From: Pelagibacterium sediminicola
Lineage (GTDB): Bacteria > Pseudomonadota > Alphaproteobacteria > Rhizobiales > Devosiaceae
Assembly (NCBI RefSeq): GCF_003390885.1
Contig: NZ_QMEL01000001.1
Coordinates: 124,001 to 188,000, forward strand
Direction: 5' to 3'
DNA length: 64,000 bases
The notes below the pieces were generated by a model. That model saw only the letters and a list, made by a program, of their open reading frames with translations, had not been told where the DNA came from and did not search any database. The translations under genes and the position numbers were made by a program. Below are positions 1 through 64,000 of this stretch, one piece after another (positions within the stretch are counted from its first letter, which is position 1; the number at the start of each line of letters is the position of its first letter).

Positions 1-390
1 CTGGTTGATGTAATAGCTGCGGCATTCGGGGTCGACGTCGCTGTCCCAGGTCATGACCAGAACATCGCGCTGCATGGCGCGCTTGAGGGCCGGGCATAGA
101 CCGTCGGGCGAAACGGACGATACGATCACCGAGTCGTAGCCCTGGTTGACGTAGTTGTTGATAAACTGCACCTGGCTGGAAACGCTCGGCTCGGTCGGAC
201 CATCATAGGTCACGTTCACGCCGATCTCTTCGCCGGCCGCGACCGCGCCCTGGCCGCCGCTGGTGAAAAAGCCCACACCCACGAGCTTGGGAATAAAGGC
301 GATATCCTGGGCAATCGCAGGCACGGACCCTGCCGACAAGGCAACCAGCGCCGTGGACAGCACGGCTATACTTTTCAGAGTTTTTCTCAT
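1..390 (-). CDS. lsrB: AI-2 ABC transporter substrate-binding protein LsrB (partial, C-terminus beyond window)
   Basis: Periplasmic receptor for phospho-free autoinducer-2, delivering it to LsrACD. Only the first 130 codons are present; the gene runs off the left edge. A Sec signal peptide is visible (basic start, hydrophobic core, AIA cleavage site near residue 27). The mature start reads [15 protein letters not shown], then [25 protein letters not shown] and [14 protein letters not shown], close to enterobacterial LsrB as I recall it; the Lys of FIPK and the Asp of TWDSD fall where AI-2 ligands are known. The ATG at 390 overlaps the lsrD stop (ATGA), so the two are translationally coupled. 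A RhaS-type sugar receptor is the alternative, but the complete lsr context argues against it. Confidence 0.93.
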
Positions 391-1406
391 TTGATTTTCT
401 CCTCCACAATAGGCCGGGATCTGGCCGCCATGGCCTTGTTTCCCCGGGCAACGAAACCGGCCAGCATTGCACTACCGAGGCGCAATGCGACCACACCCAC
501 CAGCAACCCGCCTGAGAGAGCGCTGGAAACTTGACTGGGCACGCCGGCCATCTGCAGCCCTTGCTGCAGAAAGCCGATAACGAATACAGCGATGACCGTA
601 CCCAGCACCGAACCCTGTCCTCCGTAGATCGAGGCACCACCGAGCACGGCCGCCGTGATCGCTGGCAGCAGGGTCGCCGTTCCAAGATCGACGCGTGCCG
701 ATCCGAAATACGATGAGAGCATCAGCCCGGCGATCGCGGCGCACAGGCCGGTGAGCAAATAGGTGACCGTCTGGATGCGCTCGACCGGCAGGCCCGAATA
801 GCGCGCAGCGTTTTCGGACTGGCCGACGAGATAGACCGAGCGGCCGAACCGTGTGAAATGCAGCAATACGATGAAAATCAGCGCCATGATCACGAACAGG
901 ATCAGCATGGCCGGGATGCCGAAGACCTCAAGATAGCCGAACTCTGTGAAAATGCCGGGAAAATTGCCGATGCCTTCATAACCGCCCGCACCGACAGCGC
1001 CTGACAGAACCGTGGCAGCTCCACCGAAAAGGTAGAGACTCCCGAGGGTTACGACCAAGGGCTGAATCTTTGAGAAGTGAATGATCGCAGCGTTCATCGC
1101 TCCAGCGCATACCCCGGCGGCCAGGGCCGCCAGAATGGACAGGGGCAGCGGCACGCCGAAGAAATTGGCCACGCCGAAAACGATGGCGCACAACCCCACC
1201 AGCGAGGCGAACGATACATCGATCCCCCCGCCGATGATCACCAGCGTGAGCGGGACGGCCACGATCCCGATATGGATGAAATCCGACGTTCCGTAGAGCA
1301 GATTCGAGGGGTTGAGGAACCGTGGGTTGATCAACCCGAACACGACGAACTCGAGTATCAGGATCAGGACAAGTACCGCTTCCCAGCGCAGGACAAGCCG
1401 TTTCAT
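387..1406 (-). CDS. lsrD: AI-2 ABC transporter permease LsrD
   Basis: Inner-membrane permease (339 aa) of the Lsr AI-2 importer, BPD_transp_2 family with about ten membrane segments. Segments such as [44 protein letters not shown] and [17 protein letters not shown] match LsrD of enterobacteria as I recall it, more closely than generic ribose permeases. It overlaps lsrB by 4 bases downstream and the lsrC stop by 4 bases upstream, so lsrA-C-D-B is read as one tightly coupled transcript. The C-terminal tail after the last membrane segment is basic and variable. Substrate assignment rests on the whole cluster. Confidence 0.93.
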
Positions 1407-2452
1407 CGCGTGGCCTCCGAGGAAACGTGCAGACTCTCCGCCGCTTTTTCTTTGCTTGCAGGCTTTGCGTTCTGCCCGCCATGGCCGATTGCATAGCGCT
1501 TGGCACGGATGCGCTTGTCGAGCGCAAGCCGGATGCGGCCATCGAGCATCAGAACGCTCAACAGAATCGCCCCGGCAATGAAATCGTTCCAGAAGGCAGG
1601 AATGCGCAGGAAAACCAGCGCACTATCGATTGCGGTGAGAAAGATCACAGAGATGAACACGCCCACTGCGGAGCCCACACCGCCGAGCAGACTGACGCCG
1701 CCCAGAACGTTGGCCGCAATGGCCTTCAGTTCGATGCCGTTGCCCGCTTGATTTGGGATAAAACCGATCTGCGCGGCAAACACGACTCCCGCGAGCGCCG
1801 CGCAAGCACCGGCCCCCACAAAGGCACTGAACTCGATCCAGCGCGCGGGAATGCCGAGATGCCGCGCCGCTTCCCGATTGTCGCCGACGGCAAAGAAATA
1901 GCCGCCCGACCGCGTCCGCCGCAGGAAGAACCAGAGCCCTGCAAAGACCAGCAGAACGATAATCGTCAGGACCGAGCCGCCCCAGCCCAGATTGCTGGCA
2001 AGAGATTTTATCGATTGCGGCAACGCCTCGATCCATCGGCCACCGGTCAGCGTCAGCATCAGGCCGCGATAAAGGCCCAGCGTTCCCAGCGTGGCAACGA
2101 TAGAAGGAACACCCAGCCCGGCCACCAGCGCGCCGTTGAGAGCACCTGCCGCCGCGCCCACGAGAACACATAAGCCGATAGCGAGCGGCAGGCTGATGCC
2201 TGCGTTGAGCGCAAGCCCGAGAACGGCAGCGGACAGCCCCAGGACCGAGCCACTCGAAACGTCGATATTGCGCGTGATGATGACCAGCATGGTGCCGAAC
2301 GAAATCAACATCAACACCAGACTGTTGGCCATCACGACCGCAATCGTGTTGCCAGAGAGAAAACCCGGAGCAGCGGCCCCGATGATGCCGAATGTCAGAA
2401 TGGTGATCGCAAACAGCGAGGCAACCCGATTGCGGGCGAACAGCTCAAACAT
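1403..2452 (-). CDS. lsrC: AI-2 ABC transporter permease LsrC
   Basis: Second membrane permease (349 aa) of the AI-2 importer, paired with LsrD. It is a BPD_transp_2 protein with NIDVSSGSVLGLSA, the conserved membrane loop of RbsC-type permeases, and a VLGGVSLLGGVGS turn near the C-terminus. I chose the ATG at 2452 (MFELFARNR), which overlaps the lsrA stop by 8 bases, over an in-frame start 14 codons upstream inside lsrA. The tail past the last hydrophobic segment (about 30 residues, Lys/Ala/Glu rich) is longer than usual for the family and may be variable. Confidence 0.9.
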   Translation of the reverse strand: MFELFARNRVASLFAITILTFGIIGAAAPGFLSGNTIAVVMANSLVLMLISFGTMLVIITRNIDVSSGSVLGLSAAVLGLALNAGISLPLAIGLCVLVGAAAGALNGALVAGLGVPSIVATLGTLGLYRGLMLTLTGGRWIEALPQSIKSLASNLGWGGSVLTIIVLLVFAGLWFFLRRTRSGGYFFAVGDNREAARHLGIPARWIEFSAFVGAGACAALAGVVFAAQIGFIPNQAGNGIELKAIAANVLGGVSLLGGVGSAVGVFISVIFLTAIDSALVFLRIPAFWNDFIAGAILLSVLMLDGRIRLALDKRIRAKRYAIGHGGQNAKPASKEKAAESLHVSSEATR

Positions 2453-3938
2453 GGGCGTGCTCCCGCGCTCCGAACGCCAGTTTGCCGATGGCATCGACCG
2501 AAGAACCCGCTGGCAGGGTGCCTTCCAGTTCTCCGAACGCCATCACCAGGATGCGGTCCGAGAGGTGGACGATCTCGTCGAAATCCGAGGAGATCAGAAG
2601 AATGGCGACACCCTCAGCGGCAAGGGTGCGAACAAGCGCGTAAATATCGTTGCGGGCGGCGACATCGACGCCGCGCGTGGGTTCATCGAGTATCAACACC
2701 TTGGGTTTGGCCGCCAGACACTTGGCCAGCAGCACCTTTTGCTGATTGCCGCCCGACAGTCGGCGTGCCGGTTGCTCTGCGCTTTCGCACTTGATGTCCA
2801 TGGCGTCCCGGAACCGCGAGAAAGCTTCGCGCTCACGTTTCGGGCTCAGCATGAACGGCAGTTTATGCATCAGATAGGATGACGCGTTCCAATAGAGCGG
2901 CGCATCGAGGAATAGCCCGTATTGCTGGCGGTCCTCGGGAAGATAGACAAGCCCGGCATCAACGCATCGGGCGGGCGCGCGCTTGTCGAGCACCTTGCCG
3001 TCGAGCGAGATTGAACCGCCATGCGCACGACGCAGACCGAACACGGTTTCGGCCAATTCGGTTCGACCTGCCCCGACGACACCGGCCAGCCCTGCGATCT
3101 CCCCACCGCTCAACGACAAGGACACCGAGCGAAAGCCTTCGCCCGACAGGTTGTCGATCACGAGGCGCGCTTCGCCCTTGGCAGCGTTGACCGCTGTGCT
3201 GGCTGCAGGCGATGCACCCGTACCGGCCCGTGTCATCGCGGTCACGATCTGATCGTCCCCGTAGTCACCGAGCGCACCGGAAAGCACGATGGCTCCATCG
3301 CGCAGCACCGAAATATCGTGGCAGATTTCGCGGATTTCGCGCAGCTTGTGCGAAATGAAGAATATCCCGACACCTTTGGCCGCCAACGCCCGCATGCGGG
3401 CAAAAAGCGCCTCGACCTCATGAGGGGTGAGGGCAGATGTCGGCTCGTCGAGGATGAGAACCCTGGCTTGGCGAACAAGCCCTCGCAAAATCTCCACAAT
3501 CTGGCGGTCGGCGATTTCCAGCGTTGCCGCCTGCGCGTCCAGATCCAGCGATACCGAGAGCTGCTTTATCAACTCGATAACCCGCGAACGCAGTTGCGAT
3601 GGCGATTTTGCCAGCCCCATGCAGATGTTTTCGAGAACGGTCTGGTTGCCGAAAATATGCGCCTCCTGGGGTACAAGATAGAGTCCCAGCCTTTGCGCTT
3701 TGGCGGCTGACGGGCGCTCGAGGCGCTCGCCGCCGATCACGACCGTACCATCGTTTGGGCTGACCAGACCTGCGATCACTTTCATGAGGGTCGACTTGCC
3801 CGCGCCATTGCCGCCCAGCAGTGCGTGGATCTGGCCCGCGCGAAGGCAGATCGAAACGCCCTTGAGCACGGAAACCGGGCCGTATCGCTTCCAGACATCC
3901 CTGACCTGGATCAGCGTATGTGCGTCATCGCTGGCCAT
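2445..3938 (-). CDS. lsrA: AI-2 ABC transporter ATP-binding protein LsrA
   Basis: Cytoplasmic ATPase (497 aa) with two fused ABC domains, powering AI-2 import through LsrCD. The first domain has Walker A GGNGAGKST at about residues 42-50 and Walker B LILDEPTSAL. The second has the degenerate GVVGAGRTE P-loop usual in sugar-type duplicated ATPases, the signature LSGGNQQKV and LILDEPTRGVD. Start chosen at ATG 3938 (MASDD), preceded by GGAGGG; a start 12 codons further up at 3974 lacks a Shine-Dalgarno and would fall inside the candidate operator. It is the first gene of lsrACDB, transcribed away from lsrR. Confidence 0.92.
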   Translation of the reverse strand: MASDDAHTLIQVRDVWKRYGPVSVLKGVSICLRAGQIHALLGGNGAGKSTLMKVIAGLVSPNDGTVVIGGERLERPSAAKAQRLGLYLVPQEAHIFGNQTVLENICMGLAKSPSQLRSRVIELIKQLSVSLDLDAQAATLEIADRQIVEILRGLVRQARVLILDEPTSALTPHEVEALFARMRALAAKGVGIFFISHKLREIREICHDISVLRDGAIVLSGALGDYGDDQIVTAMTRAGTGASPAASTAVNAAKGEARLVIDNLSGEGFRSVSLSLSGGEIAGLAGVVGAGRTELAETVFGLRRAHGGSISLDGKVLDKRAPARCVDAGLVYLPEDRQQYGLFLDAPLYWNASSYLMHKLPFMLSPKREREAFSRFRDAMDIKCESAEQPARRLSGGNQQKVLLAKCLAAKPKVLILDEPTRGVDVAARNDIYALVRTLAAEGVAILLISSDFDEIVHLSDRILVMAFGELEGTLPAGSSVDAIGKLAFGAREHAHV

Positions 3939-3968
3939 AAAACTGGGCCCTCCACCTGGCGACGATCC

Positions 3969-4004
3969 GAACATATCATTTGAAACGCGTCAATACATTT
4001 GTTC
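3969..4004. promoter_or_regulatory. Candidate LsrR operator 1 (lsrA side)
   Basis: Inverted repeat with arms GAACA (3969-3973) and TGTTC (4000-4004), about 30 bp upstream of the lsrA start. Its right half, CAATACATTTGTTCA at 3991-4005, resembles the right half of the second repeat next to lsrR (CAATATCATTGTGTTCA). SorC-family regulators bind long, spaced palindromes, and the position suits repression of lsrACDB. Function is inferred. Confidence 0.55.
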
Positions 4005-4090
4005 ATCAATGTTGCAGCCGGCCAGCAGGAAGAGCCCGATCAGGTGCCAAAAACGCGAGAATATGCTGAAATTTTCAATCCGCCCACAGC

Positions 4091-4130
4091 TTGACGTGAA
4101 CAATTGCTTCATACAATATCATTGTGTTCA
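4091..4130. promoter_or_regulatory. Candidate lsrR promoter with LsrR operator 2
   Basis: Inverted repeat TGAACA (4097-4102) / TGTTCA (4125-4130), ending 14 bases before the lsrR start. A possible -35 TTGACG (4091-4096) and a -10-like CAATAT (4114-4119, spacer 17) lie on or inside it, so a bound repressor would block the polymerase. The similarity to the lsrA-side repeat supports one regulator controlling both directions, as known for LsrR in enterobacteria. Promoter hexamers are weak matches. Confidence 0.5.
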
Positions 4131-4144
4131 ACGGGGGTGCAGAC

Positions 4145-5092
4145 GTGACGGACGACAACGGACTGGCTGAAAGCGAGAGCGAGATTCTCGCGCGAGTTGC
4201 CTGGTATTATTACCACGACGGCCTGACGCAGAACGAGATCGGCAACCGGCTCAATCTCAATCGCATCAAGGTATCCCGGCTCCTCGAAATGGGCCGCCGC
4301 ACGGGGGTGATCGATGTCAAGATCAACTCCCGCTATCAGCGCTGCATGGAACTCGAAGACGTGTTGCGTCGCCGTTACGGGCTGGCGGAAGCCTATGTGA
4401 TCCCGGCCCTTGCCGGCGAACAGGAAAGCGTCCGGCTCGGCCAAGCGGCTGCCCAGTTCCTCATGCAAAGACTGCGCCCCGGCGATCTGCTCGCCGCAGG
4501 GTGGGGCGCTACCGTGAGCAGCACGATTCAAAAACTCGGGCACGTCGCCAACGAACGCGGGATAGGGCTGGTGAGCATGACCGGAGGCGTGGGTACGTAT
4601 GTCGATGGAATGCGAGCGGCCAACTGGGGTGCCAACGTGCATCTGGTTCCCGCACCATTGGTGGTCGGGGACCCCGATGTCGCCCGGGCGCTGAGCACCG
4701 AACCCGCTATCCGGAACCTGCTGGATATGGCACTGGATGCAACCTATCAGCTCGTCGGGATAGGAGAACTTACCCAATCATCGACCGTCGTGCGGTCGGG
4801 TTATGTTTCGCCGGACGAAGTCGAGCCGCTGCGCCGCAAGGGCGCGGTCGGCGATATTTTATGCCGCTTTTACGACCGCGAGGGCCGGGTTCTCGATCTG
4901 CCATTCCACGAGCGCGTCATCGGGGTACGTCTCGAAGCGCTGGCGCAATCCTCCAAAGTTGTGGCTGTCGCGGGCGGAGCCGGGAAACTTGGCGGAATCC
5001 GGGCAGCATTGCTGGGCAAGTTCGCCTCGATACTGGTCACCGACGAAACGACCGCCGAGGCACTGGTCACCGAAAAGGAAGAGAAGCGATGA
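4145..5092 (+). CDS. lsrR: SorC/DeoR-type transcriptional repressor LsrR
   Basis: Repressor (315 aa) of the lsr genes, expected to release DNA on binding phospho-AI-2. The N-terminal helix-turn-helix (about residues 18-47, RVAWYYYHDGLTQNEIGNRLNLNRIKVSRLLE in pieces) and the SorC sugar-binding domain (SMTGGVGTYVDGM, VPAPLV, RSGYVSPDE, RKGAVGDIL) match LsrR as I recall it. The GTG at 4145 has GGGGG 7 bases upstream; an in-frame GTG at 4124 would lie within the operator repeat and lacks a good ribosome site. The stop overlaps the lsrK start (ATGA), so regulator and kinase are coupled. Confidence 0.92.
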   Translation: MTDDNGLAESESEILARVAWYYYHDGLTQNEIGNRLNLNRIKVSRLLEMGRRTGVIDVKINSRYQRCMELEDVLRRRYGLAEAYVIPALAGEQESVRLGQAAAQFLMQRLRPGDLLAAGWGATVSSTIQKLGHVANERGIGLVSMTGGVGTYVDGMRAANWGANVHLVPAPLVVGDPDVARALSTEPAIRNLLDMALDATYQLVGIGELTQSSTVVRSGYVSPDEVEPLRRKGAVGDILCRFYDREGRVLDLPFHERVIGVRLEALAQSSKVVAVAGGAGKLGGIRAALLGKFASILVTDETTAEALVTEKEEKR

Positions 5093-6651
5093 GCCGATAC
5101 TATCTGGCAATCGATGCAGGCACCGGAAGCGGCCGTGCCGTGATATTCGATGATACCGGGGCACAACGCGGGGCCAGCCAGGCTGAATGGTGGCACAAAC
5201 CGGACCCCCGTTTTGAAGGCTCGATGGACTTCGATCTCGAGCGCAACTGGCTGCTGCTTGGTCAATGCATCAACCGGGCGATCGCCGAAGCGGGGCTTTC
5301 GGGTGATGATATCGCTGCGGTCAGCGCCACCAGCATGCGCGAGGCCATCGTTGCGTACGACGCATCGGGAGCAGCCATTTGGGCCTGCGCCAATGTTGAT
5401 AGCCGCGCGGTCTCGCAGGTCCGCAGGCTGCAGCGCGAACGGCCTGAATTCGAGAAGGCGCTTTACGACAAAAGTGGCCAGACGTTTGCGCTGGGCGCAT
5501 TGCCGCGCCTGCTCTGGCTGAGCGAGAACCTGCCCGAGATCTATGGCCAGATCGACAAGATATCGATGATCTCGGACTGGGTTCTGGCCCAGCTTTCCGG
5601 AGTTATCGCCAGCGACCCCTCCAATGGCGGCACCACCGGCCTGCTCTCTCTGGCCACCCGAGACTGGACGGTCGGGCAACTCGAAAAGGTCGGCCTGAGT
5701 TCGTCCATCCTCCCCCATATCGTCGAGCCGGGCTCGGTCATCGGCACTGTGACTGCCACGGCGGCCAGGCATACGGGCCTAGCTGCCGGAACGCCTGTTG
5801 TCATGGGCGGGGGGGACTGCCAGACCGGAACCGCGGGCCTGGGGCTGGTCAACAAGGGACAATGCGCTGTTCTGGGCGGCACGTTCTGGCAACAGATCGT
5901 CAATGTGGGCACCGATCTGGTCGATCCGCAAATGAATCTGCGGTTCAATCCCCATGTGATACCAGGACAGAATCAGGCAGAGGCCATCAGCTTTTTCGTC
6001 GGTGCCGCGATGCGCTGGTTCCGCGATGCGTTTGGTCAGGAGGAAATGGCGCGCGCACGCGCGTCGGGCGCAGATGCCTATACTCTGCTCGAAGAACAAT
6101 CCCTGTCCATTCCGCCCGGCGCATACGGGATCATCCCCATTCTTTCCGATGTCATGCGCTATGGCCGGTGGTACCATGCCGCGCCATCTCTGCTGAACTT
6201 GTCTATCGACCCTGAAAGAGCCGGCAAGGCCGCCATTTTCCGGGCGCTGCAGGAAAATGCGGCAATTGTGGCCGCACGCAATCTCAATGCGATTTTCGCC
6301 CTCAGTGCCGAAATTCCTGAACGCATCGTGTTTGCTGCCGGCGCTGCGAAATCGCCTCATTGGGCGCAGCTTCTGTCCACCGTGACAGGGCTTCCCGTCG
6401 TTACCCCGCAGGTCAAGGAAGCTACCGCGCTTGGATGCGCTGCCGCCGCCGCCATCGGTGCCGGTGCCTTCAGGGACCATGAGGAAGCAGCGGATCGCTG
6501 GGTCAAATGGGACAGGACATTCGAGCCGGAGGCGGACCTTAAACCTTTATACGACGAAGCGGGGGAGCGGTGGGCCAGAGCCTATCGCGCGCAGCGCGAA
6601 TTGGTCGACGAGAACATCACGACTTCCATGTGGAAGGCCCCAGGTCTTTAA
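5089..6651 (+). CDS. lsrK: Autoinducer-2 kinase LsrK
   Basis: FGGY-family kinase (520 aa; enterobacterial LsrK is about 530) that phosphorylates imported AI-2, trapping it and creating the LsrR inducer. The N-terminal phosphate loop DAGTGSGRAVIFD, the stretch VSATSMREAIVAYD, WACANVDSRA, MISDWVLAQLSG, DPSNGGTTGLL, VLGGTFWQQIVNV, NPHVIPGQNQAE and the very C-terminus TTSMWKAPGL all track LsrK, so this is a strong call over xylulokinase or glycerol kinase. The ATG at 5089 overlaps the lsrR stop. The open frame extends further upstream inside lsrR but that part is an out-of-frame shadow. Confidence 0.96.
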   Translation: MSRYYLAIDAGTGSGRAVIFDDTGAQRGASQAEWWHKPDPRFEGSMDFDLERNWLLLGQCINRAIAEAGLSGDDIAAVSATSMREAIVAYDASGAAIWACANVDSRAVSQVRRLQRERPEFEKALYDKSGQTFALGALPRLLWLSENLPEIYGQIDKISMISDWVLAQLSGVIASDPSNGGTTGLLSLATRDWTVGQLEKVGLSSSILPHIVEPGSVIGTVTATAARHTGLAAGTPVVMGGGDCQTGTAGLGLVNKGQCAVLGGTFWQQIVNVGTDLVDPQMNLRFNPHVIPGQNQAEAISFFVGAAMRWFRDAFGQEEMARARASGADAYTLLEEQSLSIPPGAYGIIPILSDVMRYGRWYHAAPSLLNLSIDPERAGKAAIFRALQENAAIVAARNLNAIFALSAEIPERIVFAAGAAKSPHWAQLLSTVTGLPVVTPQVKEATALGCAAAAAIGAGAFRDHEEAADRWVKWDRTFEPEADLKPLYDEAGERWARAYRAQRELVDENITTSMWKAPGL

Positions 6652-6729
6652 GAATTCCAATTCCGTTCTTCAGGATACGACACAAAGCCCAGGGCTTGGG
6701 TTCTGGCGCAATCAAGAAAGGTAATCAAA

Positions 6730-7041
6730 ATGCTTATCCAGATGGTTTCGATCACGGTCAAACCGGGTCATGTGGAGGAGTTTCTGGACGCTTTCCGCAT
6801 TAACTACGAGGGAACGCGACGTGAACCCGGCAATCTGCGGTTCGATGTCCTGCGTGATCCCGAGGACGAGCATCGGTTCGTTGTCTATGAGGTCTTTGAG
6901 GGCGCAGAGGCATTGGAGGCGCATCGGTCAACGCCGCATTACTCTGAGTGTGTGCGTCGGATTGATCCGATCATCGATGGCCCCAGAACCAAACAGTATT
7001 TCAATCCAGTCATGGCCGAGTTTATGCCAGGCGAGGCATAG
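6730..7041 (+). CDS. lsrG: (4S)-4-hydroxy-5-phosphonooxypentane-2,3-dione isomerase LsrG
   Basis: Small cytoplasmic ABM-fold protein (103 aa) acting on phospho-AI-2 after LsrK, thereby clearing the LsrR inducer. Segments GNLRFDVLRDPED, FVVYEVFEGAEALEAH, TPHYSECV and GPRTKQYFNPVM match LsrG as recalled. It lies 78 bp after lsrK on the same strand, behind AAAGG, so it probably belongs to the lsrRK transcript rather than to the transporter operon as in E. coli. A small hairpin (AGCCCAGGGCTTGGGTT, near 6688-6704) separates it from lsrK. Confidence 0.93.
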   Translation: MLIQMVSITVKPGHVEEFLDAFRINYEGTRREPGNLRFDVLRDPEDEHRFVVYEVFEGAEALEAHRSTPHYSECVRRIDPIIDGPRTKQYFNPVMAEFMPGEA

Positions 7042-7169
7042 GACATCTGTGATCTGTCCCGCAACCAAGCTCGGAGACGTTGTGGCATCGTCTCCGCTCG
7101 CCCCGATTCGATAACCGGCGATCGCGCTCCCGAGCCCAATAAATAGTACCCACTTCTTGTGGAAACACT

Positions 7170-7904
7170 CTACCGGTAGATGAGCGCGAGCCCGGGAATT
7201 CTTTCGATCAGTTCGGGGTCCTGATTGAAAATGTATTCAAGGTTGCCGCGCGCGGTGCGCGCGTGCTCGCGGGCGATGAACTCGGCCCGCGCGCCCTCGC
7301 GGGCGGCGATCGCGTTGAGGATGGCGCGGTGCTGGTCCTGCGCCGAGCGCAGGGAGCGCTTGAAGGCGGCGATATCGAGTTCGTTGGGCAGGAACGCAGA
7401 GGGCGAGGCAAAGGGTAGCGCGGCGGACCGCTCGACCTCGCGCCGCACGACCTCGCTGCCCGAAAGCCCGGCCAGTTCGGAATGGAACCGGGCGTTGAGA
7501 TCGGCATAGGTATCGAAATCGACATCATCAACGCCGACCCCGAAACAGGTGTCGAGCTGGGCAACGATCTCGCGCATGCGCTTGAGGCCCTCGGGCGAGG
7601 CGCCCCTCTCGGCGGCAAGCCGGGCGGCGGTGCCTTCGAGTACACCGCGCAACTCGATGGAATCGATCACATCGGCATAGCCGAAGCGCCGGACGACGAA
7701 CCCGCCACTGGGCAGCCGGTCGAGCAGGCCCTCCTCGGCGAGCCGCGAGAGCGCCTCGCGCACCGGGGTGCGGGAAATCTGAAGCGATTCGGCCAGCGAC
7801 ACCTCGAACAGACGCATCCCGCCAGGCAACTCGCCATTGATGATCTTCTCGCGCAGCTCGATGACGGCCCGCCGTCCATGGGTTGCGACTTCGCTGCTTT
7901 TCAT
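7170..7904 (-). CDS. GntR-family transcriptional regulator, FadR/VanR (FCD) subfamily
   Basis: DNA-binding regulator of 244 aa. The N-terminal winged helix (about residues 8-72) contains GGMRLFEVSLAESLQISRTPVREALSRLAEEGLL, typical of GntR proteins; the C-terminal part is an all-helical FCD ligand domain with D/N..H metal-type residues (NARFHSEL, QHRAIL, H in AREHARTA). The ATG at 7904 follows GGGGAAG; a second ATG 11 codons upstream is possible. It is the last gene of the leftward group with the dehydrogenase, PurU and dioxygenase, so it is the likely local regulator of the C1/aromatic cluster. Its ligand cannot be read from the sequence. Confidence 0.85.
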   Translation of the reverse strand: MKSSEVATHGRRAVIELREKIINGELPGGMRLFEVSLAESLQISRTPVREALSRLAEEGLLDRLPSGGFVVRRFGYADVIDSIELRGVLEGTAARLAAERGASPEGLKRMREIVAQLDTCFGVGVDDVDFDTYADLNARFHSELAGLSGSEVVRREVERSAALPFASPSAFLPNELDIAAFKRSLRSAQDQHRAILNAIAAREGARAEFIAREHARTARGNLEYIFNQDPELIERIPGLALIYR

Positions 7905-7969
7905 TGTCTTCCCCGGTTTTTCCCCACAAGGTTTCATAGCACCGGCCTGGGGTGCAAGGCGAGACGCGG

Positions 7970-8836
7970 TCAGGGCTTGTCCACGGCAAGCCGGCCCTCG
8001 AGGGCATTTGCGGCGGTGGTTTCGAGGCCGTCGCCCTCCAGAACCGGCCCCGATTTCCCCATCAACGCCTGCACCCGCGCGATCTCGCGCGCCAGCCCGC
8101 CATTGAGGCCCAGGGCATCGAGCGTTGCCGCGCTCTCTTCCATTTCCGCCGCCCGCCTCTTGCCGTGGCGCGTCGTGCGCTCGAACTGGTAGGCGGCAAA
8201 ATCGGGCCAGCCCAGGCCGGGATAGGAGCTCGAGAGCGAGGCGAGGATCTCGTCGAAACACCCCGAGGCTCTCGCGGCTAGGAGGGCCTCGACGGTGATC
8301 GCCTCGAGCCCCTTGACGAACAGCGAGCGCACCATCTTGATGGCGGTCGCAGCGCCGGCCGCCTCCCCTGCGATGGACGCGGAAAAGCCCAGATCGAGCA
8401 GATGCGGCAGCATGGCCGCTGCCGGCGCGCCGGCGATCAGTACCGGGGTGGCGTGCTTTTTCGGGTGCACGGGGGCCATCACGGCCATGTCGAGATAATG
8501 GCCGCCCGCCGCTTCGATCCGTTGCGCGGTCTCGCGCTTGCGCCCGGGCGAGACCGAATTGATGTCGATCAGCGTCTGGCCCCGCCGCAGACGGGCAAGG
8601 AGTGGCTCGACGGCGAGAAGGCTCTGGTCGGCGGTGACCGCGCTTATGATCCAGTCCATATCGGCGAGCCCTGAAAGCGAAACGGGGGTGGCGCCGCGCT
8701 CTTCCATCGCCGCCCGCATCGCCCCCTCATCGGCATCGAGCAGAATGTCATGGGCGCACACCGAAAGGCCGGGCCGGGCCAGCCCTTCGTGAAAGGCGCG
8801 CGCCGCCTCGCCATATCCCAGAAATCCGATACGCAC
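7970..8836 (-). CDS. NAD(P)-binding dehydrogenase, 6-phosphogluconate/3-hydroxyisobutyrate dehydrogenase-like with DUF1932
   Basis: Protein of 288 aa with an N-terminal Rossmann fold (GFLGYGEAARAF at residues 4-15) and the beta-hydroxyacid dehydrogenase pattern: ISAVTADQ, DINSVSPGRK in the substrate loop, and IKMVRSLFVKGLEA, which supplies the catalytic Lys. The C-terminal helical part is the DUF1932 type. Such enzymes oxidise a hydroxy-acid or similar alcohol with NAD(P). In this cluster it could oxidise a ring-cleavage product or side chain; that is inference. It reads in the same direction as the GntR gene (66 bp before it) and is separated from purU by a repeat-filled gap. Confidence 0.82.
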   Translation of the reverse strand: MRIGFLGYGEAARAFHEGLARPGLSVCAHDILLDADEGAMRAAMEERGATPVSLSGLADMDWIISAVTADQSLLAVEPLLARLRRGQTLIDINSVSPGRKRETAQRIEAAGGHYLDMAVMAPVHPKKHATPVLIAGAPAAAMLPHLLDLGFSASIAGEAAGAATAIKMVRSLFVKGLEAITVEALLAARASGCFDEILASLSSSYPGLGWPDFAAYQFERTTRHGKRRAAEMEESAATLDALGLNGGLAREIARVQALMGKSGPVLEGDGLETTAANALEGRLAVDKP

Positions 8837-8847
8837 CTTTATCCGTC

Positions 8848-9136
8848 CGCCTCCCTGCTAGAGCATTACAGGTTTTGACGGAAACGCCCAGCTTCCGCCA
8901 TCCTGGAAGAATCGCGCTGGATTCCGGCAAGAAATGCCGGAATGACAATGGTGTTTTCTACTAGCTCTCCCTCCCTCCAATGTCACCCCGGCATTTATTG
9001 CCGGGGACCAGAAGGGCGCCTCCGCCGACACGGTCCTTCTTGATTCCGTCAAAACAGGAGCTCTAAGTCTTTATTATATCGCGTTTCGCTTACGCGGCCC
9101 TTCGGGTCCGAACCGCATCCATTTATGCTGGAAACG
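8848..9136. repeat. Intergenic repeat cluster between the DUF1932 gene and purU
   Basis: No gene is seen here. The stretch holds two REP-like hairpins, ATTCCGGCA..TGCCGGAAT (8921-8943) and CCCCGGCA..TGCCGGGG (8986-9006), followed by AATGACA and GACC tails typical of such elements, and a degenerate copy of the longer dispersed repeat also found at 14447, 20692 and 60106 (TCGCGTTTC...TCCGAACCG around 9077-9115). The start ACAGGTTTTGACGGAAACG resembles 49827-49850. Confidence 0.75.
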
Positions 9137-9138
9137 GC

Positions 9139-10002
9139 CTATTTGGTGAACACCACCGTCTTGGTCTTGTTGATCAGGACACGGTCTTCCAGATGCCATG
9201 TGACGGCGCGGGCCAGGACCCGGCGCTCGATGTCGCGGCCCTTGCGCACGAGGTCGTCGGGGGTGTCGGCATGGCTCACCGGCTCGACGTCCTGGCAGAT
9301 GATCGGCCCCTCGTCGAGATCGGCGGTGACGTAATGGGCGGTCGCCCCGATCATCTTCACCCCACGCTCATGGGCCTGATGATAGGGCCTGGCGCCCTTG
9401 AAGCCGGGCAGGAACGAGTGGTGGATATTGATGCAGCGCCCGGCAAGCCAGGCCGAAAAATCGTCGGAAAGAATCTGCATGTAGCGGGCCAGGACGACAA
9501 GTTCGGCGCCGCTCTCCTCGATGATCGCCTTCACCTGCGCTTCCTGTTCCGCCTTGGTGTCCTTGGAGATCGGCAGGTGATGGTAGGGAATGTTTTCCAT
9601 CAGCGTAAGGTTGAGCGCCTCGCGCGGGTGATTGGAAACGATCGCCACCGGGTCGATGTTGAGCTCGCCAATGCGGTTGCGGTACAATAGATCGCCAAGG
9701 CAGTGGTCGAATTTGGAGACCATGAACAGCACCTTGCGCTTTGCTCCCGCCACGCGCAGCGTGTAATCGAGGCCGAACCGCTCAATCTCCTCATCCAGCC
9801 CGGCCCGGAACGCGGCGTCCTCCCCTTGCATCGAAAAGCCCACGCGCATGAAGAACATGCCGGTGGTGGAATCGTCGAACTGGTGCGCCTCGAAGATATC
9901 GCCGCCATGGGTGGCGATCCGCGTCGCCACCGCCGCGACGATGCCGCTGCGGTTATCGCACGAAAGGGTGAGGATGTAGTCTGTCACTTCAAATGCCTCC
10001 AT
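9139..10002 (-). CDS. purU: Formyltetrahydrofolate deformylase PurU
   Basis: Hydrolyses 10-formyl-tetrahydrofolate to formate and free tetrahydrofolate (THF). The protein has 287 aa, the usual size: an N-terminal ACT domain (residues 7-80, [24 protein letters not shown]) and a formyltransferase-fold catalytic domain with the Asn-His-Asp triad at N192, H194 ([20 protein letters not shown]) and D230 (ADLDEGPI). The spacing of H194 and D230 equals that in glycinamide ribonucleotide transformylase. Next to a MetF-like and a MetE-like gene it probably drains C1 units and recycles THF rather than serving purine synthesis. Confidence 0.95.
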
Positions 10003-10019
10003 TGCGGCCAGGTCCTGTT

Positions 10020-10135
10020 GCCGCGTTCGATAGCGTTGTTGTCATGGTACGCGAGGCGCGATCGCTCGGGATTCCGGCAATGAATGCCGGAATGACATTG
10101 GTGTATTTTGCGCGATCCCGCTCCCTCTTAGGTGT
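10020..10135. repeat. REP-like palindromes between purU and the dioxygenase
   Basis: A hairpin ATTCCGGCA..TGCCGGAAT at 10071-10093, followed by AATGACATTGGTGT, is nearly identical to the one at 8921. The rest of the gap shows no coding potential. Confidence 0.7.
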
Positions 10136-10140
10136 CACGC

Positions 10141-11100
10141 TCAGTCTTTCCGGACCGGCGGGGTGCCGTGTGTGTGGAAAGTGTCGATGGTCTTGAGCCC
10201 CCAGGCCTGTCCCTTCTTGCGGTCGGTCTCGGTCCAGGTGACGGTCTGCCAGTCGGGGGCAAGGATCAGCCGCGCGCCCGCATTGGCAAGTTCGACCCGG
10301 TTGCCCGCCGGCTCCCAGACATAGAGAAAGAACGTGCCCTGAATGGCGTGCTTGTGCGGGCCGGTCTCGATATGGACCCCGTTCTCCAAAAAGATGTCGG
10401 CAGCGCGCAAAATGTCCTCGCGCTGGTCGGTGGCGTAGGTGACGTGGTGGAACCGGCCATGGCCCCCGCCATGCTCCTCGGTGCAGGCAAGATCGTAGGT
10501 CTTGTTGTTGACCGTGAACCAGCAGCCCCCCAGCCGGCCATTGTCGAGCCTGATCTGTTCGGTGACGCGCGAACCGAGGCAAGTGACCATGAAGTCGCGA
10601 AAGGCCGTCACATCGGCGGCGAGCAGGTTGAGGTGGTCGAGCCGGCGCGGGGAGGCGCCTTGCGCATGGAACCGGCTCGCCATGTTCTTGAGCGCGGGCC
10701 GGTCGGCCTCGTCGGGCGCGTAGCGCCTTGTTTCCCAATAAAGCTCGAAGACGTGCCCGAACGGGTCCTCGAAGCGGAAGGACTTTCCGTGCCCAAGATC
10801 GCCTTCGGTCCAGCCGATGACCTTGTAGTCCGAGGCCTCGATCGCCTTGACACGCCGCGCGAGGGCTTCGGGCGAAGAGACGCGATAGGCGATATGGCCC
10901 ACCCCGGTCGTCGAATGGCGGGTGAGCTTCAATGAATGAAATTCGTAATCGTCCCAGGCGCGCAGATAGGCCGAACCCCCCTCCTGCCCCGAGAGTTTCA
11001 GGCCATAGACCCGCGTGAAGAAATCGAGGCTCTCCTCGAACCTGTCGGTATAGACCTCCACATGCCCGAGGTGGGCAACGTCAAATATCGGCTCGCTCAT
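10141..11100 (-). CDS. Type I extradiol (catechol 2,3-) dioxygenase, two-domain VOC protein
   Basis: Fe(II)-dependent ring-cleaving dioxygenase of 319 aa with two vicinal-oxygen-chelate modules. The second module carries the 2-His-1-Glu set: H156 (RLDHLNLL), H218/H219 (GRFHHVTYATD) and E270 (NRVELANAG). H251 and Y260 (HAIQGTFFLY) keep the nine-residue spacing of the second-shell catalytic His/Tyr known in extradiol enzymes. The ATG at 11100 is chosen because GGGAGGAAG sits just upstream; an open frame 41 codons longer lacks this. The natural substrate is unknown; neighbours (PurU, MetF-like, MetE-like) suggest a catechol produced by O-demethylation of a methoxyaromatic. Confidence 0.85.
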   Translation of the reverse strand: MSEPIFDVAHLGHVEVYTDRFEESLDFFTRVYGLKLSGQEGGSAYLRAWDDYEFHSLKLTRHSTTGVGHIAYRVSSPEALARRVKAIEASDYKVIGWTEGDLGHGKSFRFEDPFGHVFELYWETRRYAPDEADRPALKNMASRFHAQGASPRRLDHLNLLAADVTAFRDFMVTCLGSRVTEQIRLDNGRLGGCWFTVNNKTYDLACTEEHGGGHGRFHHVTYATDQREDILRAADIFLENGVHIETGPHKHAIQGTFFLYVWEPAGNRVELANAGARLILAPDWQTVTWTETDRKKGQAWGLKTIDTFHTHGTPPVRKD

Positions 11101-11296
11101 TTGCTTCCTCCCTTGGCCACCCGGGATGGCGCCGCGCACATTAGGACCCCATATAAGGGCGGTCCAGCCCCGATATGGACGTTTTATTGTATGCATTATG
11201 CGGCAGGCCAGAAATACACACAATGGGAAATCGCGCGGGAACGGCGCGATTTTAAGGGAATCCAGGCGAGGGCGCTTGATTCCGACCTGCGAAACG

Positions 11297-11306
11297 ATGT
11301 ATACAT
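11297..11306. promoter_or_regulatory. Palindrome ATGTATACAT, candidate GntR operator
   Basis: Perfect 10-base palindrome 24 bases before the metF-like ATG, in the divergent gap between the dioxygenase and the metF-like gene. Related, imperfect TTGTATGCAT (about 11187-11196) and TTGTGTACAT (12325-12334, before the metE-like gene) are nearby. GntR/FCD regulators often bind GTATAC-centred palindromes, so the adjacent GntR protein is the obvious candidate. Function is inferred. Confidence 0.45.
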
Positions 11307-11330
11307 GATGGTGAAATCAGGAGGTCCGGC

Positions 11331-12254
11331 ATGACGATTTTGAACTTCGGGTCCAAGCACGCCGAAAAAGCGCCGAAAACCGGCGAGGTTTCCGCCATGA
11401 TCGAAGGCTTCTCGATCGAGGTGATGCCCCGGACCGCCGCCAAGGTCGAGGACTTCCGCGCCATCCTGCCGCAAGGCACGCGCGTCTATATTGCCCATAT
11501 CGATGGCACGCCCATTGAGGACATGCTGGCCACCGCCGCCCGGCTCCACGCCGAGGGTTTTGACGTGATGCCGCACTTCCCGGCCCGCTCGATCCCCGAC
11601 AAGGCGACGCTAGAGGACTGGATCAAGCGCTATCAGGACGCCGCCGATATCCGGCAGGCACTGCTGCTTGGCGGTGGCATCGCGACCCCGCGCGGCGAGC
11701 TGGACAGCTCCATCCAGCTCATCGAAACGGGCCTGTTCGACAAATACGGCTTTACGGACCTCCACATCGCCGGGCACCCGGAAGGCAACAAGGATATCGA
11801 CAGGGACGGCGGCAGCGCCATCGTCGACGAGGCGCTGAAGTTCAAGCAGGACTACGCCGCGCGCACCGATGCCCGGATGGCCATCGCCACCCAGTTCGCG
11901 TTCGACGCCGATGCGGTGATCGCCTGGGCCGAGCGCATCGCCGACATGGGCATCACGCTCCCCATCCATGCCGGGATCGCCGGGCCCGCCAAGCTCCAGA
12001 CGCTGATCCAGTTCGCGCTTTCGTGCGGTGTGGGCCCCTCGATCGGGGTGCTGCAAAAGCGGGCGCGCGACATTACCAAGCTGCTGGTGCCCTACGAGCC
12101 GACCGACGTGGTGGCCGGGCTCGCCGCCCATAAGGCGAAAAATCCCGACAGCCTCATTTCCCGGCTGCACGTCTTCCCGCTGGGCGGGATCAAGACGGCG
12201 GCCAACTGGATGGCCGAGAATGGCGGTCCGGCGGTGAGGGCCGCGGCGGGGTAG
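11331..12254 (+). CDS. Methylenetetrahydrofolate reductase-like flavoprotein (MetF family)
   Basis: Predicted FAD-dependent TIM-barrel enzyme (307 aa) interconverting 5-methyl-THF and 5,10-methylene-THF. Family marks are FSIEVMPR near residue 30, LLLGGGIATPRGE around 108-120 and DLHIAGHPEGNKDI around 140-155. AGGAGG stands before the ATG at 11331. It diverges from the dioxygenase and is followed by the MetE-like gene on the same strand. In THF-dependent O-demethylation systems of sphingomonads a MetF oxidises the methyl-THF formed; a similar catabolic role here is inferred from context, and ordinary methionine synthesis remains possible. Confidence 0.85.
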   Translation: MTILNFGSKHAEKAPKTGEVSAMIEGFSIEVMPRTAAKVEDFRAILPQGTRVYIAHIDGTPIEDMLATAARLHAEGFDVMPHFPARSIPDKATLEDWIKRYQDAADIRQALLLGGGIATPRGELDSSIQLIETGLFDKYGFTDLHIAGHPEGNKDIDRDGGSAIVDEALKFKQDYAARTDARMAIATQFAFDADAVIAWAERIADMGITLPIHAGIAGPAKLQTLIQFALSCGVGPSIGVLQKRARDITKLLVPYEPTDVVAGLAAHKAKNPDSLISRLHVFPLGGIKTAANWMAENGGPAVRAAAG

Positions 12255-12386
12255 CGCCCCTTGCAGAGCTGAAAACCGGGCGCCTTTTGCGGGCGAGCAA
12301 AGACTTGCCCGCACCGGGCAAGGTTGTGTACATGGACAGCACCGTCCACCGTCGCGAACCTTGGCGGCATCAAGGAGTATCTGCAC

Positions 12387-13511
12387 ATGTCCGTAAAGCC
12401 CCCGCCCTATCGCGCCGACCATGTCGGCTCGCTCCTGCGCAACGACGCGGTGAAAACGGCGCGCCACGAATTTTACGACGAAAAATCGATCGGCCGGGAC
12501 GCGCTGACCGCCGTCGAGGACGATGCGATCCGCGAGGCGATCAAGCTCCAGGAAGATGTCGGGCTGCCGGTGGTGACCGACGGCGAATTGCGCCGCTCAT
12601 TCTGGCACTACGATTTCATGGAAGACCTCGAAGGCTTCAAGTTCGTCGAGCGGGACGTGGCGACCGGCCACAACTTCAAGGGCGCCAATACGAGGCCGAT
12701 CTTTCCCACCATTACCGGCCCGGTCGATTTCCCCGCCGACCATCCGATGCTCGAGCATTTCAAGTTCGTCGCCGCCAACACCTCGGTGATGCCGAAAATC
12801 TCGATCCCCGGCCCCTCCTGCTGCCATTTCCGCGTCGCCAAGGCCGATATCGGCCACAAGCCCTATGCCGACGATCTCGAACTGTTATTCGCCGATCTCG
12901 CCAAGGCATACAAGAAGGCCGTGAATGCCTTTTACGAGGCCGGGTGCCGGTACCTGCAGATGGACGACATCTTCTTTGCCTATCTGTGCGACCCCAAGAT
13001 CCGGGCCGAAAAGCAGGCCGAAGGGCTCGACCCGGACTGGCTGATCGACCAGTACGCCAAGATGATGCATGATGCGATCGACGGACGCCCGGACGACATG
13101 ATGATCGGCATGCATATGTGCCGGGGCAATTTCAAATCGACCTGGATCGCCGAGGGCGCATACGATCCGGCGGCCGATGCGGTGTTCAACAAGACCGGCG
13201 TCGATATCTATTTCATGGAATACGACACCGACCGCGCCGGCGGGCTCGAGCCGCTGCGCCTCTTGCCCAAGGGTAACAAGCGCGTACTGCCGGGCTTCAT
13301 CACCACCAAATCTGGTGAACTGGAAACGGTTGACGATCTCAGGCGCAAGTTCGACGAAGTGGCCAAATACGCCGATCTCGACCAGTTCGGCATCGCCCCG
13401 CAATGCGGGTTCTCCTCGACCGAGGAAGGCAATGACATCACGATCGATGATCAGAAGCGCAAGCTCGAACTGGTGGTCAAAACCGCCGAGGCGATCTGGG
13501 GCGAGGTCTAG
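12387..13511 (+). CDS. MetE catalytic-domain-only methyltransferase (5-methyl-THF:homocysteine methyltransferase-like)
   Basis: Cobalamin-independent methionine-synthase-type protein of 374 aa, containing only the C-terminal catalytic barrel (full MetE is about 750 aa). The zinc ligands are all present: H243 and C245 (GMHMCRGN), E278 (YFMEYD) and C340 (PQCGFSS). DHVGSLLR at the start is typical of the YxjG/YxjH-type subfamily. ATG 12387 is chosen because AAGGAG lies 9 bases upstream. Short proteins of this class often move methyl groups between unusual partners; with the PurU, MetF-like and dioxygenase genes it may accept or donate the methyl from an aromatic ether, which is speculation. A strong terminator follows. 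Confidence 0.85.
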   Translation: MSVKPPPYRADHVGSLLRNDAVKTARHEFYDEKSIGRDALTAVEDDAIREAIKLQEDVGLPVVTDGELRRSFWHYDFMEDLEGFKFVERDVATGHNFKGANTRPIFPTITGPVDFPADHPMLEHFKFVAANTSVMPKISIPGPSCCHFRVAKADIGHKPYADDLELLFADLAKAYKKAVNAFYEAGCRYLQMDDIFFAYLCDPKIRAEKQAEGLDPDWLIDQYAKMMHDAIDGRPDDMMIGMHMCRGNFKSTWIAEGAYDPAADAVFNKTGVDIYFMEYDTDRAGGLEPLRLLPKGNKRVLPGFITTKSGELETVDDLRRKFDEVAKYADLDQFGIAPQCGFSSTEEGNDITIDDQKRKLELVVKTAEAIWGEV

Positions 13512-13543
13512 AGCTCGGCTTGCCGGATGAAAGAGTTTGAAAG

Positions 13544-13569
13544 GCCCGGCGTTCTCGCCGGGCTTTTTT
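13544..13569 (+). terminator. Rho-independent terminator after the metE-like gene
   Basis: Perfect 8-bp stem GCCCGGCG / CGCCGGGC with a TTCT loop, followed by six T residues. It sits 32 bp after the metE-like stop codon and closes the metF-metE transcript. Confidence 0.92.
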
Positions 13570-13665
13570 ATCGGGACGGGGTCCCGATGATTGCCCGCAT
13601 CCGGAACAGGCCGGGCCGGCAGGCGTTCTTTTGTTGGTTGCCATTTTGCCAACAGGAGACCCGCG

Positions 13666-14136
13666 ATGACCGGAGATGATCGCAAGCCCGCGCCCCCCGA
13701 CACCCGTTCACGACAGGAAGTCGAGGCCGACGAGGCCGACGCGCTGCGTCAGAGCGCCGATACGGCCCGCAAGGACGTGGCCGAAACGGGAGGGGAACCC
13801 GTCGAGCCGCCCGAGGCGATGGAGGTGCAGGCCGACCTGCCTGGGCTCGACGACAATTCGCGGCAGGGCAGCGCGCCGAGCTGGGACGCGGCGCACGAGA
13901 TAGCCGATACGCGCCCGGTAGGCGCCGATCCTGCGCCTTCGGCCCCCAAGCCCGGGAGCGAGGGCGGGCAGGCCGCCGCATTCCGGGATGGCGAAGCGGC
14001 GGGTCCCGATGAGAGCAACATCCAGATTCGCCCCGCCGGCCCCAACGCCACGCGCGACGACAGGAAGGATTGGGACGAGGTGGACGAAACGGTCGATGAA
14101 TCCTTTCCCGCCTCCGATCCGCCCGCACGGTATTAA
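13666..14136 (+). CDS. Small acidic protein of unknown function ending in a DESFPASDPP motif
   Basis: Product of 156 aa, rich in Asp, Glu, Pro and Ala, with low sequence complexity, no membrane segment and no cysteine; probably largely disordered. The C-terminus reads DWDEVDETVDESFPASDPPARY. Short (V/T)DE..ESFPASDPP tails recur in small uncharacterised alphaproteobacterial proteins in my recollection, so this end is the conserved part. The ATG at 13666 follows CAGGAGA; the frame is open 25 codons further but without a ribosome site. No function can be assigned. Confidence 0.7.
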   Translation: MTGDDRKPAPPDTRSRQEVEADEADALRQSADTARKDVAETGGEPVEPPEAMEVQADLPGLDDNSRQGSAPSWDAAHEIADTRPVGADPAPSAPKPGSEGGQAAAFRDGEAAGPDESNIQIRPAGPNATRDDRKDWDEVDETVDESFPASDPPARY

Positions 14137-14159
14137 TCCATGGCCTTGCGTCCGATCCG

Positions 14160-14513
14160 GAAGGGGCAGAGCCTCGCCCTGCCGGCTTTCCTTAGAGCAG
14201 GTCAGTATTTGATGGGATCGTCGGGGTCCCGCAACTGCGGCGGGTTCGGTCCGGCCCCCGGGAATAAATCCCGGGGTGACGGTGGAGTTTTAGGCAGCAG
14301 CTTGCCAAAATCACCAGTGTCATTCCGGTATTCATTACCGGCAATCCAGCGCGATCCTTCAAAACGCGCCGCGCTGTGCCGGTTCAATCAAAACCTGAAA
14401 CGATCTAGGGCCGTTCCTGTTTTGATAGAATCAAAACAGTGTCTCCAAGACTTTGATTTATCGCGTTTCCGAACCGAATAAGTGGTCGCCACTTATTCTG
14501 GGGACGCTCTAAT
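14160..14513. repeat. 402-bp gene-free gap filled with dispersed palindromic repeats
   Basis: No gene is seen between 14137 and 14537. The stretch holds REP-like hairpins CCCCGGG..CCCGGGG (14255-14276) and ATTCCGGTA..TACCGGCAAT (14322-14343), a module TCAAAACCTGAAACGATCTA (about 14388-14407) that recurs at 49988-50015, TTTTGATAGAATCAAAA (14420-14436), and a full copy of the 64-bp element (14447-14510) with the internal inverted repeat GAATAAGTGG..CCACTTATTC. The other full copies are at 20692-20755 and 60106-60169. Confidence 0.85.
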
Positions 14514-14537
14514 GACCGGACTTGAAAAGGGCAAGGC

Positions 14538-14816
14538 ATGAGCGAAAAGACCCCTGCGACCACCGACAAGCTGCGTGTCGCCATCGATCGCGAGGGGCAG
14601 GGCGACAAGGTCAATTTTCCCGATCCTGCCGCTGCGCCCCTGGGCACCGATGCCGAGGCTTCGGGCAACGCGCCCGGCCCGCAAGAGCTGGCGATGGAGC
14701 CCGCCGCCCCCTCCGGGCAGCCGCGTACGCGCTGGGCGGGGCTGGCCCTTTATGTCGGGATCGCGCTTGCCGTTTTCATAGGCTTTGCCGTCCTTGTCAT
14801 GCTGGCGTCGGGATAG
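14538..14816 (+). CDS. Small single-pass membrane protein of unknown function
   Basis: Product of 92 aa. The first 65 residues are polar and Pro/Ala rich; a hydrophobic segment (about residues 68-90, WAGLALYVGIALAVFIGFAV) forms one C-terminal membrane anchor, so the bulk probably faces the cytoplasm. AAAAGGGCAAGGC precedes the ATG. It follows the DESFPASDPP protein after a repeat-filled gap and precedes an aldo/keto reductase by 72 bp. I do not recognise the family. Confidence 0.65.
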   Translation: MSEKTPATTDKLRVAIDREGQGDKVNFPDPAAAPLGTDAEASGNAPGPQELAMEPAAPSGQPRTRWAGLALYVGIALAVFIGFAVLVMLASG

Positions 14817-14888
14817 CCGGGGGCAGGAACCTTCGATCCGCTCCCCCCGTTTGTCCTGACCAAGCGGGACGGCGGAGACAGAAAAACG

Positions 14889-15692
14889 ATGAACACCCAT
14901 TCGATGAACACCCTTCACACCGGCCGCGTCATGCCCATCATCGGGATCGGCACCTGGAAGCTCGATGAGCCGGAAAAGGCCATAGAGAGCGCCCTCTCGC
15001 TCGGCTACCCCATGATCGACACCTCGGGCGATTACGGCACCCAGCCGGGCATCGCCCAGGGGCTCGAGCGCTCCGGCATCCTGCGCGGCGAGGTCTATAT
15101 CGTCACCAAGGTTGAGGAAGACGAGGACGCCTATCAATCGGCGAAACGCAATGTGGGTGAACTGGGGATCGACAGTGCCGATCTCATCCTCATCCACCGC
15201 CCGCCCGAAGAGGGCGTGGGCGAAAGGCTCTGGGAAGGGCTGATGCGGGCCCGCCAGGAGGGTATTACCGCCGATATCGGGGTCTCGAACTATTCGACCG
15301 GCCAGATCGACAAGCTCATCGCGGCGAGCGGGGAGGTGCCGGTGGTCAACCAGATCGAATGGAGTCCGTTCGGCCATTCCGAGGACATGCGGACCTATTG
15401 CGCCGATAAAGGGATCATCATCCAGGCCTATAGCCCGCTGACCCGCCACACGATGCTCGACGATGCACGGCTGGGCTCGATCGCGCGGGCCTATGGTAAA
15501 TCCCCCGCCCAGATCGTCCTGCGCTGGAATCTCGAACGCGCCACCGTGCCGCTGCCCAAGGCCAGCAAGCCCGAGCATCAGCGCGAGAACATCGAGGTGT
15601 TCGATTTCGAGCTTTCGGAGCGGGATGTCGAGACGATCAATGCGCTCAATAAGCACTATTCCGCGCTCGGGGATCGGTTGCAGTACATCTAG
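14889..15692 (+). CDS. Aldo/keto reductase
   Basis: NADPH-dependent oxidoreductase of 267 aa with a TIM-barrel fold, of the 2,5-diketo-gluconate reductase / YafB type. The catalytic tetrad is visible: Asp in MIDTSGDYG, Tyr in DYGTQ, Lys in IVTKVEE and His in LILIHRPP. IGVSNYSTGQID and VNQIEWSPF are family marks, and WNLERATVPLPKASKPEHQREN binds the NADPH phosphate. The start at 14889 is used; a second ATG (MNTLHTG) lies 5 codons in. Substrate unknown; no evident partner genes. Confidence 0.9.
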   Translation: MNTHSMNTLHTGRVMPIIGIGTWKLDEPEKAIESALSLGYPMIDTSGDYGTQPGIAQGLERSGILRGEVYIVTKVEEDEDAYQSAKRNVGELGIDSADLILIHRPPEEGVGERLWEGLMRARQEGITADIGVSNYSTGQIDKLIAASGEVPVVNQIEWSPFGHSEDMRTYCADKGIIIQAYSPLTRHTMLDDARLGSIARAYGKSPAQIVLRWNLERATVPLPKASKPEHQRENIEVFDFELSERDVETINALNKHYSALGDRLQYI

Positions 15693-15774
15693 GAAGGCGG
15701 GCACTTATCCACGCGTCCTGAAAGCGGGGCATCATTGCAGGTGAACCAGCACCCGCAATTGGAGCCCCTGCCTC

Positions 15775-16038
15775 ATGCCCGACCGATTCAAGAACCATTC
15801 GGCCAGCCTCGAAAGCCCGGCCATGCACGGCTTTGCCATCACCCCCAGCGACAGCGCCGAACTCAGCCAGCCAACCCGCGCCCTTTATGTGGGGGTGGCC
15901 GGCGATCTCGGCGTTACGCTGGTGTCAGGGGCGGAACTGGTCTTTGCCAATATCCCCTCGGGCACGCTGCTGCCGGTTCGGGCCCGCGCCGTGAAGGCAA
16001 CGGGAACCACCGCGGCCAGCCTCGTGGGCCTGCTCTGA
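15775..16038 (+). CDS. Gene-transfer-agent head spike base protein (RCAP_rcc01079 family)
   Basis: Small structural protein of 87 aa. The core FAITPSDSAELSQPTRALYVGVAGDLGVTL..SGAELVFANIPSGTLLPVRARAVKATGTTA in pieces matches the spike-base family recalled from the Rhodobacter capsulatus gene transfer agent (GTA), where it sits at the capsid vertex and anchors the spike fibre that attaches to recipient-cell capsule. It overlaps the next gene by one base (TGATG), indicating a coupled pair. No capsid, portal, terminase or tail gene is near, consistent with the known separate location of the spike genes in GTA-bearing alphaproteobacteria. Confidence 0.85.
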   Translation: MPDRFKNHSASLESPAMHGFAITPSDSAELSQPTRALYVGVAGDLGVTLVSGAELVFANIPSGTLLPVRARAVKATGTTAASLVGLL

Positions 16039-17027
16039 TGGGCCGGATCGGGCTTTGGGCTGCAACCGGTGTGCGGCGCTGGTGGGACGAGGGAGCGGGT
16101 TTTGCCGCCGATTTCGTCTCCAACCGCTATATGCGCGGCGGGGTGGAGATCGCGGCGGACGCGGCCTTCTCCCTTGCCCGCCCCTCGGCCAGATACGCCC
16201 GCGACATCGCGGGCCGGTGGCGGGAGTTCGGACCGGACGAGGCGGGGCGCACCAACAAGGGCCTGCTGATCGAGCCCGCCGAAACCTATCACCCGGTCAA
16301 TTCCGCCCTTGAGGGCGCTGCGGTGGATGGTGCCCTCCCCACGGGCTGGTCGCTGTCACTCGGCGCGGACACCACCCTTTCGGTGGTCGAGACCGGCACC
16401 CATGACGGGCTGCCCCTCATCGTCCTCGATCTGGTCATCGACAATGTATCGGGGTCAACGTCCATCGGACGCGGGCTCAAATTGTGCTCGCTGCCGGGCG
16501 TAAAGGACGACTTCTGGACGATGGGGCTTTATGCGCAAGTGCTCGAAATCCACCCCAGCGATACCTGCACCGCCGCCCAGAACATCCTCCAGATCCAGGA
16601 GCGTGACGCGGGCGGGGCGTTCCTCAACAATTCGGGCGGCATCATCGACAATTTCGATCTGGGCACCCTCGATGAGCGCCAGTACATCACCAAGCAGATG
16701 ACCGACCCGGCGGTGGCGTTCGCCGAGATGTTCTACACCTGGAACAACATCCTTGCCGGCCAGCGCCTTGCGCGCCGCATCGGGCTCAGGATGCCGACGG
16801 CCACGAAAGGCCAGACGCTCTCCTCGCCCCTTGCGACCGGCGCAACGGCCACCGCCACCCGCAGCGCGGATATCGCGACCCTCCATTTGCCGGAGGGGCG
16901 GTTCGATCTCGAATTTGTCTATGAGGACGGATCGAAGGCCGTTCTGCCGGACATCGGCGGCGATCATATCCTTTCGGCCAGCAGTTCCAAGGCCTACCGC
17001 ATGGTGACGGCGATGCCGGCCCTATAG
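16038..17027 (+). CDS. Putative GTA/phage head-spike fibre protein
   Basis: Protein of 329 aa coupled to the spike base gene (ATG at 16038 shares a base with the TGA). It has no signal peptide or membrane helix; the composition is beta-rich with many Gly, Thr and Ser, as in virion surface proteins, and a middle part (DGLPLIVLDLVIDNVSGST, ILQIQERD) suggests a jelly-roll or lectin-like fold. In R. capsulatus the spike base is followed by the spike fibre gene, which supports the call by position. I do not recognise catalytic residues. Receptor specificity would be expected in the C-terminal half. Confidence 0.6.
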   Translation: MGRIGLWAATGVRRWWDEGAGFAADFVSNRYMRGGVEIAADAAFSLARPSARYARDIAGRWREFGPDEAGRTNKGLLIEPAETYHPVNSALEGAAVDGALPTGWSLSLGADTTLSVVETGTHDGLPLIVLDLVIDNVSGSTSIGRGLKLCSLPGVKDDFWTMGLYAQVLEIHPSDTCTAAQNILQIQERDAGGAFLNNSGGIIDNFDLGTLDERQYITKQMTDPAVAFAEMFYTWNNILAGQRLARRIGLRMPTATKGQTLSSPLATGATATATRSADIATLHLPEGRFDLEFVYEDGSKAVLPDIGGDHILSASSSKAYRMVTAMPAL

Positions 17028-17423
17028 GTCCCGGCCCCAATCCAGCCTTGCCGGATCGCTGATCGTTTCAGGATCGGGGCGAGTCACGACGAACGTTCCG
17101 GCCACAAGCAAAACGATGGCCTGGATGCCGAGGACGAAAAGCCCCACCCCAGCCATGAGCGAGATGGCGAATGCCAGCGCCATCGTCAGGGCCGCCGCGA
17201 TCTTGTGGTGGCGCGCGATGGCGCCCGAGGCCTGCCAGTTCCGGACCAGGGGCCCGAAATAGCCGTGGGCAAGGAGCCAGCGGTGCACCCTTGGCGAGCT
17301 TTTGGCAAAGCAGAAGGCGGCGAGCAGCACGAACGGGGTGGTGGGCAGCAACGGCAGCAATGCGCCCAGCGCGCCAAACGCCAGCGCGATCAGTCCGGCA
17401 ATGAAATAAAAGGCTCTGCTCAT
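17022..17423 (-). CDS. DUF454 (YbaN-like) small membrane protein
   Basis: Inner-membrane protein of 133 aa with GALGALLPLLPTTPFVLLAAFCFAKSSPRVHRWLL, the hallmark of the DUF454/YbaN family, followed by two more hydrophobic segments. The stop overlaps the 3' end of the spike-fibre gene by 6 bases (convergent). Its ATG (17423) overlaps the nnrS stop, so it is co-translated with NnrS. DUF454 genes commonly sit with haem, nitrate or NO metabolism genes; the molecular role is unknown. Confidence 0.85.
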   Translation of the reverse strand: MSRAFYFIAGLIALAFGALGALLPLLPTTPFVLLAAFCFAKSSPRVHRWLLAHGYFGPLVRNWQASGAIARHHKIAAALTMALAFAISLMAGVGLFVLGIQAIVLLVAGTFVVTRPDPETISDPARLDWGRDL

Positions 17424-18619
17424 GCCCGGTCCGGTTTTGCGACGCGCGGCGCCAGGAGGATGGGCGCGTAAACGACAAGGAAGGCCGCGAACGCCAGCAG
17501 CCACAACAGGCCGCTGAGCGCGAAGACCGTATAGTAATACTGCGGAAAAAGGTCCGAGGCAGGGCGGATAATTGCCGCAGCCGAAAGAAAGACATAGGCG
17601 GCGACCGTTGCGGTGCTGGCCCCGATCGCACGGCCCGTGTGGCCGAGCGCGGCCCGCGACATGACCGCCAGCGTCATGCCGCCGATGGCGCCCACCGTAA
17701 AGACGTGGATCGCCGAGGCCTGAGACATTGCGCCCGTGCCCGCCGCCGCGATGGCGAACAGGCCCAGGACTATAAAGCCATAGGCGATGTGAAGGATGAA
17801 AACGATCGGCTCGCGCGCGGCAAGCCAGCCCCGCCAGCGCCAGAGCCGCACGCCCTGAAGGAGCGCGGCGGCAAGGCAGGCAATGACGGAAACTGCCGCG
17901 AACGGGGCCACGACCCAGGCGAGCAGCGCCACGATCATGGAAGCGATGGCGATCTGGTCGAACCGGCCGAACGGGATGGGCAGCGTTTTCGAGCCCTGCC
18001 GGGCCAGCCAGTTGCGGGTGAAGCTGGGAACGATCCGCCCGCCGACGAGCGCGATGAGCACGATCCAGCAGCCGACGGCGAGCCGCCCGGCCATGGCGTT
18101 GTCCCCGCCGGTGGCGACCGCGACGTGGAACCAGATATTGGCCCCCGACAGCACGGCGAGCGGCAGCACGATCTTGAGGTTCTTCCAGTTGCGCCCCGCA
18201 ACGATCTCGCGCAGCGCAACGAGGAACAGGAGGGGCAGGAACATCGCTTCGATCCCCAGCGAGACGCCCAGTCCCAGAGCGCCGGGGAACAGCATGGCGG
18301 CCCGCCCCGCCAGCCAGACGAGAACCAGCCCGAGCAGCGGCAGGCCGGAAACCGGCAGCCGCCCCGTCCAGTTGGGGATCGCGGTCAGCATGAACCCGGC
18401 CAGCGCCGCGCTCGTATAGCCAAGGACCATCTCGTGGGCGTGCCAGTTGACCGGCCCATAGGCCCCGCCCACCGGCCAGCCCAGTGTCAGCGCCGCCACC
18501 CACAGGGCCATCGCCGCCACGGCCCAGAACCCGACGAACAGGAAAAAGGGCCGAAAACCATAGGAAAGGAGCGCCGGGCCCGATGTCGCTATGCCGCGCG
18601 GGATCGCGCCGCTGGCCAT
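17420..18619 (-). CDS. nnrS: NnrS family haem/copper membrane protein
   Basis: Polytopic inner-membrane protein of 399 aa with about twelve segments, linked to protection from nitric-oxide stress in denitrifiers. Typical features are YGFRPFFLF near the N-terminus, WHAHEMVLGYTSAALAGFMLTAIPNW, GGRIVPSFTRNWL, IHVFTVGAIGGMTLAVMSRAALGHTGR and conserved His residues. ATG 18619 is used, although no strong ribosome site precedes it; a GTG at 18634 (AAGGG 10 bases upstream) or a TTG at 18658 are alternatives. It diverges from the DUF1858 gene across a TTG-N8-CAA box. Confidence 0.9.
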   Translation of the reverse strand: MASGAIPRGIATSGPALLSYGFRPFFLFVGFWAVAAMALWVAALTLGWPVGGAYGPVNWHAHEMVLGYTSAALAGFMLTAIPNWTGRLPVSGLPLLGLVLVWLAGRAAMLFPGALGLGVSLGIEAMFLPLLFLVALREIVAGRNWKNLKIVLPLAVLSGANIWFHVAVATGGDNAMAGRLAVGCWIVLIALVGGRIVPSFTRNWLARQGSKTLPIPFGRFDQIAIASMIVALLAWVVAPFAAVSVIACLAAALLQGVRLWRWRGWLAAREPIVFILHIAYGFIVLGLFAIAAAGTGAMSQASAIHVFTVGAIGGMTLAVMSRAALGHTGRAIGASTATVAAYVFLSAAAIIRPASDLFPQYYYTVFALSGLLWLLAFAAFLVVYAPILLAPRVAKPDRA

Positions 18620-18698
18620 GGGAGTGAAGAACACGGGGACAAGACCCTTGAAAGACAAATACCGATGTTACCTTGTCGCAACCCCCTCGTCACCGGTC

Positions 18699-18714
18699 TT
18701 TGATCCTGCACAAA
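18699..18714. promoter_or_regulatory. FNR/NnrR-type box between nnrS and the DUF1858 gene
   Basis: TTTGATCCTGCACAAA fits TTG-N8-CAA with extended outer bases. It lies 80 bp from the nnrS start and 66 bp from the DUF1858 start, so it could serve both directions. The inner bases depart from the TTGAT/ATCAA ideal on the right half. The Crp/Fnr protein encoded 200 bp away is the likely reader. Confidence 0.5.
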
Positions 18715-18779
18715 GATTGGCGCGCGGTGGGTGCATAGGGTCGGACCCTTGCCGGCGAGTGCGTGAAAGGACCGTGCCG

Positions 18780-19052
18780 ATGACCGGGGACGACAATTTG
18801 ACCATGCTCGAAATCATGCGGCGATGGCCGCGTACCGTACCCGCCATCATCCGGCTGGGCCTTTATTGCGCGGGATGCCCGGTTGCCGGGTTCCACACCA
18901 TTGCCGACGCGGCACACCTGCACGGGCTTGACCGGGAGGACCTCGAAGCGGTGCTTTTTCCGCTGATGGGGCCGGTCAGTGCGACTGCCCGTCCGCCAGC
19001 AGCATCAATCCGTGCGGGTCGCGCACGAGCAGTTTCTGGCGCCCGCCCCTGA
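18780..19052 (+). CDS. DUF1858 redox-disulfide domain protein
   Basis: Short cytoplasmic protein of 90 aa. The first 60 residues form a DUF1858 domain: TMLEIMRRWPRTVPAIIRLGLYCAGCPVAGFHTIADAAHLHGLD, including the conserved CxxC (YCAGC). Such proteins are associated with hybrid-cluster and NO/nitrite metabolism. The last 27 residues (Ala/Arg/Ser rich) overlap the 3' end of the convergent Crp/Fnr gene by 77 bp and look like read-through rather than domain. The ATG at 18780 follows a weak AAAGGA. Confidence 0.8.
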   Translation: MTGDDNLTMLEIMRRWPRTVPAIIRLGLYCAGCPVAGFHTIADAAHLHGLDREDLEAVLFPLMGPVSATARPPAASIRAGRARAVSGARP

Positions 19053-19674
19053 CCAGCCCCTTGCCCTCCCAGGCGGTGAGGATGCGCGAGACCGTGTGCA
19101 GGGTCGTGCCGGTCATCTCGGCGATGTCCTGCTTTGAAATGGGGAAATCGATACGGATGCCGTCCGCTTCCTTGCGCCCCGATTGCTGGACGAGCCGCAA
19201 CACCGCGTGGGCGACCCGCCGCTCGACCTCCTCGGTCGCCATTTCACGGATGCGCGAATGGGATTCCTGGAGGCGCTGTCCCACCGTCTGCATGGCGTTG
19301 ACCGCGAGCGAGGCGCTGTTCTCGATGAACTGGCTCCAGTAGGACATGGGCCAGGCAAGCGCGGCGCTGTCGACGGCGGCGGTCGCGGTGCCCGGATAGT
19401 CGGTGCGCTGCAGAGCCTTGGCGATGCCGAACAGGTCGCCGGGATTGACGATGCGGATCATCACCTGCTGGCCGTCTTCGGTGACCTGGCTGACTTTCAG
19501 CCGCCCGGAGATCAGAACGAAAAATTCGCGGGCGTCTCCGCCCTGCTCGAAAACCGGCCGTCCCGCCGGATAGTGCCGCGTTACGGCCTTGGAGCACATC
19601 TCCTCGAAGGTCGCGTCATCGACCGTCGCAAAGAGCGGAAAGGCCCGGATTGTCTCGCGATCGATGCCTGCCAT
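18976..19674 (-). CDS. Crp/Fnr-family regulator, NnrR/Dnr-like
   Basis: Regulator of 232 aa with a cyclic-nucleotide-binding-type sensor (RPVFEQGGDAREFFVLISGRLKVSQ.. IVNPGDLFG) and a C-terminal winged helix (FPISKQDIAEMTGTTLHTVSRILTAWEGKGLV). It lacks the N-terminal cysteine cluster that holds the 4Fe-4S centre in FNR, which fits the NO-sensing Dnr/NnrR branch. Recognition-helix residues (T-L-H-T-V-S-R) resemble those of regulators reading TTG-N8-CAA boxes. It lies inside the nirK/nnrS block and probably controls it. Sensor ligand is inferred. Confidence 0.85.
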   Translation of the reverse strand: MAGIDRETIRAFPLFATVDDATFEEMCSKAVTRHYPAGRPVFEQGGDAREFFVLISGRLKVSQVTEDGQQVMIRIVNPGDLFGIAKALQRTDYPGTATAAVDSAALAWPMSYWSQFIENSASLAVNAMQTVGQRLQESHSRIREMATEEVERRVAHAVLRLVQQSGRKEADGIRIDFPISKQDIAEMTGTTLHTVSRILTAWEGKGLVRGGRQKLLVRDPHGLMLLADGQSH

Positions 19675-19755
19675 TGCGCCCTGATATGTGTGCCCGTCCT
19701 GATTTGGCGGCGAGACTAGCGCGCAAAGCCGGGCCGGGCAACGATTTGACGCCGG

Positions 19756-20634
19756 TCAGTCAAATAGTCGCAACAGGCCATCGTACCACGGCACGTCGCG
19801 CACGAGCCGGAAGCCCAGAAGGTCGGGCGGGGTGCCGACCGCGCAGCCTCCAGAAATGGCATCGCGCACGAAGGCCGACATATAGGCCCGGTGCTGGCCT
19901 TCGAGGACGCGCACCCCGCAGGTTTCGAGCCGCGACATGACGTTTCCGGCAGCGTTGAGGTTGACCCGGGCAAAACAGGTGTCGGTCCACTCCCAGACAT
20001 TGCCGCCAATATCGGCGATCCCCAGCGCGTTCTCGCCGAAATGGCCCCTGGGCCTTGCGGCCAGATCCGGCGTCCGGCCGCTTGCCGCCGACTGGCGGTA
20101 GGTGTTGAGCCAGCGTTCGGCCATGGTGCCTGATGGAGCGCTCCGGTCGTCGGGCTCGGGACCGAGGCGGGCAAAATGGGCCCATTCCAGATCGGTGGGC
20201 AGCCGCCAGTCCTGCCCGGTGACGCCCGCATACCAGGTGACATAATTCTGGACGTCGAGATAGCTCACCCCGGTGACAGGCAGGCCGGCGCTCGCGCCGG
20301 CGGAGTTGTCGGCCGGAGCGCACGCCCCCTCTTCGACGCAAAGCCCGTACTGGGCCGCCGAGACCTGATACTTCATGACCTCGAGCGTTCCGGCGACATG
20401 GGTCTGGGTCAACGGAGCGTCGATCTCGTGGCCCTCGAGCGTAAAGGCGCCCGCCTCACGATAAAGCAGCGGCCCGCCGGGAACGCGCACCACCTCGGTC
20501 GCCGGCGATCCACCCGGACGCCAGACAGGGACGGTGGGGCCAAGAAAGACCGCCGCGGCCGCGAGAACCGCCGTGAGGGCGAAAAGCGGTGGCATCACCG
20601 CGCCGGCAATTTTGATCGTCTGTGTATGGGTCAC
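19756..20634 (-). CDS. nirV: NirV-like SUMF1/formylglycine-type protein
   Basis: Protein of 292 aa with one N-terminal membrane segment (about residues 8-35) and an extracytoplasmic sulfatase-modifying-factor (SUMF1) fold: VMKYQVSAAQYGLCVEEGAC, LPVTGVSYLDVQNYVTWYAGVTGQDWRLPTDLEW, ADIGGNVWEWTDTCF and GFRLVRD. This architecture directly downstream of nirK is the NirV arrangement; NirV is not firmly characterised but accompanies many copper nitrite reductases. The Cys pair needed for true formylglycine generation is not obvious. A copy of the 64-bp repeat lies between it and nirK. Confidence 0.85.
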   Translation of the reverse strand: MTHTQTIKIAGAVMPPLFALTAVLAAAAVFLGPTVPVWRPGGSPATEVVRVPGGPLLYREAGAFTLEGHEIDAPLTQTHVAGTLEVMKYQVSAAQYGLCVEEGACAPADNSAGASAGLPVTGVSYLDVQNYVTWYAGVTGQDWRLPTDLEWAHFARLGPEPDDRSAPSGTMAERWLNTYRQSAASGRTPDLAARPRGHFGENALGIADIGGNVWEWTDTCFARVNLNAAGNVMSRLETCGVRVLEGQHRAYMSAFVRDAISGGCAVGTPPDLLGFRLVRDVPWYDGLLRLFD

Positions 20635-20654
20635 GTCCGGGGTTCCTTTACCTT

Positions 20655-20794
20655 AGAGCCTTGGTTTTGCTGGCATCAAAACAGAAGCTCTAAGTCTTTG
20701 ATTTAACGCGCTTCCGAACCGAATAAGTGGTGCCCACCTATTCTGGAAACGCTCTGAAGCGAAATGGCCCTCCGCCGGGTGTCCGGGGAGGGCC
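20655..20794. repeat. 64-bp dispersed element and hairpin between nirV and nirK
   Basis: A full copy of the 64-bp repeat family occupies 20692-20755, preceded by TTTTGCTGGCATCAAAA (20666-20682). A GC-rich hairpin GGCCCTCC (20766-20773) / GGAGGGCC (20787-20794) follows and could terminate or protect nirK mRNA on the minus strand, though no T-run is present. Confidence 0.75.
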
Positions 20795-20822
20795 ATCCGC
20801 CACGCAAGTCTCCTCCCTTGCG

Positions 20823-21974
20823 TTACTGGATGGGGCGCGGGGCAACGACCTGCTTCATCAGGTCATCGTTCCACTCGCCTTCCACCAGTATGTGGGCGGT
20901 TGCGCCCAGTTGCTCGGCTTCGATCAGGTTGTGGTTCACATAGGCGTACACACCCGGCTGGAGGAAGGTGTAGAGCGCCGCCGCCGCCGATCCGCCGGCG
21001 ATGAACCAGGTCTCGAAGTCGCGCTGGGGCGGATTGACGAACCCGCCACCGGGCCAGAACAGGTCCGCGTGCCCGCCGATCAGGTGCGGACGGGTATCCC
21101 TGTTACAGCTGTTGTGGACGAACAGCACCGTTTCCCCGACATTGGCGGTCAGGGCGTTGGCGCCGGTAAGCGCGCCCACCCGTCCGTTGAACACCACATG
21201 GCTCGGGACCAGGCCCTTCATCACGTCGAGGGTGTCGGCATAACTTTCGCCAAGCGACTCGTAGGTCTTGAAGTTGCCGTTCTCGTCGCGGGGAATGTAA
21301 AGGTCGTTCTCCCCGACATAGAACAGCTTGTCATAGGCGACGGGCTTGCCTTCGTGGTCCTTGAGACCATCGCGGGGCAGGACCATGATCGCGCCGGTCA
21401 TTCCCGATACCACGTGCCAGGCGATCATGCCCTCGGGCGCGCAGTGATAGGTAAAGACGCCCGGCCGCGTGGCCTTCCAGCGCAACACCACTTCCTCGCC
21501 CGGATAGACGTTGGTCAGCGCGCCGCCGCCCAGCGCTCCTGTCGCGGCGTGGAAGTCGATATTGTGCGGCATCTCACTGGTTGCCGGGTTGACGAGGGTC
21601 AGCTCCACATAGTCGCCCTCGTGCACGACCATCAGCGGGCCGGGCATCGAGCCATGGAAGGTCATTGCCCAGAGCGTGGTGCCCAGATCGTCGACCACCA
21701 TCGGCTTTTCCTCGATCACCATGCGGAAGGCGACAACGCGGGGGGCACCCGGCGCGACCTGTTCGTGGGCATGGACGAAGGGCGGAGGCAGCAGATCGAT
21801 CTCGACCCGCTCGAGTGCGTCGATATCGGTGGTCACGCCCCCGAGACCCGCAACGGTCACGGGCGAAGCGTCCTGAGCCAGCGAGCGCCTGTTGAGAACG
21901 AACGGAACCCCGGCCGCCAGAGCGGCGGTTCCGGCAAGAAAGCTCCTGCGGGCGATTGTGTCGTTTATGGTCAT
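20823..21974 (-). CDS. nirK: Copper-containing nitrite reductase NirK
   Basis: Periplasmic enzyme (383 aa) reducing nitrite to NO. The N-terminus has a twin-arginine signal ([12 protein letters not shown]). Copper sites are intact: type 1 H137, C178, H187 and M192; type 2 H142 and H177 plus a C-terminal His in YVNHNLIEA; catalytic D140 (MPHNIDFH) and the active-site His in [17 protein letters not shown] precedes the ATG at 21974, and a TTG-N8-CAA box lies 77 bp upstream. Pseudoazurin, its usual electron donor, is encoded divergently. No NO reductase genes are in the window. Confidence 0.97.
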
Positions 21975-22050
21975 CTTCTTTTTTCTCCTGGCTTGACGGA
22001 TGCTTCATCCGTTTTGCCCGTTCTTTTTAAGAAGACCGCCGCGATTTACT

Positions 22051-22064
22051 TTGATCTAGCTCAA
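22051..22064. promoter_or_regulatory. FNR/NnrR-type box upstream of nirK
   Basis: TTGATCTAGCTCAA fits TTG-N8-CAA with TTGA/TCAA halves, 77 bp upstream of the nirK start and 214 bp upstream of the pseudoazurin start. The position suits activation of nirK by the nearby Crp/Fnr protein. Confidence 0.7.
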
Positions 22065-22277
22065 ATGTTTGGCGATAAACGACCTCGATGACAAATTGAC
22101 GCACTTTGTTAGCTTTAGAATATAAATAAACCTGATGCGCGCCAGATTGTCGCACCAGTTGATTTTGGCAAGATGCACCGGGATTATTTGATCCAGAACA
22201 AGGTGGCGCGCAATGTAGCGGTGCATAAGCCGGCCAATGGATGCGCCGGACGCGTCCAGACCAAGGAGAAAAAAGCC

Positions 22278-22718
22278 ATGAACAAGCCCTTTGCAGCCCT
22301 TTTTGCCGCCACGCTCGCCCTTGCGGCCTTTCCTGCCTTTGCGGCCGACCACGAAGTCAGGATGCTCAATCGCGGAGAGGCCGGAAACATGGTGTTCGAG
22401 CCTGCCGCCCTGCAGATCGAACCCGGCGATACGGTGACCTTCGTATCGGTCGATCCGGGACACAATGCGGAAACGATCGCCGGGATGGTCCCGGAGGGCG
22501 CCGAGCCCTTCCGCACCAAATTGAGCGAAACGACGGCGATCACGTTCGACGTGCCGGGGGTCTACGGGATCAAATGCACGCCGCACCTTGCCATGGGCAT
22601 GGTGGCACTGATCCGGGTGGGCGATGACGCCCACAACATCGAAGAGGTCAAGGCCGTGCGCCAGCCGCCGGTCGCGGGCAAGCGGTTCGAGGCGGCCTAT
22701 ACGGAGCTTGGCCTCTAG
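22278..22718 (+). CDS. Pseudoazurin (cupredoxin electron donor to NirK)
   Basis: Periplasmic blue-copper protein of 146 aa with a Sec signal peptide (cleavage after AFA, about residue 22). The type 1 copper ligands are H62 (PGHNAE), C100, H103 and M108 (KCTPHLAMGM); the 38-residue gap from H62 to C100 equals that of known pseudoazurins. Start ATG 22278 follows AAGGAG. Divergent from nirK, to which it should pass electrons from the bc1 complex. A terminator follows. Confidence 0.95.
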   Translation: MNKPFAALFAATLALAAFPAFAADHEVRMLNRGEAGNMVFEPAALQIEPGDTVTFVSVDPGHNAETIAGMVPEGAEPFRTKLSETTAITFDVPGVYGIKCTPHLAMGMVALIRVGDDAHNIEEVKAVRQPPVAGKRFEAAYTELGL

Positions 22719-22738
22719 GCACCTCGCGTGCAAGACTT

Positions 22739-22767
22739 GCGTCCGGCCTCAGCGCCGGACGCTTTTC
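22739..22767 (+). terminator. Probable terminator after pseudoazurin
   Basis: Nine-bp stem GCGTCCGGC / GCCGGACGC with a six-base loop, followed by TTTTCATTT. It lies about 20 bp after the pseudoazurin stop. The T-run is interrupted, so termination may be partial, letting some transcript reach nnrU. Confidence 0.7.
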
Positions 22768-22796
22768 ATTTGTCTTGGGTTGCCAAGTTTTCCCTC

Positions 22797-23486
22797 ATGT
22801 CCCATTTCGCCCTCGCCGTTGCAGTCTTCATTCTTACCCACTTCATTCCCGCCCTTCCGAGCTTGAGGGGCAGGCTGATCGCGCGGCTGGGCAAGTCCAA
22901 TTACATCGCGCTCTATTCCCTTGTCTCGATCGTGACCCTTGTCTGGGTGATCGGGGCCGCGCTTCACGCGCCGGTCGTCCTCTTGTGGGAGCCGGCGGGC
23001 TGGCAGGCCTGGGTAACGGTCATCGTCTCGCCTGTCGCGCTGTTCCTCATCGTTGCCGGGCTCATTTCCGCCAATCCGCTTTCGCTGGGACTGTTTCCCG
23101 GGGAAGGGGGAGACAAGGGCGCTATCGTCCTTGTGACGCGCCATCCGGTATTCTGGGGCGCGCTGCTTTGGGCCCTGAGCCATATTCCACCCAATGGAGA
23201 CGTGCGCTCGCTGCTATTGTTCTCCATTCTGGCGCTGCTGGCCGCTTCTGGGTTCTGGCTGGGAGACCGCCGGGCACGAAAGAGGCTCGGGCCGCAATGG
23301 CCCGCCTTTGCGCGTGAAACCTCGATCATCCCCTTTGCCGCCACCCTTGCCGGATACAACCGCCTGCGCATCGACGTGCCGATGGTCCTGGCGTTCGGCG
23401 CGGCTGGCGTGCTGACCTGGTGGCTTCTGGCGGGCGGGCATGGCGTGCTCTTCGGGGCCGACCCGCTGGCCGCCACGCTCTATTGA
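22797..23486 (+). CDS. nnrU: NnrU family membrane protein
   Basis: Inner-membrane protein of 229 aa with about six hydrophobic segments. Family marks are THFIPALPSLRGRLIARLGKSNYIALYSLVS near the N-terminus and VTRHPVFWGALLWALSHIPPNGD in the middle. NnrU is required for full nitrite/NO reductase expression or maturation in some denitrifiers, and is related to isoprenylcysteine methyltransferase-type membrane proteins. ATG 22797 is used; no clear ribosome site is seen, and the open frame extends 23 codons upstream through the terminator hairpin. Confidence 0.9.
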   Translation: MSHFALAVAVFILTHFIPALPSLRGRLIARLGKSNYIALYSLVSIVTLVWVIGAALHAPVVLLWEPAGWQAWVTVIVSPVALFLIVAGLISANPLSLGLFPGEGGDKGAIVLVTRHPVFWGALLWALSHIPPNGDVRSLLLFSILALLAASGFWLGDRRARKRLGPQWPAFARETSIIPFAATLAGYNRLRIDVPMVLAFGAAGVLTWWLLAGGHGVLFGADPLAATLY

Positions 23487-23522
23487 GGGCAAAGACGGTA
23501 CGAAGGCCAGCCTTGCGCTTCT

Positions 23523-23536
23523 TTGACACAGATCAA
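23523..23536. promoter_or_regulatory. FNR/FixK-type box upstream of ccoN
   Basis: TTGACACAGATCAA fits TTGA-N6-TCAA, the FNR/FixK pattern, 131 bp before the ccoN start. It implies oxygen-limited induction of the cbb3 oxidase, shared in form with the nirK box. Confidence 0.75.
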
Positions 23537-23666
23537 ACAAGTGCCGCATGGGCCATGATAGGGGCTGCACCTTGTGACGCCAAATGAGATATACTGTCAG
23601 TGATTCCTGCTCCGGGCTACAGCCGGTCATGGGTCTGAACCAACCTTCTGGGGGCACGCCGGTCCG

Positions 23667-25319
23667 ATGATGGCACAACTCACCCGAAACGAGCGGGTTC
23701 TCGCTCTGATCTACCTTTCAATCCTGGCGATGGTCGGGCTGGCCCTTGCGGTGGGCGGGCGCTACGACCTCATCGGCGGCCATGGCTGGCTGATGCTGGC
23801 CTTCGGGCTCGTGGGCATTGCGCTGATGGTACGGGGCTGGGATGCGCCCGCGCCTTCCCCCGAACGGTTCAGCGAATATTACGACGACCCCACCAAGGTG
23901 GGCATCATCCTGGCGCTGGTCTGGGGGATTGTCGGCATGACGGTGGGCGCATGGGTCGCGTTCCTGCTCGCCTTTCCCGACATCAATCCCGAAGTGCCCT
24001 GGCTCAGCTTTGGCCGTATCCGGCCGGTGCACACGAGCGGGGTGATCTTCGGGTTCGGGGGCAACGCGCTGATCGCAACCTCGTTCCACGTGCTCCAGCG
24101 CACCTCGCGCGCCCGTCTGCCCGACCAGCTCAGCCCCTGGTTCGTGCTCATTGGCTATAATCTGTTCTGCCTGCTCGGCGCCACCGGCCTTCTGATGGGC
24201 ATCACCCAGTCCAAGGAATACGCCGAGCCCGAATGGTACGCCGATATCCTGCTGGTCATCGTCTGGGTGGTCTATTTCCTCATCTATGTGCGCACGCTCC
24301 AGCGCCGCAAGGAGCCGCATATCTATGTGGCGAACTGGTATTACATGGCCTTCATCCTCGTTGTCGCCATGCTCCACATCGTCAACAACATCACGGTGCC
24401 CGTCTCGCTGGCCGGAGCCAAGAGCTATTCGATCTTCTCGGGCGTGCAGGATGCTATGACCCAGTGGTGGTACGGGCATAACGCGGTGGCGTTCTTCCTC
24501 ACCGCCGGGTTCCTGGGGATGATGTATTATTATCTGCCCAAGCGGGCCAACCGCCCGATCTTTTCCTACAGGCTCTCGATCATCAGCTTTTGGGGCATCA
24601 CCTTCTTTTACATGTGGGCGGGTTCGCACCACCTGCACTATACCGCGCTCCCCCATTGGGTGCAGACTCTGGGCATGGTGTTCTCGGTCGTGCTGCTGAT
24701 CCCCTCCTGGGCCTCGGCGGGCAACGCGCTGATGACGCTCAACGGGGCGTGGAAGAAGGTGCGTGACGACGCGGTGCTGCGCTTCATGGCGCTGGCGGCG
24801 CTGTTTTACGGCATCACGACCTTCGAGGGCTCGTTCATGGCCATCCGGCCGGTCAACTCGCTCTCGCACTATACCGACTGGACCGTCGGCCACGTCCATG
24901 CCGGCGCGCTCGGCTGGGTCGCGATGATCACCTTCGGCTCGCTCTATGCGCTGGTGCCCTGGATCTGGCGCAAGTCCAGGATCTATTCGGAAAAGCTGGT
25001 CGAGGTGCACTTCTGGCTCGCGCTGGCCGGCACGCTGATCTACGTCTTTGCGATGTGGAACTCGGGCGTCGTCCAGGGGCTGATGTGGCGGACCTATTCT
25101 GAGACCGGCACCCTCACCTATTCGTTCCTTGAATCGCTGGTCGCCATGTACCCCTACTATATCGCCCGCGCCATCGGCGGCTCGATGTTCGCGATCGGTG
25201 CGCTCATCGCCCTTTACAACGTGGTGATGACCATCCGCATGCCATCGGCCGAGGCGGAAACCGAAAGCGAAGGCGATATCCCCCAGAGCAAGCAGGCGCT
25301 TGCCCAGCCCGCGGAGTAG
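23667..25319 (+). CDS. ccoN: cbb3-type cytochrome c oxidase subunit I CcoN
   Basis: Catalytic haem-copper subunit (550 aa) of the high-affinity terminal oxidase, with about twelve membrane helices. Haem and CuB ligands are in RIRPVHTSGVIFGFGGNALI, WWYGHNAVAFFLTAGFLGMMYYYLPK (with the cross-linked Tyr region downstream), SHHLHYTALPHW and TDWTVGHVHAGALGWVAMITFG. First gene of ccoNOQP; 4 bp separate it from ccoO. ATG 23667 is used; the second codon is also ATG. Confidence 0.97.
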   Translation: MMAQLTRNERVLALIYLSILAMVGLALAVGGRYDLIGGHGWLMLAFGLVGIALMVRGWDAPAPSPERFSEYYDDPTKVGIILALVWGIVGMTVGAWVAFLLAFPDINPEVPWLSFGRIRPVHTSGVIFGFGGNALIATSFHVLQRTSRARLPDQLSPWFVLIGYNLFCLLGATGLLMGITQSKEYAEPEWYADILLVIVWVVYFLIYVRTLQRRKEPHIYVANWYYMAFILVVAMLHIVNNITVPVSLAGAKSYSIFSGVQDAMTQWWYGHNAVAFFLTAGFLGMMYYYLPKRANRPIFSYRLSIISFWGITFFYMWAGSHHLHYTALPHWVQTLGMVFSVVLLIPSWASAGNALMTLNGAWKKVRDDAVLRFMALAALFYGITTFEGSFMAIRPVNSLSHYTDWTVGHVHAGALGWVAMITFGSLYALVPWIWRKSRIYSEKLVEVHFWLALAGTLIYVFAMWNSGVVQGLMWRTYSETGTLTYSFLESLVAMYPYYIARAIGGSMFAIGALIALYNVVMTIRMPSAEAETESEGDIPQSKQALAQPAE

Positions 25320-25323
25320 CCCG

Positions 25324-26055
25324 ATGTTCGGATTTCATTACAAGCTCGAGAGGAGCACCATCGGCTTCGTCCTGGCCATCGTCGTCGTGGCCTCAATCGG
25401 CGGGCTGGTGGAGATCGCGCCGCTTTTTACCATCGACGAGACAGTGGAAGAGGCGCCCGACATGCGGATCTATACCCCGCTCGAGCTTGCCGGGCGCGAC
25501 ATCTACATGCGCGAAGGGTGCTATGCCTGCCACAGCCAGATGATCCGGACGCTGCGCGACGAGGTCGAGCGCTACGGTCCCTATTCGCTGGCCGTGGAAT
25601 CGCAATACGATCACCCCCATCTTTGGGGTTCCAAGCGCACCGGACCGGATCTCGCCCGTGTCGGGGGCAAATATTCCAACGACTGGCATGTCGCCCACCT
25701 CATCAACCCGCGTGACGTGGTCCCCCAGTCCAACATGCCGCGCTATGGCTGGCTGATGACCACCCCGTTGCGCACCGATAATCTCGATGGCCATCTTTCG
25801 GCCATGCGCGCCGTCGGCGTGCCCTATACGGACGAACAGATCGCCAACGCGCCCCTCGACGCCTTCGGGCAGGCCAACCCCAATTCGGATGCGGCCTCGG
25901 GCGTGCTCGAACGCTATGGCGCGGCAACCAATATAGCGCTGTTCGACGGCGATGGTGCCCGCGTCACCGAGATGGATGCGCTGGTCGCCTATCTCCAGAT
26001 CCTGGGGCGGCTGACCGACCTTGCCTATGGCGCGCAAGTGGCGGAGGCCGAGTGA
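25324..26055 (+). CDS. ccoO: cbb3-type cytochrome c oxidase subunit II CcoO
   Basis: Membrane-anchored mono-haem cytochrome c of 243 aa. One N-terminal membrane helix (residues 10-35), the haem-binding CYACH (MREGCYACHSQMIRTLRDE) and the axial Met in QSNMPRYGWL are present. ATG 25324 follows the ccoN stop closely; its stop overlaps ccoQ by one base. It relays electrons from CcoP to CcoN in the periplasm. Confidence 0.96.
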   Translation: MFGFHYKLERSTIGFVLAIVVVASIGGLVEIAPLFTIDETVEEAPDMRIYTPLELAGRDIYMREGCYACHSQMIRTLRDEVERYGPYSLAVESQYDHPHLWGSKRTGPDLARVGGKYSNDWHVAHLINPRDVVPQSNMPRYGWLMTTPLRTDNLDGHLSAMRAVGVPYTDEQIANAPLDAFGQANPNSDAASGVLERYGAATNIALFDGDGARVTEMDALVAYLQILGRLTDLAYGAQVAEAE

Positions 26056-26219
26056 TGCCCGATCACGAGACGCTGGTGGGGCTGGCCAAGTCGTTCGGCC
26101 TTTTCTATCTCATCGCCATGGCGATCGCCGTCCTGATCTATGTATTCTGGCCGGGCAACAAGAAAAAGTTCGACAGGGCCAAGCAGGCTCCGCTCGATGA
26201 TGGGGAGGACCGGCCATGA
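26055..26219 (+). CDS. ccoQ: cbb3-type oxidase small subunit CcoQ
   Basis: Protein of 54 aa with one membrane helix (FGLFYLIAMAIAVLIYVFWP) followed by a charged tail (NKKKFDRAKQAPLDDGED), the CcoQ/FixQ pattern. It shares one base with the ccoO stop and four with the ccoP start. CcoQ stabilises the oxidase complex. Confidence 0.92.
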   Translation: MPDHETLVGLAKSFGLFYLIAMAIAVLIYVFWPGNKKKFDRAKQAPLDDGEDRP

Positions 26220-27082
26220 GCCACCAGCCAGAACGCGATCCTGTCAGCGGACAGATCACCACCGGACACGAATGGAACGGGATCAAGGAGCTCAACTCCC
26301 CCGTGCCCAAAGTGGTGTTCGCCGCGCTGGTCCTCGGCGCGATCTATCTCGTGATCTCGACCATATTGCTGCCCGCATGGCCCGGCATCACGGGGTATAC
26401 GCGCGGCCTTCTGGGCGTCGACCAGCGCGACACCGTCAACCGCGAGGTGGAGCAGGCGCGCATGGCGCGCAGCCAGTGGACGGACCTGATCAATGGCCAG
26501 CCGCTTGAAGAGAGCCTTGCCGACTCCGCGCTGATGGACATCGTTCGCGAAACCGGCAGCACGCTTTTCATCGACAATTGCGCGGCCTGCCATGGCACGG
26601 AGGGCACGGGCGGGCCCGGCTTTCCCGACATTGCCGAAGGCCGTCTGGCGTGGGGAGACGACGTCGAGACCATCCACGAGACCATCCGCGTCGGCATCAA
26701 TTCGAGCCATCCCGAAACCCGGTTCGCCCAGATGCTCGCCTTCGGACGCGACGGCATGCTGCCGCGCGCCGATATCGTGGCGCTCACCGGCCACGTGCTG
26801 GGGCTTTCCGACCCCCAGGCGCAGACGGACCCCGCCGTTGCGGAAACCTTCGCCTTCAACTGCGCCTCCTGCCATGGGGAGGATGCACGCGGGGTGACCG
26901 ATTTCGGCGCGCCCGACCTTACCGATCCGTACTGGACCTTTGGCGGCGATCGCGATGCGGTCTTCAGTTCGATCTTCAACGGACGGGCCGGACACATGCC
27001 CCATTGGGAAGACCGGCTTTCGGAGACCGAAACCCGCCTGCTGGCGCTTTATGTCCACGACATGAGGACACCGGTGCAATGA
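26216..27082 (+). CDS. ccoP: cbb3-type cytochrome c oxidase subunit III CcoP (di-haem)
   Basis: Di-haem cytochrome c of 288 aa. An N-terminal FixP_N segment (GHEWNGIKELNSPVPK and one membrane helix, residues 35-58) precedes two cytochrome c domains with CAACHG (near residue 121) and CASCHG (near 218). It receives electrons from soluble carriers. The start overlaps ccoQ; the stop overlaps the following small gene by four bases (ATGA). Confidence 0.96.
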   Translation: MSHQPERDPVSGQITTGHEWNGIKELNSPVPKVVFAALVLGAIYLVISTILLPAWPGITGYTRGLLGVDQRDTVNREVEQARMARSQWTDLINGQPLEESLADSALMDIVRETGSTLFIDNCAACHGTEGTGGPGFPDIAEGRLAWGDDVETIHETIRVGINSSHPETRFAQMLAFGRDGMLPRADIVALTGHVLGLSDPQAQTDPAVAETFAFNCASCHGEDARGVTDFGAPDLTDPYWTFGGDRDAVFSSIFNGRAGHMPHWEDRLSETETRLLALYVHDMRTPVQ

Positions 27083-27282
27083 GTACCGGGCCGCTCGACA
27101 TGCCATCTCGCGCAAGGTCGCGCTGGGTGCTGTGGCTGGCGATCCTTCTCGGGTGCGCGGTCCTGGTCCTGGCCAACGCGCACCTCGTCTACGTCTCGTT
27201 CGACTCGCAACCCGAATGCATTCCCCATTTAAGGGCAGGCCATGCCGGCGACGGCTACAGCGCTGCCCGGTCCTCCTGCTGA
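27079..27282 (+). CDS. Conserved small single-pass protein in the cbb3 operon, unknown function
   Basis: Protein of 67 aa coupled to ccoP by an ATGA overlap. It has a basic N-terminus, one membrane helix (WVLWLAILLGCAVLVLANAH), then a short periplasmic tail LVYVSFDSQPECIPHL..GYSAARSSC with two cysteines and a His. I have the impression of similar short proteins (ANAHLVYV..QPxCVPHL) beside alphaproteobacterial cbb3 genes, but know no name. It occupies the place normally held by ccoG/ccoH. The Cys/His tail could bind copper or form a disulfide; this is inference. Confidence 0.7.
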   Translation: MSTGPLDMPSRARSRWVLWLAILLGCAVLVLANAHLVYVSFDSQPECIPHLRAGHAGDGYSAARSSC

Positions 27283-27292
27283 GGAGATTGTC

Positions 27293-28087
27293 ATGACCGT
27301 TCTTCCGCCTATCGTTCCCGCGCTGCCCCGGGCCATAGACCGCAGGCGCAACCTGCCGCTTTCGGCGGCCCTCGACTGGCTCGCCGCTGGATGGCGGGAC
27401 CTCTGGATCGCACCGGGCATCAGCCTGCTCTACGGGTTGGGCGTGTCCGTACTCTCGGCGCTTCTGGTCGTGGGGATCGTCGTTTTCGATCTGGGCCATA
27501 TCCTGTTTCCGGCGCTGGCCGGGTTCCTCGTGGTCGGCCCGGCGCTCGCCACGGGTCTTTACGAAAAGAGCCGCCGGATCGCCGCCGGAGAGCCCCCCAC
27601 CCTTGCCACCATGATCCGGCCCGGGCGCGGCACCGGCCATCACATCCTGTTCGTGGGCGCAATCCTTGTGATGCTCGCCATGATCTGGATCCGGGCCGCG
27701 GTCCTGCTCTATGCGCTGTTCTGGGGTCTCAAACCCTTCCCCGGCCTCGACCACATCATCGAAACGCTTCTGTCCGATCCGCAGGGCTGGGCGCTCGTCG
27801 GCGTCGGAACGGCGGTGGGCGGGCTGTTCGCGGCGCTCGGTTTCGCAATCAGCGCCTTTTCGATCCCCATGCTGCTCGACCGCAAGCTCGACGCCTTTAC
27901 CGCCATGGGACTGTCCATGACGCTCACCTGGCACAATCTGGGTGTGATGCTGGTCTGGGGGGCAATTGTTCTTGCCCTGACTCTTGTGGGGCTCGTGACC
28001 GCCTTTGCCGGGTTCATCATCATCTTCCCGCTGCTGGGGCACGCCAGTTGGCACGCCTATGTGGCGATCCGCGACGAGGAAAAATGA
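27293..28087 (+). CDS. DUF2189 membrane protein
   Basis: Integral membrane protein of 264 aa with about six hydrophobic segments and the DUF2189 marks LSAALDWLAAGWRDLW, FPALAGFLVVGPALATGLYE and FSIPMLLDRKLDAFTAMGLS. GAGGAG precedes the ATG at 27293; the stop overlaps ccoI by four bases, tying it to the oxidase operon. Its role is unknown; a function in oxidase assembly is suggested only by position. Confidence 0.85.
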   Translation: MTVLPPIVPALPRAIDRRRNLPLSAALDWLAAGWRDLWIAPGISLLYGLGVSVLSALLVVGIVVFDLGHILFPALAGFLVVGPALATGLYEKSRRIAAGEPPTLATMIRPGRGTGHHILFVGAILVMLAMIWIRAAVLLYALFWGLKPFPGLDHIIETLLSDPQGWALVGVGTAVGGLFAALGFAISAFSIPMLLDRKLDAFTAMGLSMTLTWHNLGVMLVWGAIVLALTLVGLVTAFAGFIIIFPLLGHASWHAYVAIRDEEK

Positions 28088-30300
28088 CCTGCTGCGCGCC
28101 GTCCGAGTTCACCGATATCGCGGTGGCGGCGCTCGGTCCGGCCGATGAGGAGATTCGGCTGGCCGCCCGGACCATCGAGGGCGATCTCATCCAGACCGAG
28201 TTGTCCGTGCCCGGCATCCATTGCGGCGGCTGCATCCAGAAGATCGAAACCGCGCTCGGGCGGCTGGGCGGGGTAGAGCAGGCGCGGGTCAATCTCTCGA
28301 CCAGGCGCGTCACCTTGCGCACCCACGACACGGCCACCGTGCGCCGGGCGTTCGGAACGCTGGGGGAACTGGGTTACCAGGCCCATCTTTTCGACCATAC
28401 GACCCAGGAAAGCGACCGCGAATACTGGCAGCTCATCAAGGCGCTGGCCGTTGCCGCGTTCGGCTCGATGAACATCATGATGCTTTCGGTGGGCGCGTGG
28501 TCCGGCGCCGAGGGCAGCACCCGCGACATCCTGCACCTCATCTGCGGGATCATCGCGCTGCCGACGCTGGTTTATGCGGGGCGTCCCTTTTACACGTCCG
28601 CGTGGACCGCGCTGCGCCACGGCCGCACCAATATGGACGTGCCGATCACCATAGGAGTGGCGCTCGCCTTTCTGCTCAGCGTCTATGATACGCTGACCCG
28701 CGCGCCGCACGCCTATTTCGACGCGGTGACCTCGCTGTTGTTCTTCCTTCTCGCCGGCCGCGTCCTCGACCACATGATGCGCGAAAAGGCGCGCAAGGCG
28801 GTACGCGGGCTCGCCCGGCTGACCGCGCGGGGGGCGCTGGTGGTGTCCGGGAACGGGGAGCGCGATTATCTCCCCATCGCCGAGATCACGCCGGGCATGA
28901 CCATTCTTCTTGCGGCGGGCGAACGCGTTCCGGTCGATGCCACGGTCATCGAGGGCGCGTCCGAGATCGACGTTTCACTGGTCAATGGCGAGAGCGCGCC
29001 CCTGAGCGCCGCTTCGGGGACGGCGCTTCAGGCCGGAACCCTCAATCTCACCGGTCCCCTGACAATCCGCGCCACCGCGCCTGAAAAGTCCTCTTTTCTC
29101 GCCGAGATGATCCGCATGATGGAGGCGGCGGAATCGGGCCGCAGCACCTATCGCCGCATCGCCGACACGGTTGCGCGCTATTACGCGCCGGTCGTCCATT
29201 TCGCTGCAATCCTCTCGTTTCTGGGCTGGATGCTGGCCGGGGGCGGGGTGCACCAGTCGATCACCATCGCCATCGCCGTCCTGATCATCACCTGCCCCTG
29301 CGCGCTGGGCCTTGCCGTGCCCATGGTCCATGTGGTCGCCGCGCGGCGCCTGTTCGAGAACGGGGTCATGCTCAAGGACGGCAGCGCGCTCGAGCGGCTC
29401 GCAACCGTCGATACCATCCTGTTCGACAAGACCGGAACCCTGACGCTGGGCAGCCCCGAACTGGCCGATTCCGATGGTATCGCCCCGGAAACGCTGGCCC
29501 TTGCCGGGGCGCTGGGCGGGTTCTCGGGCCATCCCCATTCGCGTGCCATAGCGCGGGCGGCGCGCGGGTTGCCCGAACCGCGCCTGGACATATCGGCCGT
29601 TTCCGAACACCCCGGCCTGGGCGTCGAGGCGCGGCAGGGCACGGACCTTTACCGGCTGGGACGCGCGGCCTGGGCGCTCGATGACCAGGGCGCGGCAAGC
29701 GGTACAGTCCTCTCGCGCAATGGCGAATTGCTCGCCGCTTTCCGCTTTGCCGAAGTGCTCCGGCCCGAGGCCGAAAGCGCTATCGCGGCGCTCAGGGCAC
29801 GCGGCTTTGATATCGAAATTCTCTCCGGCGACCGGGCCGAGGCGGTGGAACCGCTGGCGCGCCGGCTGGGCATCGCAACGTTCACCGCCGGGATGCTGCC
29901 GGGCGGCAAGCTGGCACGGATCGAACAGTTGATCGCCGAGGGGCGCAAGCCGATGATGGTGGGCGACGGGCTCAATGACGGCCCGGCGCTGGCCGCGGCC
30001 CATGTCTCGATGGCCCCCGCCACCGCCGCCGACATCGGCCGCAACAGCGCCGATTTCGTGTTCCTGCATGAAAGCCTTGCCGCGATCCCGGCAACGCTCG
30101 ACGTGGCCGACCGGTCGGCGCGGCTGGTGAAGCAGAATCTGGGGCTTTCGCTCGTCTACAACGTCATCGCGCTGCCGATCGCGGTACTGGGCTTTGTGAC
30201 GCCTTTTGTTGCGGCAATCGCCATGTCGGGGTCCTCGGTGGTGGTGGTCGCCAACGCGCTCCGCCTGACCATGTCCCGGAGGCGGAACGCCAATGGGTGA
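28084..30300 (+). CDS. ccoI: Copper-translocating P1B ATPase CcoI/FixI for cbb3 assembly
   Basis: Inner-membrane Cu pump of 738 aa needed to load copper into cbb3 oxidase. The order is: Cys-rich N-terminus (MTCCAPSEF), an HMA domain (GIHCGGCIQKIE, residues 44-55), membrane helices with the CPC motif (ITCPCALGLAVPM), phosphorylation site DKTGTLT, and hinge GDGLNDGPAL. The MTCCAP start and HCGGC HMA motif separate FixI/CcoI from the general CopA encoded at 40653. Overlaps DUF2189 upstream and ccoS downstream by 8 bases. Confidence 0.95.
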   Translation: MTCCAPSEFTDIAVAALGPADEEIRLAARTIEGDLIQTELSVPGIHCGGCIQKIETALGRLGGVEQARVNLSTRRVTLRTHDTATVRRAFGTLGELGYQAHLFDHTTQESDREYWQLIKALAVAAFGSMNIMMLSVGAWSGAEGSTRDILHLICGIIALPTLVYAGRPFYTSAWTALRHGRTNMDVPITIGVALAFLLSVYDTLTRAPHAYFDAVTSLLFFLLAGRVLDHMMREKARKAVRGLARLTARGALVVSGNGERDYLPIAEITPGMTILLAAGERVPVDATVIEGASEIDVSLVNGESAPLSAASGTALQAGTLNLTGPLTIRATAPEKSSFLAEMIRMMEAAESGRSTYRRIADTVARYYAPVVHFAAILSFLGWMLAGGGVHQSITIAIAVLIITCPCALGLAVPMVHVVAARRLFENGVMLKDGSALERLATVDTILFDKTGTLTLGSPELADSDGIAPETLALAGALGGFSGHPHSRAIARAARGLPEPRLDISAVSEHPGLGVEARQGTDLYRLGRAAWALDDQGAASGTVLSRNGELLAAFRFAEVLRPEAESAIAALRARGFDIEILSGDRAEAVEPLARRLGIATFTAGMLPGGKLARIEQLIAEGRKPMMVGDGLNDGPALAAAHVSMAPATAADIGRNSADFVFLHESLAAIPATLDVADRSARLVKQNLGLSLVYNVIALPIAVLGFVTPFVAAIAMSGSSVVVVANALRLTMSRRRNANG

Positions 30301-30487
30301 TTTTTTCTATCTCATTCCGGTTTCCATCGCGCTGGGCGCGGTCGGGCTTGGGGTGTTCCTGTGGTCGCTCAGGGCCAGCCAGTATGAAGACCTGGACGGC
30401 GCCGCCGAGCGCATCCTTTTCGACGATGACGCCCCGGTAGTTCCCAGCAAGGGGCTGGACGACGAGGACGACAAACCGGAAAGCTGA
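30293..30487 (+). CDS. ccoS: cbb3-type oxidase assembly protein CcoS
   Basis: Protein of 64 aa: one membrane helix (FFYLIPVSIALGAVGLGVFLW) followed by the CcoS signature SGQYEDLDG-type segment (SQYEDLDGAAERILFDDD) and an acidic tail. CcoS is needed for cofactor insertion into cbb3 oxidase. Last gene of the operon, overlapping ccoI. Confidence 0.93.
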   Translation: MGDFFYLIPVSIALGAVGLGVFLWSLRASQYEDLDGAAERILFDDDAPVVPSKGLDDEDDKPES

Positions 30488-30589
30488 CCGCAACGGGCTG
30501 CAACGCCCCCTCCCCAAAAGGATTGTCGGGATCGAATTGCCCTGACTTGGCGTTAGTCATCTTTGCTCACATCGCCAAGGGAGGTTTCA

Positions 30590-31165
30590 GTGACCACCAT
30601 GTTTAAAGTCGGCTATTTCGTCGGCAGCCTGTCCAGCACGTCCATAAATCGAAAACTTGCCGCCGCTCTGGTCCGTCTGGCCCACCCCGGTTTTGAAATG
30701 AATGAAATCCCCATCCGCGACCTGCCGCTCTACAGCGCCGATCACGACGAGGATTACCCGCCCGTCGCGCGCGATCTCAAGCAGGCGATCGCGGACAACG
30801 ACGCCATCCTGTTCGTGACGCCGGAATACAACCGCGCGATCCCCGGCGGGCTCAAGAACGCGATCGACTGGGCGAGCCGGCCCTGGGGGCAGAACTCGTT
30901 CTCCCGCAAGCCGTCCGCCGTGATCGGGGCGTCAATCGGCGCCATCGGGACCGCCGTCGCCCAGCAGAACCTGCGCAGCGTCCTGAGTTTCTGCAACTCC
31001 CCGCAGATGAACGCCCCCGAGGCCTATATCCATTTTACGCCCGACCTCATCAATGACGAGGGCGAGGTAAGCGTTGAGAGCACGCGCGATTTCCTGCGCA
31101 ACTACATGGCCGAGTTCCACCAGTTCGTTGCCCGCGTTTATACAGCCCTGCCCCGGGGCGAATAG
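30590..31165 (+). CDS. NADPH-dependent FMN reductase
   Basis: Flavodoxin-fold oxidoreductase of 191 aa. FVGSLSSTSINRKLA binds the FMN phosphate, FVTPEYNRAIPGGLKNAIDW is the hallmark loop, and AVIGASIGAIGTAVAQQNLR completes the pattern, as in chromate/quinone reductases (ChrR/YieF). I chose the GTG at 30590 because AAGGGAGG ends five bases upstream; the ATG nine bases later would be spaced too far. It overlaps the convergent nagA by 28 bp at its 3' end. Physiological substrate unknown. Confidence 0.9.
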   Translation: MTTMFKVGYFVGSLSSTSINRKLAAALVRLAHPGFEMNEIPIRDLPLYSADHDEDYPPVARDLKQAIADNDAILFVTPEYNRAIPGGLKNAIDWASRPWGQNSFSRKPSAVIGASIGAIGTAVAQQNLRSVLSFCNSPQMNAPEAYIHFTPDLINDEGEVSVESTRDFLRNYMAEFHQFVARVYTALPRGE

Positions 31166-32307
31166 ACTTCCGCCCCGGCAATCCAGACCGCGAGCACATC
31201 GAGCGCCGGGCTGAGGTGAACGAGCGATGCGTCGGCACCGGGCTTGAGATGGCCCAGAGCCCGCTCGCGCCCGATTGCCTGCGCGGGATAGAGCGACGCC
31301 ATCCGCAGCGCTTCCGCCAGGGGCATGTTCAATGCCCTGTGCATGTAGCGCACGGCGTCGATCATGGTGAGATCGGCCCCCGCCAGCGTGCCGTCGGCAA
31401 GCCGCAGGGCGCCATCCTTGCGGATGACCGTTGCGCCGTTGAGCTTGAAACTGGTGAGGTCGGTGCCGATCTGCGCCATGGCGTCGGAGACGAGCAGTAT
31501 CTTGCCGGGGCCTTCATGCGCCCGCAGCGCCACGGCGATGGTCGTGGGGTGGACGTGGATGCCATCGGCGATCAGCCCCGCCCAGACGCCAGCCGCAAGC
31601 GCCGCGCCGACCAGCCCCGGCTCGCGGTTGCCGAACTGGCTCATGGCGTTGAAAAGATGGGTGACCATGCTGGCCCCGGCATCGAAGGTCGAAAGGGCCG
31701 TCGCCGCGTCGGCGTCGGAATGGCCCAGCGAAACGAGAACGCCCGCCCCGGTGAGGGCCGCGATCTGCCCGGATGTTACCGTTTCGGGCGCGACGGTCAC
31801 AAGGAGCGTAGGCAGATTGCCCTTGGCGGCGATGAGGCGTTCGAGATCGGCGTCGGTCATGGGGCGGATGAATTCGGCCTTGTGCGCGCCCTTGCGGGCG
31901 ACCGAAAGGTGCGGGCCCTCCAGATGCAGCCCGGCAAATCCGGCTACCCCGCGCGCCGCGGCATCGATGCCCGCCTGTACCGCTTTTGCAGTGATGTCGG
32001 GCGTATCGGTGATGAGGGTGGGCAAGAGCGCGGTGGTTCCGAAGGCGAACTGGGCCGCGCAGATGCGCTCGAGCCCGGCAACGCTGGGCTCGTCGTTGAA
32101 CAGGATGCCGCCCCCGCCATTGGTCTGGATATCGACCAGCCCCGGCGCGATCATGCCCTCGTTCCATCGGACGAGACGGTCAAAGGCCGGGCCATCGGCT
32201 TGCCGGGCAATATCGATGACCTTGCCGTTCCCGACCAGCAGGAGGCTGTCCTCGTGCCAGTCCAGGCCATCGAAAATCTTCGGCGCGGCGATTGCGGTGA
32301 CGGTCAT
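31138..32307 (-). CDS. nagA: N-acetylglucosamine-6-phosphate deacetylase NagA
   Basis: Amidohydrolase-fold enzyme of 389 aa removing acetate from GlcNAc-6-phosphate. Motifs: PGLVDIQTNGGGG (first metal site), GLHLEGPHLSVARKGAHK (metal Glu), SLGHSDADAATA, THLFNAMSQFGNREPGLVG and the catalytic Asp in LLVSDAM. Last gene of the amino-sugar operon; the ATG overlaps the stop of the NagB-II-like gene. The product, glucosamine-6-phosphate, is the substrate of that neighbour. Confidence 0.95.
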   Translation of the reverse strand: MTVTAIAAPKIFDGLDWHEDSLLLVGNGKVIDIARQADGPAFDRLVRWNEGMIAPGLVDIQTNGGGGILFNDEPSVAGLERICAAQFAFGTTALLPTLITDTPDITAKAVQAGIDAAARGVAGFAGLHLEGPHLSVARKGAHKAEFIRPMTDADLERLIAAKGNLPTLLVTVAPETVTSGQIAALTGAGVLVSLGHSDADAATALSTFDAGASMVTHLFNAMSQFGNREPGLVGAALAAGVWAGLIADGIHVHPTTIAVALRAHEGPGKILLVSDAMAQIGTDLTSFKLNGATVIRKDGALRLADGTLAGADLTMIDAVRYMHRALNMPLAEALRMASLYPAQAIGRERALGHLKPGADASLVHLSPALDVLAVWIAGAEVYSPRGRAV

Positions 32308-33328
32308 AGCGTCGCGGTGACCTTGTTAAGATGCGGCGGGTGATCGGGATCGAAGTGGCACAGCCGGGAAAGCGCCTCGACAAAACCGTAGAAGGTGACG
32401 ATCTGGGCGATTGGGTAAGTAAGGGGGTGGCCGGTGCGTGCGACAGGCAGGCGCTGGCCGAAATCGGCGTCCGCGTCGGCAAGAAAGACGTTCGCGCCCT
32501 GGGCGGCCAGCCGGTTGGCGGTATCGAGGATGGAGGCGCGACAGGAATCCATGGCGCCGAAAGCAAGGACGGGAAAACCGCCCACGGCGAGCGCCGAGGG
32601 GCCGTGGAGGACTTCGGCGGTCGAATAGGCTTCCGCGTGAAGGCCCGCCGTCTCCTTGAACTTGAGCGCGGCTTCCGATGCGATGGCAAGACCTGGCCCG
32701 CGCCCCAATACGTAAAGCGAGCGGGCGCCCGCGAGGGGGGCGAGCAAGCCGGACCAGTCGCAGCCGAGCGCCTGTTCGAGATCGTGGGGGAGCGTATCGA
32801 GCGCTGCGAGAAGATCGGGGTTTTCCGACCAGTGCGCGACGAGCGCCAGCACCGCAACCAGCGAGGTGACAAAGGTCTTGGTGGCAGCGACCGATCTTTC
32901 AGGCCCCGCGCAGATATCGATGACGTGGTCGGAGATTTCGGCCAGGGACGAAGCGGGAATATTGGTCAGGGCAAGCGTTGTCGCCCCGGACTGCCTTGCG
33001 CTTTTGAGCATGGCGACGAGGTCCGGGCTCTTGCCCGATTGCGAAATGCCGATGGCGGCGGCGCCGGCCAGCTTGAGATCGACGCCACAGATCGAGGCGA
33101 GCGAAGGCGCGAGCGTTGCGACGGGCAGGCCCAGCATCAGCCCGGCGGCATATTTGAGATAAGTCGCGGCATGATCGGACGAGCCCCGGGCGATCGTTGC
33201 GATCAGCCGGGGATCGGCCTTGCGCAGCGCCGAGGCGGCCCTGATGATCGGATCGCGGCCCTCGCCCAGCAAATGGGCGACGACTGCGGGGATTTCGCCG
33301 ATTTCGCGGCGCATGGCTGTCATCTGCA

Positions 33329-33329
<1 letters not shown>
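32304..33329 (-). CDS. SIS-domain glucosamine-6-phosphate deaminase (NagB-II type)
   Basis: Protein of 341 aa built of two sugar-isomerase (SIS) domains, equal to the isomerase half of GlmS without the glutaminase part. Key segments are IARGSSDHAATYLKY, GISQSGKSPDLVAML, VAATKTFVTSL, LGRGPGLAIASEAALKFKETAGLHAEAYSTAEVLHGP. NagB-II enzymes of this build deaminate glucosamine-6-phosphate to fructose-6-phosphate. Coupled by overlaps to the ATPase gene before it and nagA after it, which supports that role. Confidence 0.88.
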
Positions 33330-34438
<1,109 letters not shown>

Positions 34439-34502
34439 TGGCTGGTCCTTCAAGCATGGGAGAAAGCGCGCCCGGCGGGCGCGCCTTCGCAAAGGTTCGG
34501 CT

Positions 34503-35294
34503 CTATGCCTTGCCGCTCATGCGCGATTTGAAGAAATCGAGATGCTTTTCCTGCGCCTTGATCAGCTTTTCGCGGTACTGGCCATAGATTTCGTCGGTAT
34601 CGTTGAGCGTCACGCCCTCGATGGTGGGCGAGGCGAATACGGGTAGCTCGATCCCCTTGCGCCCGAGGATTTCCGCCGTGCGGACCGACATCTCATGCAT
34701 CAGCATCATGGCAAGAACCGTCGAGGACCCGCCCACCGGACGGCTCCACCCCTCGACATCGACGATGGCGTCCTCGACCGGCGAACGGGTGTCGATCACG
34801 ACGTCGGCGGTATCGGCAAGCCGCTTGCCGGTCGAGTGCTTGGAGGGCTTCTGGCGGTTGAACGCGCTGTTGACGGCGATCACCTTGACGCCGCGCTTCT
34901 TGCAATAAAGCGCGGTATCGATGCCCGAGGCGTTGGTGCCGCTGTGGCCGAAGACCACGAGCGTATCGCCCTCGTTGATCGGCTGGTGATCGAGGAATTT
35001 TTCCGCATAGCCCTCGGTGCGCTCGAGCCAGAGCAGTTCGCGCACGCCCCCGGCGGCCAGAACGCTGTGCCACATCAGACGCGGGTCGGTGAGCGGGTGA
35101 AAGGCGATATAGGAGCCATAGCGGGGGAAGGTCTCCTGGGCGGGCAGCACCGAGTGCCCGGAGCCGTAAAGATGGATCAGACCGCCCTTTTCGACGGTCT
35201 CGGCCATGATCGCCGCGGCCTTGCCGAGCGCCTCGTCGTTGACCTGGGCGGCTTCCTCGGCAAGCTGGATCAGCCTGGAAATATAGAGGGACAT
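34503..35294 (-). CDS. SIS-domain sugar isomerase (UPF0309-like)
   Basis: Protein of 263 aa with one SIS domain: GLIHLYGSGHSVLPAQETFPRYGSY, LVVFGHSGTNASGIDTALYCKKRGVKVIAVNS and SPTIEGVTLNDTDEIYG. Related proteins recur in amino-sugar and sugar-transport clusters without a proven reaction; a GlcNAc/MurNAc-6-phosphate-processing role is plausible. The ATG at 35294 is the first with sensible spacing; the open frame upstream belongs to a shadow of the GntR gene. Confidence 0.8.
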   Translation of the reverse strand: MSLYISRLIQLAEEAAQVNDEALGKAAAIMAETVEKGGLIHLYGSGHSVLPAQETFPRYGSYIAFHPLTDPRLMWHSVLAAGGVRELLWLERTEGYAEKFLDHQPINEGDTLVVFGHSGTNASGIDTALYCKKRGVKVIAVNSAFNRQKPSKHSTGKRLADTADVVIDTRSPVEDAIVDVEGWSRPVGGSSTVLAMMLMHEMSVRTAEILGRKGIELPVFASPTIEGVTLNDTDEIYGQYREKLIKAQEKHLDFFKSRMSGKA

Positions 35295-35313
35295 TTGGGA
35301 TGGCCTTTCTTTT

Positions 35314-36060
35314 TCAATAGAACAGTTTGGAGCGGATTTCGTAGCGGTCGGCGCGCATGGTCGACTGAACGTATTCGAACGGACCGTTCGCATCGAACGT
35401 GGTGCGCCGCACGATGAAGGCGGGCGTGCCGGGCTCGACCTCGAGAAGCGCGGCGTCTTCCTCGGCCACCGCGCCGACGCGATAGAGTTCATCGGCCTCG
35501 GTGGGCACAATGCCGTAGCGGTCGCGCAGCGTGTTGTAGAGCGATGCCAACTCGCCTTCGAGCGGCAGGAAACCGGGGACGCGGAAGTCGGGAATATAGG
35601 CGGTCTGGACGCCGATGGGATTGCCGTCGCCGAGCCTGAGGCGGCGCAGCCGGACCACGGGATCGCCCATCCCCAGTTGCAGGGCTTCTGCGACCTCCTC
35701 GTCGGCGGGGATTTCACTGGCCCTGGTCGCGCGGGTCCCGATCACCTCGCCCAGATTGGCCATCTCGTCGGTAAAGCTCGTCAGCCCCCTCATCCCTGCG
35801 ACGATGGTCGAGCGGCGCACGAACGTGCCGCGCCCATGCTCCCGGCGCAAAAGCCCCGCCTCTTCGAGACGGCGCAAGGCGTGGCGCACGGTGATGCGGC
35901 TCACCCCCAGCATTTCGGTAAGGCGCGTCTCGTTGGGGAGTTGGTCGCCGTTTTTCCATTCACCCTCGGTGATAAGGGCCCGTAAAGCCAGTTCGGCCTG
36001 ATGCCAAAGCGGTTCGGGACGGTTCCGGTTGGGCTTCCGAATTCTCAAGCTGTCGCTCAC
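35314..36060 (-). CDS. GntR-family regulator with UTRA domain
   Basis: Regulator of 248 aa of the HutC/NagR subgroup. The winged helix (about residues 12-80) has LPNETRLTEMLGVSRITVRHALRRLEEAGLLRREHGRGTFV; the UTRA effector domain follows (RLRRLRLGDGNPIGVQTAYIPDF, FIVRRTTFDANGPFEYVQSTMRADRYE). The GTG at 36060 overlaps the kinase stop (GTGA), so it is co-translated. Its position within the operon suggests self-regulated control by a phosphorylated amino sugar. Confidence 0.88.
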   Translation of the reverse strand: MSDSLRIRKPNRNRPEPLWHQAELALRALITEGEWKNGDQLPNETRLTEMLGVSRITVRHALRRLEEAGLLRREHGRGTFVRRSTIVAGMRGLTSFTDEMANLGEVIGTRATRASEIPADEEVAEALQLGMGDPVVRLRRLRLGDGNPIGVQTAYIPDFRVPGFLPLEGELASLYNTLRDRYGIVPTEADELYRVGAVAEEDAALLEVEPGTPAFIVRRTTFDANGPFEYVQSTMRADRYEIRSKLFY

Positions 36061-36938
36061 GGTGTTCCCCAGATTGGATGTTGATGCGCGGCAAACGCCG
36101 CACCGCAAAGGGCCGCATGCGCGCCGAAGGCGCCGGGCGTAAGGGCGACCGAGCGCAGATGCGGCGGCAGATGGGCATGGAGCTTGCCCAGAAGGGCGGG
36201 ACCGATGAGGTCGAGCGCGGCAGAAACGCTTCCCGCAATGACGATCCTTTCGGTTCCGGCCAGCGCAACGGCGCCGGCAAGGGCGGCGCCCAGAATTTCG
36301 CCGGCGGCCTCCAGCGCAGCAAGGGCGTCCGTGTTGCCGGCGCGGGCGGCCTCGACGAGCGCCGCGCCGCTGGCAAGCCCCAATCGCGCGGCAGCCCGGT
36401 CAAGGGCGCGGCCCGATGCCTGCCGTTCGAGCCATCCATGCTGCAGGTCGCCGGGTTCATCGTGCCGGGCGCAGGCCCAGCCGAACGAAACCGCCGCGCC
36501 ACCTACGCCCCGGACGATGCGCCCATCGGCCATCAGCCCCGAGCCGATGCCGGTGCCGATGGCCAGAAGAATGGCGTTGCCGGTGCCGCGGGCCGCCCCG
36601 GCGGCGGCCTCGGCCAGAAGCGAGAATTGCGCGTCGTTGGCGGCGCTGACCCGCACGCCAGGAAAAAGGCTTTCCAGATCAACGCCATCAAGCCAGGAGA
36701 GATTTGGCGCCCACCGGCAGGTGGCGCCTTCGACCAGCCCGGGAATGGCTATGCCGAGTGCGGTGACGGCTGTCTCGTCGAGAAGCGCGCGGATGGCCGT
36801 GACGAACCGGTCGAGGCTGGCCGGGGCTGCCGCGTGCAGCCTGCGTTCGGGCACGGCATCGGGCCCGAGCGGGGCACGGGGGAAAACCGCCGCACGGATA
36901 TTTGTGCCGCCCAGATCAACGGCGAGGGCGCCGGTCAT
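36057..36938 (-). CDS. ROK-family sugar kinase (probable GlcNAc kinase) lacking the zinc motif
   Basis: Kinase of 293 aa. ALAVDLGGTNIRAAVF is the ATP phosphate loop, AANDAQ carries the catalytic Asp (about 102) and AIGTGIGSGLMADGRIVRG is the second phosphate loop. The ROK zinc motif (His..CxCGxxGCxE) is replaced by WACARHDEPGDLQHGWLERQASG (148-176), so no Zn site is evident. In an operon with NagA and NagB-II it probably makes GlcNAc-6-phosphate after import of free or chain GlcNAc. Confidence 0.82.
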   Translation of the reverse strand: MTGALAVDLGGTNIRAAVFPRAPLGPDAVPERRLHAAAPASLDRFVTAIRALLDETAVTALGIAIPGLVEGATCRWAPNLSWLDGVDLESLFPGVRVSAANDAQFSLLAEAAAGAARGTGNAILLAIGTGIGSGLMADGRIVRGVGGAAVSFGWACARHDEPGDLQHGWLERQASGRALDRAAARLGLASGAALVEAARAGNTDALAALEAAGEILGAALAGAVALAGTERIVIAGSVSAALDLIGPALLGKLHAHLPPHLRSVALTPGAFGAHAALCGAAFAAHQHPIWGTP

Positions 36939-37774
36939 CCCTTCACTCCCGTGCTGACCATACTGTCGACGAAGAATTTCTGCAAAAAGACGAACAGGAC
37001 AAGGGGCGGCAGGACGGCAAGCGTTGCGCCGGCCATCACGAACCCGGCGTTCATCGCGCCCCGGTTGTAGCTGAGCAGGCGCCCGAGGCTAAGGACGATT
37101 GGGTAGTTGTCGGTGTTGCCCTGCAGCACCGTGAGGGGCCAGAGATAGGTATTCCAGTGGAAGGTGAACGCAAAAAGCGCCAGCGCCGCGATGGCCGGGA
37201 CGATGGCCGGGGCAACGACGGTAAACAGCACCCGAAGCTCGGAGGCGCCATCGACGCGCGCGGCATCGATCAGATCATTGGGGACCCCGGCGATGAACTG
37301 GCGCATGAGAAAGATGCCGAAGGCATTGCCCAGTTGCGGCAGGATGACACCAAAAAGGGTTCCCGCCAGCCCCATTTCGCTCACGATCCGGTAGAGCGGG
37401 ATCAGCGTCACGATGGGCGGCAGGAACATGGTGGCAATCATGATGGCAAAGAGCGTGTCGCGCCCCTTGAAGCTGTATTTGGCAAAGGCGTAGCCGGCCA
37501 TCAGCGAGGTTATCAGAATGCCAAGGGTGGCCGAGGTGGCAATGATCGCTGAATTGAGCATCGAGCGCCCGGCATCGATCACGTCGGAGACTTCGCGATA
37601 GGCCTCGAAATTGGGGCTGCGCGGCAGCCATACGGGCGGCACCTGCATGCTTTCCTGCGGGGTCTTGAGGCTGGAAAGCACCATCCAGACCAGCGGGAAG
37701 GCGGCGATGACCGCCACGCCGATGATCACCAGCGCCAGAAGCGGCCTGCCGAAACCGAAGCGCCGGGCGGTCAT
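36935..37774 (-). CDS. Carbohydrate ABC transporter permease, MalG type
   Basis: Inner-membrane permease of 279 aa (CUT1 family) with six helices and the EAA loop DAARVDGASELRVLFTVVAPAIVPA that docks the ATPase. Its start overlaps the MalF-type permease stop and its stop overlaps the kinase start, both by four bases. Substrate inferred as an amino sugar or chito-oligosaccharide from the enzymes in the operon. Confidence 0.92.
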   Translation of the reverse strand: MTARRFGFGRPLLALVIIGVAVIAAFPLVWMVLSSLKTPQESMQVPPVWLPRSPNFEAYREVSDVIDAGRSMLNSAIIATSATLGILITSLMAGYAFAKYSFKGRDTLFAIMIATMFLPPIVTLIPLYRIVSEMGLAGTLFGVILPQLGNAFGIFLMRQFIAGVPNDLIDAARVDGASELRVLFTVVAPAIVPAIAALALFAFTFHWNTYLWPLTVLQGNTDNYPIVLSLGRLLSYNRGAMNAGFVMAGATLAVLPPLVLFVFLQKFFVDSMVSTGVKG

Positions 37775-38661
37775 TGCTCTTCTCCCTTGCGGTTGAAGGC
37801 AAAGATAGCGACCACGGCAACGATGAGCGCGAGCATGAGCGCCACCGCCATCGCCGACCCCATGCCGCCCTGGGCCCGCTCGATGCCGACGCGGCGGATA
37901 TGGTAGGTGAGAACGTTGGTGGACCCGGCGGGCCCGCCCTGGGTGATCAGCACCACCGGCTCGAACACCTGGACCGCGTTGATGACCGCCACCACTGTCG
38001 AAAACAGGAGCGTCCGGCGAAGCAGGGGAAGCGTCACCCCGAAAAAGCTCTGGACCCGGTTGGCGCCATCGATGCGCGCCGCTTCATAAAGCGATGACGG
38101 GATCTGGGTGAGCCCGGCAACGGCGAGAACGGTGAAATAGCCGATCTGCTGCCAGATATTGAGCACGATCAGCGCATAAAGCGCGGTCTGGGGTGATGAC
38201 AGCCAGGGCTGGGGGCCGATCCCGACCCAGCCGAGGATCTGGTTGATGGGTCCTTCGGAGGGCGAATAGAGTTTCGACCACACCAGCGCGACCGCGATCA
38301 TGGGCACCATATAGGTGGCGAACAGGACCGTGCGCAGAAACTGCCCGCCCCGGACCTCACGCTGATGGACGACAAGGCCCAGCAACACCGAGAGCGGCAG
38401 CATCACCACCACCGAAATTCCGGTATAGACGGCGGTGTTGACAAAGGCGCGGCGGAAATCCCGGCCGACCGATATGGGCGCAAACAGATCCTCGAAATTG
38501 CGCAGGCCCACGAAGCGCGCGGCGGAAAAGCCGGTTTGCGAGGACCACTCGTGAAACGAGAGCCAGATGGTGAGCACCATCGGGACGAGAATGAAAAAGC
38601 CGATCAGGGCGGTGGCCGGCCCGAGCATGACGGCAATATTGGATCGGGATATGGTCCGCAT
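37771..38661 (-). CDS. Carbohydrate ABC transporter permease, MalF type
   Basis: Inner-membrane permease of 296 aa with six helices; EAA loop YEAARIDGANRVQSFFGVTLPLL. It pairs with the MalG-type protein. Between it and the binding-protein gene lies a strong hairpin, which probably lowers permease relative to binding-protein expression. Confidence 0.92.
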   Translation of the reverse strand: MRTISRSNIAVMLGPATALIGFFILVPMVLTIWLSFHEWSSQTGFSAARFVGLRNFEDLFAPISVGRDFRRAFVNTAVYTGISVVVMLPLSVLLGLVVHQREVRGGQFLRTVLFATYMVPMIAVALVWSKLYSPSEGPINQILGWVGIGPQPWLSSPQTALYALIVLNIWQQIGYFTVLAVAGLTQIPSSLYEAARIDGANRVQSFFGVTLPLLRRTLLFSTVVAVINAVQVFEPVVLITQGGPAGSTNVLTYHIRRVGIERAQGGMGSAMAVALMLALIVAVVAIFAFNRKGEEQ

Positions 38662-38709
38662 GGTCTGGCCGCGAAAAGAGGTCGTTCGCCCGCCTGGGCG
38701 GGGAGGGGA

Positions 38710-38731
38710 AACCGGGCGCCCGAGCGCCCGG
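38710..38731 (-). terminator. Attenuator/mRNA-stabilising hairpin after the binding-protein gene
   Basis: Perfect 9-bp stem ACCGGGCGC / GCGCCCGGT with a four-base loop, 15 bp past the stop of the binding-protein gene and 49 bp before the permease. It lacks a T-run on the minus strand, so it is more likely a 3' stabiliser or partial attenuator, as seen between malE and malF in other bacteria. Confidence 0.7.
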
Positions 38732-38745
38732 TCGAAGGGTTGCTG

Positions 38746-40026
38746 TTACCGGCTGGCGCGCTCGAGGATCACTTCGGCGTCGGCCTGGGCGGTCTCCTGC
38801 GCCTCCTCTGCGCTGATCTGGCCGTATTCGAGGCTTTCGATGATCTGCTGGAGAGCGTCGGTGAACTCCTGGCCCCCGAGCACAAGCGGGAAGGCCTGGG
38901 CGTTTTCGAGCACGGAAACATAACCGGCAAGGAAGTCGCGGTCGAGGGCGGCCGCGTTGGCTTCGACATCGGATGTGCGCGAGGGCAGGATGCCCATGGA
39001 CATCAGGATATCGGCCATGGCCGAAGCGCCGTCCTCGCCGGTGCCTTCACCGTTGAGCCAGGTGAGGAAATCCCAGGCGGCGGCCTTTTCCTCGTCGGTC
39101 GCCGAGGCGTTGACCACCGTCAGCCACGAATAGGAGATCGAGCTCGGCGCCTCGCCCGACGGGCCGACCGGGATCGGGGCCGTGCCGATATTGGCGAAAT
39201 CATCGCCCATGCCGCCGCGCAGCGCGCTTTCCCACCAGTTGGCCATGACGATCATGCCGGTCCGGCCCGAGACGAAATTATCGAGATAGGGGCCGGTGGT
39301 GTTGGCATCGGCGGTGCCCATTTCGGGCAGCGACCAGCCATTGGACGCAAGCTGGTCGTAAAGGCCGAAGACTCCACCGGCCTGGGGCGTATCGAGGGCG
39401 GGCGCCCCATCGGCGATCAGCGCGCCGCCATTGGACACAAGGAAGGACGCGAAGGGGTGGACGACGCCCGAGTTCCACGAATTGATCAGCCCGAAACCCT
39501 GCTGGCCCTTGCCGGGATCGGTCAGCGCTTCGGCGGCGGCGAGGAACTCGTCCCAGTTCGACGGCGGGTTCTCGATGCCGGCCTCGGCGAACAGGGCCTT
39601 GTTGTAGTTGAGGGCATAGACGTTGATCTCGTTGGGATAGCCGTAAACGGTGCCCTCGACCGTCGATGCGGCGGCGATGCCGGCCGGCCAGGCAGCCCGG
39701 ACCTCATCGGTTGCGTTTTGCGGCGCGGGGTCGACCAGCCCGTCCCGGACCAGTTCGGGCAGCCAGAGGTCGTAAATGCCCGAAATGGTGGGGCCCGAGG
39801 ACCCACTCTGCGAGCGGATGGTGGTCAGCAGGTCGCCGAACGGAACCGCGCGCACCGAGACCGAGACGTCAGGGTGCTCTTGCGCATACCGGTCGGCTGC
39901 CCCCTCGAGCAGCGCGACGGTTTCAGGCGACCAGTGGGTGAGATAGCTGATTTCGACCGCCTGGGCGTAAGTGGCTCCCGAAACGCCGATCAGCAGCGAT
40001 AGCGGCAATGCGCGATGAAAAGACAT
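38746..40026 (-). CDS. ABC transporter sugar-binding protein (amino-sugar uptake)
   Basis: Periplasmic extracellular-solute-binding protein family 1 member, 426 aa, with a signal peptide cleaved after about AQA (residue 23). Marks are YLTHWSPETVALLEGAADRYAQEHPDV, YGYPNEINVYALNYNKALFAEAGIENPPSNWDEFLAAAEAL and IVMANWWESALRGG. First gene of the operon running to nagA. The bound ligand is inferred to be GlcNAc or a short chitin oligomer. Confidence 0.9.
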   Translation of the reverse strand: MSFHRALPLSLLIGVSGATYAQAVEISYLTHWSPETVALLEGAADRYAQEHPDVSVSVRAVPFGDLLTTIRSQSGSSGPTISGIYDLWLPELVRDGLVDPAPQNATDEVRAAWPAGIAAASTVEGTVYGYPNEINVYALNYNKALFAEAGIENPPSNWDEFLAAAEALTDPGKGQQGFGLINSWNSGVVHPFASFLVSNGGALIADGAPALDTPQAGGVFGLYDQLASNGWSLPEMGTADANTTGPYLDNFVSGRTGMIVMANWWESALRGGMGDDFANIGTAPIPVGPSGEAPSSISYSWLTVVNASATDEEKAAAWDFLTWLNGEGTGEDGASAMADILMSMGILPSRTSDVEANAAALDRDFLAGYVSVLENAQAFPLVLGGQEFTDALQQIIESLEYGQISAEEAQETAQADAEVILERASR

Positions 40027-40074
40027 GATGGTTTCCCTTTGAGCTGGAAAGGTCCTCCGACCTTGCGCAAAGAG

Positions 40075-40100
40075 GTTATAACAACATGTCGTCCTGTCAA
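40075..40100 (-). promoter_or_regulatory. Candidate promoter and GntR operator of the amino-sugar operon
   Basis: On the minus strand a -35-like TTGACA (40100-40095) is followed by ACGACATGTTGT (40092-40081), nearly palindromic about CATG, and by the palindrome GTTATAAC (40082-40075), which could contain a -10. HutC/NagR-type regulators bind such palindromes, and the operon's own GntR/UTRA protein is the natural candidate. The hexamer spacing is shorter than ideal. Confidence 0.45.
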
Positions 40101-40131
40101 CTAGGAGTTTTGATTGTTTGAGCGGCGCCCG

Positions 40132-40584
40132 CTACGCGCGCCATTCACCCACCTTGCCGAAGCGGCGGGGCCTGGCCCTGGCGGCGGGGCCACTATCGTT
40201 TTCGGCCAGCCCCTCGATGATCGGGCAATCGGGCCGGTCGTCGCCGTGACAGCGTTCGGCGAGGTTTTCGAGCGTTAAGATCATGGCGGCAATCTCGGCC
40301 TGTTTTTGCTTGAGCGCAGCGACGTGATCGAGCGCCAGCGCCTTCACATCGGCGCTGGCGCGCCCGCGATCGCTCCACAAGGCAAGGAGCTCACCGATCT
40401 GCTCGACGGTAAAGCCGAGATCGCGCGCGCTGCGGATGAAGCGCAGGCGGTGAACGTCGGTATCGTCGTAATCGCGATAGCCGCTGTCGCGCCGCGCCGC
40501 CCTGGGGATGAGGCCGGTCTGCTCATAGTAGCGGATCATCTTGGAGCTGACCCCCGAGGCCCGCGATGCTTCACCGATATTCAT
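40132..40584 (-). CDS. cueR: Cu(I)-responsive MerR-family regulator CueR
   Basis: Regulator of 150 aa with an N-terminal MerR winged helix (MNIGEASRASGVSSKMIRYYEQTGLI), a long dimer helix and the copper-binding loop with two cysteines, CHGDDRPDCPI (C about 112 and 120), as in CueR. A longer tail (SGPAARARPRRFGKVGEWRA) follows. It lies downstream of copA on the same strand; matching CueR boxes are found before copA and copZ. Confidence 0.93.
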   Translation of the reverse strand: MNIGEASRASGVSSKMIRYYEQTGLIPRAARRDSGYRDYDDTDVHRLRFIRSARDLGFTVEQIGELLALWSDRGRASADVKALALDHVAALKQKQAEIAAMILTLENLAERCHGDDRPDCPIIEGLAENDSGPAARARPRRFGKVGEWRA

Positions 40585-40652
40585 GAGTCTTTTCCTTTCT
40601 CGACGCCTTGGCGTCTTTCATATGGGGCGCCCCACCTCTGCGCCCAAGCGGT

Positions 40653-43184
40653 TCAGGTGGCCGCCAGAACTTTCGGCCCTTCGGTTGGGGCATCGGCTTC
40701 TGCCGCGAGCACGGGCCTGAAGGCCCTGAGGCGCAAAGCGTTGGTGAGCACGAAGACGCTCGACAGCGCCATGGCGCCCGCCGCCAGCACCGGCGAAAGC
40801 AAGGTGCCCCAAACCGGATAGAGCACCCCGGCCGCGACCGGGATGAGGGCGGCGTTGTAGGCAAAGGCCCAGAACAGGTTCTGCTTGATGTTGCGGATCG
40901 TTGCTTTCGACAGCGCAATCGCATTCACCACGCCGCGCAGATCGCCCGACATCAGCACCACATCGGCCGATTCGATGGCAATGTCCGTTCCCGTGCCGAT
41001 GGCGAGCCCGACATCGGCCTCCGCCAGCGCGGGGGCGTCGTTAATGCCATCGCCGACAAAGGCCAGTTTACGATCGCCCGCGCGCAGGTCATGGATCGCT
41101 TTCACCTTGCCGTCCGGCAGCACTTCGGGAACCACCTCGTCTATGCCGAGCTGGCGCGCCACGGCTTTGGCGGTGGCGCGGTTGTCCCCGGTGATCATGG
41201 CCACCCTGAGCCCCAGATCGTGCAGCGCGCGGATGGCCTCGGGCGTCGTCTCCTTGATCGGGTCGGCAACCGCGATCACCGCCGCCAGCCTGCCATCGAT
41301 CGCGGCATAAAGCGGGGTCTTGCCCTCGCCACCGAGCCGGGCGGCCTCCTGCGTGAACGCTGCCACGTCATGTCCGAGCTTTTTCATATGGCGATCGGCG
41401 CCGACCGCGACGTGGCGGCCGGTGACGGTGGCGGCGACACCATAGCCCGGAACCGCCTCAAAGCCTTCCGGCTTATCGACCGGCAAGCCCCGTTCCCCGG
41501 CCGCCGCTACGATGGCCGCAGCGATCGGGTGTTCGGATCTGGCCTCGACGGCGGCCACCAGCGCCAGCACCTCGTCATGCCCGAAACCGGCGGATGGCGT
41601 GAGGTCGGTCAGTTCGGGGCGGCCCTTGGTCAGCGTGCCGGTCTTGTCGAGCGCGACGATGGCAACATCGCGCAGCGCCTGCAATGCCTCGCCCTTGCGG
41701 AACAGCACGCCAAGCTCGGCGGCGCGGCCCGTGCCGACCATGATCGAGGTCGGCGTCGCCAGCCCCATGGCGCAGGGGCAGGCAATGATCAGCACGGCCA
41801 CCGCGTTGACCAGCGCGAAGGTGAGCGCAGGCGACGGGCCGAAGACCAGCCAGACAAGGAAGGTGATTGCTGCAACCGCCATCACGGCCGGCACGAACCA
41901 TGCCGTCACCTTGTCGACCAGCGCCTGGATCGGCAGTTTCGACCCTTGCGCCTCCTCGACCATGCGGATGATCTGCGCCAGTACGGTGTCGGCACCGACC
42001 CTGGTCGCCCGGAACGAGAAGGCGCCGGTCCTGTTGATCGTGCCGCCCACGACTTCGGCGCCCGCCGCCTTGGCGACAGGAACCGGCTCGCCGGTGATCA
42101 TGGATTCATCGACGTAAGAACTGCCCTCGACCACTTCGCCGTCGACGGGCACCTGCTCGCCGGGGCGGACCTGGACGATATCGCCGGAGCGCACATCGGA
42201 GAGTTTCACTTCGACCGTCTGGCCGTCGCGCTCGACGCGCGCGGTACGGGGCTGCAGCCCGACAAGCCGCTTGATCGCTTCGGAAGTGCGGCCCTTGGCC
42301 TTGGCTTCGAGATAGCGGCCAAGCAGGATCAGCGTGACGATGACCGCCGCCGCCTCGTAATAGACATTGGCCGTGCCGGCGGGCAGCAATTGCGGCGCAA
42401 AGGTCGCGACCACCGAATAGGCCCAGGCGGCAGACGTGCCGACAACCACCAGCGAATTCATGTCCGGGGTGCCGCGCAGCATGGCGGGCACGCCCTTTTC
42501 AAAGAAGCGGCGGCCCGGACCGAAAAGGACGATGGTGGTGAGCACGAACTGGATCAGCCAGCTCGTCTGCGTGCCGATGGTGTGCATCACCAGATCATGG
42601 ATGGCAGGCACGAGGTGCGAGCCCATCTCGATGACGAAAACGGGCAGGGTCAGCACCGCTGCGATGAAGAGCGAACGGCGAAGGCCGTTCATTTCACGCT
42701 CGCGGGCCTCCTGCTCCCGGTCGGCTGCGGCGTTTTCGCCGCCGATCCGGTGCGGCTCGTAACCGGCGCGACGGATCGCCGCCTCGATATCCTCGATGGA
42801 GGCGAGCCCCGCGAAGTGACGCACGCTGACCCGTTCGGTCGCGAGATTGACCGTGGCGGCGTTGACGCCGGGAACCGCCATGACCGCCTTTTCGACATGG
42901 GCGACACAGGACGCGCAGGTCATCCCCGTTGCGCCCAGCTCGACTACGACTTCCGGCACATCGTAGCCCGCACTTTCGACTGCGCGGACAACCGCCGCCA
43001 CATCGGGCTCGCCGTTAAAGGCGACATCAGCGCGCTCGGTTGCCAGATTGACGCTGACCCTTGCCACATCCGGCAGCCTGGCGATGGCCTTTTCCACATG
43101 GGAAACACAGGACGCGCAGGTCATCCCTTCGACCGGGATGCTGAGCGTGCCAGTTTCCTTGCGCAATGGAACGGCATTGATCAT
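40653..43184 (-). CDS. copA: Cu(I)-exporting P1B ATPase CopA
   Basis: Copper exporter of 843 aa. Two N-terminal HMA domains ([16 protein letters not shown] near residue 20 and [16 protein letters not shown] near 87), the transmembrane CPC motif ([16 protein letters not shown]), phosphorylation site [11 protein letters not shown] motif SEHPIAAAI and hinge [14 protein letters not shown]; the last helices hold MxxSS ([14 protein letters not shown]). ATG 43184 (GAAGGAAG upstream) is used; the frame continues 50 codons further across the CueR box. Divergent from copZ. Confidence 0.96.
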
Positions 43185-43215
43185 GGCAGTCTTCCTTCTC
43201 AAATCCATTGCACCC

Positions 43216-43246
43216 CAGATAGGGCTTCCAACAATGGGAAGGTCAA
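43216..43246 (-). promoter_or_regulatory. CueR-controlled copA promoter
   Basis: On the minus strand TTGACC (43246-43241) and TATCTG (43221-43216) are separated by 19 bp, the long spacer characteristic of MerR-type promoters, with an inverted repeat CTTCC..GGAAG between them. The copA start lies 31 bp beyond the -10. Confidence 0.8.
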
Positions 43247-43282
43247 GACCGCCGGGCGAGATTCCGCTTCCGATATTTGCAC

Positions 43283-43313
43283 TTGACCTTGCCATCGTGG
43301 CAAGGCTCAGCCT
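43283..43313 (+). promoter_or_regulatory. CueR-controlled copZ promoter
   Basis: TTGACC (43283-43288) is followed by the perfect inverted repeat CCTTGCC-N5-GGCAAGG (43287-43305) and, after a 19-bp spacer, by a weak -10 CAGCCT. The layout mirrors the copA promoter, so one regulator should drive both genes. Confidence 0.75.
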
Positions 43314-43345
43314 CGGCAGCGAACAGACCATCAAGGAGCGTTCGC

Positions 43346-43561
43346 GTGTTGCAATTTATCATTCCCGGGATGACGTGCGGCGGGTGCGCGCGTCGTGTGA
43401 CCAACGCCATCCTGAGCGTCGATCCGGAGGCGCAGGTGATTGCCGATCCGCCGTCCCGTAACGTCAGGGTCACTACGAAAGCCCAGGAGCAGGCACTTCT
43501 CGCCGCGCTCGAACAAGCCGGCTATCCGGCAGATGCGGCAAGGAAAGATGCCCTTCCTTGA
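43346..43561 (+). CDS. copZ: Copper chaperone CopZ-like HMA protein
   Basis: Protein of 71 aa forming one heavy-metal-associated domain with [15 protein letters not shown] as the metal loop. The GTG at 43346 has AAGGAG seven bases upstream; no ATG is available nearby. It should carry Cu(I) to CopA. The stop lies four bases from the stop of the convergent DUF924 gene. Confidence 0.87.
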
Positions 43562-43565
43562 GCAA

Positions 43566-44210
43566 TCAGCCCTGAAACGCCCTTTGGTGCGGAAAATCTT
43601 CCTTTGCAATATAGCTTTCCTCCGCCGGCGTCGATTGCCGGGCCAGAACCCGGTTGCGATGGGGATGGCGGCCGAAGGTGGCGATGATCCGGCGCACCTC
43701 ACCGGCCTGTTCCACCAGCGACTGGTAGATCGGCTGAAGGGAAGCGGGGGCTTTTGCAGCGATCTGCTTGCGCAGCTTGATGAGCAGATCGATGCGCTCG
43801 AGGTGATCGGGACCTTCGCAATGGCCAAGAGGCTGGCTGTAGACGACCCTGAACCACGGCGCGTTCAGGGAGGCATAGTGGCCATTTGAAAATCCTTCCA
43901 TCGCCAGCGACAGCGCGGCAGGGTCCTGCGCGAAGGCGCGCGGGGCGCCGCGCCAGAGCGAACGGGAAAACTGGTCGAGCACGATAATAAGCGCCAGCCT
44001 GCCTTCGGGGTCTGCGGCCCACCCGTCAAGATCGCCTGCCGCTGCGCTGGCCGTGATGTTGCCAAAGCGCGCGATGATCCCGTTATCCGCCCCGCCATGC
44101 AGCCGCCATGACCAATGATGGCGATGCGTTTCCGCTTCCACCCCCAGCGAGCGGCCTTCGGGAAACCAGAAGTCGAGGATGTCGTTCCAAGGGGCGGTCA
44201 TGGCATTCAT
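43566..44210 (-). CDS. DUF924 family protein (first copy)
   Basis: Protein of 214 aa with DILDFWFPEGRSLG at the N-terminus, LALIIVLDQFSRSLWRGAPRAFAQDPAAL in the middle and TFGRHPHRNRVLARQSTPAEESYI near the end, all DUF924 hallmarks. The fold is helical and TPR-like; no reaction is established. A second DUF924 gene is at 57631, shorter and clearly diverged. Start at 44210; a second ATG lies three codons in. Confidence 0.88.
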   Translation of the reverse strand: MNAMTAPWNDILDFWFPEGRSLGVEAETHRHHWSWRLHGGADNGIIARFGNITASAAAGDLDGWAADPEGRLALIIVLDQFSRSLWRGAPRAFAQDPAALSLAMEGFSNGHYASLNAPWFRVVYSQPLGHCEGPDHLERIDLLIKLRKQIAAKAPASLQPIYQSLVEQAGEVRRIIATFGRHPHRNRVLARQSTPAEESYIAKEDFPHQRAFQG

Positions 44211-44305
44211 GCCGATCCTTTCCGGCAGTTGCGAGCAATGTGACGAGGTCGAGGCGGCAAAAACAAGAGACCCCGCGCACCGACGCGAGGTCTGTGAGGG
44301 GGGCC

Positions 44306-46255
44306 TTAGCTTTGCGCGCCCGCCGCCGCGGGCCGGGCGCCGGTTGTCTTCGGGGCCCTGGCACCGGTGGCCGCGGCCTTGGGCACGCGCAAGAGGCGCA
44401 TGCCGTTGGCGATGACGATCAGCACCGAGAGCTGGTGGATCAGCATGCCGCCGGCCATGTGGACATTGCCGGAAAACACGCCCGCCAGCAGACCCGCCAC
44501 CGTCACCAGCGCGATGACGAGGTTCTGGCGCATATTGCCCAGCGTCGCCCGCGAGATCGCCATCGCCTCGGGGATCTTGCCCAGTTCGTCCTTGAGCAGA
44601 GCGATGTCGGCGGTCTCGATGGCGACATCGCTGCCCGCCGCACCCATGGCGATCGAGGTGTCGGCGGCGGCCAGCGCCGGTGCGTCATTGATGCCGTCGC
44701 CGACCATGGCGACGTGGGCGCCATCGGCCTTCATCTGCCGGATGAGATCGAGCTTGTCTTCGGGCATCAGGCCGGCATGGACCTCGTCGATCCCGATCTC
44801 GCGGGCAATGGCTTCGGCTGCACCCCGCTGGTCGCCGGTCAGCATCACGACGCGGCTGATGCCGACGCCGCGCAGCCGGGCGATGGCTTCCTTTGCCCCC
44901 TCCCGAACCCTGTCGGACAGGCCCAGCAGCCCGATCAGCCGACCGTCGCGGGCGACCAGAACCGGGGTCTGGCCGTTGGCGAGCAGGTGCTCCAGGGCGG
45001 CTTCGCCTTCCGTCTCCAGCCTGATGCCGAGCGTATCCATCAGGCGCCGATTGCCGGCGGCGATCATGCGGCCGTCGATGCGGGCGCTGAGCCCCATGCC
45101 GGCGTGCTCCTGCAATGCCTCGGGCGTCGGCAGCGGTCCCTGCTGGCGCGCGGCCTCAACGATGGGGCGGCCAAGCGGGTGAGTCGAGCCGGCTTCGACG
45201 GTGCCGGTCAGGCGCAGGAGTTCGGCTTCGGAAACGTTGCCGAGCGCGATGATCGCGGCAAGTTGCGGCCTGCCTTCTGTCAACGTGCCGGTCTTGTCGA
45301 GCGCCAGCGTGTCGATGCGGCCGGCACTCTCCAGATGTTGTCCGCCCTTGATGAGAATGCCGCTCCGGGCGGCGCGGCCAATACCGGCAACGATGGAAAC
45401 GGGCGTCGAGATGACCAGTGCCCCGGGGCAACCCACGACAAGCAGCGTCAGCGCCAGACGAATGTCCTGCGTCACCGCATATGTGCCGGCGGCAAGCAGG
45501 ATGATCGAAGGCGTATACCACTGCGCGAAGCGTTCGATCATGCGCTGGCTCGGGGCTTTTTCCTCCTGCGCTTCCTCGACGCGCTGGATGATACGGGCAA
45601 GGGTCGTATCGGCGCCGACACCGGTGGCGCGGATGTGCAGCAGGCCGTTTTCGGCGATGGTCCCGGCATGGACACGGGCACCGGGCGCCTTTTCGGCCGG
45701 CATCGGCTCGCCGGTGATCGCGGCTTCGCTCACTGCGGCGGTGCCTTCGCTTACCTCGCCGTCGACAGGAATGCGTTGCCCCGCCCTCACCAGCACGGTC
45801 TCGCCGAGCCGGACCATATGTGCGGGCACTTCGACGGACTCGCCACCGCGCAGCACCGTCGCCGTGGCGGGGGCTGCATCGAGCAGGGCCTTGAGCGCGC
45901 CACGGGTCTGCCCCATGGTGCGGGCCTCCAGCCAGCCGCCGAACATGAACAGGAAAGTGACCGCCGCCGCCTCCCAGACCTCGCCGATAAACAGCGCGCC
46001 GACCGCCGCAACGGTCACGAGCAGTTCGATACTGAAATGTTTCACGCGCAGCGAACGCCAGGCGCGGATGGCGATGTCGGAGCCGGCAAGAAAGGTGGCC
46101 GCGACCATCAGCGCGGTCCACACCTCGACCAGCCCCAGGCCATACCGCGCCACAAGACCGGCCGCTATCAATCCGCCACTGCCGATAGTCAGCCAGAAGC
46201 GCCGCTGCGCCGGATGCGCGACGGCGCTTCTGATATTGGTGACGAGAGTGCTCAT
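44306..46255 (-). CDS. P1B-type metal ATPase with an unusual CPG motif
   Basis: Metal-transporting ATPase of 649 aa with no N-terminal HMA domain of its own. The transmembrane motif is VVGCPGALVISTPVS, i.e. CPG instead of CPC or SPC; phosphorylation site DKTGTLTEG, HP motif STHPLGRPI, hinge [16 protein letters not shown], and last-helix MLIHQLSVLIVIANGMRLL. An Ala-rich basic tail of about 25 residues follows. AAAGGAGG precedes the ATG at 46255. The metal cannot be predicted with confidence. A detached HMA chaperone (46342) is encoded just upstream. Confidence 0.9.
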   Translation of the reverse strand: MSTLVTNIRSAVAHPAQRRFWLTIGSGGLIAAGLVARYGLGLVEVWTALMVAATFLAGSDIAIRAWRSLRVKHFSIELLVTVAAVGALFIGEVWEAAAVTFLFMFGGWLEARTMGQTRGALKALLDAAPATATVLRGGESVEVPAHMVRLGETVLVRAGQRIPVDGEVSEGTAAVSEAAITGEPMPAEKAPGARVHAGTIAENGLLHIRATGVGADTTLARIIQRVEEAQEEKAPSQRMIERFAQWYTPSIILLAAGTYAVTQDIRLALTLLVVGCPGALVISTPVSIVAGIGRAARSGILIKGGQHLESAGRIDTLALDKTGTLTEGRPQLAAIIALGNVSEAELLRLTGTVEAGSTHPLGRPIVEAARQQGPLPTPEALQEHAGMGLSARIDGRMIAAGNRRLMDTLGIRLETEGEAALEHLLANGQTPVLVARDGRLIGLLGLSDRVREGAKEAIARLRGVGISRVVMLTGDQRGAAEAIAREIGIDEVHAGLMPEDKLDLIRQMKADGAHVAMVGDGINDAPALAAADTSIAMGAAGSDVAIETADIALLKDELGKIPEAMAISRATLGNMRQNLVIALVTVAGLLAGVFSGNVHMAGGMLIHQLSVLIVIANGMRLLRVPKAAATGARAPKTTGARPAAAGAQS

Positions 46256-46341
46256 CTCATCCTCCTTTCATCTTCATCCATCTTCGGGAAACGGGCCCGC
46301 CGCGCGGGGGGTGCGGCGCGGCGGGAGCGGGGATGCACCGG

Positions 46342-46563
46342 TCAGAAGGCGGCGGGCTGCGCCTCATAGCCGGTTCCGCGCACCGCATCGACCAGCGCCT
46401 CGACGCTCGATTGCGCGGGATCGTGCTCGATCTCGATCTTGCCGGTGTTGAAGCGCACTTGCGCCTTTTCAACCCCCGGCAATGCATTCAACGCCTTTTC
46501 GATCTTGGGTACGCATGAAGGGCAGGACAGTTCGTCACTGCGAAGAATGGTCTTCTGGGTCAT
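46342..46563 (-). CDS. Heavy-metal-associated (HMA) chaperone protein
   Basis: Protein of 73 aa with DELSCPSCVPKIEKALNALPGVEKAQVRFNTGKIEIE, a single HMA domain with CPSC metal ligands. It lies 86 bp before the CPG-type ATPase on the same strand and probably replaces the missing N-terminal domain of that pump. The second residue before CPSC is Ser rather than the usual GMT, a departure from Cu(I) chaperones. Confidence 0.85.
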   Translation of the reverse strand: MTQKTILRSDELSCPSCVPKIEKALNALPGVEKAQVRFNTGKIEIEHDPAQSSVEALVDAVRGTGYEAQPAAF

Positions 46564-46665
46564 GATCGGTCTCCTTTCAGAACGGGCGGGGAATGGCCCG
46601 GCCCCGGCTCCCTATCTATGGTCCCTTATCCCGCAACGCGATTGGCGAACCGGACAAGCTGCCCT

Positions 46666-46677
46666 TGCATAATTGCA
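46666..46677. promoter_or_regulatory. Candidate LysR binding site in the divergent gap
   Basis: TGCATAATTGCA is near-palindromic and sits between the HMA gene and the divergent LysR gene. LysR proteins bind dyads with a T-N11-A core; this one fits loosely (TTGCATAATTGCA). Function is inferred only from position and form. Confidence 0.35.
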
Positions 46678-46764
46678 CAGGATAACGACTTGGTAATAAG
46701 GAGAACAGGCGTCTATAGTGGAGGTATAGGCAGCTTGCCCCCGAAAACTTGAGGGATTTCTTGC

Positions 46765-47688
46765 GTGAACGCACAGGTCGGCAATTGGGATGACTTGCGC
46801 CTCTTCCTTGCGGTCGCAAGGTCGGGAACGCTTTCCGGCGCGGCGCGGGCACTCGGCGTCAACCATTCGACCGTATTCCGCCGCATCGGCGCCTTCGAGG
46901 ATGGATTGGGCGTACGCCTGTTCGAACGTTTGCCGAATGGCTATCTGCTGACCCCTGCAGGAGAAGAAATGCAGGCGGGAGCGCTACGGGTCGAAGATGA
47001 AATTGCGGGGCTGAGCCGCATGGTGACGGGGCAGGATCTGCGCCTGAGCGGAACGGTGCGCGTCACCACCATCGACATGCTCGCCTTTGGCCTTCTGCCG
47101 CGCCATCTTGCGAGCTTCCGCAAGGCCTATCCCGGCATCGAGATCGAACTCGTCGTCGGCAATGCCACGCTCAGTCTTAGCCGGCGCGAGGCGGATGTGG
47201 CGCTGCGCGTCGGCAATGAGCCGCCGGAAAGCCTGGTGGGCCGCCGTGCCGGCAGGCTGGTCTTTGCCGTTTATGGCAGCGCCGATTATTACGACAGCCA
47301 TATCGGGCCCGATCTTGCGCAGCACGACTGGATCGGTTTTGACGCCGAACACGCGGCACTGGTCCGGCGTTTTACCAGTTTCCTGCCCGGCGTTACGCCA
47401 GCCTTGCGCGCCAATTCCGTGGCGGCGGCCCTCGCTGCCGCCAAGGCGGGCCTGGGGCTTGCGCCGCTGCCGTGCGGCATTGCCGATCTCGAGCCCGATC
47501 TTGCGCGTGTCGCGCCGCTGCCCGACGATTTTACCCTCGATCTTTGGCTTTTGACTCACGAAGATCTGCGCAGGACGGCGCGTATCCGGGCACTCCTCGA
47601 TTTCCTGGCCGATGCACTGCTGAAGGAAGCGCCGCTTCTTGAAGGAAGGCTTGGCGGCGATGGCGCCGAAATCATATCCGCACCATGA
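46765..47688 (+). CDS. LysR-family transcriptional regulator
   Basis: Regulator of 307 aa: N-terminal helix-turn-helix (LRLFLAVARSGTLSGAARALGVNHSTVFRRIGAFEDGLGVRLFERLPNGYLLTPAG) and a periplasmic-binding-like effector domain. No His/Cys-rich metal site is obvious. The GTG at 46765 follows GAGGG. It overlaps the SPC-type ATPase by four bases (ATGA), so regulator and pump are translated together; LysR control of a metal ATPase is uncommon. Confidence 0.9.
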   Translation: MNAQVGNWDDLRLFLAVARSGTLSGAARALGVNHSTVFRRIGAFEDGLGVRLFERLPNGYLLTPAGEEMQAGALRVEDEIAGLSRMVTGQDLRLSGTVRVTTIDMLAFGLLPRHLASFRKAYPGIEIELVVGNATLSLSRREADVALRVGNEPPESLVGRRAGRLVFAVYGSADYYDSHIGPDLAQHDWIGFDAEHAALVRRFTSFLPGVTPALRANSVAAALAAAKAGLGLAPLPCGIADLEPDLARVAPLPDDFTLDLWLLTHEDLRRTARIRALLDFLADALLKEAPLLEGRLGGDGAEIISAP

Positions 47689-49703
47689 TTGAGAACAACC
47701 GCGATGGCGGCAAGGAGAAGCCCTTGAAAACCCTCTTCGACCTCGATCGCTCGATTGTCCTGACGACGCTCACCGTCCTCGGGATGATACTGGCCATTCT
47801 CGCCCTGTGGCCCCTTGAGGGCGATACCGCCAGCCTTGTCTCGTTTGTGGGGCTTTCTCTCGTCTATCTGGCGGGCGGGCTGCCGGCAGGCTGGCGGGCG
47901 GGCGTTACCTTGTGGCAGGAACATATCCTCGATATCGACCTTTTGATGGTTGTTGCGGCCGTCGCGGCGGCGGCGGTCGGCGCCCCGTTCGAGGGGGCGG
48001 TGCTACTGACGCTCTTCAGCATCTCGACCACGCTGGAAGAACGCGCGCTTGGCCGCGCCCGCCGGGCCATTGAAGCCCTGATGGCGCTGCGCCCCGAGAC
48101 GGCGTTGCGCAAGGGACCGGATGGGACGGTCGCGGAAATTCCGGCTGCCGACCTCGAAGTGGACGATATCGTCGTGTTGCGTCCCGGCGCGCGCGTACCC
48201 GCCGACGCGGCCATCGTCAGCGGCCGCGGCTCTCTCGATGAAGCAAATATCACCGGCGAATCCATGCCGGTCGCCAAGGAGCCCGGCGCGCAGATTTTTG
48301 AAGCCACCGTCAATATCGATGGCGTTCTTGAGGCGAAGGTGATCAAGACGATCGCCGAAAGCACAGTGGCGCGCATGATTGCGCTGGTCACCGAGGCACA
48401 GGCCGCCAAAGCGCCGTCCGAACGGTTCAGCGAATGGTTCGGGCAACGCTACACCATCGCGGTGATGGCGGGCGCCGCCCTTGCCTTTGCGGTCTTTTAC
48501 CTGCTCGGACGCGACTGGGGAGACGCACTCTATCGCTCGGCAACCCTGCTGGTGGCGGCAAGCCCCTGTGCCATCGTCATCTCGGTGCCCGCCGCGATCC
48601 TGTCGGCGCTCTCGGCCGCAGCGCGCGGCGGCGTGCTGTTCAAGGGCGGCGCCGCGCTCGAAACCCTTGCCGATGTCGACACCTTCGCCTTCGACAAGAC
48701 CGGCACGCTGACGACGGGCAAGGCATCGGTGACGCAGATGGTGGCGCTCGATGGCGACGAGGACGGTTTCCTCTCGTTGCTTGCCGGTCTCGAGGCCCAT
48801 TCCGAACACCACAGCGCAGCGGCGATCCGAAAGGAGGCAGCCCTCCGCGGTGTCGTGCCCGCAGAAGTGAGCGATGTCGCCACGCGGCCAAGCGCGGGGA
48901 TCGTGGGCAGCGATGGCAAAAGCGAGCTTTGGGCGGGCAATCCGCGCCTTGCCGCCCAGATGGGAGCGGCTATCGATCATCCGGCGCTGCTGGCCTTGGC
49001 CGCCGATACCCAGACGGTCATCTATGCCGGACGGGACTCCCGCGTGCTGGGCGCGCTCACCGTCGCCGATACGGCGCGCGCAACCTCTGAACCCGCCCTT
49101 GCCGCGCTGCGCGAGGGCGGGGTCGAAAAGATCGTCATGATGACGGGCGACCGCCTGCCGGTGGCGTTGCGGATCGGCGACGAGCTTGGGCTGAAGCCCG
49201 AGGAGATCACCGCAGACATGCTGCCCGAAGACAAGGTCGCGATGGTGAGCCAGCTTGCCGGGATGGGCCGGGTGGCATTCGTGGGCGACGGCGTCAACGA
49301 TGCAGCCGCTCTCGCGCGCGCCGATGTGGGCATCGCCATGGGCGCTGCCGGTTCGGACGTCGCGCTCCAGGCCGCCGATGTCGCGCTGCTTTCCGAAGAC
49401 ATGGGCAGGCTGGCCGACGCGCACCGGCTGGCCCGCCGGACTGCGGCGATCATCCGCCAGAACCTGACCTTTGCCATCGGCGCCATGGCGGTTCTGATCA
49501 TTGGCGGCCTGTTCTTCGAGTTGCCGTTGCCGCTCGCGGTCATCGGCCATGAAGGCGGCACGGTTCTGGTGGTGCTGAACGGGCTACGGCTCCTCAGGGA
49601 CCCTATCCGCGGCACGGGAAGGACGCCGGCCTCACCGCCGGCGATGGGTCAACCGGTTCCACGCCATGCCTATCACAGAAAGATCGCGCGGCGGGCTGCG
49701 TGA
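47685..49703 (+). CDS. P1B-4-type metal ATPase with SPC motif
   Basis: ATPase of 672 aa with the SPC motif (AASPCAIVISVPAA), phosphorylation site DKTGTLTTG, HP motif SEHHSAAAI, hinge GDGVNDAAALARAD and the last-helix HEGGTVLVVLNGLRLL. SPC plus HEGGT define the P1B-4 group (CoaT, CtpD, PfeT), which exports Co2+, Fe2+ or Zn2+. No N-terminal HMA domain is present, as usual for this group. The C-terminal tail is Pro/Arg rich. Co-translated with the LysR gene. Confidence 0.92.
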   Translation: MIENNRDGGKEKPLKTLFDLDRSIVLTTLTVLGMILAILALWPLEGDTASLVSFVGLSLVYLAGGLPAGWRAGVTLWQEHILDIDLLMVVAAVAAAAVGAPFEGAVLLTLFSISTTLEERALGRARRAIEALMALRPETALRKGPDGTVAEIPAADLEVDDIVVLRPGARVPADAAIVSGRGSLDEANITGESMPVAKEPGAQIFEATVNIDGVLEAKVIKTIAESTVARMIALVTEAQAAKAPSERFSEWFGQRYTIAVMAGAALAFAVFYLLGRDWGDALYRSATLLVAASPCAIVISVPAAILSALSAAARGGVLFKGGAALETLADVDTFAFDKTGTLTTGKASVTQMVALDGDEDGFLSLLAGLEAHSEHHSAAAIRKEAALRGVVPAEVSDVATRPSAGIVGSDGKSELWAGNPRLAAQMGAAIDHPALLALAADTQTVIYAGRDSRVLGALTVADTARATSEPALAALREGGVEKIVMMTGDRLPVALRIGDELGLKPEEITADMLPEDKVAMVSQLAGMGRVAFVGDGVNDAAALARADVGIAMGAAGSDVALQAADVALLSEDMGRLADAHRLARRTAAIIRQNLTFAIGAMAVLIIGGLFFELPLPLAVIGHEGGTVLVVLNGLRLLRDPIRGTGRTPASPPAMGQPVPRHAYHRKIARRAA

Positions 49704-49826
49704 ATGGTCTGCCGGGTTTCAGCCGAAAACACCGATGTCATTGCTGAACGCGGTCGTGGGGTCCGGCGCGGTCCAACATACCCACGGCGTTTGCGATCCC
49801 ATCAAGCCCTGTCCTGCTTTTGGATC

Positions 49827-50012
49827 GTTTCAGGTTTTGATGGAAACGGCCTGCCGGGGCGGTTGGGGGTGGATCGCGCTGGGATTGCGGGGAACGAGTC
49901 CCGGAATGACATTGGCGGCTTTGGCCGATGCCGCCCCATTCCCGCTTGTCACCCAGATCGATCCCGCCGCAATCAGAGGAACCTCGACAATTCCGTCAGA
50001 ACCTGAAGCGAT
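49827..50012. repeat. Gene-free gap with palindromic repeats after the SPC-type ATPase
   Basis: No gene is seen at 49704-50012. The gap has GGTTTTGATGGAAACGGCC (49834-49852, like 8858), a REP-like hairpin GGGATTGCGGGGAACGAGTCCC with the AATGACATTGG tail (49881-49914), and TCAGAACCTGAAGCGATCTA (49997-50016), a near copy of 14388-14407. Confidence 0.75.
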
Positions 50013-50528
50013 CTAATGTGCGCGAACCTTTGGCGCCTCGCGCCGCCGCCGGAACGGGGCGGCGATAAGGGTCCAGATCGTCCAGACCACGGAATAACCC
50101 AGCCCCAGCCCGATCGCTGCATAGGCGAGGCCCTCGGCGGTGACCGGTATGGCGGGCTCATAATCTTCGAGCGCCGCCGCGCCCACATCGGTATCGAAAT
50201 AGCGCGTCAGGGCGGGGAGCTTTTCGAGCGGGGCGGCGGTATCGAACGCCCGGCGCTGGGCGACGAACTGTCCGTGCCGCGTAAAGACCGCTTCCATCGA
50301 TTGCCCGCGATCGACCAGAAAGGCGTCGGGGCTGCCGCTATAGCGCTCCAGCCCTTCGGTGCGGCTGAGCCCGCTCGCCGCCGCATCCGCGTCGAACCGC
50401 GCGATGACCGCGGAAAGCTCGTCGATCGCCCCGCCCAGCCTTTGGGCGTATTGCTGAGAGAACTCGGGGACCTGCGAGACGCCCGCCGCCCCGATGACCG
50501 CCCCAGCAAGACATATCAGCCGTTTCAT
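50013..50528 (-). CDS. DUF2937 family membrane-anchored protein
   Basis: Protein of 171 aa. An N-terminal signal or anchor (MKRLICLAGAVIGAAGVSQV) is followed by PEFSQQYAQRLGGAIDELSAVIARFDADAAASGLSR, the DUF2937 pattern of an extracytoplasmic helical domain, and a second membrane helix near the C-terminus (YAAIGLGLGYSVVWTIWTLI). Function unknown. The ATG at 50528 is used; the frame extends 22 codons upstream. Confidence 0.82.
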   Translation of the reverse strand: MKRLICLAGAVIGAAGVSQVPEFSQQYAQRLGGAIDELSAVIARFDADAAASGLSRTEGLERYSGSPDAFLVDRGQSMEAVFTRHGQFVAQRRAFDTAAPLEKLPALTRYFDTDVGAAALEDYEPAIPVTAEGLAYAAIGLGLGYSVVWTIWTLIAAPFRRRREAPKVRAH

Positions 50529-50604
50529 CCCAAAACCCTTCCACGGCCCTCTTCGCCAGGGGTCTATCATGGGATCGGGACCGGTTTTCGGCAAGCCTTC
50601 GGGG

Positions 50605-52752
<2,148 letters not shown>

Positions 52753-52763
52753 GGCGGGCGCAG

Positions 52764-55154
52764 ATGCGGCGGAATCTCATCGATTTTAGCGGTGGCTGGA
52801 TGTTCGAGGGCCAAAGCTCCGTGCGCCTCCCCCACAACGCGGTGGACCTGCCGCTCACCTATTTCGACGAGACGGCCTACCAGCGCGCCTTCACCTACGA
52901 AAAGCGCTTCACCGCCGACCCGGACTGGAGGGGGCAGGAAATCGCCGTCGTCTTCGAGGCGGCGATGGCCGATGCGCGGGTTGCCCTCAATGGCGAGGAG
53001 ATCGCGCGGCACAGCGACGGCTATACGCCTTTCGAGGCGCGGCTGACCGGGCGCTTGCGGGACGGGGAAAACGTCCTCTCCGTCACCGTCGATGGCAGCG
53101 AGAACCCCCGGATTCCGCCCTTTGGCGGCCAGATCGATTATCTGACCTATGCGGGGCTTTACCGCGAGGCGTGGGTGCGCGTGACCGCGCCGGTCTTCCT
53201 GAGCAATTGCAAGGTCGAGACGCCCGATCCCCTGGCGGCGAAAAAATCGGTGCAGGTGCGGGTGGAGATCTCCAACCCGCAGGGTTTGACACTGTCGGGA
53301 ACAGTGACGGCAAGGCTTCTCGATGGCGAGGGGCGGGAGGTGGCCATTGCTGAAGCATCGCTGTACCCCTCACCCAAAACCCTTCTTCGGCTCCGATCGC
53401 TCCACTGGAGCGATTGGTGGCTGCGCCATCGCCTCGAAGTCCCGCAAGGGGAGAGGGGGGCTCAGGAACCGGGGAGCCCCGGCTACCCTTCTCCCCTTGA
53501 GGGAGAAGGTGGGCTTTCGCGAAGCGAAAGGTCGGATGAGGGGTGCAGCGGAACCATTGAGCTGGCGCTGGACGAGCTTGAGGGCATTGCGCTGTGGGAC
53601 ATCGGCAATCCCGCGCTCTACACGCTCGAATTGGTGCTCGAAACCCCGCATGGGCGCGATAAGGCGGCGGTGCGGTTCGGGTTCCGCAGTGCCGAATTCC
53701 GGTCACAAGGGTTCTTTTTGAACGGGCGGCACCTCAAGCTTCGTGGGCTCAACCGCCATCAGTCCTTTCCTTATGTGGGCTATGCGCTGGGGCGGTCAGC
53801 GCAGGAACGCGACGCCGAGATCTTGAAGCGCGATCTCAAGCTCAACATCGTGCGCACCGCTCACTACCCGCAATCGCCATGGTTCCTGGACCGGTGCGAC
53901 GAGCTTGGGTTGCTGGTCTTTGAGGAAATCCCCGGCTGGCAGCATATCGGCGGCAAGGAGTGGAAAGACGAGGCGGTCGAAAACGTCCGCCGCATGATCG
54001 CTCGCGACTGGAATCACCCGGCGATCGTTCTCTGGGGCGTGCGGATCAACGAAAGCCGCGACGACCATGAATTTTATACCCGCACCAACGCGCTGGCCCA
54101 CGAGCTGGACAGTACGCGCCAGACCGGCGGGGTGCGGTTTTTGGCCGAAAGCGAACTTATCGAGGATGTCTATACCATCAACGATTTCGTGCTGGGCGAG
54201 GAAGAGCTGGGCGGCAACCGCCCCCGCACGCCCTTGCGCCCGCCCGCCGAGGTGACGGGGCTGGCCGCGCCCGTCCCCTATCTCGTTACCGAATATAACG
54301 GGCACATGTTCCCCACCAAGAGCTTTGATCCCGAGCAGCGGCAGGCCGAGCACGTGCTGCGCCATCTCGAAGTGCTCGACGCCGCCTATGGCGACCCGCA
54401 GATCGCGGGGGCCATCGGCTGGTGCGCCTTCGATTACAACACCCACAAGGATTTCGGCGCCGGCGACCGCATCTGCCATCATGGGGTGATGGACATGTTC
54501 CGCGAGCCAAAATTTGCCGCCTTCGCCTATGCCAGCCAGTGCGAACCCGAGGACGAAGTGATCGTAAAGCCCGTCACCCATTGGGCGCGTGGCGAGCGCA
54601 ATGCGGGTGGCATCCTGCCGCTGATGGTGCTGACCAATTGCGAGGAGATCGAGATCGCCTTCGGGTCCGAGGCGCCGCGCCGGTTTTTGCCGGACCGCAA
54701 GCGCTTTCCGCATCTGCCGCACCCGCCGGTGATGCTTGAGCGTGATGATTTTTCCGCCGGAGAGTTCGGGGCGTGGGGCACGCCATGGGAGGGCGGCACC
54801 ATCACCGGGCTGATCGGGGGCAGGCCGGTCAAGACCGTGCGCTTTGTGGCCGACCCGGTGCTCGACCGGCTGGAGGTGGCACCCGACCGCAGCCGGATCG
54901 GCGTTTTCGACGCGGTGCGCGTGGCGGTGCGGGCGCGCGATCAGGCGGGAAACATCCTGCCCTGGCTCTTCGAGCCTGTAACGATTGGGCTCGAAGGCCC
55001 GGCGGAGCTGATCGGGCCATCGCTGGTGAGCCTGAGGGGCGGAACCACCGCGTTCTGGCTGCGGGCGACGGGACCGGGAACGGCCATGGCGCGGGTTGAA
55101 AGCGGGCGCGGCGGTGTGGTGAGCGTCGAGATCGCTATAGAGGACGGCTCTTGA
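52764..55154 (+). CDS. Glycoside hydrolase family 2 protein (beta-galactosidase/glucuronidase-like) with in-frame palindromic insertion
   Basis: Cytoplasmic GH2 enzyme of 796 aa: jelly-roll sugar-binding domain (about 1-165), immunoglobulin-like domain (about 170-330, interrupted), TIM barrel and C-terminal beta domains. Acid/base Glu is E430 (WNHPAIVLWGVRINES) and the nucleophile E510 (LVTEYNG). LKLRGLNRHQSFPYVGYALG is the barrel entry motif. Residues about 200-261 are the translation of a 186-bp hairpin element (see repeat) and do not resemble GH2 protein. No signal peptide is visible. Substrate unknown; it is one base group apart from pobR and converges on an Old Yellow Enzyme gene. Confidence 0.87.
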   Translation: MRRNLIDFSGGWMFEGQSSVRLPHNAVDLPLTYFDETAYQRAFTYEKRFTADPDWRGQEIAVVFEAAMADARVALNGEEIARHSDGYTPFEARLTGRLRDGENVLSVTVDGSENPRIPPFGGQIDYLTYAGLYREAWVRVTAPVFLSNCKVETPDPLAAKKSVQVRVEISNPQGLTLSGTVTARLLDGEGREVAIAEASLYPSPKTLLRLRSLHWSDWWLRHRLEVPQGERGAQEPGSPGYPSPLEGEGGLSRSERSDEGCSGTIELALDELEGIALWDIGNPALYTLELVLETPHGRDKAAVRFGFRSAEFRSQGFFLNGRHLKLRGLNRHQSFPYVGYALGRSAQERDAEILKRDLKLNIVRTAHYPQSPWFLDRCDELGLLVFEEIPGWQHIGGKEWKDEAVENVRRMIARDWNHPAIVLWGVRINESRDDHEFYTRTNALAHELDSTRQTGGVRFLAESELIEDVYTINDFVLGEEELGGNRPRTPLRPPAEVTGLAAPVPYLVTEYNGHMFPTKSFDPEQRQAEHVLRHLEVLDAAYGDPQIAGAIGWCAFDYNTHKDFGAGDRICHHGVMDMFREPKFAAFAYASQCEPEDEVIVKPVTHWARGERNAGGILPLMVLTNCEEIEIAFGSEAPRRFLPDRKRFPHLPHPPVMLERDDFSAGEFGAWGTPWEGGTITGLIGGRPVKTVRFVADPVLDRLEVAPDRSRIGVFDAVRVAVRARDQAGNILPWLFEPVTIGLEGPAELIGPSLVSLRGGTTAFWLRATGPGTAMARVESGRGGVVSVEIAIEDGS
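53362..53547 (+). repeat. 186-bp hairpin-rich element inserted in frame in the GH2 gene
   Basis: Terminal inverted repeats TGTACCCCTCA (53362-53372) and TGAGGGGTGCA (53537-53547) match at 10 of 11 positions. Inside lie four hairpins: ATCGCTCCA-C-TGGAGCGAT (53396-53414), CCGGGG/CCCCGG (53469-53482), CCTTCTCCC/GGGAGAAGG (53487-53509) and CTTTCGC/GCGAAAG (53514-53530). The length is 62 codons without a stop, so the reading frame survives. The encoded residues are Arg/Ser/Gly/Glu rich and unlike the host domain. Confidence 0.85.
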
Positions 55155-55168
55155 AGGTTCTTCCCCCC

Positions 55169-56290
55169 TCAACTCTCCCCGCTCTCCTTGAGGTCGAACA
55201 GCGCCCGATATTGTTGCGGCGCCGACCGCAGATATTGGTCGGGCGCGCTGACGTTTGCGCCCAGATGCGCGGCGGCGTGCCATGGCCAGCGCGGGTTGTA
55301 AAGGATCGTGCGGGCCAGTCCCACCATGTCGGCATCGCCCGTGGCGATGATCGCCTCGGCCTGCTCGAACCCGGTGATCAGCCCGACCGCGACCACGGGC
55401 ATGCCGGTCGCCTGCCTGACGGCACGGGCCAGCGGCACCTGATAGCCGGGTCCGGCCGCGATCTGCTGGTGCGCGTCGAGCCCCCCGCTCGACATGTTGA
55501 TCGCCGCGCAGCCGCGCGCCTCCAGCGCCCGGGCCAGTTCAATGGTCTGCCCGATATCCCAGCCGCCCTCCACCCAATCGGTGCCCGAAAGCCGCATGGT
55601 CACCGGACGATCGGCTGGAAATGCGTTCCTTACGGCATCAAACACTTCAAGCGGAAAGCGCATCCGGTTTTCCAGGCTGCCGCCATATTCGTCGTCGCGG
55701 CGGTTGGAGAGCGGGGAGAGGAATTGATGGAGGAGATAGCCATGGGCGCCATGAATCTGGATGGCGTCGATCCCAAGCCGAGCCGCTCGCGCCGCCGCGG
55801 CTGCAAAAGCGTCGCGCACCCGGAGGAGCCCCTCCCGATCCAGACTCTGCGGAGTGTTTTCATGGGGTTTGAACGGAAGTGCGGAGGGCGCGACCGTCTG
55901 CCAGCCATCGGGATGATCGGGCGAAAGCTGCGCGCCGCCCTTCCAGGGTACCTCGGTCGAGGCCTTGCGCCCGGCATGGGCCAACTGGATCGCGATCGGC
56001 ATATCGGACCAGCGGCGCACGCTTTCCAGCACGCGGCCCATCGCGTCCTCGGTCGCCTCGTCCCACAGGCCCACATCGCCATAGGAGATCCGCCCTTCCG
56101 GCAAAACGGCGGTCGCTTCGATGGTCAGCAGCGCGGCTCCCGAAAGCGCCAGATGCCCAAGATGGATGACGTGCCAGTCGCTCATGCGGCCATCGACCGC
56201 CGAATACTGGCACATCGGCGCGATGGTGATGCGATTGCGCAGTTGCAACCGGCCAACGGTCAATGGCGCGAACAATTTGGGATCGGGCAT
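55169..56290 (-). CDS. NADH:flavin oxidoreductase, Old Yellow Enzyme family (YqjM-like)
   Basis: FMN enzyme of 373 aa with the TIM-barrel pattern of the thermophilic-like OYE branch: LRNRITIAPMCQYSAVDGRMSDWH (active-site Cys in PMCQYS), IQLAHAGRKAST, IHGAHGYLLHQFLSPLSNRRDDEYGGSLENRMRF and VGLARTILYNPRWPW. Catalyses NAD(P)H-dependent reduction of activated C=C bonds. ATG 56290 follows GTGGAG; the frame is open far upstream through helicase DNA without start support. Confidence 0.9.
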   Translation of the reverse strand: MPDPKLFAPLTVGRLQLRNRITIAPMCQYSAVDGRMSDWHVIHLGHLALSGAALLTIEATAVLPEGRISYGDVGLWDEATEDAMGRVLESVRRWSDMPIAIQLAHAGRKASTEVPWKGGAQLSPDHPDGWQTVAPSALPFKPHENTPQSLDREGLLRVRDAFAAAAARAARLGIDAIQIHGAHGYLLHQFLSPLSNRRDDEYGGSLENRMRFPLEVFDAVRNAFPADRPVTMRLSGTDWVEGGWDIGQTIELARALEARGCAAINMSSGGLDAHQQIAAGPGYQVPLARAVRQATGMPVVAVGLITGFEQAEAIIATGDADMVGLARTILYNPRWPWHAAAHLGANVSAPDQYLRSAPQQYRALFDLKESGES

Positions 56291-56453
56291 GGGGGCTCCA
56301 CATTCTTCTTGAAGAGGCGATGGGAATCGATTCATCGCGTCAATCGAGTTCGATCTCAGTGTAGGTCCGGAGGTGATTTTCCAGGCATTGTTATCTTTGA
56401 CCAGATGCCGGCATTCAATGCAATTGCAGCCGGGCTGGACAACGGGTCGTGCT

Positions 56454-57551
56454 TTACCGCACCACGGTGATCTGTTCGGCGGCGCGTGTGATGCCGGTAT
56501 AGAGCCAGCGTGCGGCTTCCTCGCGAAAGACGAAGCTCTCGTCGAAAAGATAGACATTGTCCCACTGACTGCCTTGCGCCTTGTGGACGGTGAGGCAGTA
56601 GCCATAGGTGAATTCGTCGTACTGGCGGCGAAGTTGCCAGCTCATCTCCGCATCGTCACCGGTAAAGAACGCCTCGTGGGTGCGCACCTTGGTCTGGATG
56701 GCGGTGCGGTCGGACTCCTCGGGGTCCAGCGTCATCTCCAGTGTGCCCCCGGCGCGCTTTTTAATCTCGGCGACGGTCCAGATCTGGCCGTTGAGCAGGC
56801 GTTTTTGCGGGTTGTTGCGCAGGCACACCAGCCGGTCGCCCTTGACCGGGATTTCGGCGGGCAGGTTCCTGAGCTCGCGGATGCGGTTGTTGTAGTGAAG
56901 GCGCGTCTTGTTGCGCCCCACCAGCACCTGATCTGCGGTGAGCACTTGCGCCTGGTCGACCTCCGTGCGCCGGACCACCTTGCTCTGACCATAGGTGCCG
57001 TAATCGAGCCCCCTGCCTTCGCGGATATCGAGCGAGAGGCGCACCAAGGGATTGTCGCGGGCCTGCCGGTGGATTTCGGTGAGCATGATGTCGGGCTCCC
57101 GGGCGGTAAAGAACCCCTCGCCCTGCACGGGCGGCAACTGGAAAGGATCGCCGAGCACCAGCACTTTCGTGCCGAAGCTCAAAAGGTCGGTGCCCAGAAC
57201 CTCATCGACCATCGAGACCTCGTCGATGACGATGAGATCGGCGTCGGCGGCCGCCGATTCGGGGTCGAGCACGAAGCGCGGTTCGCCCTCCTTTTCCGAT
57301 ATACGCGTGTAGATCAGCGAATGGATGGTCGAGGCGCCCCGGCAGCCGCGCTTGCGCATGACCAGTGCCGCCTTGCCGGTGAAGGCGGCGTATTTGACCG
57401 TCTTGACGTCCCTGGCCAGATGCCGCGCCAGGGTCGATTTGCCCGTGCCCGCCCAGCCGAACAGGCGAAAGACCTGCGCGCCATCGGGGTCCTTGAGCCA
57501 CGCGGCTACGGTTTTGAGCGCTTCGTCCTGCTGGCTGGACCACACGACCAT
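56454..57551 (-). CDS. RecD/Dda-like ATP-dependent DNA helicase
   Basis: Superfamily 1B helicase of 365 aa. Motif I GWAGTGKSTLARHL, motif II LIVIDEVSMVD, motif III LVLGDPFQLPPVQ, the C-terminal UvrD_C_2 motif YGYCLTVHKAQGSQWDNVYLF and motif VI WLYTGITRAAEQITVV. It is a stand-alone core without the extra domains of RecD2. ATG 57551 is preferred over a TTG nine codons upstream. It lies 164 bp from the OYE gene; no recBC genes are near. Confidence 0.88.
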   Translation of the reverse strand: MVVWSSQQDEALKTVAAWLKDPDGAQVFRLFGWAGTGKSTLARHLARDVKTVKYAAFTGKAALVMRKRGCRGASTIHSLIYTRISEKEGEPRFVLDPESAAADADLIVIDEVSMVDEVLGTDLLSFGTKVLVLGDPFQLPPVQGEGFFTAREPDIMLTEIHRQARDNPLVRLSLDIREGRGLDYGTYGQSKVVRRTEVDQAQVLTADQVLVGRNKTRLHYNNRIRELRNLPAEIPVKGDRLVCLRNNPQKRLLNGQIWTVAEIKKRAGGTLEMTLDPEESDRTAIQTKVRTHEAFFTGDDAEMSWQLRRQYDEFTYGYCLTVHKAQGSQWDNVYLFDESFVFREEAARWLYTGITRAAEQITVVR

Positions 57552-57630
57552 TTTCGGGCCACACTCCAAGGGAATCAATCTCGGTCCGACAGTATCGTCG
57601 CGGGCATGTGAACAAAACAGGAAATACTCG

Positions 57631-58173
57631 ATGCAGCCAAAGGATGTTCTCGATTTCTGGTTTGCCGAGCACGGACCGGAAGACTGGTATTCGGGCGACC
57701 CGGAGTTCGACGAGAAATGCGCCGCTCGGCTTTCGGCGACTCACGCCAGGGCGGCACGGTGCGAACTTTGGGAATGGCGGAAAACGGCCGGGGGCCGGCT
57801 GGCGGAGATCATCCTGCTCGACCAGCTTTCGCGGCAGTTGTTCCGGGGCGATCCACGCGCCTTCGCGTCAGACACGATGGCGCTGGCCTTGGCCCAGGAA
57901 GCGATCGCCCAAGGGTGCGACAAGGAACTGGAGCTGCACGGAAGACTGTTCTTGTATATGCCCTTCCAACACGCGGAATCCCTTGTCATTCAGGAAGAAT
58001 CCGTACGGCTTTTCAAGGGGTTGGGCGATGACGACTACCTCCCATACGCCATCGAGCACCACGAAATCATCGAAAAATTCGGCCGCTTCCCCTTGCGCAA
58101 CAAGGCGCTGGGACGGGACTCGACCCCCGAGGAGATCGCCTATATCGCCGGGCGGGGCGACAAGGCGTATTAG
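57631..58173 (+). CDS. DUF924 family protein (second copy)
   Basis: Protein of 180 aa with DVLDFWFAEHGPEDWYSGDPEFDEKC, LAEIILLDQLSRQLFRGDPRAFASDTMALALAQEAI, YMPFQHAESLVIQEESVRLF and KFGRFPLRNKALGRDSTPEEIAYI. This is the complete DUF924 core; the first copy at 43566 differs in the middle. Starts at ATG 57631 after AGGAAA, divergent from the helicase. Function unknown. Confidence 0.9.
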   Translation: MQPKDVLDFWFAEHGPEDWYSGDPEFDEKCAARLSATHARAARCELWEWRKTAGGRLAEIILLDQLSRQLFRGDPRAFASDTMALALAQEAIAQGCDKELELHGRLFLYMPFQHAESLVIQEESVRLFKGLGDDDYLPYAIEHHEIIEKFGRFPLRNKALGRDSTPEEIAYIAGRGDKAY

Positions 58174-58270
58174 AGCGCCTTTCCCGTCGTCACCCGGTTT
58201 ATCCGGGTGATCCAGTGCCCCAAGGGCTGGATTGCCCGGACAGGCCGGGCAATGACGGAAGGGAAATAAT
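58174..58270. repeat. REP-like palindromes between DUF924 and the sugar kinase
   Basis: GTCACCCGG..CCGGGTGA (58188-58210) and TTGCCCGG..CCGGGCAATGAC (58231-58255) form two hairpins with the GTCA/TGAC ends typical of the same family as at 8986 and 14255. No gene is seen. Confidence 0.65.
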
Positions 58271-58293
58271 GAACAGCGCGGCGGGATCGGAGC

Positions 58294-59211
58294 CTAGCTG
58301 TGGAGCGACCCCAGCTTTTCCTTCGGCACGATCGCCCCGTGATGCCCGATGACGATGGCGGCGGTCGCGTGCCCCGCCTGCGCCGCCGTTTCGGGATCTG
58401 CCCCCGTAAGGCGCGCGGCGAGGTAACCGCCGTTGAAGCTGTCGCCTGCGCCGGTGGCGTCGACGATCTTTTCCGCCTCCTGCGCCGGCACGCGCCATTG
58501 CCCTCCCGCAGTGACGATCAGGGCGGGGTCGCCTCCGTTCTTGACCACCACCTCATCGGCGCCCGCCGCGCGGTAGCGTTCGGCGGTCGCCTGATCGTCG
58601 GGGTCGCCGAAATAGGGCACCTCGTCCTCGTGGGTGGGCAGGACGATCGTCGATACCGCCGCCGCCCTTGTCAGCGCCTCGATCACCGCGTCCTTGCCGT
58701 CCCAGAGCACGGGGCGGATGTTGGGGTCGAAACAGACCTTCGCGCCCGCCTTGCGGCGCCGGCCCATGGCATCGAGCAGCCGCGTGCGCGCCTCGGGGGC
58801 GAGGATGGCAAGGGTGATGCCGGAAAAATAGACGACATCGGCACCCTCGAGCGCGGCATCGAGCGCAGCTTCATCGTCGGCCAGAAGCTTTGCCGCCGAC
58901 GTGTCGCGCCAATAGGTGAAATGGCGGTCGCCCTCGGCCTGATGGATCATGTAGAGCCCGGGGCGCCTGCCCGCGATTTCGCGTATATGGCCGGTGCCGA
59001 TGCCCAGGTCTTTGATATGGGCCCGCATCTGCCCCGAATAGAGATCGCCGCCGAGCGCGGTGAAGTAATCGACCGTCCAGTCCGCGCCGAGCCGCGCCCT
59101 GAGGTAATAGGCGGAGTTGAGCGTATCTCCGGCAAAGCCCATGCGGTAGGTGCCCTCGCCCCCCCCGCTCATCTCGATCATGGCTTCCCCGATGGAAACG
59201 ATCCTGCCCAT
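58294..59211 (-). CDS. PfkB-family sugar kinase (2-keto-3-deoxygluconate kinase-like)
   Basis: Ribokinase-fold enzyme of 305 aa. IGEAMIEMSGGGEGTYRMGFAGDTLNSAYYLRARLG is the sugar-binding start, CFDPNIRPVLW the PfkB motif 1 region and VDATGAGDSFNGGYLAARL the ATP/anion-hole motif with the catalytic Asp. The pattern is nearest to KdgK, which phosphorylates 2-keto-3-deoxygluconate. ATG 59211 is used. No Entner-Doudoroff partner is beside it, so the substrate is not certain. Confidence 0.83.
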   Translation of the reverse strand: MGRIVSIGEAMIEMSGGGEGTYRMGFAGDTLNSAYYLRARLGADWTVDYFTALGGDLYSGQMRAHIKDLGIGTGHIREIAGRRPGLYMIHQAEGDRHFTYWRDTSAAKLLADDEAALDAALEGADVVYFSGITLAILAPEARTRLLDAMGRRRKAGAKVCFDPNIRPVLWDGKDAVIEALTRAAAVSTIVLPTHEDEVPYFGDPDDQATAERYRAAGADEVVVKNGGDPALIVTAGGQWRVPAQEAEKIVDATGAGDSFNGGYLAARLTGADPETAAQAGHATAAIVIGHHGAIVPKEKLGSLHS

Positions 59212-59249
59212 TATGCGCTCTCCTCTGGCCAATCCCGGCGGTGCTTATC

Positions 59250-60092
59250 CTATCGCTGCCCTGCAAGAAAGCCCTCGGGGGAGAGCACGATCGTGTCGTC
59301 GATCTCGCCGATGGCCGAAAAATCCTTGTCCTTGTATTCGATCGGCCAGAGCACCGACTGGATGGCGGCCAGCCGGGCGCGCTTCTTATCGTTGGCGCGG
59401 ATGACGGTCCATGGCGTATCGGGGGTATCGGTCGCCGCGAACATGGCGTTGCGCGCCTCGGTATATTCATCCCACAGATCGAGAGCCCTCAGATCGACCG
59501 GGGAAAGCTTCCAGACCTTGACCGGGTCGTGCCGCCGGTCGTGGAAGCGCTTCAATTGCATTTCGCGCCCGATCTCGAGCCAGAACTTGAAGACGTGGAT
59601 GCCTTCCTCGGCGATCATGCGCTCGAACTGGGGCGCCTCGCGCAGGAAGGACCGGGTCTGCTCGGGGGTGCAGAACCCCATCACCGGCTCGACCACGGCG
59701 CGATTGTACCAGGAACGGTCGAACAGGATGATCTCGCCCCCGGCGGGCAAATGCCGGGCATAGCGCTGGAAATACCATTGGGTCAGTTCGCGATCGGATG
59801 GCTTGGCCAGCGCCACGGTGCGCGCGTTGCGGGGATTGAGGTTTTCGAGGAACCGCTTGATCGTGCCGCCCTTGCCCGCCGAATCCCGACCCTCGAATAG
59901 CGCCAGGACGCGCTGGCCGGTATCGAGCAGATGGGCCTGGAGCTTGACCAGTTCGATCTGGAGCGCGCGCAGGCGCTTTTTGTAAGCCTTGTCCCCGAGC
60001 TTTTCCTCGTGGGGGTAGCCGCCGCTCGCCAGCGCCCTTTTCCTTATCGCATCGGGCAATTGGGGGTTTTCGAGATCGAAGGCTTCGGACAT
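59250..60092 (-). CDS. ppk2: Polyphosphate kinase 2 (PPK2)
   Basis: Polyphosphate-dependent nucleotide kinase of 280 aa, single-domain (class I-like). Walker A EGRDSAGKGGTIKRF, lid region with FLENLNPRNARTVALAKPSDRE, Walker B ILFDRSWYNRAVVEPVMGF and WLEIGREMQLKRFHDR. It moves phosphate between polyphosphate and nucleoside diphosphates. It lies next to phoR and the pst genes, consistent with phosphate storage. ATG 60092. Confidence 0.93.
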   Translation of the reverse strand: MSEAFDLENPQLPDAIRKRALASGGYPHEEKLGDKAYKKRLRALQIELVKLQAHLLDTGQRVLALFEGRDSAGKGGTIKRFLENLNPRNARTVALAKPSDRELTQWYFQRYARHLPAGGEIILFDRSWYNRAVVEPVMGFCTPEQTRSFLREAPQFERMIAEEGIHVFKFWLEIGREMQLKRFHDRRHDPVKVWKLSPVDLRALDLWDEYTEARNAMFAATDTPDTPWTVIRANDKKRARLAAIQSVLWPIEYKDKDFSAIGEIDDTIVLSPEGFLAGQR

Positions 60093-60105
60093 GGCGCTTC
60101 CCTTT

Positions 60106-60169
60106 AGAGCGTTTCCAGAATAAGTGGCCACCACTTATTCGGTTCGGAAACGCGATAAATCAAAGACTC
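60106..60169. repeat. 64-bp dispersed element, third full copy
   Basis: AGAGCGTTTCCAGAATAAGTGG...GATAAATCAAAGACTC with the internal inverted repeat GAATAAGTGG (60118-60127) / CCACTTATTC (60131-60140). It is the reverse orientation of the copies at 14447-14510 and 20692-20755 and lies between ppk2 and phoR. Confidence 0.85.
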
Positions 60170-60286
60170 TATACGCTTTGTTGCCTGTTTACGCGTTCCG
60201 CGCCAAGCTGGTAAGCCCTTTGGCGTCATCATCGAGTTGTCACGGATGCCCGATATGTCATTGCCAAGCTGGATGCTTCATCGCGC

Positions 60287-61558
60287 ATGAAGACCGACCC
60301 GGCGAGATTTTCCCTGCCGCGGCGCGGCGTGAGACTACCGGCGCATCCGGCGTTCATGGCCTGGGTGGCCGGCGTCGTGATTCTGGGTGCTCTGATGGCG
60401 TTTGGACGGCTTTCTCCCATTGACGGACTCGGCTCGATTTTCGGGCTCGGCATCGTGACCGCGATTGCGGCACGCCTTGGCAGGCAGCCCCGGGACGACA
60501 ACGGGGAAACGGACAGCAAAGCCGCGCTCGATGCCAATGTCACGCGGTTTGCCGACACGCTTGCCGAACCGTGCATCGTGGTCGATGAACGGGCGGTGCT
60601 CGTCTATGCCAATCCTGCCGCCGCCAGCCATTTCCCGCGCGCAAGGATCGGCGACCCGCTGGCCTTTACCCTGCGCAATCCCGAACTGGTCGAGGCGGTG
60701 GGCAAGGCCGGGGAAACCCGCACGGCCCAGCGCGCCGAGCTTCATATCACCAGCCCCGTCGAGGTCTGGTATCGCGCCGCCGTCGTGCCCTACCGCCCCC
60801 AGGGCGATGAGGGAGCGGGCTTCATGGTGATCTCGCTTTACGATTTCACCGAGCAGAAGCGCACCGACCGGATGCGGGGCGATTTCATCGCCAATGCGAG
60901 CCACGAACTGCGCACGCCGCTGACCTCGCTCATGGGGTTCATCGATACGCTGCAGGGCCCGGCGGCCAACGACGAAAAGGCGCGGGCCCGGTTCCTCAAC
61001 ATCATGCGCGGGCAGGCCGAACGCATGTCGGCGCTGATCGACGACCTGCTTTCGCTCTCGCGCATCGAGTTGCGCCAGCACGTCAAGCCGACCGGCGAGG
61101 TCAACCTGACCCTTCTGGTCCGCGAGGTCGCGGAATCGCTCGAGGCCCGGCTCAAGAAGAACGACGTCACGCTCGAACTCGACCTGCCCGCCGGCCCCGT
61201 CATGGTCAGGGGCGAGCGCCAGGAACTGTTCGAGGTGCTCGAAAATCTCGCCGACAACGCCATCAAATATGGCGGGTCGGCCGGCAGGATCGAGATCGCG
61301 CTGGTTGCGGGCGCGTCGCGCTCGGGCACCCATCATGCGATCACGGTGACCGATTTCGGACCGGGGGTGCCAGAGGAGCACGTGCCGCGCCTGACCGAGC
61401 GGTTCTACCGCGTCGACAGCGAGACGACGCGCGGCAAGAAGGGCACCGGGCTGGGGCTTGCCATCGTTAAGCACATCATCTCGCGCCACCATGGCGAGCT
61501 TTCGATCCGCTCGCGCCCCGGCGAGGGCACGCGGGTGGAAATCCTGTTGCCGGGCTGA
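60287..61558 (+). CDS. phoR: Phosphate-regulon sensor histidine kinase PhoR
   Basis: Membrane sensor kinase of 423 aa. Two N-terminal membrane helices (about residues 24-60), a PAS-like domain (about 85-195, EPCIVVDERAVLVYANPAAASHF), the dimerisation/phosphoacceptor motif NASHELRTPLTSLMGFIDTL and a HATPase domain (NLADNAIKYGG, DFGPGVPEEHVPRLTERFYRVDS, KGTGLGLAIVKHIISRH). Position next to pstS fixes the assignment; phoB is not in the window. ATG 60287. Confidence 0.92.
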   Translation: MKTDPARFSLPRRGVRLPAHPAFMAWVAGVVILGALMAFGRLSPIDGLGSIFGLGIVTAIAARLGRQPRDDNGETDSKAALDANVTRFADTLAEPCIVVDERAVLVYANPAAASHFPRARIGDPLAFTLRNPELVEAVGKAGETRTAQRAELHITSPVEVWYRAAVVPYRPQGDEGAGFMVISLYDFTEQKRTDRMRGDFIANASHELRTPLTSLMGFIDTLQGPAANDEKARARFLNIMRGQAERMSALIDDLLSLSRIELRQHVKPTGEVNLTLLVREVAESLEARLKKNDVTLELDLPAGPVMVRGERQELFEVLENLADNAIKYGGSAGRIEIALVAGASRSGTHHAITVTDFGPGVPEEHVPRLTERFYRVDSETTRGKKGTGLGLAIVKHIISRHHGELSIRSRPGEGTRVEILLPG

Positions 61559-61655
61559 GGCTTTGGGTCTTTACTCATTGTTACAGATGGGACCCGGCGT
61601 CAACGCTGCCCACAGGCCCTGCTCAGGTTTCGCCTTATATTTCAATGGTATATAC

Positions 61656-61682
61656 CGTCATTGAACTGTCACGCCTGTGTCA
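61656..61682 (+). promoter_or_regulatory. Pho box upstream of pstS (three 11-bp repeats)
   Basis: CGTCA, TGTCA and TGTCA start at 61656, 61667 and 61678, exactly 11 bp apart, each at the head of an 11-mer (e.g. TGTCACGCCTG). This is the PhoB recognition pattern; pstS starts 118 bp beyond. It predicts induction of pst under phosphate limitation. Confidence 0.75.
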
Positions 61683-61799
61683 TAGAAGCGTTAGCAGCGG
61701 GTTTTAGGTTGCGCTCGTTCGCGATGGAGCCGCCCCGGTGGTGGACCATCACCCCGGGGCCGAGCCCCAACGCTCCTGACACCAAGGAAGACCAGATTC

Positions 61800-62813
61800 A
61801 TGAAAACCGCACTTTACGCCAGCGCCACAGCGCTTGCCATGGTCGCCACGTTCGGCACCGGCGCCGCGAGCGCACAGAGCCGCGACACCATCCAGATCGC
61901 CGGGTCGTCCACCGTCCTGCCATTCGCCTCGATCGTGGCCGAGGAATTCTCCGCCGCGTTCCCCGAATTCAACACCCCTGTCGTGGGTTCGGGCGGTTCC
62001 TCGGGCGGTCTGCGCCAGTTCTGCGAGGGCGTTGGTGAAGCCACCATCGATATCGCCAACGCGTCGCGGCCCATCCGTCCGGCCGAGGTCGAAGCCTGTA
62101 ACGCCGCTGGCGTGACCGACATCCGCGAAGTCCAGTTCGGCTATGACGGGATCGTGTTTGCCGTTTCCGCCGACAAGGGTGATTTCGCGCTCGAGCCGGT
62201 CCATGTCTACACCGCCATCGCCGCCCAGGTTTATGTCGATGGCGAATGGGTCGACAATCCCTACACCAACTGGAACGAAATCGACGCTTCGCTGCCCGAC
62301 CAGCCGATCTCGCTGGCCATCCCCGCCGGCAACCACGGCACGCGCGAAGTGTTCGAGGAGCGCGTCACCTCGGCCGGCTTTGAAGCCGCCGCCTGGCCCG
62401 ATGCTCCCGAAGGCGCCGAAACCAGTTTCCGCCAGGACGTCGTGATCGAGATCGCCGGCGACTACACCGAAACCCTCGCCCGCCTCCAGTCCAACCCCGA
62501 CACGGTCGGTGTCTTTGGCCTGTCCTTCTACGATCAGAACCGCGACACCCTCAAGGTTGCGACCGTTTCGGGCATCACGCCTTCGCTCGAGAGCATCGCT
62601 TCGGGCGAGTACCCCGTTTCGCGCCCACTGTTCTTCTACGTCAAGGGCCAGCACATCGGCGCGGTTCCCGGCATTGAAGAGTATGTCGCGTTCTTCCTCT
62701 CCGACCAGATGGCCGGTATGGGCGGCACGCTCGAAGGCGCCGGCCTGATCCCGGCCCCGGCTGAAGAAACCGCAGCGGTCCTCGCCGCCTTCGAGGCCGG
62801 CGAAAGCCTCTGA
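61800..62813 (+). CDS. pstS: Phosphate ABC transporter substrate-binding protein PstS
   Basis: Periplasmic phosphate receptor of 337 aa with a signal peptide cleaved after ASA (about residue 25). Phosphate-binding loops AGSSTVLPFASIVAEEF, GSGGSSGGLRQFCEGVGEATIDIANASRPI and GNHGTREVFEE are present. ATG 61800 follows AAGGAAG. The strong hairpin after its stop probably keeps PstS more abundant than PstC. Confidence 0.95.
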   Translation: MKTALYASATALAMVATFGTGAASAQSRDTIQIAGSSTVLPFASIVAEEFSAAFPEFNTPVVGSGGSSGGLRQFCEGVGEATIDIANASRPIRPAEVEACNAAGVTDIREVQFGYDGIVFAVSADKGDFALEPVHVYTAIAAQVYVDGEWVDNPYTNWNEIDASLPDQPISLAIPAGNHGTREVFEERVTSAGFEAAAWPDAPEGAETSFRQDVVIEIAGDYTETLARLQSNPDTVGVFGLSFYDQNRDTLKVATVSGITPSLESIASGEYPVSRPLFFYVKGQHIGAVPGIEEYVAFFLSDQMAGMGGTLEGAGLIPAPAEETAAVLAAFEAGESL

Positions 62814-62821
62814 TAAAACGT

Positions 62822-62849
62822 CGCGCGCGGCCCCTGCCGGCCGCGCGCG
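62822..62849 (+). terminator. Hairpin between pstS and pstC (partial terminator or mRNA stabiliser)
   Basis: Perfect 11-bp stem CGCGCGCGGCC / GGCCGCGCGCG with a six-base loop, then only TTT. Located 9 bp after the pstS stop. It should stabilise pstS mRNA and reduce read-through. Confidence 0.65.
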
Positions 62850-62874
62850 TTTCCACCAGGCAAAGAGACGCCCG

Positions 62875-64000
62875 ATGACCCCAATGCTGATCGCCGCCGT
62901 CCTTCTGGTTCTGATGGGACTGGGCTACACGCAGGGCTTCTCGCGCAGCAGGGCGCTGCTTGCCGCCGACGGCGCAAGGCTTCACTCGCGCCCGCAATAT
63001 CACGGCGCGCTCGTCGCGCTCTGGGTTCTGGTGCCCGCCATTCTCGTTCTGGCGCTTTGGGTCATGTTCGGCCCCGGCGTCTCGCGCGCCTTCATCGTGT
63101 CTCAGCTTCCCGCCGACATCGTCGCGCTCGAAGGCTCTCAGCTCAATATCGCCATCGCGCGCATCCAGGCCATCGCCTCGGGCTTCGGGGTTGCCGGAGA
63201 GGTCGCGCCCTGGGAAACGGCGGCGGGCGAAACCTACGCGCAATTCCACTTCCTGACACTCCTGCTGGTCGTGGGGGCCGCTGCCGGTCTGGGCATCCTT
63301 GCCCTGCTTTACGCCCGCAAGCGCATCACCCCGGCGCTTCGTGCCCGCAACGCGGTCGAGCGCGCCATCGGGTGGCTGCTGCTTGCCTGTTCCGCCGTTG
63401 CGGTGCTCACCACCTTCGGGATCGTGGCCTCGCTCCTGACCGAAGCCATCCGTTTCTTCACCTTCGTCAACCCGCTCGACTTTTTCTTCGGCACCGTCTG
63501 GAACCCGCGCTTTTCCTCGACCGGCTCGGACGCCCAGGGCCAGTACGGCCTCCTGCCCCTGCTCTGGGGCACGATCATGGTCGCAGGGATCGCGATGCTG
63601 GTCGCGGTGCCGGTGGGGCTGATGACGGCCATCTATCTGTCCCAATACGCCTCCCCGCGCATGCGCAACACCATCAAGCCGGTGATCGAGGTGCTGGCGG
63701 GCATCCCCACCATCGTCTACGGCTTTTTCGCGCTGGTGACGATGGGCCCGGCCCTTGCCGCCTTGGGGCAGGCGATCGGGGTCGAGATCCGCGCTACCAG
63801 CGCGCTCACCGCCGGACTGGTGATGGGGATCATGATCATCCCCTTCATTTCCTCGCTCAGCGACGACATTCTGCGTCAGGTACCCCAGGCGATGCGGGAC
63901 GGCTCGCTCGGGCTTGGCGCAACCCAGAACGAAACCATCCGCCGGGTGCTGCTGCCCGCAGCCCTGCCCGGCATCGTCGGCGCAACCCTTCTCGCCATCT
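62875..64000 (+). CDS. pstC: Phosphate ABC transporter permease PstC (partial, runs off the window)
   Basis: First 375 codons of the membrane permease pairing with PstA. An extended N-terminal region (about 185 residues with several helices, as in alphaproteobacterial PstC) precedes the permease core: LLPLLWGTIMVAGIAMLVAVPVGLMTAIYLSQYASPRMRNTIKPVIEVLAGIPTIVYGFFAL and the ATPase-docking loop DGSLGLGATQNETIRRVLLPAALPGIVGA. AAAGAGACG precedes the ATG at 62875. No stop before position 64000. Confidence 0.92.
   Translation, partial: MTPMLIAAVLLVLMGLGYTQGFSRSRALLAADGARLHSRPQYHGALVALWVLVPAILVLALWVMFGPGVSRAFIVSQLPADIVALEGSQLNIAIARIQAIASGFGVAGEVAPWETAAGETYAQFHFLTLLLVVGAAAGLGILALLYARKRITPALRARNAVERAIGWLLLACSAVAVLTTFGIVASLLTEAIRFFTFVNPLDFFFGTVWNPRFSSTGSDAQGQYGLLPLLWGTIMVAGIAMLVAVPVGLMTAIYLSQYASPRMRNTIKPVIEVLAGIPTIVYGFFALVTMGPALAALGQAIGVEIRATSALTAGLVMGIMIIPFISSLSDDILRQVPQAMRDGSLGLGATQNETIRRVLLPAALPGIVGATLLAI

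Follow-up and report, generated by a model that had tools for sequence, protein, structure and literature searches.

Six genes lie between positions 7170 and 13511 of the 64,000-nucleotide stretch of Pelagibacterium sediminicola DNA analyzed here, referred to as the window. All six are open reading frames with matched Pfam or NCBIfam domains, which agrees with the first-pass annotation that had placed six named genes around one divergent promoter. Encoded on the minus strand are a GntR/FCD regulator (7170..7937; PF00392 and PF07729), the probable repressor of a ligM-metF-metE regulon; a DUF1932 dehydrogenase (7970..8836; PF09130, 3.4e-17); the 10-formyl-tetrahydrofolate (THF) hydrolase PurU (9139..10002; NF004684, 386.8 bits, and TIGR00655, 328.2 bits, both above cut-off); and a VOC (type I) extradiol dioxygenase (10141..11100; PF00903), a probable gallate dioxygenase as judged from its gal operon relatives. 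The plus strand carries a MetF-like 5-methyl-THF oxidase/reductase (11331..12254), a divergent protein whose MTHFR match of 21.2 bits is below the Pfam cut-off of 24, and a MetE protein of the catalytic-domain-only type (PRK06520; 12387..13511; NF005085, 433.2 bits) that is a probable methionine synthase. The dioxygenase and metF genes form a divergent pair with a gap of 230 bp, and a sigma-70 promoter scan of positions 11050-13650 returned no match. A repeat search identified a REP-like intergenic palindromic repeat at 8911..9011 and a second copy at 10061-10127.

The first-pass annotation had interpreted this cluster as a new form of C1-coupled aromatic O-demethylation and extradiol ring cleavage that operates without a LigM/GcvT-type demethylase. 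The absence of such an enzyme holds inside the window only. A LigM is encoded in the same genome at C25:108787-110190, 13.8 kb to the left of the window; it scores 643.8 bits against a curated equivalog cut-off of 580 (NF047885) and aligns over residues 2-465 with the solved LigM 5x1i (E 1.1e-167). The coupling of O-demethylation to ring cleavage is supported, but the stated novelty fails because it rested on the absent demethylase. In a genome of the same genus (G002), metE, metF, the dioxygenase gene, purU, gntR, and ligM form one run, and two genes beyond ligM in G002 are also found beyond ligM in P. sediminicola. In the latter strain, a 21-kb island with autoinducer-2 genes is located between ligM and gntR; homology to G002 ends at C25:~110266 and at window position ~7172. 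Positions 1..7172 are the right-hand part of this island (autoinducer-2 lsr genes), as delimited by Lsr models and the breaks in G002 homology; the LsrA and LsrK models were matched above cut-off and an LsrR-like one below it. The window probably holds one half of a methoxy-phenolic catabolic regulon that has been split by an island. LigM itself is infrequent, being detected at E<1e-100 in 3 of the 60 nearest genomes besides that of P. sediminicola; of the 80 best MetF loci, only 12 include it in the examined sequence.

These data bear directly on the role of the MetE-like protein, which had been proposed to take the methyl group from the aromatic ether itself, without any LigM. The protein was matched by no model of the N-terminal folate-binding domain in Pfam or NCBIfam and is hence not a full-length MetE; that it consists of the catalytic domain only, adjoins metF, and probably belongs to the same regulon is compatible with such a demethylase function. 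However, the LigM of this genome carries the same operator core as the cluster, and the MetE-like gene is present in the examined sequence of only 4 of the 16 loci that contain both dioxygenase and MetF (the window, G002, L040, and L047), whereas LigM is found in 9 of the 14 such loci derived from the 80 best, as well as in G002 and in the strain's own genome. It was not seen in L046, L047, L088, L099, and L105, and the sequences of L047 and L105 end at gntR. Furthermore, the residues by which methionine synthases bind zinc and homocysteine are retained in 7 of 7 aligned rows, six of these residues being placed in the alignment with 3rpd and the Ser by its motif only. The protein matched the solved structure 1ypx (E 2.3e-99), and one relative of the protein is located among genes without annotated aromatic function. 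Demethylation by the MetE-like protein is not supported by this evidence and was rejected as extremely improbable; its predicted substrate is homocysteine.

A putative operator links the two halves of the regulon. The perfect palindrome ATGTATACAT at 11297..11306, centered 29 bp before metF, is probably the GntR operator, and it is also present upstream of the distant ligM. Copies of the core, TGTATACA, with one mismatch are located in the part of the divergent promoter nearer the dioxygenase gene (11188..11195) and before metE (TGTGTACA, 12325..12332). In 23 chosen sequences, namely, the window and 22 loci with LigM, the dioxygenase, or GntR, 60 exact copies of the core were counted in 467,479 bases, as compared with 0 to 2 in five first-order Markov surrogates, a chance level to be read in the light of loci that were picked for the cluster and are mutually related. 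Most exact copies (48/60) are within -150 to +20 of a cluster gene, and they precede 15 of 17 ligM, 15 of 22 metF, and 14 of 19 gntR genes; the five gntR genes lacking one include those of the window, G002, and L040. Before metE the core is exact in one of four cases and found in all four when one mismatch is allowed. No exact core precedes any of the 14 DUF1932, 3 purU, and 16 dioxygenase genes or the gal genes of the 23 sequences, and none is present in four gal operons that lack both LigM and this GntR (L155-L158). Given its recurrence before ligM, metF, and metE, one GntR regulon probably covers LigM, MetF, and MetE, with PurU adjoining, in a scheme like that of Sphingobium lignivorans SYK-6. 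Consistent with this, gntR adjoins ligM in G002, L022, L040-L044, L049, L053, L056, L062, L079, L085, and L097, and the GntR protein is predicted to bind the palindrome.

The six-gene grouping is more than a chance association, yet it is not fixed. The conservation check proposed by the first-pass annotation gave a divided answer, in that the gene set recurs beyond chance but all six genes were found together again, among the loci fetched, only in L040 (Devosia sp. Root436), where gal genes are inserted between purU and the dioxygenase gene. Among the loci compared with the window, G002 lacks DUF1932 and L047 lacks PurU. The cluster is rare in close relatives, since a MetF-like protein of at least 60% identity is present in 2 of the 60 nearest besides the strain's own genome.

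The MetF-like protein, whose closest solved structure is 7xg9 (E 2.2e-42), groups with MetF proteins from Hyphomicrobiales, most of which are linked to LigM or to gal genes. It falls in supported clades (13 rows, 98/91; 21 rows, 99/94), and LigM or the dioxygenase is present in the examined locus of all their members except L037 and L038. MetF was nevertheless rejected as a marker specific to the cluster, as 66 of the 80 best loci have no dioxygenase in the examined sequence. One family follows metF in 55 of these 80 loci, and its one scanned member has the Pterin_bind domain known from split methionine synthases; this MetF lineage can therefore also serve methionine synthesis. Since Rhodobacteraceae relatives of MetF adjoin apparent methionine-synthase parts, it might be argued that MetF and the MetE-like protein serve methionine synthesis only and have their neighbors by chance. 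We regard this as very unlikely: a separate MTHFR-family MetF (C39) and MetH (C43) are encoded elsewhere in the genome, so the cluster copies are extra to the housekeeping enzymes, and both the linkage of the two clades to LigM or the dioxygenase and the operator core common to ligM, metF, and metE argue against it. PurU was the sole above-cut-off match in the genome. The clearance of methyl groups by MetF and PurU is supported, as initially proposed, with oxidation by the former and formate release by the latter being the predicted reactions.

The ring-cleavage role of the cluster is likewise supported, and the substrate can be suggested from gene context. The 319-aa dioxygenase is catechol-2,3-dioxygenase-like but below the model cut-off (299.7 versus 320.2 bits). 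All 23 aligned rows, of which two represent the same G002 gene, share a conserved His-His-Glu triad; we take these residues to be the metal ligands by analogy with homoprotocatechuate dioxygenase (HPCD). The second-shell acid-base His of HPCD, presumably His200, is replaced by Tyr in all 23 rows, so the chemistry of the enzyme may differ. Its relatives are members of galB/dioxygenase/galC/galD operons: of the 16 MetF-linked loci, 14 have galB, galC, and galD next to it, the exceptions being the window and G002, and among 44 plasmid records at least 37 have galC next to a dioxygenase relative. No gal genes lie within 9 kb of a Pantoea relative (L159) with 78% identity. In an Agrobacterium plasmid the operon is followed by an annotated tannase/feruloyl esterase gene, which no NCBIfam model matched and which could be a feruloyl esterase. 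In P. sediminicola, galBCD and pcaGH are located elsewhere in the genome. GalC (TIGR02798), GalD (NF033377), PcaH, PcaG, and PcaB were above cut-off, GalB matched the solved structure 5cgz (E 4.9e-92), and the oxalomesaconate isomerase matched 6p3j (E 4.7e-154). The LigB domain PF02900 had no match in this genome at E<=0.001, whereas 4 of 14 control genomes matched. From this context, the enzyme probably acts as a type I gallate dioxygenase.

A different substrate has also to be considered, as LigM yields protocatechuate from vanillate, pobA, whose product makes protocatechuate, has an operator-like site, and the DUF1932 dehydrogenase goes with the dioxygenase in several lineages. The dioxygenase would then open protocatechuate at the 4,5 position instead of gallate, DUF1932 would oxidize the semialdehyde to pyrone dicarboxylate, and a hydrolase would yield 4-oxalomesaconate. 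This appears unlikely, although less so than the other alternatives, because PcaGH and PcaB are already encoded in the genome and the possible tannase favors gallate. In a family-level survey in which LigI was not the query, nothing LigI-like was seen among the genome's three Amidohydro_2 proteins: one has a sub-cut-off match to a fuconolactonase model, and the other two, 74% identical to each other, are encoded near a CoA ligase, one of this pair leading to 3irs when compared with solved structures. The LigI/pyrone route was rejected on this basis.

Taken together, we are fairly confident of a split methoxy-phenolic regulon with LigM, MetF, PurU, the MetE-like protein, GntR, and gallate opening by a VOC enzyme. 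LigM would transfer the methyl group of vanillate or 3-O-methylgallate to THF, the MetF-like protein would oxidize 5-methyl-THF to 5,10-methylene-THF, a housekeeping FolD, which is assumed, would carry this to 10-formyl-THF, and PurU would release formate and THF. Part of the methyl would be passed to homocysteine by the MetE-like protein, and the GntR protein would repress ligM, metF, and metE via ATGTATACAT. Protocatechuate would be directed to PcaGH, and the VOC dioxygenase would cleave the ring of gallate to give 4-oxalomesaconate, from which GalD, GalB, and GalC would produce pyruvate and oxaloacetate.

Parallels emerge with characterized systems. SYK-6 also possesses a THF-dependent LigM and an oxidative-direction MetF homologue (S6MTHFR) in one regulon with LigH (PMC12585457, PMC6888825). 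In P. sediminicola, however, ligM is not in an operon with metF and ligH but is cut off by the island, 21 kb from gntR; the cluster contains PurU instead of LigH and an extra MetE-like gene, and the regulator is a GntR protein and not the MarR-type DesR. In the cmu chloromethane pathway of Methylorubrum extorquens CM4, an extra MetF2, FolD, and PurU oxidize methyl-THF to formate, but the methyl enters via the corrinoid-dependent CmuA/CmuB and no aromatic ring is involved (PMC3621897). Homologues of GalB, GalC, and GalD are shared with the GalA-GalD-GalB-GalC route of Pseudomonas putida KT2440 and the syringate pathway of Pseudomonas sp. NGC7. According to PMC12314914, the latter is controlled by a GntR (VanR2) and a LysR (GalR) regulator, and the VanR2 operator is GGGATCCC, which differs from ATGTATACAT. 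Gallate dioxygenases have been assigned to the LigB family (PMC4250580), in contrast to the VOC-type enzyme found here. The MetE-like protein resembles the MesA-MesD core methionine synthases (PMC7857596) and the PRK06520 protein 1ypx in having the catalytic domain only, with zinc and homocysteine residues; the name PRK06520 does not occur in the available text of the former paper.

The likeliest new part of the system is the unusual dioxygenase, which probably opens gallate. It shares fold and metal ligands with the type I catechol 2,3-dioxygenases and relatives 9wgj, 7q2a, and 3lm4, of which 9wgj (E 3e-103; deposited under the name "catechol 1,2-dioxygenase") likewise carries Tyr in place of the acid-base His, whereas 7q2a and 3lm4 retain His; the gal operon context separates its family from all three. 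A literature search by titles and abstract starts, covering few subscription papers, retrieved no type I gallate dioxygenase. At slightly less than even chances, the VOC enzyme founds such a family, with Tyr for the acid-base His, replacing the LigB-type GalA/DesB throughout Hyphomicrobiales and Rhodobacterales in galB/dioxygenase/galC/galD operons, many of which are plasmid-borne, and is wired here to a LigM regulon whose core MetE passes the methyl on to form methionine. Plant-associated bacteria scored as gallate- or methylgallate-negative for missing GalA/DesB would then need re-scoring. The relatives, so far recorded merely as "VOC family protein" or "catechol 2,3-dioxygenase", are widespread candidates for gallate ring opening, and the locus shows the build and probable regulation, with a putative operator, of a LigM-type pathway for lignin phenolics outside the sphingomonads. 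The DUF1932 dehydrogenase adjoins gal genes in relatives, and proteins about 60% identical to it adjoin tricarballylate genes on two plasmids; it perhaps acts on a tricarboxylate intermediate.

All six genes named in the first-pass annotation were found where it had placed them, as open frames matching Pfam or NCBIfam profiles: gntR (7170-7937), the DUF1932 gene (7970-8836), purU (9139-10002) and a gene for a type I (VOC) extradiol dioxygenase of 319 amino acids (EDO, 10141-11100), all on the minus strand, and metF (11331-12254) and metE (12387-13511) on the plus strand. Its broad reading of them as a C1-coupled aromatic cluster was sound. It had also stated that no LigM/GcvT demethylase was present and that the MetE-like protein may remove the aromatic methyl group. 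A GCV_T protein of 467 amino acids adjoins gntR in the same-genus genome G002, and its 92% identical copy in the present genome is encoded at C25:108790-110190 on the minus strand; since the window corresponds to C25:124001-188000, this gene lies 13.8 kb past its left edge. On the NCBI LigM equivalog the protein reaches 643.8 bits (cut-off 580), as against 554.8 bits on the DesA model (cut-off 800), and it aligns with the solved LigM across residues 2-465 of 467. The single other GCV_T match in this genome is presumably GcvT. The genome thus encodes LigM, and a MetE-like protein acting in its place is very unlikely. The cluster is probably of the known LigM/MetF kind, in split form, combined with a probable new ring-opening variant.

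The split is seen by comparison with G002, which has a single run of metE-metF-EDO-purU-gntR-ligM followed by two genes that match proteins of 191 and 1017 amino acids (the latter PolA-like by eye) of the present genome. Here, these two genes lie to the left of ligM, and an intervening stretch of about 21 kb, containing acyl-CoA genes, transporters (by eye) and lsr autoinducer-2 genes, separates ligM from gntR to metE on the right. The two points where homology to the 157-bp gntR-ligM spacer of G002 breaks off are near C25:110266 and at the gntR stop (window position about 7172). We read the 21-kb stretch as a putative insertion into an older cluster; alternatively, it may have been lost in G002. 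Its right part, window positions 1-7041, carries autoinducer-2 uptake and processing genes, of which LsrA, LsrK and LsrB (the last spanning the window edge) score above the profile cut-offs and an LsrR-like protein below.

The cluster MetF is a distant methylenetetrahydrofolate reductase (MTHFR; 21.2 bits, Pfam cut-off 24). Its nearest solved relative is 7xg9, which we take to be the SYK-6 enzyme whose oxidation of 5-methyl-THF is described in PMC12585457. Housekeeping metF and metH genes are present on contigs C39 and C43, so that the cluster metF and metE are additional, and no second PurU match above the cut-off was found in this genome. MetF and PurU form a known methyl-THF oxidation route in chloromethane growth, as outlined in PMC3621897, and in SYK-6 LigM works with a reversed MetF (PMC12585457; outlined also in PMC6888825). 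According to PMC12585457, similar gene sets occur in many other bacteria, and the C1 half is therefore not new. The purU gene is not a general component of such clusters, having been found beside metF only in the window, G002, Devosia sp. Root436 (L040) and, with 51% identity, in L035. In a tree of 100 MetF proteins, in which several near-root joins are long-branch, the window MetF falls into supported clades of 13 (98/91) and 21 (99/94) Hyphomicrobiales sequences. In the larger clade, LigM is encoded in the examined locus of 14 members and EDO in that of 5 more, with neither in L037 and L038; Rhodobacteraceae metF without LigM are placed nearby.

The MetE-like protein belongs to PRK06520, with no N-terminal domain found, and retains the homocysteine residues (Ser, Glu, Asp) and zinc residues (His, Cys, Glu, Cys) in 7 of 7 sequences, using the residue list extracted from PMC7857596. 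It is predicted to act in methionine synthesis. On a Roseinatronobacter plasmid (L163, 6995-8098 and 12564-13448), about 4.5 kb separate a 63% identical MetE-like gene from a DUF1932-LysR pair; neither LigM nor EDO was found in the stretch examined.

Ring opening is probably linked to the gallate pathway. EDO is present in 14 of the best 80 MetF loci, each time beside PIG-L, RraA-like and PrpF genes (galB, galC and galD, respectively), and gal genes adjoin EDO in 14 of 16 EDO- and MetF-containing loci, the exceptions being the window and G002. Among 44 listed plasmid records with EDO relatives (at least 76% identity), galC lies within 3 kb in at least 37 (listed positions joined with loci examined), 19 of which are near-identical Agrobacterium plasmids; galC positions were listed for 60 of 156 records, with none for H77, H78, H80-H82 and H84. 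In record H83, the 9 kb around EDO contain no gal genes. In the present genome, galB and galC lie beside a tricarboxylate transporter gene at C35:223.5-224.9 kb, with galD located at C1:70.7 kb. GalC and GalD score above the curated cut-offs, and GalB matches 5cgz (4.9e-92). With galBCD present and no LigB-family match in this genome, EDO is the only extradiol candidate found that could supply GalBCD, in a search directed at LigB-family dioxygenases. In the sections of PMC4250580 concerned, AromaDeg assigns gallate dioxygenases to the LigB family and does not name gallate as a type I substrate. EDO retains the three metal ligands, with Tyr in the position occupied by His in homoprotocatechuate dioxygenase. 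We infer that its substrate is gallate. On one Agrobacterium plasmid, a gene annotated as tannase/feruloyl esterase, matched by no NCBIfam model, follows the EDO-gal operon; because this tannase is known by annotation alone, and because the window and G002 have no gal genes beside EDO, the main reading and that of a new variant are both held slightly less firmly.

DUF1932 accompanies gal genes in several lineages, and two Rhodobacterales plasmids (L160, 6992-7867; L161, 7001-7864) encode proteins about 60% identical to that of the window within tricarballylate (tcuAB) clusters, which suggests a tricarboxylate as substrate. REP-like palindromic repeats with the core ATTCCGGCAA..AATGCCGGAAT occupy the DUF1932/purU (8911-9011) and purU/EDO (10061-10127) gaps and recur at 14237-14287; in Devosia sp. 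Root436, galD-galC-galB lie in the purU/EDO gap. The genome also has the protocatechuate genes pcaQ and pcaHGB. On C25, genes for an acyl-CoA synthetase, an SDR, an acyl-CoA dehydrogenase, a MarR-like protein and two amidohydrolases (74% identical) at 29.8-38 kb are followed by pca ortho-cleavage genes at 41-50 kb, perhaps forming a hydroxycinnamate-to-protocatechuate route.

A shared putative GntR operator probably joins ligM, metF and metE in one regulon. The only perfect copy of ATGTATACAT in the 64-kb window is at 11297, upstream of metF; the same core precedes the distant ligM (centre 36 bp upstream) and, with one mismatch, metE (at 12325). The window and 22 loci, related to each other and picked for holding LigM, EDO or this GntR (467,479 bases in 23 sequences), contain 60 exact cores versus 0-2 in five first-order Markov surrogates. 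Of these cores, 48 fall between -150 and +20 of a cluster gene. Exact cores were found upstream of ligM (15/17), metF (15/22), gntR (14/19) and metE (1/4, or 4/4 with one mismatch allowed), and none before DUF1932 (14), purU (3), EDO (16) or gal genes in this survey. Six of the seven metF genes without a site (L041, L043, L044, L049, L056 and L085) are close behind ligM on the same strand; that of L053 is not. The five gntR genes without an exact site are those of the window, L021, L022, L040 and L162, and a divergent neighbour, not gntR, may be the gene served by some of the gntR-upstream sites. The core was absent from four gal operons without LigM (L155-L158). In L079, a LigB-type dioxygenase and an alpha/beta hydrolase, possibly a methylgallate branch, are additionally encoded between gntR and DUF1932 (1897-3788) and are preceded by the core. 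The window sequence ATGTATACAA (51792-51801), which differs from the palindrome at one position, is located about 15 bp upstream of pobA (4-hydroxybenzoate 3-monooxygenase; 50605-51777, minus strand; TIGR02360 above cut-off), whose divergent neighbour is AraC-like by eye, and pobA may be a further member of the GntR regulon.
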